This document shows positions 1 to 33,782 of a stretch of DNA of 33,782 nt, in pieces. The stretch lies in assembly GCA_020848475.1 (NCBI GenBank), contig JADKZZ010000026.1, positions 1 through 33,782 of the forward strand. Direction: 5' to 3'. The stretch is from Chitinophagales bacterium. Its GTDB lineage: Bacteria > Bacteroidota > Bacteroidia > Chitinophagales > JADIYW01. The translations under genes were made by a program, and so were the position numbers. Each line of letters starts with the position of its first letter. Positions within the stretch are counted from its first letter, which is position 1. Below the pieces are notes generated by a model. That model ran no database searches. It had not been told where the DNA came from and worked only from the letters and a program-made list of their open reading frames with translations.

Positions 1-45
1 ACAAGTAAATATAAATTTAGCATCGCAGATATATCTTAAAGCCAT
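1..45 (-). CDS. Possible 5' end of a further minus-strand ORF running off the left edge (MALRYICDAKFIFTC...)
   Basis: ATG on the minus strand at 45..43, open to the window edge, 6 nt after the stop (TAG, 52-54) of the 52..495 gene. Only 15 codons are visible. Confidence 0.3.
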   Translation of the reverse strand, partial: MALRYICDAKFIFTC

Positions 46-51
46 ATTTAA

Positions 52-495
52 CTAGGGAATCATTGGATGTGTTGCATCAATTATTATTTTTTTAAGTAGT
101 TTAATTGCTCGTAGCTCATCAAGATTATAAGTATCTAATTCAGCAATAGCATTATTTGCTTCTTCGAATTCTTGTGGAATATTTTCATTTATTAATAAGG
201 CTATATTTTTTCCACTTTTGGTGGTGAATGAACCATCTTCCGTAATGCAAATATTAACGGAATCATTCAACCTGCTTATGTCTATTTTTACAGTAGTATA
301 ACCAGTTACTCCGCCACTTGTAGCAGTTAAAAATATATAGACGAATGCCGGATTGCCAGCTACTTCACCTAAATAATATTTAGTACCATTGGCAACAATA
401 TTAATAAAAACTGGGTTAGGTTTGACTAGAGCTGCTTGTAATTCATATATGTCTTGATAATTACATTTTTTTGTAAATGATAAATAAATCTTCAT
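52..495 (-). CDS. Hypothetical protein, 147 aa
   Basis: Complete ORF with ATG start and TAG stop. No family recognised. Confidence 0.65.
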   Translation of the reverse strand: MKIYLSFTKKCNYQDIYELQAALVKPNPVFINIVANGTKYYLGEVAGNPAFVYIFLTATSGGVTGYTTVKIDISRLNDSVNICITEDGSFTTKSGKNIALLINENIPQEFEEANNAIAELDTYNLDELRAIKLLKKIIIDATHPMIP

Positions 496-579
496 AGTTT
501 AATTTTTTATGTTTTATTAAATTTGGTACAAATTTTATATATCTAAAGTAAGCATTAACAATATAATACTTTATCACAA

Positions 580-611
580 TGAGTAAACGGTCGTTTCATT
601 GAGTAAACGGT
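580..611 (+). repeat. Two tandem direct copies of TGAGTAAACGGT, 20-bp period
   Basis: TGAGTAAACGGT at 580-591 and 600-611, each preceded by A/T-rich CAAT/CATT sequence. A third copy lies at about 23678-23689. Confidence 0.7.
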
Positions 612-634
612 AATTTTGTGTCTTTTTTAATAAA

Positions 635-663
635 AAAGCCAATATGTACTTCATATTGGCTTT
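635..663 (-). terminator. Rho-independent-type terminator of pruA
   Basis: 12-bp perfect stem AAAGCCAATATG / CATATTGGCTTT with loop TACTT. It is followed on the minus strand by TTTTTTATT, 22 nt downstream of the pruA stop. Confidence 0.75.
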
Positions 664-685
664 ACTTTATTTTATGTAAATGCTT

Positions 686-2317
686 CTATTCTTCATCCAT
701 GTAAGGATAGGAATAATATTTAGGTGGCACATAGTTTTCTTTTATTGTGCGTGGCGAAACCCAGCGTAGTAAATTCCATTTACTGCCAGCCTTGTCGTTC
801 GTACCACTTTTACGTGCACCACCGAATGGTTGTTGCCCAACCACTGCACCAGTGCATTTATCATTGATATAAAAATTACCAGCACTATTTACTAATCTGT
901 CTCGCATTTTTTCAATAATATAGGTGTCTTGCGCCAAAACAGCACCAGTAAGTGCATACTCAGATGTGTTATCTACTAAATGTAAAATATCATCAAATGC
1001 TTCATCTTCATACACATAAATAGTTAATACAGGACCAAAAATTTCTTCCACCATCGTTGCTGATTTTGGATCTTTTGTCAATATCACTGTCGGCTCGATA
1101 TAATAGCCTTTTTTGTTATCATAATTTCCGCCATACATAATGATATTATCTGGATTAGCCTTTGCTTGCTCTATATATCTTGTAATTCTTTTAAATGCAT
1201 CTTCAGAAATAACAGCGCCCATGATTACAGTAAAATTTTCGATATTGCCGATTTTAAAAGTTTTTAATGCGGCATACATTTTTTCCCAAGTTGTGTCCCA
1301 AATCGATTTTGGAATATAGGCACGCGAACAAGCTGAGCATTTTTGACCTTGATATTCAAAAGCGCCGCGAAGTAATGCTGTTGCCAACACGTCGATATCG
1401 GCACTCTGATGCGCCAAAATATAATCCTTACCACCTGTTTCACCTACGATTCTTGGATAGCTTTTATAGATATGTAAATTTTTGCCTATGGTTTCCCAAA
1501 TGCTATTGAAAACACCTGTAGAGCCTGTAAAATGAACACCTGCAAAAGAAGGATGCGACAAGATAAGATTAGTTGTTTCAGCAGCATTTGCAAATACCAT
1601 ATTAATGACACCATCAGGCAAACCTGCTTCTTTGAAAATTTCCATGATAGTCCACGCTGAATATATCTGTGTGTTTGATGGTTTCCAAACGACTACATTG
1701 CCCATTAATGCTGGCGATACAGATAAATTACCTGCAATTGCTGTAAAATTAAATGGTGTTACTGCATATACAAAACCTTCTAAAGGACGATATTCTAAAG
1801 TATTTCTTGTGCCTGGAGATGAGATTGGTTGCTCATTATATATTTGTGAAGCAAAGTAAACATTAAAACGTAAAAAATCAGCTAATTCGCAAGCTGAGTC
1901 AATTTCTGCTTGATAGACATTTTTCGATTGACCTAGCATTGTTGCTGCATTAATAGCAGCGCGATAAGGCCCAGCAATCAAATCTGCAGCTTTTAAAAAA
2001 ACAGATGCACGGTCCTCCCAATGCATACTTGCCCATTTTTCTCTGGCTTGCAGTGCAGCATCTATAGCTTGTTGTACATGTGTTATATTTCCTTTGTGAT
2101 AATGCGCTAATTTGTGCGACAATTCGTGTGGTGGAAAAATATCTACTGTGTCATTGGTGCGCACTTCTTTACCTGCAATAATCATCGGAATATCATACAC
2201 TATATTTTTGCGTCTGCTAATCTCCTTTTTCAAGTTTATACGTTCCGTACTATTGGGCAAGTAAGCTAAAATAGGTTCATTAGTAGGCAATGGAATGGTA
2301 GCAATTTTATTAGGCAT
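686..2317 (-). CDS. pruA: L-glutamate gamma-semialdehyde (1-pyrroline-5-carboxylate) dehydrogenase
   Basis: 543 aa. Aldehyde dehydrogenase motifs include VTPFNFTAIAGNL, VWKPS, GVHFTGSTGVF, ETGGKDY, EYQGQKCSACSRAY, EEIFGPVLTIYVY and QPFGGARKSGTNDKAG, characteristic of P5C dehydrogenase. Confidence 0.95.
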   Translation of the reverse strand: MPNKIATIPLPTNEPILAYLPNSTERINLKKEISRRKNIVYDIPMIIAGKEVRTNDTVDIFPPHELSHKLAHYHKGNITHVQQAIDAALQAREKWASMHWEDRASVFLKAADLIAGPYRAAINAATMLGQSKNVYQAEIDSACELADFLRFNVYFASQIYNEQPISSPGTRNTLEYRPLEGFVYAVTPFNFTAIAGNLSVSPALMGNVVVWKPSNTQIYSAWTIMEIFKEAGLPDGVINMVFANAAETTNLILSHPSFAGVHFTGSTGVFNSIWETIGKNLHIYKSYPRIVGETGGKDYILAHQSADIDVLATALLRGAFEYQGQKCSACSRAYIPKSIWDTTWEKMYAALKTFKIGNIENFTVIMGAVISEDAFKRITRYIEQAKANPDNIIMYGGNYDNKKGYYIEPTVILTKDPKSATMVEEIFGPVLTIYVYEDEAFDDILHLVDNTSEYALTGAVLAQDTYIIEKMRDRLVNSAGNFYINDKCTGAVVGQQPFGGARKSGTNDKAGSKWNLLRWVSPRTIKENYVPPKYYSYPYMDEE

Positions 2318-2398
2318 AGCTATTTTTTATTTATTAACAATTAGAAACAGTAACTATTTGAAAACAAATTTACGATATAAAAGTTGAAATAAGTAATT

Positions 2399-2414
2399 AG
2401 TTGTTATAACAACT
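2399..2414. promoter_or_regulatory. 16-bp perfect palindrome AGTTGTTATAACAACT
   Basis: Exact self-complementary sequence directly abutting the glpD stop codon (2415) and about 80 bp upstream of pruA. Confidence 0.45.
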
Positions 2415-4037
2415 TTATTTAAACGATAGAACTCCTTGATATTCTATGTCAAATTGTTTGGCAAGCATTTCATCGACTTCTGTTGTGAGCTGTATTTGTT
2501 GTTGAAAAAATGAGCTAAGTGATGGTAGCTGTTTATTCATTTCAGGCCGTTCAAAATACAATCTACCTGTTCGTCTTATGATAAAGTCAGCAATAGAATT
2601 TGTGAGTTCATGTTCTATGCAATAATCTGCTTCTGCGAATAGTAGATTATTATTGAAATTAGTTTGTGCCATAGCTAAAATATATTGCGTATTACTGCCA
2701 TATTTCAACACTAATTCAAGTATTTCATCTAAATAAAATTGCTTAAAATCTTCTTGTAAATTCTTAGCAAATTCTAATGGAGTTTGCTGTAAATGTCCAC
2801 CACTTAATGTAATATTAGCCGTACTGCAAGGTAAAAATTCTCTTTGGTCTTCTAATTTTAGTTGTTTACACACCACATTAACACTACGCTCAGCCATCTT
2901 TCGAAATCCAGTAAGCTTACCACCAGCAATAGAAATTAGATTTGAATCTGAAATAAAAATTTCATCTTTACGCGATAAATCAGATGGTGATTTTCCATCT
3001 TCATGTATTAATGGTCTTAAACCAGCCCAAGTTGATTCCACATCATCAATGTTTAACTGCTGATTGGGAAACATATAATTAGCAGCATGTAAGGTATATT
3101 CTACATCTTCTTTTGTAGCAAATGGATAATTGACATCGCCAGTATAATTTGTGTCTGTTGTACCAATATATACTTTGTTACCACGAGGAATCGCAAAAAT
3201 CATTCTACCATCTTGCACATCAAAATATACGGCTTGTTGTATTGGTATTCTTTCTTTTTTAACTACGATATGAATACCTTTTGTAAGATGTAATCTTTTT
3301 TTAGTTAATGATTTGTCTATTTTACGCAATTCATCGACCCAAGGGCCACAAGCATTAATTACTTTTTTTGCATTAATGTGTAATGATTCCTTATTTAAAA
3401 TATCTAAACATACAGCGCCATTGATTTTATTATTATTATCTAATGTGAATGATGAAAATGAAACATAATTAACACACAGCGCACCTTTATCTACAGCAGT
3501 CTTCAGTACTTCAATACACAAGCGAGCATCGTCGCTTCTATACTCAACATACATGCCACCTCCTTTTAAAATATCTGTGTTTAGCAATGGTTCTTTTGCT
3601 AAAGTTTCTTGTTTAGAAAGCATGTTTCTTCGTTCTCCTTTTTCAACGCCAGCTAATCGGTCATAAACATATAAACCCAATGAAGTCGAATATTTTCCTA
3701 ATGAACCACCTTCAATTATTGGCAATAACATTCTTTCTGGATGAACAATATGTGGTGCATTTTTGTATAAAATAGCACGCTCCTGACCTACTTCGCGAAC
3801 GATACCAAATTCTAATTGTTTCAAATAGCGTAAACCACCATGAATTAGTTTAGTAGAACGCGAGCTAGTGCCTGATGCAAAATCTGCTTTTTCGATTAAA
3901 CACACCTTTAAGCCACGTGTAACGGCATCTAATGCGATTCCAGCACCAGTGATGCCACCACCAATGACCAATAAATCAAATTGGTCGGATTGTAGTTGTT
4001 TAATATATTGATTCCGATTGCGGGCTGAAAATGACAT
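2415..4037 (-). CDS. glpD: Glycerol-3-phosphate dehydrogenase, FAD-dependent (GlpD/GlpA family)
   Basis: 540 aa. FDLLVIGGGITGAGIALDAVTRGLKVCLIEKADFASGTSSRSTKLIHGGLRYL and IGTTDT...AGLRPL...SIAGGKLTGFRKMAE motifs. Confidence 0.92.
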   Translation of the reverse strand: MSFSARNRNQYIKQLQSDQFDLLVIGGGITGAGIALDAVTRGLKVCLIEKADFASGTSSRSTKLIHGGLRYLKQLEFGIVREVGQERAILYKNAPHIVHPERMLLPIIEGGSLGKYSTSLGLYVYDRLAGVEKGERRNMLSKQETLAKEPLLNTDILKGGGMYVEYRSDDARLCIEVLKTAVDKGALCVNYVSFSSFTLDNNNKINGAVCLDILNKESLHINAKKVINACGPWVDELRKIDKSLTKKRLHLTKGIHIVVKKERIPIQQAVYFDVQDGRMIFAIPRGNKVYIGTTDTNYTGDVNYPFATKEDVEYTLHAANYMFPNQQLNIDDVESTWAGLRPLIHEDGKSPSDLSRKDEIFISDSNLISIAGGKLTGFRKMAERSVNVVCKQLKLEDQREFLPCSTANITLSGGHLQQTPLEFAKNLQEDFKQFYLDEILELVLKYGSNTQYILAMAQTNFNNNLLFAEADYCIEHELTNSIADFIIRRTGRLYFERPEMNKQLPSLSSFFQQQIQLTTEVDEMLAKQFDIEYQGVLSFK

Positions 4038-4204
4038 ACAAACTTTGAATTATAATTATCTAAAGATAAGTGAAAGTAAAAATTGCTTAGCTCAAAAATA
4101 TTGAATTAACAATAAATAATATAAGCTTAAACTTTCAGCATTATGAAAGTACCGATATATGGTGATGGAATGAAAGATATTGATTATAAAGTATTAATTG
4201 CAAT

Positions 4205-4642
4205 TCAGATGCTGATGTTTTTATGAAATGCTCGGAAGTAACTTTCTGGCAAAGCCATTATTTTTCGTGTTTCAAAATCGAAATATACACAACCAGTTTT
4301 GAGCAAAGTCATAGTTTTTCCATTATTTTTTAAAAACTGAAAATACAAATCAAAACTGCATTCTGTGATATCATTGACGGCTGCATTAAGCAAAATTTCA
4401 TCACCTAAAAATCCTTCACTTTTATATTGAATGCAATGATTGGCGACTACAATTCCATGTCTATTTTGCAAATCGAAAAGTGGAATTTGCAAGTGTTCAA
4501 ACATTTTTTCACGAAGTGTATTCGCTAATACTAAGATGCGTTCATTGCCCATGTGATCGGCAATATTTATATCATCTGCATTTATCGTAAATGTGAAAGA
4601 ATATAGGATTGGAGAAGGAAATTCTATAGTAACGCGTTGCAT
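4205..4642 (-). CDS. Acyl-CoA thioesterase-like, hotdog fold (YbgC/4-hydroxybenzoyl-CoA thioesterase type)
   Basis: 145 aa. NIADHMGNERILVLANTLREKMFEHL...GIVVANHCIQYKSEGFLGDEI...CVYFDFETRK layout. TGA stop. Confidence 0.75.
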   Translation of the reverse strand: MQRVTIEFPSPILYSFTFTINADDINIADHMGNERILVLANTLREKMFEHLQIPLFDLQNRHGIVVANHCIQYKSEGFLGDEILLNAAVNDITECSFDLYFQFLKNNGKTMTLLKTGCVYFDFETRKIMALPESYFRAFHKNISI

Positions 4643-4716
4643 AAAAATTATACAATATTAGGATAAATAATGTCAAGAATACATTTTTGCTTATGAAGAA
4701 AATAAAAACAATATAA

Positions 4717-5724
4717 TTACATAGACATTCGTGCAAGAATCGGAATGTCTATATCACAAAATTTGTTTTGTAAATATTTATGATATGCCGTTATAGCAAT
4801 CATTCCTGCGTTATCTGTACAGTATTGAAACTGAGGAATGTATGTGTTCCAATTATATTTTTCACCAGATTGTAGCAATGCTTGTCGCAATCCAGAATTA
4901 GCACTCACACCTCCAGCTATTGCTATCTCTTTTATGTCTGTTTGTTCAGCTGCTTTTTTTAATTTTTTCATCAAAATAGAGACAATAGTATGTTGAACAG
5001 AAGCACAGATATCATTCAAATTATCATCTATAAATGTTGGATTGTTTTTTATTTCTTTTTGTAAAAAATATAAGACATTCGTTTTGAAACCACTAAAAGA
5101 AAAATCTAAATTTTCAATTTGTGGTTCTGAGAATTTGAACCTTTTAGGATTGCCTAATTGTGCATATTTATCTATTAAAGGACCACCAGGATATGGTAGC
5201 TTCAACATTTTTGCTGTTTTATCAAAGGCCTCTCCTGCCGCATCATCTATTGTTGCGCCAATGACTTCCATTTCTAAATAATCTTTGACAAGTACAATTT
5301 GTGTGTGTCCTCCAGAAACAGTAAGACATAAAAATGGAAACGTAGGTTTAGGCTCATCAATAAAGTGCGCTAAAACGTGTGCTTGCATGTGGTGTACATC
5401 AATTAATGGCACATGTAGCGCTTGTGCAAATGACTTTGCAAACATGCCACCAACGAGTAAAGAACCCATTAATCCAGGGCCTCGTGTGAACGCAACTGCA
5501 CTGATGTCTTTTGTAGTAATATTTGCTTTTTTAATTGCCTCAGCAACGACAGGAATAATATTTTTAGTATGTTCCCGACTGGCTAATTCTGGCACCACAC
5601 CACCATATAATTCATGTACTTTTTGATTGGCCGTTAAATTGGAAACAATTTTACCATCTATACAAATTGCAGCTGATGTATCATCACAAGAAGATTCTAT
5701 TGCTAATATGATAGTTTCAGGCAT
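4717..5724 (-). CDS. tsaD: tRNA N6-adenosine threonylcarbamoyltransferase
   Basis: 335 aa. AIESSCDDTSAAI, GGVVPELASREH, PGLMGSLLVG, HHMQAHVLAHF, VSGGHTQIVL, DDAAGEAFDKTAKML and AIAGGVSANSGLR motifs. Confidence 0.97.
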   Translation of the reverse strand: MPETIILAIESSCDDTSAAICIDGKIVSNLTANQKVHELYGGVVPELASREHTKNIIPVVAEAIKKANITTKDISAVAFTRGPGLMGSLLVGGMFAKSFAQALHVPLIDVHHMQAHVLAHFIDEPKPTFPFLCLTVSGGHTQIVLVKDYLEMEVIGATIDDAAGEAFDKTAKMLKLPYPGGPLIDKYAQLGNPKRFKFSEPQIENLDFSFSGFKTNVLYFLQKEIKNNPTFIDDNLNDICASVQHTIVSILMKKLKKAAEQTDIKEIAIAGGVSANSGLRQALLQSGEKYNWNTYIPQFQYCTDNAGMIAITAYHKYLQNKFCDIDIPILARMSM

Positions 5725-5744
5725 AATATTTGCTTATTTTCGCT

Positions 5745-5752
5745 TAATTTTG
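5745..5752 (+). promoter_or_regulatory. Candidate Bacteroidota -7 box TAATTTTG upstream of tamB-like gene
   Basis: Matches TAnnTTTG 14 nt before the start codon. No well-spaced -33 TTTG found. Confidence 0.4.
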
Positions 5753-5766
5753 CAATTTTTATATCG

Positions 5767-8700
5767 TTGAAAAAATTCTTTAAATATACATTTCGAGCTG
5801 TATTGACTATTGTCTTAATACTCCTATTGTTATTTGTTTCCGTCTTTTATCTAATACAACAACCAAAAGTACAAACTTATTTAGTGCACAAAGTAAGTGA
5901 TTATTTATCAAAACAATTAAATAGTGAAGTAAAAATTGACTCTGTTAGTATAGATTTTATAAGAACAGTAGAATTATACAACGTTTACCTTTCATCTCAA
6001 AAAAGCAAAACAGATACTATTCTATTTGCAAAAAAATTAGATGTCGATTTAATGCTTGGAAGAACTTTATTTGAACAAATAGCAAAACTCAGAGACAGCA
6101 AAATATACATTGACAACGTTGCTTTAGATGGTGTTTATTTTTACGGTTATCGTGCGAAAACAGATAGCTTGTATAATTTCCAATTTTTATTAGATCAATT
6201 CAAATCGAATAAAAAGAAAGAAACTAAAAAGAAAGCAGGCAAGCCATTAGAATTGCGTTTGAACAAACTTACACTTAGCAATTCAAATATTATTTTAGAT
6301 GATCCACATACTGACAAGAGAATGGATATTCGATTCACTAAAATATTTGTAGATGTTCGTGAGTTTAATATTAGTCCGCTAAAAATAGACGCAAAAGAAT
6401 TAGAACTTATTGATCCATTTTATAAGCTTACGGATTATAATGAAATCAATAAACCTAAAGATCCAAATAAACCACCAGGAAAAGGCTTTAACGTAGAAGG
6501 CTTAGGAAAAAAACTAAATATTACGGTTGATAAATTAACGATGCGAAATGGAAACCATGCAATGGATTTTAAAAAGAAAAATCAAGCTGCTGGTACTTTT
6601 CTGATTAGCCAAATGAATATTCACGATATCAATATCGACATAGAAAACTACCGTTGGGATTCTACAGGTATGCATATCGATATTGAAAATCTAAATACTA
6701 TATGTGACAATAATTTACAAGTAAAAAAAATAAAAACGAATGCACTGCTTGATAATGATGGTATTTATTTAGACAATGCAGATATTGCATTTAATGACAC
6801 AAAGTTCAAAGGAAATCTATCTATACAATTTACAGATGAGTGGCGTTCTTTTAAATATTTTTCTGAGAAAGTAATCATGAAAGCCGACATAAAAGAAGCA
6901 GCTATCAAAGCAAATGACGTTGCCGTGTTTGCACCAAAAGTGCTAAAATACTTGCCACCACAAATTCAATTAAAAGGATTTGTAAAAGGTAAGTTGGCGA
7001 ATTTGAGAGTCGAAAATCTTTATTTAACTGCTGGAAAAAATACTGTAATTGATATTGCTGGAAACATAAAAGGATTGCCGAAGATAAGTCAAACTTTATT
7101 CGATTTAAAAATAAAACAATTAAAATCATCACCTGATGATATTAAAAATATGCTGTCATTTGTGAAAATTCCAAAACAAATAAATAATGCAGGTATTATT
7201 AGTTTTAATGGTAATTTCTTTGGATTTACAAATGATTTTGTCGCTAAAGGTGAATTGAAAACAGATAATTTAGGTCATTTAGTAACCGACATTAGGATGG
7301 CATTTCCTAAAGGAAAAGCACCAGAATATTCAGGAAAAATAATTGCAAACAGTTTAAATCTGGCTGAAATTACTGGCAATAAAAAACTCTTAGGCACTGT
7401 AGATATTGATATAAATGCTGATGGAAATGGTTTTAAAACAAAAGACTTAAATACCAAACTGTCGGGCACGTTACGGAATTTTTATTTTAATGGTTTTGTG
7501 TTTGACAAAATTAAAATTGACGGCCAATTGCAAAAAAAGAAATTTACAGGAAAAGCATTTTTTGACGATGATTGCTTCCTCGTAGATTTTAATGGTTGGG
7601 CAGATTTTAATGATTCTATTCCAAAATACGACTTCCATACAAGCATTAAAAATGCAAATCTTCATCAGCTAAACCTAACGAAAGACACACTTATTGTTTC
7701 CTTAGATGGCGTAATTCATGGCAAAGGAAATAAAATAGACAACTTCACAGGAAATAGCCTTTTCAGTAATATTATTTTACAAAACAACAAAGACATTCTC
7801 GCACTTTCTGATGTATCCATAAACATGGAAAATGATGGTACAATTAAAGATTACACAATCAATTCTGACCAGTTCGATGCGCGCTTTCATGGTGTTTTTG
7901 ATCCGCTTACATTGGTGCCTTCCATGAAAGTATATATAAGCAAATATTCACAATTAATAAAACCAACAGCAAAAGATATTAAACTAAATAAACCACAACA
8001 AGTAGATGCATCAATAAAGCTTGCATCTGATTTTGGATTGATAAAAGTATTTGTTCCAAACTTACAATACATTAGCGAACTCGACTTAAAAACTAGCATT
8101 AATACTACACAAGATAAGTTTTCATTGTTGGCAAAAATGGACTCTGCAAACTATAGTAATATTGCATTTAGTGGTATTAATATTGAAGGTAATACCAATA
8201 ATAATAATTTATTTCTTAATGGAACCATCAACAATACTAGCATTAAGAAAACCAATTTAAACAACATAGATATAGGTGTTAACAGCTCGAAAGAACAGTT
8301 ATTGACAAATCTTAAAATTGCTAATGACACTGCTCAAAATGCTGTTCAACTTTTGTCAGCTTTAGATTTTAAAAACGATAGTATTATTGCACGAATTATC
8401 GATTCTAAATTAAAAGTAAATAACAAAATTTGGACGATTGAAAAAGGCAATGAACTTATATTTGTGGACAGTATTTTTATTGCTCAAAATTTTTCTTTGG
8501 TCGAAGGCAAACAACGAATAAACATTAATAATGGTAAGAACTCGCTTGCTGATGCAAAAATCAATATTGAAAATTTAAACCTTTCAGATGTTGGGCAATT
8601 AATTGATTCCACTGGCGCTATAAAAAATGGATCATTAAGTGGCACAATAAACTTGAAGAATATTCTTACTAAACTACAAGCAAATGCAGATATTACAATT

Positions 8701-10572
8701 CATGATTTACAAATACTCAATTATAAAGTTAAATACATTGGCTTAGATGGAATCTATGGTAGAAATGGAAAAAAAATAGTAGAAGCAGGTGGCACAATTG
8801 AAGACGGAGATTATCAACTTTCTTTTGATGGCACGTATGATATGCAGCTGAAAGGCAAAGAACAATTGGATGTCAATGCCGATATAGAAAAATTAAATTT
8901 AAATTTCTTAGAAGCATTATTGAAAAAAGAATTATTGGTGCCTCGTGCTTTTGTTAAAGGACAAGTCAATGTTTCAGGCAGCTTGAAAAAGCCTATTTTA
9001 ACAGGCAAAGCAAGAATAATTGATACTGCAGAATTAAAAATGCGATTGCTTGGTACAAGCTTCAAACTCGTTGATGAAGAGATTTTACTAACGAATAAAG
9101 GATTTGATTTTGGTACTGTTACTTTATTCGACAACTATGGAAATACAGCATTATTATCCGGAAAATTATTGCATAATGGATTTAAAGAATGGCGTGCCGA
9201 CAAAGTAAATGTTAGTGCGCCAAGCGGTTATAACTTTATGAATACAACCTATGAAGACAATCAAGACTTTTATGGTAAAGTATTTGCAAAAGGTGATGTA
9301 GATATTGATGGCTACTTTAATAATATCAATATCAATGTCAATCGATTGGAAACATTAAAAAACACAGTTTTCAATTTGCCGGTTTCAAACAAAGTGTCTG
9401 ATAAAGGATACTCGTTTGTCAATTTTGTAAATCCAAATGACACGGTAAAGAAAATCGTATATAAATCTAAAATTAGTGGTTTAAATATGATGATGAATAT
9501 TTCTGCAACACAAGATGCAGAAGTCAATATCATTCTCGATCAAAGTGCTAATGACAAAATAAGTGGTCGTGGTTACGGAGATTTGAATTTCACCATGGAT
9601 AAAAAAGGAGAAATGTCGTTAAATGGCGTGTATAACCTTACAGACGGCAAATACGATTTTAATTTTCAAGGAATATTAAACAAAACATTTAAAATTGGTC
9701 CTGGCAGCAAAATTACATTTAACGGTGATCCTTTAAAAGCTGAGCTTGCCGTAAATGCTTTATATAATATCAAATCAGCGTCTGTTCGTAATTTGTTTGA
9801 TTCTACCAACACGGAAGCAAAAACTATCATGAATAGAACATTTCCAATAGACTTGAATCTTTTAATTACAGGTACTTTAGACAAGACAGCCATCGGCTTT
9901 AAAATTCAGCCTTCAGGTGTTGTTCCCGATGTTTTAGACAGAAAATTAGTAGAAATAAATGGCAATCAAAATGAAGTCAATAACCAAGCTGGTTTTTTAT
10001 TATTGTTTAATTCATTTTTCCCTACTGGCGTTTCGGAGCAAAAAATAGCTGGCTATTCAAATACCGTTACACAATTAATTTCAGATCAAATATCACGCTT
10101 GCTTTCGCAAGGTTTAAGCAGTGTCATTAAAGGCGCTTCATTAGATGTTTTATTAACAGATTTAGAAACAGAATCACGCAATTTCGGATTCAGCTATAAG
10201 CAAGAAATATTAGGCGGAAAGCTTATTTTAACTATTGGTGGTAATGTTAATTTTGGAAATAACAACTCGGTTTCTCCTACAAATCCAACAGGACAAACAA
10301 GCAATAATGCCGCTATTGCAGGCGATTTCCAATTAGAATATTTGGTAACTGCTGATGGTAGAATTCGATTGAAAACTTACGCACGAACAGCAAACTATGA
10401 TTTAATCAACCAAGACAGAGTGCGCACAGGTGTTGCCATTTCTTTCCAAAAAGAATTTGATAATTTCAAAGATTTATTTTCTCGCAAAGCAAGAAAACAA
10501 AAGCCTACAATTGACACTTCAAATATGAATCAACAAATCAATTTTGTACCTTTAAAAGATTCCATTAAATAA
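5767..10572 (+). CDS. tamB: Translocation/assembly module TamB-like (AsmA/DUF490-domain) protein
   Basis: 1601 aa with one N-terminal TM, long repetitive beta-rich body and C-terminal DUF490-like region (GDPLKAELAVNALYNIKSAS...; LLLFNSFFPTG...; SYKQEILGGKLILTIGGNVNFG). Divergent from tsaD. TTG start. Confidence 0.88.
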   Translation: MKKFFKYTFRAVLTIVLILLLLFVSVFYLIQQPKVQTYLVHKVSDYLSKQLNSEVKIDSVSIDFIRTVELYNVYLSSQKSKTDTILFAKKLDVDLMLGRTLFEQIAKLRDSKIYIDNVALDGVYFYGYRAKTDSLYNFQFLLDQFKSNKKKETKKKAGKPLELRLNKLTLSNSNIILDDPHTDKRMDIRFTKIFVDVREFNISPLKIDAKELELIDPFYKLTDYNEINKPKDPNKPPGKGFNVEGLGKKLNITVDKLTMRNGNHAMDFKKKNQAAGTFLISQMNIHDINIDIENYRWDSTGMHIDIENLNTICDNNLQVKKIKTNALLDNDGIYLDNADIAFNDTKFKGNLSIQFTDEWRSFKYFSEKVIMKADIKEAAIKANDVAVFAPKVLKYLPPQIQLKGFVKGKLANLRVENLYLTAGKNTVIDIAGNIKGLPKISQTLFDLKIKQLKSSPDDIKNMLSFVKIPKQINNAGIISFNGNFFGFTNDFVAKGELKTDNLGHLVTDIRMAFPKGKAPEYSGKIIANSLNLAEITGNKKLLGTVDIDINADGNGFKTKDLNTKLSGTLRNFYFNGFVFDKIKIDGQLQKKKFTGKAFFDDDCFLVDFNGWADFNDSIPKYDFHTSIKNANLHQLNLTKDTLIVSLDGVIHGKGNKIDNFTGNSLFSNIILQNNKDILALSDVSINMENDGTIKDYTINSDQFDARFHGVFDPLTLVPSMKVYISKYSQLIKPTAKDIKLNKPQQVDASIKLASDFGLIKVFVPNLQYISELDLKTSINTTQDKFSLLAKMDSANYSNIAFSGINIEGNTNNNNLFLNGTINNTSIKKTNLNNIDIGVNSSKEQLLTNLKIANDTAQNAVQLLSALDFKNDSIIARIIDSKLKVNNKIWTIEKGNELIFVDSIFIAQNFSLVEGKQRININNGKNSLADAKINIENLNLSDVGQLIDSTGAIKNGSLSGTINLKNILTKLQANADITIHDLQILNYKVKYIGLDGIYGRNGKKIVEAGGTIEDGDYQLSFDGTYDMQLKGKEQLDVNADIEKLNLNFLEALLKKELLVPRAFVKGQVNVSGSLKKPILTGKARIIDTAELKMRLLGTSFKLVDEEILLTNKGFDFGTVTLFDNYGNTALLSGKLLHNGFKEWRADKVNVSAPSGYNFMNTTYEDNQDFYGKVFAKGDVDIDGYFNNININVNRLETLKNTVFNLPVSNKVSDKGYSFVNFVNPNDTVKKIVYKSKISGLNMMMNISATQDAEVNIILDQSANDKISGRGYGDLNFTMDKKGEMSLNGVYNLTDGKYDFNFQGILNKTFKIGPGSKITFNGDPLKAELAVNALYNIKSASVRNLFDSTNTEAKTIMNRTFPIDLNLLITGTLDKTAIGFKIQPSGVVPDVLDRKLVEINGNQNEVNNQAGFLLLFNSFFPTGVSEQKIAGYSNTVTQLISDQISRLLSQGLSSVIKGASLDVLLTDLETESRNFGFSYKQEILGGKLILTIGGNVNFGNNNSVSPTNPTGQTSNNAAIAGDFQLEYLVTADGRIRLKTYARTANYDLINQDRVRTGVAISFQKEFDNFKDLFSRKARKQKPTIDTSNMNQQINFVPLKDSIK

Positions 10573-10573
10573 T

Positions 10574-10595
10574 TAATGTAGAACTTACTACATTA
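10574..10595. terminator. Hairpin between convergent genes tamB-like (+) and 10633..10959 (-)
   Basis: 8-bp inverted repeat TAATGTAG-AACTTA-CTACATTA immediately after the tamB-like stop. Weak T-tail. Confidence 0.4.
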
Positions 10596-10632
10596 CTTAT
10601 TAGTTAATAAATGAAATTAGAATAGCAGTTTA

Positions 10633-10959
10633 TTATTCGAATATATAATACAATCCAATAAAGATAAAAACTAAAGCTAAGCTTGTTAAACCATATAACA
10701 TAAAACCACGTAAGTCAGGAAAAATATCCAACATTGTCATTACACAACTTACAAATCCTAAAAATGCACCAATACTTGTAATAATGAAACCCAATGTTTG
10801 GCGTTCATCTAATTGTTTTTTCTTAAATTGTTGTAATGTTTCAATGATTTGTAAGCTATCATAACCATGTTGACGCAATTCATTAATAATGGAATTTTCT
10901 GAGTGCACTCCTTCTTTCCATTTTGAATAAAATTCTAAAGTATTTACTGTTGAATTCAT
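10633..10959 (-). CDS. Small membrane protein, hypothetical, two predicted TM segments
   Basis: 108 aa. Hydrophobic stretches LGFIITSIGAFLGFVSCVMTML and GFMLYGLTSLALVFIFIGLYYIF. Confidence 0.7.
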   Translation of the reverse strand: MNSTVNTLEFYSKWKEGVHSENSIINELRQHGYDSLQIIETLQQFKKKQLDERQTLGFIITSIGAFLGFVSCVMTMLDIFPDLRGFMLYGLTSLALVFIFIGLYYIFE

Positions 10960-11039
10960 AGCTTAATATTAAATTAACCATTTAGGCAATTAAAATTAAA
11001 CTAAAATTCTAACAAATAATAGCTTTTTACTAAAAAAGT

Positions 11040-11113
11040 GGGCATTATTGGATTCGAACCAATGACTTCTACCTTGTCGAGGTAGTGCTCTAAACCAGCT
11101 GAACTAAATGCCC
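11040..11113 (-). tRNA. tRNA-Val (anticodon GAC)
   Basis: Minus strand folds as GGGCATT TA GTTC AGCTGGTTTA GAGC A CTACC TCGACAA GGTAG AAGTC ATTGG TTCGAAT CCAAT AATGCCC. Anticodon GAC, discriminator A at 11039, CCA not encoded, then CTTTTTTAG. Confidence 0.93.
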
Positions 11114-11125
11114 AATATATGCAAA

Positions 11126-12805
11126 CTAGAACTCATCTGTCACGCAGCCTTCGCTGGCAGATGATACTGTTTTTGCATATTTATATAATATTCCAGATTT
11201 AGCCTTCAAAGCAGGTGCTGTCCACGATGCTTTTCTCGTAGCTAATTCTTCTTCAGAAATCAATACATCTATTGTATTATTTACCGCATCAATAATGATT
11301 TTATCGCCATCTTTTACCAATGCAATATTTCCACCATTTTGCGCCTCAGGTGTTACGTGGCCAACTACAAAACCATGGGAGCCACCACTAAATCTACCAT
11401 CTGTTATTAAAGCCACTTCTTTGCCTAATCCTTCGCCCATTAAAACAGAAGTTGGCTTTAACATTTCAGGCATGCCTGGTCCACCACGTGGCCCAATATA
11501 TCGAATAACAACCACATCTCCTGCCACTACTTTCTTTGCCTGCATAGCATCTATTGCCATTTGTTCATTGTCAAAACACTTCGCTGTTCCTTCAAAACGC
11601 TCACCTTCTTTGCCTGTAATTTTTGCAACTGCACCTTCTGTTGCCAAGTTTCCAAATAAAATCCTAATATGACTTGTAGGTTTTATTGGATTGTCAATTG
11701 TGTGCATTAAGTCTTGTCCTTCCGTTAAATCTGGCAGTTCTGCAATATTTTCAGCTAATGTTTTTCCTGTTACAGTAAGACAATCGCCATGTAATAAGCC
11801 TACTTTTAATAAATATTTCATTACAGCAGGTACACCACCAATTTTATGCAAATCCTCCATTACGTATTTGCCACTTGGTCTAAAATCGGCAAGCATTGGT
11901 GTCTCATTGCCTAATCGAATGAAGTCAGCTAAAGACAATTTCACACCTATCGTTTTCGCCATTGCTATCAAGTGCATAACTGCATTTGTGCTACCACCTA
12001 AAACGATAACGATGCGAATAGCATTCTCAAATGCTTTGAACGTCATGATATCGCTTGGTTTAATGTCTTTCTCTAATAAGTTTTTTATTGCAATCGCTGC
12101 TTGTTTTAATTCATTTCTTTTTTCCTCTGAAACTGCGGGATTGCTTGCAGAATATGGCAAGCTCATGCCTAATGCCTCAATGGCAGATGCCATCGTGTTT
12201 GCTGTGTACATTCCTCCACAAGCACCTGCGCCTGGACATGCATGATGTATTACACCTTTGTAATCTTCATCGCTAATTGAACCAGCAAACTTTTTACCTA
12301 ATGCTTCAAATGCAGAAACGACATCTAGATTTTCTCCTTTATATTTTCCGGGTGCAATAGTGCCACCATATACCATTAATGAAGGTCTGTTCAAGCGCGA
12401 CATACCCATGATGACGCCAGGCATATTTTTATCGCAACCTGCTATTGAAATAATGCCATCATAAAATTGAGCGCCAGCATTTGTTTCAATGGAATCAGCA
12501 ATCACTTCGCGTGATACTAATGAATATCGCATACCAGATGTTCCCATTGAGATGCCGTCGCTAACGCCAATTGTATAAAAATTTAATGCCACTAAATCTT
12601 GTTGATTAATAAGATTTTTTAAAGACGCAGCCAAGCCATTTAAGTGCATGTTACAAGGATTGCCGTCCCAGCCAGTTGATGCAATGCCTACCTGTGCTTT
12701 TCTAAAATCATCATCACTTAAACCGATAGCGTGCAACATCGCTTGTGCTGCTGGCTGTGTAGCATCTTGTGTGATTGTTTTGCTGTATTTATTTAAAGTT
12801 GACAT
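11126..12805 (-). CDS. ilvD: Dihydroxy-acid dehydratase
   Basis: 559 aa. [70 protein letters not shown] and [40 protein letters not shown] motifs. Confidence 0.97.
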
Positions 12806-12829
12806 GTTTTTTATTTAGATTTTCAAAAT

Positions 12830-12867
12830 AACAAAAGATTGAGCAATTTTTAGTTTAATCTTTTGTT
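12830..12867. promoter_or_regulatory. 11-bp perfect inverted repeat in the ilvD leader
   Basis: AACAAAAGATT (12830-12840), 16-nt spacer, AATCTTTTGTT (12857-12867), about 25 nt upstream of the ilvD ATG. Confidence 0.5.
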
Positions 12868-12947
12868 GTTAATAATGCAGATATGTGCAAAACTCTATAA
12901 ACAGTATGTTTTGGGTATATGTTATATTTATGTAAACATAAAAAAGC

Positions 12948-13049
12948 ATGTCCGATAAACGAGTTGAAATTGATTTGCACAAGTATTTTGTTGCTATCTT
13001 CTCTGTTGTTTTGATAGCGTTATTTATAATTGTTACTTTTGCAAAGTAA
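12948..13049 (+). CDS. Putative 33-aa single-transmembrane small protein MSDKRVEIDLHKYFVAIFSVVLIALFIIVTFAK
   Basis: ATG at 12948, TAA at 13047-13049. Charged N-terminus followed by about 18 hydrophobic residues and a Lys cap, then a perfect hairpin 3 nt after the stop. Too short for the supplied ORF track. Confidence 0.5.
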   Translation: MSDKRVEIDLHKYFVAIFSVVLIALFIIVTFAK

Positions 13050-13052
13050 AAA

Positions 13053-13076
13053 TTTATTAGTTCTAAAACTAATAAA
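13053..13076. terminator. Bidirectional terminator-like hairpin
   Basis: 10-bp perfect stem TTTATTAGTT-CTAA-AACTAATAAA between the small ORF (+) and the ilvE 3' end (-). On the minus strand it is followed by TTTTTAC. Confidence 0.6.
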
Positions 13077-13145
13077 ATTGCTTAGATACATTAACAGTAT
13101 CGCGTAAAATTATTGGCTAAAAATTACATGACACTTAAATCATCA

Positions 13146-14045
13146 TTAGAAATACTCTAAAAAATTAGTATCTTTTCCAGAAACGATTCTTTTATATCGG
13201 TTATGCAATAAATGACCGATTGAGTCTTCCCAAGAAATTTTTAATTTATGCCCATTAATGCTTTCAATACCTGAAACCTCTGCTGCCGTACCTGTAAAAA
13301 ATGCACCATCAGCCTCGATAACGTCTTCCACGCCAAACTGTTTTTCTAAAACATCAATGCCCATTTGTTTGGCTATATCTATTAATGTAGCACGAGTTAT
13401 GCTTGGAAAAATATTGGTTAGTGGTGGAACAATTAATTGACCATTTTTTTCCATAAAAAATGATGCTCCTGGTCCAGTAGCAATATAACCTTCAACATCT
13501 AATAATAAAGCATCATCATATCCTTTTTGGTGTGCTTCACGTGTAGCCAAAATAGAATTGACATAATTACCTGTAACCTTAATATCTACAGGCATTGTCC
13601 TAGGATGTGGCCTACGCCAAGAAGAAACCAATACCTTTAAGTGATTAGAAGGATAATAACGATTCCATTTCCAACAGGTCATTAAAAAGTTGGGTTTGTC
13701 AGCGTCTAAAGCACGTAAGGTCATATTTTTATCCATAAATACTAAAGGCCTGATATAGGCTTCGTGCATAATATTTCTTTCCAATAATTCATAAGCGTAA
13801 TTAATCAACTCTTGAACAGAATATGGCATTTGCATATTCATTTTTTCTGCTGAATTTTTTAAACGTTCAAAGTGGCGTTTGACTTTGAAAATATGTGGTC
13901 CTTGATGGGAATTATAGGCTCTTAATCCTTCAAAAACACCGTAGCCATAATGAAATGTTTGATTGAAAGGACTTATTCTAAAGTCTTTTACATTTTTGTA
14001 TTCGCCATTAAAAAAAAGAATTGATTTGTCGTTGTGGTATAACAT
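13146..14045 (-). CDS. ilvE: Branched-chain amino acid aminotransferase
   Basis: 299 aa. NQTFHYGYGVFEGLRAYNS, YIRPLVFMD, KVTGNYVNSILATREAHQKGYDDALLLD and FFTGTAAEVSGIESING: class IV PLP aminotransferase motifs. Confidence 0.93.
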   Translation of the reverse strand: MLYHNDKSILFFNGEYKNVKDFRISPFNQTFHYGYGVFEGLRAYNSHQGPHIFKVKRHFERLKNSAEKMNMQMPYSVQELINYAYELLERNIMHEAYIRPLVFMDKNMTLRALDADKPNFLMTCWKWNRYYPSNHLKVLVSSWRRPHPRTMPVDIKVTGNYVNSILATREAHQKGYDDALLLDVEGYIATGPGASFFMEKNGQLIVPPLTNIFPSITRATLIDIAKQMGIDVLEKQFGVEDVIEADGAFFTGTAAEVSGIESINGHKLKISWEDSIGHLLHNRYKRIVSGKDTNFLEYF

Positions 14046-14213
14046 ACTGAAAATTAAATAAAATACTACAGAAAGTGTATCTAATATACTAAAATTACGA
14101 TTTTATAATATTGATTTTTGCCTTTCCTAAAAATAAAATAGAATGTAGAGTTAATAATTATTTTATGCAAATATTATGCTGTTATACTGTAAATTACATC
14201 AAAATATTTTGAC

Positions 14214-15869
14214 ATGCAAAGAGACTGGTGGAAATGGGGTGACCCAAATGAGATAAAACATATTAATGATTATCCAAAGCTCAAAACATTAGTAGAAGAC
14301 AGATGGAAAACCAGCTTGAGAGAAGAATTTTTTCCGCCAAAGAAATTTGAACTTCCTCAATTATCAGAAAAAAGAAAGGAACAAATAAAAGATATATTTG
14401 CTGTTTTAGATCCAAAGAAAATTTCGTTCAAAGACGATGACCGTTTATTTGTATCATTAGGCAAAAGCTATTACGACGTTATCCGTATTTTTAATGGTGG
14501 TGGTTTTATTTCACCAGATGTTGTCATTACACCAACATCACACGATGAAATTCAATATATTCTAAAACAAGCTTCTGATAATAACATTGCTATTATTCCT
14601 TTTGGAGGTGGTACAAATGTTGTAGGTGCGCTTTCTTTAGATAATTTATCAGGAAAATCAGACATTAAATGTACGCTCGACTTACGTAAATATAAGAAGC
14701 TAATTCAGATTGATGAAGAACATTTAACGGCAACTTTTGAAGCTGGCATTTTTGGCCCAGAATTAGAAAAAATATTGCAAGCAAAAGGCTATACTTTAGG
14801 TCATTTCCCTCAATCTTTTGAGTATTCCACTTTAGGCGGTTGGATAGTGACAAGAGGCGCTGGCCAAGAATCCACATATTATGGTAAAATTGAAGATTTA
14901 GTAGAGCATATTAAAGTAGCCACACCTATAGGAACATTAGAAAGTAACACTTTTTCACATGACGCTTCCGGAATAAATGTATTACCATTATTTGTAGGCA
15001 GTGAAGGCACTTTAGGTGTTGTTACAGAGATTAGCGTTAAAATAAAAAAACTACCGAAAAACTACAGATGGATAGTAGCTTTATTTCCAGATTTTCAGTC
15101 AGGAAGTCAGTATTTACAAGAGCTTACACAAGCAGGCGTAAAACCTTCAGTAGTACGCTTGTCCGATGCCAATGAAACCAACTTATTTTCTAAAATGTCT
15201 TCATCGGAAGAGCAACCTGGATTTGTAAATGACCTTAAAAAAGAAGCTCAAAAATTAATTTTACAATGGAAAAATCTAACTGCACCTTGCGTGTTGATTA
15301 TGCGTTTTCCACAATCAAATATTAGTGTATCATCACAAGTAATTTATGCTAAAGATTTAGTGGCAAAACACAAAGGAATGCTCGCTCCTGCTACCATTGG
15401 TGATAAGTGGGCAGAAAACCGTTTTAAGTTACCTTATCTTCGCGATACCTTAGTAGAACATGCTATTTATATTGACACTATGGAGACTTTGGTGCGATGG
15501 AAAGATGTACAGAAAATGCATCAGGCATTGACAAAAGAACTGAATAAATGCGCTGCTTTTCATAAAAATAAAGGTATTTTTTTAGCGCATATTTCGCATG
15601 TCTATCCAAATGCTGCTTGTATGTATTTTACGCTAATAACGCCAATGTTAAAAGGCAGAGAAATAGAGCAATGGCAAGACTTAAAAGATGTTGTTACAAA
15701 TACTATTTTACAAAATAACGGCTCAATTTCTCACCATCACAGTGTTGGCTTAGATCATCAAAAATGGTATAAAAAATATCTCGATAATTTGGCAATGGAT
15801 TTATTACAATCGATAAAAAATAAATTAGATCCAAAAGGCATCATGAATCCAGGAAAATTGTTCAGTTAA
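14214..15869 (+). CDS. FAD-binding oxidase, alkyldihydroxyacetonephosphate synthase (AGPS)-like
   Basis: 551 aa. FAD_binding_4 region IIPFGGGTNVVGAL, GPELEKILQAKGYTLGHFPQSFEYSTLGGWIVTRGAGQESTYYGKIEDLV, and C-terminal NNGSISHHHSVGLDHQKWY...LDPKGIMNPGKLF resembling AGPS SHHHGVG. Confidence 0.8.
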   Translation: MQRDWWKWGDPNEIKHINDYPKLKTLVEDRWKTSLREEFFPPKKFELPQLSEKRKEQIKDIFAVLDPKKISFKDDDRLFVSLGKSYYDVIRIFNGGGFISPDVVITPTSHDEIQYILKQASDNNIAIIPFGGGTNVVGALSLDNLSGKSDIKCTLDLRKYKKLIQIDEEHLTATFEAGIFGPELEKILQAKGYTLGHFPQSFEYSTLGGWIVTRGAGQESTYYGKIEDLVEHIKVATPIGTLESNTFSHDASGINVLPLFVGSEGTLGVVTEISVKIKKLPKNYRWIVALFPDFQSGSQYLQELTQAGVKPSVVRLSDANETNLFSKMSSSEEQPGFVNDLKKEAQKLILQWKNLTAPCVLIMRFPQSNISVSSQVIYAKDLVAKHKGMLAPATIGDKWAENRFKLPYLRDTLVEHAIYIDTMETLVRWKDVQKMHQALTKELNKCAAFHKNKGIFLAHISHVYPNAACMYFTLITPMLKGREIEQWQDLKDVVTNTILQNNGSISHHHSVGLDHQKWYKKYLDNLAMDLLQSIKNKLDPKGIMNPGKLFS

Positions 15870-15879
15870 AACATTGTTT

Positions 15880-17436
15880 ATGAACAATCGTAAAACTAAT
15901 ATTCAAAGAGCTTCTTCGGAATTCTTTGATATCGTTGTCATCGGCGGTGGAATTACTGGCGCTGGTATCGCATTAATGGCTGCAAAAAAAGGCTGGAAAA
16001 CATTAATCGTTGATAAACATGATTTTGCTTTTGGCACAAGCTCACGTTCGGCAAAAATGATTCACGGTGGATTGCGTTATTTGCAAAATTTACAAATCAA
16101 ATTAGTAAAAGAGGCATTACATGAGCGCGAACACTTACTGAAGGAATATCCACATCTGGTAAAACCGCAACCGTTTTTTATGCCAATTTATAAATCTAAA
16201 TTAAACAAACTTAAATTAGGTATTGGCCTTTCTGGTTACGATTATCTCACAGGTGAAAGTAGTATGCCTAAACATGAAGCCATTAAAGTTGATAAGATTA
16301 AAGAACGATTTCCTCAAATTAAATCTGATAACATCGTTGGTGGTTATATCTATTATGATGCAAAGACTAATGATGCTAGGCTAACCAACGACATCATTCA
16401 AGAAGCTGTTGACTTAGGTGCTGTTTCTATTAATTATTTTGAAGTTGAAAATATTATTTGTAAGGATAACATTGTAAATGAAATTATTTGCACAGATAAT
16501 ATTTCTAAAATAAAATACAACATTCAAGCAAAGGTATATATTGCAGCAACAGGTATTTGGACCGATGATACCATGAAATTATTACACAATAATTCTTCAG
16601 AACAATTCATGATGCCGAGCAAAGGGATTCACCTGATTGTAGATGCTTCCCATTTTCCAAAAGATTGTGTTATGCTTTTGCCAACTGCAAATAATGATGG
16701 TAGAATGATTTGGTGCATGCCTTGGGACGACAATTTAAGCGTTGTAGGTACTACAGATACTGAATATAATGGTTCAAATGAAGAAATGACAGTACTGAAA
16801 GAGGAAGTCAATTATATTTTAGACAGCGTAAATGCACAACTTAAAGACAAGAAATTAACGCACGGCGACATATTAAGTGTGTATGCAGGAATTAGACCAT
16901 TGTTAAACGAAAAAACTAACAATAATAAAAGTACAAAACGGTCAAGAGATTATAAGATATGGTGGAATAATGATAACATGCTCACTATTTCAGGTGGAAA
17001 GCTGACTTCTTTTTTATCAATGGCGGAAAAAGTGATAGAAGAAATTGAACAAAAACACAGCTTGGAAACATCGATGAATAATAGTATAAAAATAAACTCT
17101 ATTATCGACAAATTTAAACATCGTTATGGCATTAAAAATGCTTCTTTGATAGCTGACATTGCACAAGAAAATATACAATTTATCGACACATTTGACAATT
17201 ACAATTATTGTACCGCTGAAATATTATTTTTTATTAGACATCAACATGCACAGAAAATTGATGATATTCTTACAAGAAGAACGCTGATTTCTTATCAAAT
17301 GAAAAATTATGACACGCTTTTAATTCAAAACATTTCAGATATTTTAGCAAAAGAGTTAAATTGGAGTAATGAAGACAAACAAATGGATATAGAAAATTAT
17401 AAAAAATCATGGATGCTTATGCATTCTTGGCTTTAA
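15880..17436 (+). CDS. FAD-dependent glycerol-3-phosphate dehydrogenase (GlpD-like), second paralog in the window
   Basis: FDIVVIGGGITGAGIALMAAKKGWKTLIVDKHDFAFGTSSRSAKMIHGGLRYLQNL, VVGTTDTEY, YAGIRPLLNE and SGGKLTSFLSMAEK. The ORF track starts at TTG 15874; ATG 15880 is preferred. Confidence 0.88.
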   Translation: MNNRKTNIQRASSEFFDIVVIGGGITGAGIALMAAKKGWKTLIVDKHDFAFGTSSRSAKMIHGGLRYLQNLQIKLVKEALHEREHLLKEYPHLVKPQPFFMPIYKSKLNKLKLGIGLSGYDYLTGESSMPKHEAIKVDKIKERFPQIKSDNIVGGYIYYDAKTNDARLTNDIIQEAVDLGAVSINYFEVENIICKDNIVNEIICTDNISKIKYNIQAKVYIAATGIWTDDTMKLLHNNSSEQFMMPSKGIHLIVDASHFPKDCVMLLPTANNDGRMIWCMPWDDNLSVVGTTDTEYNGSNEEMTVLKEEVNYILDSVNAQLKDKKLTHGDILSVYAGIRPLLNEKTNNNKSTKRSRDYKIWWNNDNMLTISGGKLTSFLSMAEKVIEEIEQKHSLETSMNNSIKINSIIDKFKHRYGIKNASLIADIAQENIQFIDTFDNYNYCTAEILFFIRHQHAQKIDDILTRRTLISYQMKNYDTLLIQNISDILAKELNWSNEDKQMDIENYKKSWMLMHSWL

Positions 17437-17479
17437 TATTTTCTTCATTTTTTTGATTGATAATTCTTAATACAAAAAC

Positions 17480-18427
17480 ATGAAACTTGCTTTCTTAATT
17501 AATGGTACAGCATCTGGCGTTAATAAACTTAAATATAAAATTGAGACTACTTTCAAAGAATTTGAACCCAAACTTTTCGTCTCAGAATCAGCTGGTCATA
17601 TTACACAACTCGCACAAACTGCTGTAGCTCGCTCGTATGATACAATTATCATTTGCGGCGGTGATGGCACACTTAACGAAGGCATAAATGGAATTATAAA
17701 TGCATTAAAAATAGGATTAGGCGACACACATGACGCTTATGATTGGGAAAAAATTGCTCAAATAAAAATTGGAATTTTACCTGCTGGAAGTGGTAATGAT
17801 TTTTCAAAAACAGTGATGGTCGGCAAAGATATTGACTATCTTAAAAATCTAATTTTACAAAAGCGCTCACAACTGATAGACATCGGTTGGGTTTCCTTTT
17901 TCAAACCTAATAATGAACCAGCTCATCGTTTCTTCATTAATATTACAGATGTAGGTATGGGCGGCGAAACTGTTTTAAAACTACAAAAAAATAAAATTCC
18001 TGCTTTAGGTGCAAGCTTCAATTATTTTTGGGCGATTACTTCAACGCTTGCTTCTTATGAAAAAGTAAAAATAAAAGCCACAGGCGACAATTTTTTATGG
18101 GAAGGAAAAGCCATTAATTTTGTAGTGGCTAATGGTAGGTATTTTGGAAATGGTCTTGCAGTTGCACCTGATGCATCAGTAACAGATGGCAAATTTGAAA
18201 TTGTAGTTATTGGCGATGTTACTCTTTTAGATTACTTTAAAAATTTAGGAAAAGTAAAAAAAGGAGAAAGAATAACACATCCAGAAGTGCATTATTTCCA
18301 ATTAGAAAAAGTCAGCATAGAATCAGCAGAATCAAGACAAATTTCTATTGATATGGATGGCGAATTTATTGGATATGCACCAATGACACTTATCAACTTA
18401 CATCATAAAATAAATTTCATTTTTTAA
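17480..18427 (+). CDS. Diacylglycerol kinase family / lipid kinase (YegS/DgkB-like)
   Basis: 315 aa. IICGGDGTLNEGINGI, GILPAGSGNDFSKTV, GMGGETVLKL and NGRYFGNGLAVAPDASVTDGKFEIVVI: DAGK catalytic-domain signatures. Confidence 0.9.
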   Translation: MKLAFLINGTASGVNKLKYKIETTFKEFEPKLFVSESAGHITQLAQTAVARSYDTIIICGGDGTLNEGINGIINALKIGLGDTHDAYDWEKIAQIKIGILPAGSGNDFSKTVMVGKDIDYLKNLILQKRSQLIDIGWVSFFKPNNEPAHRFFINITDVGMGGETVLKLQKNKIPALGASFNYFWAITSTLASYEKVKIKATGDNFLWEGKAINFVVANGRYFGNGLAVAPDASVTDGKFEIVVIGDVTLLDYFKNLGKVKKGERITHPEVHYFQLEKVSIESAESRQISIDMDGEFIGYAPMTLINLHHKINFIF

Positions 18428-18447
18428 TTTAATAGCCTCCGTAAAAT

Positions 18448-18479
18448 AAAAATGTCCTGAATTTTTTCAGGACATTTTT
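18448..18479. terminator. Bidirectional rho-independent terminator
   Basis: 14-bp perfect stem AAAAATGTCCTGAA-TTTT-TTCAGGACATTTTT between convergent genes. Confidence 0.88.
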
Positions 18480-18499
18480 CATAAATTATGAAATGCATT

Positions 18500-19537
18500 T
18501 TACCATTTAGGACAAGCAAATTTATGATGATATGGATTACGTTTTCCGCAGCTACCAAATCCTAATCGTTTACCAGTTGCACCTAAAGAGAATGAAAATG
18601 TTAACTGAACATGGAAAAATTGATCATTGTCCTTTTTATCACCACGTTGTTGTCCAATTCCAATAGGTTTTAAGTTACCTGTAACCACGTCTTTTTGACC
18701 TTCGACATAGTTATGCTCGTTTTGAGGATATCTACCCGTATTTACTCTATTTTGCAATACTTGTGCTATTGGCGACATAGAAGAAACATCTTGTGGATTA
18801 ACATAGCTACCACTTACATCATCTAAATAGTCTGTAAATGTTTGGTGATAAACACCTTCTAAAGCAATAGAAAATAATTCTGTTACATTATATTTAATTC
18901 CTAATAATGCCATCAAGTCAAACTGGAAATTGCTATACATTTTTTTATAACCAATGGTCTGACCTTCTGTTCCTAATGGTCTCAATTTTATTTTAGAACC
19001 AATTTTATTACCTGCAGCATCTTGCTCATATGTGTAAGGATTGAAATAAAAGAAACCTAAACCTGCTCCTAAATATGGTGCCCATCTTTCTTTTGAGCCT
19101 TTTGCTTCATTGTGAATATATTTTTTCAAATTCACTTCACCAATCGCTTGAAACTCGAACATGTGTGTTTCAAAATTCAAATTACGTCTTGCACGGAACC
19201 AGCTATCATCAGGGCTTTGACCTGGTGCTGGTGGTCTGCCGTCTGTATTTCTGTCATCAGCCTTTAACATACCATACATCAAATTAGCACGAACAGCAAA
19301 TATTTTATTGACATTATATCTGTAAAATGCAGAAATGCAATAACGAGTCGCTTTAAAATCGACATCTCGTAAAAATGGTGAACCAATTTTATTAGCACCA
19401 CCTAAGTCCGTTAAGGCAAAATTTGGACCAATAGAAAAACCTACATCGTGGCCACTTCCTTCAGCATCATTCGCTTTTGAGTAATCGCATAAAAACAGCA
19501 AGGTAATAAACAGTAAACATGAAATGACTTTCTTCAT
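18500..19537 (-). CDS. Outer-membrane beta-barrel protein (porin-family/DUF6089-like)
   Basis: Signal peptide MKKVISCLLFITLLFLCDYSKA; aromatic-rich beta strands (PYLGAGLGFFYFNPYTY, FFHVQLTFSFSLG). The ORF track starts at 19573, but MKK at 19537 fits a signal peptide. Confidence 0.75.
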   Translation of the reverse strand: MKKVISCLLFITLLFLCDYSKANDAEGSGHDVGFSIGPNFALTDLGGANKIGSPFLRDVDFKATRYCISAFYRYNVNKIFAVRANLMYGMLKADDRNTDGRPPAPGQSPDDSWFRARRNLNFETHMFEFQAIGEVNLKKYIHNEAKGSKERWAPYLGAGLGFFYFNPYTYEQDAAGNKIGSKIKLRPLGTEGQTIGYKKMYSNFQFDLMALLGIKYNVTELFSIALEGVYHQTFTDYLDDVSGSYVNPQDVSSMSPIAQVLQNRVNTGRYPQNEHNYVEGQKDVVTGNLKPIGIGQQRGDKKDNDQFFHVQLTFSFSLGATGKRLGFGSCGKRNPYHHKFACPKW

Positions 19538-19580
19538 CGGGTTAGTTTTAGTTATTATCGGTAAAAATACCAAAAAAAAA

Positions 19581-20222
19581 TTATTTATCCATTATTTTTC
19601 TTCCAATTTTAGCACAAATCATACAATTCTGAACATTATGGCCTCGTGCTGTACAATACTCGCGACCATAATAAATAATTTGCAAGTGTAATTTGTTCCA
19701 TAGCTCCTCGCGAAATACACGTTTTAAATCCTTTTCTGTTTGCTCCACATTTTTTCCAGAACTCAAATTCCATCTGTATGCCAATCTATGTATATGTGTG
19801 TCAACAGGAAATGCAGGCACTCCAAATGCTTGACTCATAACAACACTTGCCGTTTTATGACCTACGCCTGGAAGTCGCTCTAAATCAGTAAACGTTGAAG
19901 GCACATTTCCATTGTATTCTGTAATTAAAATACTTGACAAATCAGATATTGCTTGTGATTTTTTTGGAGACAAGCCACATGGACGAATGATTGATTTGAT
20001 ATCTTCTACTGGAATTTTCGACATATCATACGGATTATCAGCCAACGTAAACAAAGCTGGTGTCACCTGATTCACTCTTACATCTGTACATTGTGCAGAC
20101 AATAAAACGGCAATTAATAGCGTATATGCATCTTTATGATCTAATGGAATCGGCGGATTCGGATACAATGCATCTAGGGTTTTTACTATATATTCTGCTT
20201 TTTCTTTTTTGGTCACGTTCAA
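19581..20222 (-). CDS. nth: Endonuclease III
   Basis: 213 aa. LLSAQCTDVRVNQVTPALF, LPGVGHKTASVVMSQAFGVPAFPVDTHIHRLAYRWNLS, and C-terminal cysteines C..RGHNVQNCMIC. Confidence 0.95.
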   Translation of the reverse strand: MNVTKKEKAEYIVKTLDALYPNPPIPLDHKDAYTLLIAVLLSAQCTDVRVNQVTPALFTLADNPYDMSKIPVEDIKSIIRPCGLSPKKSQAISDLSSILITEYNGNVPSTFTDLERLPGVGHKTASVVMSQAFGVPAFPVDTHIHRLAYRWNLSSGKNVEQTEKDLKRVFREELWNKLHLQIIYYGREYCTARGHNVQNCMICAKIGRKIMDK

Positions 20223-20265
20223 AAATAAGAATTAGAATAGTATATTCGGTTCCAAAAATTCCACA

Positions 20266-20742
20266 ATGGTTGAAATCTATACAGATGGTGCAGCAAGAGG
20301 CAATCCTGGTCCAGGTGGCTATGGTGTAGTCATGCTGGCTGCTGGCCATAGAAAAGAAATTTCCAAAGGCTATCGATTAACTACAAACAACAGAATGGAA
20401 TTAATGGCTGTTATCGTTGGATTGGAAGCATTGAAAAAACAAGATTTAGATATTACAATTTATTCCGATTCAAAATATGTGGTAGAATCTGTTGAACAAG
20501 GATGGGTTTTTCAGTGGGACAGAAAAGAAGATTTTGCCAAGAAAAAAAATCGAGATTTATGGAAACGGTTTCTGAAATTGTATGCATACCAAAACATTCG
20601 ATTTGTTTGGGTAAAAGGTCACTCTAGCAATATAGAAAACAATAGGTGCGATATCTTGGCAACAGAGGCTGCAGATGGTTTTGAACTCGATGTTGATGAA
20701 GCTTATGAAAGAGAAATTAATAACAAAAAAGGACTGTTTTAG
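20266..20742 (+). CDS. rnhA: Ribonuclease HI
   Basis: 158 aa. EIYTDGAARGNPGPGGYGVV, TNNRMELMAVIVGLEAL, IYSDSKYVVESV and VKGHSSNIENNRCDILA motifs. Confidence 0.95.
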   Translation: MVEIYTDGAARGNPGPGGYGVVMLAAGHRKEISKGYRLTTNNRMELMAVIVGLEALKKQDLDITIYSDSKYVVESVEQGWVFQWDRKEDFAKKKNRDLWKRFLKLYAYQNIRFVWVKGHSSNIENNRCDILATEAADGFELDVDEAYEREINNKKGLF

Positions 20743-20744
20743 CA

Positions 20745-21488
20745 GTGCCAATTGAAGTTTATATCATTTCTATTATCTTTTTAGGTTCGCTAATATATAG
20801 TACGTTTGGATTTGGTGATGCGCTTTTCAGTATGCCTTTTCTAACATTAATTATTGGCATAAAAACAGCAACACCATTAATGACAATGAATGGCACTACT
20901 TTAGCACTTGTATTATTTATAAAACACAGAAATGACATTCAGTGGCGCGCTGCCTTGAAGTTATTGCTTGCCTCTGTTTGTGGTATTCCGTTTGGCATTT
21001 ATTTTCTAAAATATGGAAATGAAAATATCATAAAGATTATTCTAGGCCTTATTATTACTAGTGTTTCTGTATATAATTTGTATATAAAAAAAGATGCCAT
21101 TACACAAATAATTCCATCATTTTCTGTATATTTTTTTGGATTTATAGCAGGCATTTTAGGTGGCGCATTTAATACAGGTGGTCCAGCTGTGGCTATCTAC
21201 GGAACTTTAAGTGGTTGGACACAATTACAATTTGTGAGCACGCTACAAGGCTACTTTTTGCCAAATGATGTTTTTATTTTAATTGGGCAATTAAGCGCAG
21301 GATTATTAAACAAAACAGTAGTGTATTATTACTTAATTTGTTTGCCTTTTTTATTATTAGCAACACTTATTGGAAATAAAATTCGCAAGATGATACCAAC
21401 AACAAAATTTAATCGTTATTTATTTGGTATTTTAATGTGTGTTGGCCTAGTATTTCTTTTGCGAGCATTGTTGCAATTACAAGCCTAA
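20745..21488 (+). CDS. TauE/SafE-family sulfite exporter-like permease
   Basis: 247 aa, multi-TM, FGFGDALFSMPFL...GFIAGILGGAFNTGGPAVAIYG motif. GTG start 2 nt after the rnhA stop. Confidence 0.82.
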   Translation: MPIEVYIISIIFLGSLIYSTFGFGDALFSMPFLTLIIGIKTATPLMTMNGTTLALVLFIKHRNDIQWRAALKLLLASVCGIPFGIYFLKYGNENIIKIILGLIITSVSVYNLYIKKDAITQIIPSFSVYFFGFIAGILGGAFNTGGPAVAIYGTLSGWTQLQFVSTLQGYFLPNDVFILIGQLSAGLLNKTVVYYYLICLPFLLLATLIGNKIRKMIPTTKFNRYLFGILMCVGLVFLLRALLQLQA

Positions 21489-21824
21489 AGCACCATGCTT
21501 AATGCCATTTTCTACAATTTCGACTTGGTTTAAGTCTTCGCCCAACAAAAAGCCTTGCAAATGAAAAACAATACTTTTGATGCCATTTTGTTGACGTACT
21601 TTTATGCTCACCTTTTTATCAAATGGCGAAAACAAGGAAAATTTTATTTTTTCGCCATTTTTCACTGCTTTAATTTCTCGTTTCATAAACTCAGATTCAA
21701 CACGAATCGTTTCTATTGAATAACCTGAATGATTGTAAATAACCATTTTGTGACTGGCATATAGATAAGCACCAATCAAGATCATTAAAACAAAAAGAAA
21801 AATATAAGTAGAGCGTGTTCGCAT
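21477..21824 (-). CDS. Hypothetical protein with one N-terminal TM helix
   Basis: 115 aa; TYIFLFVLMILIGAYLYA. Its 3' end overlaps the TauE gene by 12 bp, tail-to-tail. Confidence 0.6.
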   Translation of the reverse strand: MRTRSTYIFLFVLMILIGAYLYASHKMVIYNHSGYSIETIRVESEFMKREIKAVKNGEKIKFSLFSPFDKKVSIKVRQQNGIKSIVFHLQGFLLGEDLNQVEIVENGIKHGALGL

Positions 21825-21890
21825 AAGACAAATTAGCTTACAAAATTATTAAAATAATTATAATTTAGCAAATGGAAACACCACAGTAAT

Positions 21891-23498
21891 ATGCCAAAAA
21901 ATGATTATGTATATGAATTAATTCAGTCTTTAAATAAATCTGAAAAAAGATATTTTAAACTCTATTTTGCCACAGCAACTAAAACGCCTAAACATGTTTT
22001 ATTATTCTCCATCTTAGAAAAAGAATCGCAATATGATGAAAAGAAAATAAGGCAAAAGTTGACTGATGAATATTTAAAAAAGAATTTTGCAGAAACAAAA
22101 TATTATCTATACCAACAAATTCTAAAAGTATTAAAAGATTATAGAACAGAAAATTCTGTTGACACTATACTCATCGAAAAGACGCAAAATATTGAAATCT
22201 TACTGCAAAAAGCTTTATTTGAACAAGCTATAAATGAGTTGGAAAAAGCAAAAAAAATGGCTTTTGAACATGAGCGATTTGAATTTTTAACCTTGCTTCT
22301 ATCCTATCAAAATAAAATTATTGTATCCACCAGATTGCAAGGATATAACAATATCGATTTGGAAAATTTTTGGCATGAAAAAGAAAATGTATTTAAGAAT
22401 TTTATAGACACGCAAACTGCTCGACATAAAGTCATGCAGTTATTAGAATCCAAAAACAGAATCGGATATATTAAAACTAACAAAGACAAACAATTCTACG
22501 AAACTATAAAAGGTGAAATCGATAATTTGTTAAACAATGCTGATTGCACAATTGCTAAAATCTATGCAATAGAAAGTTTAGTATTCTATTACAATCATAC
22601 AGATGATAAGAAATTACAAAATTTTTATTGCAAAAAACTAATTGAATTACACACACATAATCCATCAATTAATGCAAGTAATCCTTACCAATTGCCATCT
22701 GCCATACATAATTTATGTTTGAGCGAAATCAATTTATTAAGTTTCTCAGAAGCGTTAAAATGGATTGACATTCAAAAAAAATATTTAGAAATAATACACA
22801 ACGATATTGAAATAAAATATAAAGTAGAATGGAGTTTGGCGTCGCTACAATCCTACTTATATAATGTTTCTGGTCGTTTCCAAGAAGGTAAAACTGTCGT
22901 AAAAGACATTATTTATTGGATAGAAAACACAGAGCAAATCGACTCACGCAGTAAATGGATTTTTTATGGCAACTGTGCTGAAATTGTTTTAGGTGCTAAA
23001 GACTACAAGCAATTTTTTTATTGTATGCGCAAAATACGTGAACATTGGGTGCACATCGATGATTACAATAAAATAAATTATACAATATTACAAATTTTAG
23101 CGCACTTAGATGAACATGAAATTGACGCTGTCATCTATTTACAAAATGCACTTGAAAAAGAAATTGCCAGTGTACGCAAAGGAAATTCTACAAAAATTGA
23201 AACCGCATTATTGCAATTATTCCAATCAATCAAAGAATCTAAAAAAAACACTTCTTTAACAAAAATATTACAAGCAGCAAAACAAGCATTATTTGAAAAT
23301 GAACATGAAATGCAAATGGGAGAATTTGAATATGCACTCTGGATAGAACAAATGCTCAACAAAAATTCGTATGAAAATTTAGTACGAGAAAAACGCAGTC
23401 TGCAAGCCAAAGACTTCGAGCAATATTGGAATGATGATTACAAGATACAAGTAAATATCAACGATTTTCGTAAAACTTTGCCAAAACGTATTCGATAA
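21891..23498 (+). CDS. Hypothetical alpha-helical-repeat (TPR-like) protein
   Basis: 535 aa, complete, strongly helical, charged, aromatic-rich repeats. No specific family recognised. Confidence 0.65.
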   Translation: MPKNDYVYELIQSLNKSEKRYFKLYFATATKTPKHVLLFSILEKESQYDEKKIRQKLTDEYLKKNFAETKYYLYQQILKVLKDYRTENSVDTILIEKTQNIEILLQKALFEQAINELEKAKKMAFEHERFEFLTLLLSYQNKIIVSTRLQGYNNIDLENFWHEKENVFKNFIDTQTARHKVMQLLESKNRIGYIKTNKDKQFYETIKGEIDNLLNNADCTIAKIYAIESLVFYYNHTDDKKLQNFYCKKLIELHTHNPSINASNPYQLPSAIHNLCLSEINLLSFSEALKWIDIQKKYLEIIHNDIEIKYKVEWSLASLQSYLYNVSGRFQEGKTVVKDIIYWIENTEQIDSRSKWIFYGNCAEIVLGAKDYKQFFYCMRKIREHWVHIDDYNKINYTILQILAHLDEHEIDAVIYLQNALEKEIASVRKGNSTKIETALLQLFQSIKESKKNTSLTKILQAAKQALFENEHEMQMGEFEYALWIEQMLNKNSYENLVREKRSLQAKDFEQYWNDDYKIQVNINDFRKTLPKRIR

Positions 23499-23504
23499 AA
23501 ATGT

Positions 23505-23530
23505 TAGAGACGACATTGCTGTCGTCTCTA
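23505..23530. repeat. Palindromic GAGACG-type intergenic hairpin / terminator
   Basis: 11-bp perfect stem TAGAGACGACA-TTGC-TGTCGTCTCTA, 7 nt after the 21891..23498 stop. Poor T-tail. Confidence 0.65.
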
Positions 23531-23677
23531 TAATAAATTAACTAACCAGTCTTTATGAAATAAAATCAAGTAGTTGTTTCACAACAGCTTTTCATAGTTT
23601 TATGATTTCATTCACCTTTCAAAACTATATCTTAATATCATAAAGTAATATTATAGTTAGTATTTGGACGATTTGAA

Positions 23678-23689
23678 TGAGTAAACGGT
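23678..23689 (+). promoter_or_regulatory. Third copy of TGAGTAAACGGT, upstream of the PLP-enzyme promoter
   Basis: Exact 12-bp match to the copies at 580 and 600; about 6 nt upstream of a candidate -33 TTG. Confidence 0.5.
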
Positions 23690-23695
23690 AAAAAA

Positions 23696-23726
23696 TTGTT
23701 TGTTTTTATAATATTCTTTACATTTG
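23696..23726 (+). promoter_or_regulatory. Candidate Bacteroidota promoter TTG-N20-TACATTTG
   Basis: TTG at 23696-23698 and TACATTTG (TAnnTTTG) at 23719-23726, 3 nt before ATG 23730. Confidence 0.55.
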
Positions 23727-23729
23727 AGC

Positions 23730-24953
23730 ATGAACAACAATAGTAATTTCAAGAAAGGATTTCATTCTATTTGTGTAAAGGATCCTTTAATTGATGGACT
23801 TTCAGCGCACATACCACCAATATATGCCACCTCAACATTTGCCTATGAAAATTTAGAAGCAGCTTTCGATTTTTTCAAAAGTGGCGGTAAAAATAAAGAT
23901 GTGTACACCTATTCTCGCTTAGGCAATCCAACTGTAAGATTTGTGGCCGATAAAATTGCTGCATTAGAAGCATTTGGATTGGACGATATATCTGTTTTTG
24001 GCTTGTTATTTTCATCAGGTATGGCTGCCATTTCTGCAGGAATTCTATCGTTTGTAAAAGCTGGCGATAAAATCATTACACAAGGTAATTTATATGGCAC
24101 AACAAACGAGCTCATGGTTTCTTTTTTGAAAGATTATGGCATCGAAACAATTTATGCCGATTTTACAGATTTAAATTTTGTTGAAGATGCAATCATCAAC
24201 GATGAAAAAATTAAATTAATGTATATAGAAACACCAGCAAATCCTACATTAGCTTGTTATAATATTGATGGCTTAGCAGCAATCGCTCAAAATTTAGGCG
24301 TCAAAACTATTGTCGATAATACATTTGCCACGCCATACGTGCAACAACCATTAAAATATGGAATTGACATGGTGGTACATTCTTCCACCAAATTTCTAAA
24401 TGGACATGGCACAGCTACTACAGGCGTATTAATTGGTGTGGAAGATGGAGAATTATTTAAAAGAGCCTACGGAATTCAAAAAATGATTGGTGCTGTTTGT
24501 TCTCCTTTCGATGCATTTTTATTAAATAATGGCGTTAAAACATTGGCATTACGCATGGAGCAACATCAAAAAAATGCTATGCATTTAGCTCGTTTTTTAA
24601 GCCAGCGACTTGAAGTAGAAAAAGTCAATTACTTAGGACTGGAAACACATGAGAATCACGAATTAGCGAAAGCACAAATGAATGGTTTTACAGGAATGCT
24701 TAGCTTTGAGCTTAAAGGTGGTTTAGACGCAGGTATGAATTTTATGCGAGGCATTACATTTTGCACACTCACAGCAACACTTGGCACTGCTGATACTTTG
24801 GTGACACACTCTGCATCAACAAGTCATGTAAATGTACCGCGAGAACAAAGATATCAATATGGCATTACTGACGGTTTAATACGTGTTTCAGTCGGCTTGG
24901 AAAACATCGAAGATGTTATCGCAGATTTCGAAAATGCGTTTAAAAATATATAA
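23730..24953 (+). CDS. Cys/Met metabolism PLP-dependent enzyme (O-acetylhomoserine sulfhydrylase / methionine gamma-lyase type)
   Basis: YTYSRLGNPTVRFVADKIAALE, FSSGMAAISAGI, YIETPANPTL, VDNTFATPYVQQPLKYGIDMVVHSSTKFLNGHGT and RVSVGLENIEDVIADFE. The ORF-track start 23724 is a TTG; ATG 23730 is preferred. Confidence 0.88.
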   Translation: MNNNSNFKKGFHSICVKDPLIDGLSAHIPPIYATSTFAYENLEAAFDFFKSGGKNKDVYTYSRLGNPTVRFVADKIAALEAFGLDDISVFGLLFSSGMAAISAGILSFVKAGDKIITQGNLYGTTNELMVSFLKDYGIETIYADFTDLNFVEDAIINDEKIKLMYIETPANPTLACYNIDGLAAIAQNLGVKTIVDNTFATPYVQQPLKYGIDMVVHSSTKFLNGHGTATTGVLIGVEDGELFKRAYGIQKMIGAVCSPFDAFLLNNGVKTLALRMEQHQKNAMHLARFLSQRLEVEKVNYLGLETHENHELAKAQMNGFTGMLSFELKGGLDAGMNFMRGITFCTLTATLGTADTLVTHSASTSHVNVPREQRYQYGITDGLIRVSVGLENIEDVIADFENAFKNI

Positions 24954-24969
24954 GCTAATATCTGTCAAC

Positions 24970-26991
24970 TTATATCAACAACTTATTGCTTTTTGAAGTT
25001 ACTAACTCAAAGTCTATTGTTTTCTTTTCAATGTCAACAGCTGTAAGTTTTACTTCAACAGCATCGCCAAGCTGATATGTTTTGTCGTATCGCTTGCCTA
25101 TCATTCTCATTTTTCGTTCATCAAAAATATAGATATCATCGCGCATCGTTTCTGTGCGTACTAATCCTTCGCAATTGTATTGTGGCAACTCTACATAAAT
25201 TCCCCAATTTTTTACGCCTGAAATCACACCTTCAAAATGTTCACCAATTCTATCCAACATAAACTCCGCCATTTTATATTTAACAGATGCACGTTCTGCA
25301 TCAGCCGCAGCGCGTTCGCGTTCGCTACTGTGTTTACATTGATATTCGATTTCATCAACAGTAGGTAATTTTTTATCATTTAAAATCTTGTCTAATAAAC
25401 GATGCACCATTACATCAGGATATCGTCGAATTGGCGAAGTAAAATGTGTATAATATTCAAAACCTAAACCATAATGTCCGATATTATTGCTTGTATATAT
25501 GGCTTTTGCCATGCATCGGATTGCTAATTGTTGCAGCACAGCTTGTTCTGGCTTTCCTTCAATTTCTTTCATTAAACGATTCAGTTCCCGTGCAATTTGC
25601 TTTGGATTATCAAATTGAATTTTATATCCAAATTTTTGTGCAAATAATTGAAAATCGATTAACTTTTCTTCATTCGGCAAATCATGTACACGATACACAA
25701 ATGGAATTTTTCCATTTTTATTACGCTCTTTTCCAATATACGTCGCAACTGCTTTATTTGCCAGCAACATAAAATCTTCAATTAGCAAATGCGCGTCTTT
25801 ACGCTCTTTCACATACACGCCAATTGGCTTGCCATTGTCATCTAATTTGAATTTGGTTTCTGGCGCTTCAAAACCAATAGAGCCATGCTTGAACCGCTCG
25901 CGACGTAAGATATGCGCCAAAGTATTTAATTGCAATAATTCATCTTTAAAAACACCGTCATTGCCTTCTAAAATTTCTTGTGCTTCTTCATACGTAAATC
26001 TTTTTTGTGAATGAATTAGCGTTCTGCCAAACCAAATATCTTTTACATTGGCTTTATCATCTAATTGAAAAACAGCAGCATAGCAACATTTATCTTCATT
26101 CGGTCGCAAAGAGCAAATAATATTGGACAAACGCTCTGGAAACATAGGCGCTACTCTATCAACTAAATAAACTGAAGTAGCGCGTTTAAATGCTTCTTTT
26201 TCCATGGCTGCATGCTCTTTTACATAATGAGATACATCGGCAATATGTACGCCTACTTCGTGCAAGCCATTTTCTAATTTTCTATAGGACAATGCGTCGT
26301 CAAAATCTTTGGCATCTGCTGGATCGATAGTAAATGTTGGAATTGTGCTGAAATCTCTGCGTTTTTGCTTTTCTTCTTTGCTGACTTTAAATTCTAAAGC
26401 ATCAGCTTCTTCTAATACAGCACGTGGAAAAGAAGTAAAAAAACCATTTTCGACCAATATGGATTTCATCTCCACATCATTGCTGCCGGCATTGCCCAAT
26501 ATTTCTGTGATGTGACCAATAGGATTCTTATCTTTTTCGCGCCATTCCACAAATTCGACGACAACTTTATCTCTATGTTTTGCTTTTTGTGAGCGTGCTT
26601 CTGGTACATAAAAATCTGATTTGATGCCTGTGTTATCTGGCACTACAAAACAAGTTTCATTTATACGTTCGACAACACCTATAAAATGAGTTCTACTTCG
26701 TTTGATAATTTCGGTTACAATACCTTCAGGTCTCGTTGATGTAGGCTTATGTAAGCGCATTACTTTTACAGTATCACCATCAAATGCACGGTTTGTATTT
26801 TTTCTATGTATGAAAAAATCTTTCTTTTTTCCTTCAATAAGCACGAATGCATCTCCACTTCGAGCCACATCAATAACACCTATCATTTCTTCACCAACAG
26901 TAAAAGCATTATGATTAACTTTCGTATCTTTTTTGTTGCGTTTATGACTACTTCCTTGTTTGTCTTTATTTATTTTCTTCTTTTTTGACAT
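24970..26991 (-). CDS. rnr: Ribonuclease R
   Basis: RNB domain FTIDPADAKDFDDALSYR, HIADVSHYV, RATSVYLVDRVAPMFPERLSN, HYGLGFEYYTHFTSPIRRYPDVMVHRLL; C-terminal S1 domain FEGVISGVKNWGIYVEL. The start at MSKKKK (26991) is preferred over 27012. Confidence 0.93.
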   Translation of the reverse strand: MSKKKKINKDKQGSSHKRNKKDTKVNHNAFTVGEEMIGVIDVARSGDAFVLIEGKKKDFFIHRKNTNRAFDGDTVKVMRLHKPTSTRPEGIVTEIIKRSRTHFIGVVERINETCFVVPDNTGIKSDFYVPEARSQKAKHRDKVVVEFVEWREKDKNPIGHITEILGNAGSNDVEMKSILVENGFFTSFPRAVLEEADALEFKVSKEEKQKRRDFSTIPTFTIDPADAKDFDDALSYRKLENGLHEVGVHIADVSHYVKEHAAMEKEAFKRATSVYLVDRVAPMFPERLSNIICSLRPNEDKCCYAAVFQLDDKANVKDIWFGRTLIHSQKRFTYEEAQEILEGNDGVFKDELLQLNTLAHILRRERFKHGSIGFEAPETKFKLDDNGKPIGVYVKERKDAHLLIEDFMLLANKAVATYIGKERNKNGKIPFVYRVHDLPNEEKLIDFQLFAQKFGYKIQFDNPKQIARELNRLMKEIEGKPEQAVLQQLAIRCMAKAIYTSNNIGHYGLGFEYYTHFTSPIRRYPDVMVHRLLDKILNDKKLPTVDEIEYQCKHSSERERAAADAERASVKYKMAEFMLDRIGEHFEGVISGVKNWGIYVELPQYNCEGLVRTETMRDDIYIFDERKMRMIGKRYDKTYQLGDAVEVKLTAVDIEKKTIDFELVTSKSNKLLI

Positions 26992-27067
26992 GCAATAAAA
27001 GTAGCATTTCAAAATATACTACACAACAATAAGTTATGTACAATCATCTCACAACGATAAAATACTC

Positions 27068-27085
27068 AATCAATATCGATTGATT
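27068..27085. promoter_or_regulatory. Inverted repeat AATCAAT-ATCG-ATTGATT between divergent rnr and the M23 peptidase gene
   Basis: 7-bp perfect arms with 4-nt spacer in a divergent intergenic region. Confidence 0.4.
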
Positions 27086-27127
27086 AACAAGCATTTTTAC
27101 TATTTTTGAAAAGTATTAGATTAATGC

Positions 27128-27135
27128 TATCTTTG
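27128..27135 (+). promoter_or_regulatory. Candidate -7 box TATCTTTG upstream of the M23 peptidase gene
   Basis: TAnnTTTG match 16 nt before ATG 27152. The -33 element is not convincing. Confidence 0.4.
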
Positions 27136-27151
27136 GACATTGATTCTTTTT

Positions 27152-28123
27152 ATGCAAAAAGAAAAATATTATTATAATCCCAACACACTAAAATACGAGA
27201 AATACAAAATCAGTATTGGTCAGCGTATTTTACGAGTTACAGGCTTTTTTACATCAGCATTTTTCTTTGGCTTTTTAGCAATGGTTTTAGGTTATAGCGC
27301 TTTCGATAATCCGGAGGAACAAAGCCGTAAAAACGAAGTGAAATTAATGCAGGAAAAGTATGAGATATTAGATAAGCGTATAGATGAATTAAATAAAGTA
27401 ATCGAAGATTTAGGCGACCGTGATGATAATATTTATCGTGTAATTTTTGAGTCAGAGCCATTGCCTGATGACTTACGAAAAGGTGGCATCAATACATCAA
27501 AAATATACGCACAGCTCAAAAATTTACCAGAATCAGAAATATTAACAAGCACATTAAAAAAGCTAGAAAGCATTGAGAAAAAAGTATATGTGCAATCTAA
27601 GTCTTATGATGAACTTGCTAATTTAATTAAAAATAAAGAAATCATGTTGGCAAGTATTCCTGCTATACAACCTGTTTCCAATAAAGATTTGAAACGTATT
27701 GCTTCAGGATTTGGCTATCGCATCGATCCTGTTTATAAAACACCACGTATGCACGCTGGTTTAGATTTTTCAGCAGAAACAGGCACGCCTGTTTATGCCA
27801 CTGGTGATGGCGTCGTAGAAATTGCTGGCTCACAAGGTGATGGTTATGGCAATAAAGTGGTCATAAAACATGGTTATGGCTATGAAACATTATACGCACA
27901 CAATAGTAAAATATTAGTGCGTGCTGGCACGAAAGTAAAACGCGGACAAACCATTGCTTTAGTTGGAAGTACTGGTAAAAGTACAGGACCACATTGCCAT
28001 TATGAAGTAATGAAAAATGGAATTAAAATCGACCCTGTCAATTATTTTTTCAACGATTTGACACCAGAACAATATACACAAATGCTTAAAATTGCCGAGC
28101 AAAGCAATCAAGCATTTGACTAA
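27152..28123 (+). CDS. M23-family (LytM-type) metallopeptidase, membrane-anchored
   Basis: N-terminal TM, coiled-coil region, and GFGYRIDPVYKTPRMHAGLDFSAETGTPVYATGDGVV...YGNKVVIKHGYGYETLYAHNSKI...STGKSTGPHCHYEV. ORF track starts at 27140; MQKEKYYYNP at 27152 is also possible. Confidence 0.92.
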   Translation: MQKEKYYYNPNTLKYEKYKISIGQRILRVTGFFTSAFFFGFLAMVLGYSAFDNPEEQSRKNEVKLMQEKYEILDKRIDELNKVIEDLGDRDDNIYRVIFESEPLPDDLRKGGINTSKIYAQLKNLPESEILTSTLKKLESIEKKVYVQSKSYDELANLIKNKEIMLASIPAIQPVSNKDLKRIASGFGYRIDPVYKTPRMHAGLDFSAETGTPVYATGDGVVEIAGSQGDGYGNKVVIKHGYGYETLYAHNSKILVRAGTKVKRGQTIALVGSTGKSTGPHCHYEVMKNGIKIDPVNYFFNDLTPEQYTQMLKIAEQSNQAFD

Positions 28124-28153
28124 AAACAAAAAAAAATTATTCAATATTTACAG

Positions 28154-28504
28154 ATGCCATATAAAGACAAAGAAATAGAGAAAATGTATTTCACCATTAG
28201 TGAGGTAGCTAAGCAATTTAAAGTGGCCACTTCATTAATTCGATTTTGGGAAACAGAATTCGATATATTAAAACCACGCAAAACGCAGAAAGGAAACAGA
28301 TTATATTCTAAGAAAGACATAGAAAACTTTAGCTTAGTCTATCATTTAGTAAAAGAAAAAGGCTATACTTTAGATGGCGCAAAAAAGAAATTGAAAGAAG
28401 GATGAGCATCGGCAAAAGGTGAAAAAGAAAACACAAATGCCGAAATTGTTGCAAGATTAAAAAATATCAGAAAGTTTTTGGAAACCATGTACAATGAATT
28501 ATAA
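28154..28504 (+). CDS. MerR-family transcriptional regulator interrupted by an in-frame TGA (28403-28405)
   Basis: MYFTISEVAKQFKVATSLIRFWETEFDILKPRKTQKGNRLYSKKDIENFSLVYHLVKEKGYTLDGAKKKLKEG*ASAKGEKENTNAEIVARLKNIRKFLETMYNEL. The same frame continues 32 codons past TGA to TAA at 28502-28504, overlapping the next ATG. The ORF track stops at 28405. Confidence 0.85.
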
Positions 28505-29064
28505 TGAATAAAAGTAGAAAAGTAAATCCGATTTTTTATTTACTAATAAGCATTGTTTTATATGGTGCAATATCATGTAAAAATGAAAACAAGTCCAATA
28601 AAGAATATGCATCTCCTTATTTTTCTCCATTATTCAAAGCTAATAATGCTTTTGTTTATAGAAATGCCATGTTTGGATATTCTGTTGACGAAATAAAGAA
28701 ATCTGAAACGGCAAAGTTGTATGACGCTACTGTAGATCATTTGTTTTATGAATTCACTTTTCCAAAAGATTCCACTCTTTTTTCTGAATATGCTAATGTC
28801 AATTATTTTTTTGATGAAAATAATCAATTAGATATCATAACAACTGATGTTTTTCTGAGTGACAGTGCACAAGTTGATGCATTAAGCACAGCATTAGATG
28901 AGCATTTTACAGCATTGTATGGAAATAAAATAGAGACAGATGTAGAAAAACCTTTTTGGAATGGAAGCATACGCAATAAGGAAAATAAAGAGATAAATTA
29001 TACAATTTCTTACTCGACCTTAAGTGATGATATTGGCATCAGCATAGAGTTTGTAAGGAAATAA
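28504..29064 (+). CDS. Hypothetical lipoprotein
   Basis: 186 aa. N-terminal hydrophobic segment with lipobox-like YGAISC, then a polar mature region. Confidence 0.7.
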   Translation: MNKSRKVNPIFYLLISIVLYGAISCKNENKSNKEYASPYFSPLFKANNAFVYRNAMFGYSVDEIKKSETAKLYDATVDHLFYEFTFPKDSTLFSEYANVNYFFDENNQLDIITTDVFLSDSAQVDALSTALDEHFTALYGNKIETDVEKPFWNGSIRNKENKEINYTISYSTLSDDIGISIEFVRK

Positions 29065-29133
29065 GCATACGCTGAAATCTCTAATACAAATAAAACTGTT
29101 TATCTAATACTTGGTAATAATTTATGTAAACCT

Positions 29134-30852
29134 TTAAAAATCGAATCTTCGATAAGGAATGCTCCAACGCATGTTTAAATTCAAATAGTGTGTCTGGATA
29201 TTACGTGCAACATCTTGGCTTTTTTTCTTGCGATAGACATACGTTAAATCGACAAAAATATTATGCCATACTTCATAAGTGGCAACAAAATCAACGTAGA
29301 AAGTTTTTGCGTTTACGCCTTGTCCTGTAACATTGCCATATTCGCGTTCAAATGTGCCATATACTTTTAAAGGATTGCCGCCCCAGTTTGTTGTGTCATT
29401 ATCTTCGCCTTTATTAGTATAAATAAATCTCGACGATAGAAATAATTTTTGCAAAGGTTGATAATTCACTTGAAAAATTAATTCTTTGAAATTAGCACCT
29501 AATGGATGTGCTAAAGGTTGGTTATAATGCGTCCAAGATGTGATGGTATCATAATGAGAATAAGTATAAGGACGTGCCATATTAGCTTCTAATTGTAGGT
29601 CGAGATGATCAACGCCAAACGCATCAATATATTTAATACCTAATTGTGCTGCGAACTTATTTCCCCACCATTTTCTTGGATGAAACAAGCTATAAACTTT
29701 ACTTTTCCCTGGCGTGCTAAATTCTTTTTTGAAATTAAATTCATCTAATAAAAGCTGGCCATAGATTTGAACGTGCTTTGGTATGTTCACTTTAAAATCA
29801 AATCCGATAAAAGCATTGTCTGGCGAGCCTAAAGCTTGTTCAATTGAGCGATAAAATATAATTGGATTTAAGTATTGTAGTTCAAAATTATTTTCACGTC
29901 TAAAAACAACACTTTCAAAAACGCCAATGTTTACATTTTTTGTTAAGTTGATACTTAAATGATGCATTGCCATGTACTTCTTTGTCAGTAATCTATCTGC
30001 GCCTGACTGTTTATAGTATTTTGTCATTTCCGCAAAAATATTCTGATAATTAAATTTCCAAACATTCGTATTTAATTTCAAGAATAAATAGTTAGCGCCA
30101 AAGTCTGATAAAAATGTTGAACGAATGCCATCGCCAATAAAATTATTGTCATAACCAAATTGCATGTGAAAATGCTTGCTTGGTGAAATGGTTACATATC
30201 CTTTTGCTAAGAAATAATCATATCCATCACGTTTGTATTGTTTCCAGTAGCCAGCACTTGGCGGTGTGCCGATTTGTTTGATATAATCACGAATATAATT
30301 AGGATAATTACCTTGTTCTGATAAAAACAAAGCATAAAATCCGAAAATATCATCGACCTGACCTCTAATTTCAAAACCTTTCGATGTAAAATATCTGAAT
30401 TTATCTTTCTTTGTAGGCTCGTCTTTAAAAGAACCACCTAATCTTATTTGAATAGCTGGATTTACTGCCAAGGCAAAATGTGGTACTTTAACACTGATAA
30501 AATGAGCAGGATGTTTCCATAAAAATTTCAACTTCGGCGATTCCGTCATTTCCGTATGAAAATCATCAAATTCAAAATTATCTTTATACAAATAATCAAT
30601 ATTTTTTTTATCCATTTCCGTTAAATCATCAACATCCATATCACTTAATGAGTCGATGCTATTGATATAATCAATAGACATTTTTCTATCATAAGGTCTA
30701 TTAGAAGTATGAAATCCTTTTACTAAGCCTGTTTTAATTTCTAATCGTTGCAAATAGCGATTCGTCTCTGAGCCAATAGGAATATAAGTACCTTGAGCTT
30801 GTATAAAAAATGGCAATATGCAAATCGACAATATAAAAAGTAATTTTTTCAT
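29134..30852 (-). CDS. Outer-membrane protein, gliding-motility RemB / capsule-assembly Wzi-like
   Basis: Signal peptide MKKLLFILSICILPFFIQAQ; TYIPIGSETNRYLQRLEIKTG, beta-barrel repeats and NPIIFYRSIEQALGSPDNAFIGFDFK. Start at MKK (30852) is preferred over 30864. Confidence 0.65.
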   Translation of the reverse strand: MKKLLFILSICILPFFIQAQGTYIPIGSETNRYLQRLEIKTGLVKGFHTSNRPYDRKMSIDYINSIDSLSDMDVDDLTEMDKKNIDYLYKDNFEFDDFHTEMTESPKLKFLWKHPAHFISVKVPHFALAVNPAIQIRLGGSFKDEPTKKDKFRYFTSKGFEIRGQVDDIFGFYALFLSEQGNYPNYIRDYIKQIGTPPSAGYWKQYKRDGYDYFLAKGYVTISPSKHFHMQFGYDNNFIGDGIRSTFLSDFGANYLFLKLNTNVWKFNYQNIFAEMTKYYKQSGADRLLTKKYMAMHHLSINLTKNVNIGVFESVVFRRENNFELQYLNPIIFYRSIEQALGSPDNAFIGFDFKVNIPKHVQIYGQLLLDEFNFKKEFSTPGKSKVYSLFHPRKWWGNKFAAQLGIKYIDAFGVDHLDLQLEANMARPYTYSHYDTITSWTHYNQPLAHPLGANFKELIFQVNYQPLQKLFLSSRFIYTNKGEDNDTTNWGGNPLKVYGTFEREYGNVTGQGVNAKTFYVDFVATYEVWHNIFVDLTYVYRKKKSQDVARNIQTHYLNLNMRWSIPYRRFDF

Positions 30853-30961
30853 CAGATGGCGCAATAATTAATTGGTAAATATAAGCAAATGCCTCCAAAA
30901 TAAAATAGTTTTACCTAACAGCGTATTGATAACTTTATGTACTATGAAAAATTGTGTTTTG

Positions 30962-30969
30962 TATATTTG
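30962..30969 (+). promoter_or_regulatory. Candidate -7 box TATATTTG upstream of the MFS transporter / pyrC operon
   Basis: TAnnTTTG match 25 nt upstream of ATG 30995. Confidence 0.45.
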
Positions 30970-30994
30970 AATCAACATCACTTAAAACAACTAT

Positions 30995-32281
30995 ATGACT
31001 GAAAACAAAAATGCATCTGTCGCTTATCAAATCACGATTATCGGTATCTTATTCTTCATTTTTGGATTTATTACGTGGGCAAATGGCACATTAATACCCT
31101 ATTTAAAAATTGCATGTGAGCTTAATGAGGCACAGCAATATTATGTAGCGACTGCATTTTTTGCAGCCTATTTTATTATGGCCATTCCATCGTCTATGAT
31201 ATTAAGCAAAACAGGATTTAAAAATGGCATGTCAGTAGGTTTAATGGTTATGGCAATTGGTGCATTAATATTTATACCTGCGGCACAAACGCGCACCTAT
31301 AATATTTTTCTATTAGGCTTGTTTATTATTGGAACAGGATTAGCATTATTGCAAACTGCTGCCAATCCATTTGTCACCATTTTAGGACCCATTGAAAGTG
31401 CTGCACAGCGAATATCCATCATGGGAATTTGCAATAAAATTGCTGGTATTTGTGCCATCTATGTTTTGGGTTCTATTGCTTTAAAAGATGCTGATATACT
31501 AAAAGCAAAACTATTAACCATAGATGCTACGCAGAAAGCAATAGAATTAGATGCATTAGCAGCACGAGTTATTCAACCTTATACAATTTTAGCTATTACT
31601 TTAGCGCTTTTAGCAATTGCTATATATTTTGTAAAAATGCCAGAAATAAAGGAAGAACAAGAACCAGAAAATGAAAATCAAAAAGTTGGTTTAACAACAG
31701 CAGAAAAAACTAGTATTTTCCAATTTCCACACTTGCTATTAGGAGCATTAGCAATTTTCTTTTATGTAGGCGTTGAAGTTATCAGTTATGATACATTTGC
31801 CAACTTCGGAGAGCATTTAGGTTTTCCATTAGACACTGCGAAAAATTTTCCAACCTATACTGGTTATGCTTTATTGGCTGGATATATTTTTAATATCATT
31901 GCCATTCCAAAATTCATATCACAGCAAAAAACAATGTTGTCATTGACAATATTAAGCATTGTATTAGTAGTACTTTCTGTTATAACGACAGGAAAAGTTG
32001 CAATTGTTTGTTTTATGCTTTTAGGATTTTCTAATGCCGTCATGTGGCCAGCTATTTGGCCTTTGGCAATTGATGGTTTAGGTAAGTTTACAAAAATGGG
32101 TTCTGCATTATTAATTATGGGCATTGTTGGCGGTGCTATCCTGCCACCATTATATGGTAAAATTTCTGAAATAATCGGCAATAAACAAACTGCCTATTTA
32201 ATGATGCTACCTTGTTATTTATATATTCTATACTATGCCATTGTTGGACATAATGTGGGAAGAGAAAAGGAAACAAAATGA
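30995..32281 (+). CDS. FucP-type (FHS family) MFS sugar transporter
   Basis: 428 aa, about 12 TM. FFIFGFITWANGTLIPYLKIACELNEAQQYYVATAFFAAYFIMAIPSS and LLQTAANPFVTILGP motifs. Confidence 0.9.
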   Translation: MTENKNASVAYQITIIGILFFIFGFITWANGTLIPYLKIACELNEAQQYYVATAFFAAYFIMAIPSSMILSKTGFKNGMSVGLMVMAIGALIFIPAAQTRTYNIFLLGLFIIGTGLALLQTAANPFVTILGPIESAAQRISIMGICNKIAGICAIYVLGSIALKDADILKAKLLTIDATQKAIELDALAARVIQPYTILAITLALLAIAIYFVKMPEIKEEQEPENENQKVGLTTAEKTSIFQFPHLLLGALAIFFYVGVEVISYDTFANFGEHLGFPLDTAKNFPTYTGYALLAGYIFNIIAIPKFISQQKTMLSLTILSIVLVVLSVITTGKVAIVCFMLLGFSNAVMWPAIWPLAIDGLGKFTKMGSALLIMGIVGGAILPPLYGKISEIIGNKQTAYLMMLPCYLYILYYAIVGHNVGREKETK

Positions 32282-33609
32282 AATATTTAATAAAAAATGG
32301 ACACGTCGTCAACGAAGGGAAAATTATACAAAAAGACATTTTAATAGTTGATGAATACATCAGCAAGATTGACACCGATATTTCTGATGAAACAGCCAGC
32401 GTAATTGATGCTTCGAACCAATATATTATTCCTGGAATTATAGATGACCAAGTCCATTTTAGAGAACCAGGATTAACGCACAAGGCAACAATCTATAGTG
32501 AAAGTAAGGCAGCAATAGCTGGCGGTGTTACTTCATTTATGGAGCAACCCAATACAAAACCTGCAGCACTGACACAAGCATTATTAGAAGAAAAATATCA
32601 GTCAGCAGCGCAAACATCATTGGCGAACTATACTTTTTTTATGGGAACATCTAACGATAATTACGATGAAGTAATGCGTACAGATTTTTCTAAAATTGGA
32701 GCATTGAAGATATTTATGGGCTCATCAACAGGAAATATGCTGGTTGATGATGAGCATATTCTCAATAAAATATTTGCAAATATTGGTGGTATAGTGGTTA
32801 CTCATTGCGAAGATGAACAAACTATTTTGCAACAAACAGAAAAAATCAAATCTTTATACAATGAGAATATTCCGATGAATTTTCATCCGATTATTCGAAG
32901 CGATGAAGCATGTTATTTGTCTTCAAAACTGGCTATTGACTTAGCAAAGAAACATCAAACACGTTTGCATATTTTTCATGTTTCTACTGCAAAAGAATTA
33001 GACTTATTTTCCAATCAACAAGCATTAAAAGACAAAAAGATAACAGCTGAAGTCTGTGTGCATCATTTATATTTTGATGAACGAGACTATGCAGCTTTAG
33101 GCAGTAAAATCAAATGTAATCCTGCCATAAAATTTGAATCAGACAAAAGAGCATTACTGCAAGCATTATTAGATGATAAATTAGATGTCATTGCTACTGA
33201 TCATGCGCCGCATACATTACAAGAAAAAAATAATCCTTACCTAACAGCACCATCTGGCTTGCCCTTGGTTCAACATAGTTTGAACATGATGTTAGACTTC
33301 TACCATCAACAAAAAATTTCTCTAGAAAAAATAATTGAAAAAATGTGCCACGCTCCTGCTGAGTGTTTTAAAATAAAGAATCGCGGCTATTTGCGTGAAG
33401 GTTACTTTGCAGATATTGCCATAGTAGATATTCATCAACGCTGGTCTATTTCAACAGAAAATATCTTGTATAAATGCGCTTGGAGTCCTTTGGAAAATAT
33501 AAGTGTTTATGGCAAAATAAATCAAACATTTGTCAATGGACATCTTGTATATAACAAAGGCATTTTTGACGAAAGTAAAAAAGGACACAGACTATTATTT
33601 TCTGTATAA
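32278..33609 (+). CDS. pyrC: Dihydroorotase
   Basis: 443 aa. IDDQVHFREPGLTHKATIYSESKAAIAGGVTSFMEQPNTKP, LKIFMGSSTGNML, HCEDE, LHIFHVSTAKEL and DVIATDHAPHT. Overlaps the upstream stop by 4 nt (ATGA). Confidence 0.92.
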   Translation: MKYLIKNGHVVNEGKIIQKDILIVDEYISKIDTDISDETASVIDASNQYIIPGIIDDQVHFREPGLTHKATIYSESKAAIAGGVTSFMEQPNTKPAALTQALLEEKYQSAAQTSLANYTFFMGTSNDNYDEVMRTDFSKIGALKIFMGSSTGNMLVDDEHILNKIFANIGGIVVTHCEDEQTILQQTEKIKSLYNENIPMNFHPIIRSDEACYLSSKLAIDLAKKHQTRLHIFHVSTAKELDLFSNQQALKDKKITAEVCVHHLYFDERDYAALGSKIKCNPAIKFESDKRALLQALLDDKLDVIATDHAPHTLQEKNNPYLTAPSGLPLVQHSLNMMLDFYHQQKISLEKIIEKMCHAPAECFKIKNRGYLREGYFADIAIVDIHQRWSISTENILYKCAWSPLENISVYGKINQTFVNGHLVYNKGIFDESKKGHRLLFSV

Positions 33610-33621
33610 TAAAAATGCCTC

Positions 33622-33782
33622 TTAAAGTAGCATTTCTACCAATGATTGCGAGCCTACATAAACGACAGTACGTTGGTGCAATTTTTCTGGAATAATGTCT
33701 AAAATTCTTTGCGTTCCATTACTCGCAGTTCCATCTGCTTGTTCTTGTAAAAATGCTAAGGGATTGCATTCATACATCAATC
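33622..33782 (-). CDS. fbp: Fructose-1,6-bisphosphatase class 1, C-terminal fragment (runs off the window)
   Basis: Minus-strand translation [52 protein letters not shown] resembles the FBPase C-terminus (YECNPMAF..EQAGG.AS.G..RILDI.P..LHQR). Absent from the ORF track. Confidence 0.88.

Follow-up and report, generated by a model that had tools for sequence, protein, structure and literature searches.

In MerR proteins, the C-terminal helix makes an antiparallel dimer. The sensor-less MerR proteins HiNmlR (PDB 5d8c) and MtaN (PDB 1r8d), of about 110–130 residues, consist of a winged-helix head followed by such a helix, and the gene described here would encode an ordinary short regulator of the same type, in which a variable linker joins a winged-helix DNA-binding head to a C-terminal helix, the putative dimeriser. 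Its frame is interrupted in the available assembly by a TGA. Low coverage and low read quality have been reported to produce spurious internal stops in bacterial assemblies (PMC11017572), and tRNA-Trp species with a 4-bp anticodon stem or with A24 have been linked to the reading of UGA (PMC13092985).

The stretch analysed (the window, 33,782 nt) is one entire contig (C26) of a draft, MAG-like Chitinophagales genome of 2.68 Mb in 228 contigs, which is 95.6% complete with contamination given as 0.22%. The MerR frame starts at ATG 28154 and meets the TGA at 28403–28405 (context GGA TGA GCA), after which it remains open for 32 codons, as ASAKGEKENTNAEIVARLKNIRKFLETMYNEL, up to TAA 28502–28504; the next ORF starts with the ATG at 28504–28506. 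Both the coordinates and the translation in the original prediction were right. The features of the locus are as follows.

27152..28123, plus strand: upstream neighbour, M23 peptidase (PF01551, 119.7 bits; syntenic in congeners)
28154..28504, plus strand: short MerR-type regulator gene (merR), 116 codons followed by TAA, counting the internal TGA as read through (PF13411; seven congener orthologs full-length)
28400..28438, plus strand: hypervariable linker, codons 83–95 (alignments; low-confidence segment 84–93 of the model; exceeds the linker of six congeners by four codons)
28403..28405, plus strand: in-frame TGA, codon 84, most likely a consensus error (absent from 7/7 congeners and from the other order matches listed)
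28433..28495, plus strand: C-terminal helix, codons 94–114, presumed dimerisation helix (read-through model, HiNmlR/MtaN fold matches, conservation)
28502..28504, plus strand: TAA at which the gene naturally ends; it overlaps the ATG that follows, as TAATG (end/start overlap also in G006)
28504..29064, plus strand: downstream neighbour, 186-residue lipoprotein-like ORF (syntenic in congeners, 40–46% identity)

The merR protein matched PF13411 (MerR_1) at 73.5 bits against a cut-off of 21.6, and PF00376 at 34.5 bits, also above its cut-off. An N-terminal winged-helix MerR DNA-binding domain is thus present on the basis of Pfam matches and of the helices and wing in the structural model. The model of the read-through protein continues with a low-confidence stretch (84–93) and a C-terminal helix (94–114); this helix is predicted and conserved but lies beyond the TGA, and a truncated product would be without the part that in MerR proteins makes the dimer. 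The TGA itself falls in a linker that varies in both length and sequence, being three codons longer in G006 than in six congeners (TAS, against *AS here), and because the linker is hypervariable the ancestral codon at 28403 cannot be inferred. An inverted repeat (TCGGCA/TGCCGA, 28409–28414 and 28437–28442) was also observed just 3' of the TGA, one arm of it inside the part of the linker that exceeds its congener counterparts in length; folding predicts a weak hairpin, with z scores of −2.45 (60 nt) and −0.84 (125 nt). Reinitiation was considered and rejected, as the ATG overlapping the TGA (28402–28404) gives only MSIGKR in another frame. A family search with the downstream ORF matched no known family, and no second copy of the stretch was found in viral contigs.

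Conservation of the sequence beyond the stop was assessed using the 116-residue read-through protein as query. The source genome contains one copy, and all seven congeners carry a stop-free gene (79–88% identity) whose C-terminus aligns over its full length with the frame after the TGA. A merR match was found in 329 of 399 genomes of the order, and among the matches listed an internal stop occurred in the source genome alone. The original prediction had proposed that homologs ending naturally at LKEG would speak against a genuine tail; none was seen among the order-level matches listed, where the shortest complete open frame was ~109 aa and shorter ones lay at contig ends. Over the last 21 residues, comparisons with G007, G004 and G003 gave a dN of ~0.06 with synonymous sites saturated, a pattern like that in pairs of uninterrupted congeners. 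In the nearest relative, G006, the end of merR and the start of the next gene also overlap, as ATGA, which indicates that 28504 is the natural gene end. In the same genome merR is split across two contig ends (start on L127, C200; end on L128, C375), with pieces that overlap over codons 18–59 and are perhaps strain variants. Since the tail is conserved in congeners and undecayed, and the neighbours are syntenic, 28154–28504 is one gene, and its stop arose very recently or is spurious. The sequence beyond the stop is the true conserved C-terminus of merR, as had been proposed for this short Bacteroidota MerR group, and the reading of TAATG as a natural gene end was likewise borne out.

Internal stops were then sought in ~449 kb of the source genome (~17%) by comparison with 1.2–1.3 Mb of congener sequence. 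About 130 gene places had a counterpart, of which two were interrupted, both by TGA (merR and codon 9 of a DUF421 gene); no frameshift was seen among them. The reverse comparison gave a single hit in 123 places, in an ORF resembling an antisense shadow. A scan for coding frames running past stops added three further cases, whose identities as EF-G, O-acetylhomoserine sulfhydrylase and ABC-2 permease were confirmed by family models. The stops found outside the window, each a single one in a gene that is otherwise intact, are listed below.

L186 (G000:C41) 4678, minus strand: fusA (EF-G), TAA at codon 243, GAA to TAA; Glu invariant in 6/6 congeners
L142 (G000:C14) 2894, minus strand: metY (O-acetylhomoserine sulfhydrylase), TGA at codon 156; Gly invariant in 5/5 congeners
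L138 (G000:C10) 1630, plus strand: ABC-2 permease, TGA at codon 313; Gly invariant in 5/5 congeners
L139 (G000:C11) 12350, plus strand: DUF421 (YetF), TGA at codon 9, gene otherwise intact; Leu or Ser in congeners

The original statement, that an internal TGA is found in none of the other large ORFs, stands for the window and fails for the genome, as other contigs have such ORFs. One G-to-T change accounts for each of the fusA, metY and permease stops; it does not account in any simple way for the TGA of DUF421, a gene for which a downstream start is possible. The five stops in 449 kb amount to roughly one per 90 kb, so that a stretch as long as the window would be expected to hold one in about one case out of three. 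EF-G is essential, and no second EF-G gene was found in the source genome, which is about 4% incomplete; as the only detectable copy is broken, the assembly should hold at least one false stop. Isolated stops were also observed in the congener G005, scanned with a shared codon model and relaxed cut-offs, in nuoF (TAA at an apparently conserved Glu; L198 6844, plus strand) and in a CusA/CzcA-type pump (TAG at an apparently conserved Trp; L197 19502, minus strand), and the effect is therefore not peculiar to one bin. As to the source of the G-to-T stops, a MutY-deficient mutator was rejected because MutY is intact in the source genome; none of the eight genomes of the genus yielded a MutM above cut-off. 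The substitution spectrum of lineage-specific changes was uninformative, the genomes being too divergent. 8-oxoguanine damage would be no more than a guess.

We consider it probable that the merR TGA is a consensus error of the draft assembly, in the form of a single wrong base, in which case the living cell would make the full protein. This explanation is preferred because the stop is unique, the tail is undecayed and the assembly contains at least one false stop. What is expected of a spurious stop is seen here: it is absent in close relatives, the frame downstream is undecayed, and a like stop occurs in a gene that should be unbreakable (EF-G, in the only copy found, by TAA at an invariant Glu). 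We infer that the merR and EF-G stops have the same cause. Several points weigh against an error. The variable linker hides which codon preceded the change in merR, and such a linker, in a small regulator, is a site at which a real nonsense mutation would be tolerated too; the contig, at 33.8 kb, is long, contamination is 0.22%, and the DUF421 stop has no simple G-to-T explanation; and a genome about 4% incomplete could conceivably hide a second EF-G. The three explanations offered originally (recent nonsense mutation, error and readthrough) can now be ranked, with error first, recent nonsense second and readthrough last.

A genuine and very recent nonsense mutation, fixed or polymorphic in the strain, is the strongest competitor, although on balance we regard it as unlikely. 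The cell would then make an HTH fragment of 83 residues that lacks the presumed dimerisation helix, and the regulator would probably be inactive. A stop unique to the source genome ahead of an undecayed tail is what a young mutation would leave, and bacterial in-frame stops are often real but short-lived (PMC7918605). However, the stops at invariant sites in the same assembly, including that in the essential EF-G, cannot all be real, and the presence of the gene in 329 of the 399 genomes argues that its loss is costly.

Functional or tolerated readthrough, in which the lineage's unusual tRNA-Trp decodes some of the UGA as Trp and both a short and a full-length MerR are made, appears very unlikely. 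The tRNA in question is the following.

L233 127–198 (G000:C32), minus strand: tRNA-Trp(CCA) with a U27-C43 mismatch (4-bp anticodon stem) and U11-A24

Its unpaired U27-C43 and its A24 are features tied to UGA reading (PMC13092985), and the linker should accept any residue. Yet U27-C43 is missing from that study's list of variants shown to read UGA. The mismatch is common to G006, G001 and G002, while G003, G004 and G005 have G27-U43, and an identical tRNA occurs in G006, where merR has no internal stop and uses TGA as its own terminator. Readthrough would also leave the TAA in fusA unexplained, Trp would be unsuitable at the invariant Gly of metY and of the permease, and only a weak hairpin follows the TGA. 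The comparison of close genomes that had been suggested for this codon was decisive for one form of the idea: none of the seven congeners has the stop, nor do the order matches listed, and conserved or regulated readthrough is rejected (7/7). A further version, in which a natural tRNA-Trp with unpaired 27-43 and A24 makes UGA leaky in the lineage, so that linker UGAs persist and HTH-only and dimerising MerR forms coexist, is very doubtful as well. Should the stop nevertheless prove real and be read through, it would offer a natural example of UGA leaking through an unusual tRNA-Trp.

It is highly improbable that the protein naturally ends after 83 residues and that the tail is a chance frame or relic: the HTH head by itself does match the Pfam domain, but each complete homolog listed runs on into the tail, and the tail is under evolutionary constraint. 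We give almost no credence to TGA being a sense codon in this organism (e.g. Gly or Trp) or selenocysteine at this site, for although TGA interrupts four genes in the ~449 kb, in two cases at a Gly site, RF2 is present and intact (475 bits), congeners carry sense codons at the interrupted sites and the fusA stop is TAA. Wholesale recoding of UGA is rejected on the intact RF2, on the use of TGA to end 36 of 349 genes in the 449-kb sample (86 of 958 in G005) and on the absence of a UCA anticodon from the 30 listed tRNAs, a list that may be incomplete; selenocysteine is rejected since no SelB scored above cut-off in the genome and no Rfam element, SECIS included, was matched near the TGA (27900–28900). 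The original judgement that wholesale reassignment is unlikely thus holds; its count of TGA was about 3 of 27 gene ends, and the figure here is 2 of 25 main window genes.

More generally, these results advise caution, as a lone internal stop in a draft environmental genome can pass for recoding or gene loss, and checking whether essential genes of one assembly are “broken” too offers a quick, read-free test. With respect to known systems, HiNmlR and MtaN were the best fold matches of the read-through model; they are only 22–23% identical to the merR product, and the assembly frame here is broken before the helix. The tRNA-Trp(CCA) resembles the UGA-reading tRNA-Trp of PMC13092985 in being unpaired at 27-43 and in having A24, but differs in that U27-C43 is outside the variants listed there as shown and in being shared with congeners that have no MerR TGA. 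As in the in-frame stop polymorphisms of PMC7918605, a young stop would stand in a gene under purifying selection; that study, however, keeps only stops common to two or more species, and the merR stop is known from a single genome. There is also a parallel with the spurious pseudogenes of low-quality or low-coverage assemblies (PMC11017572): single internal stops, with no frameshifts, fall in conserved genes, one of which should be essential, although the cause is deduced here.
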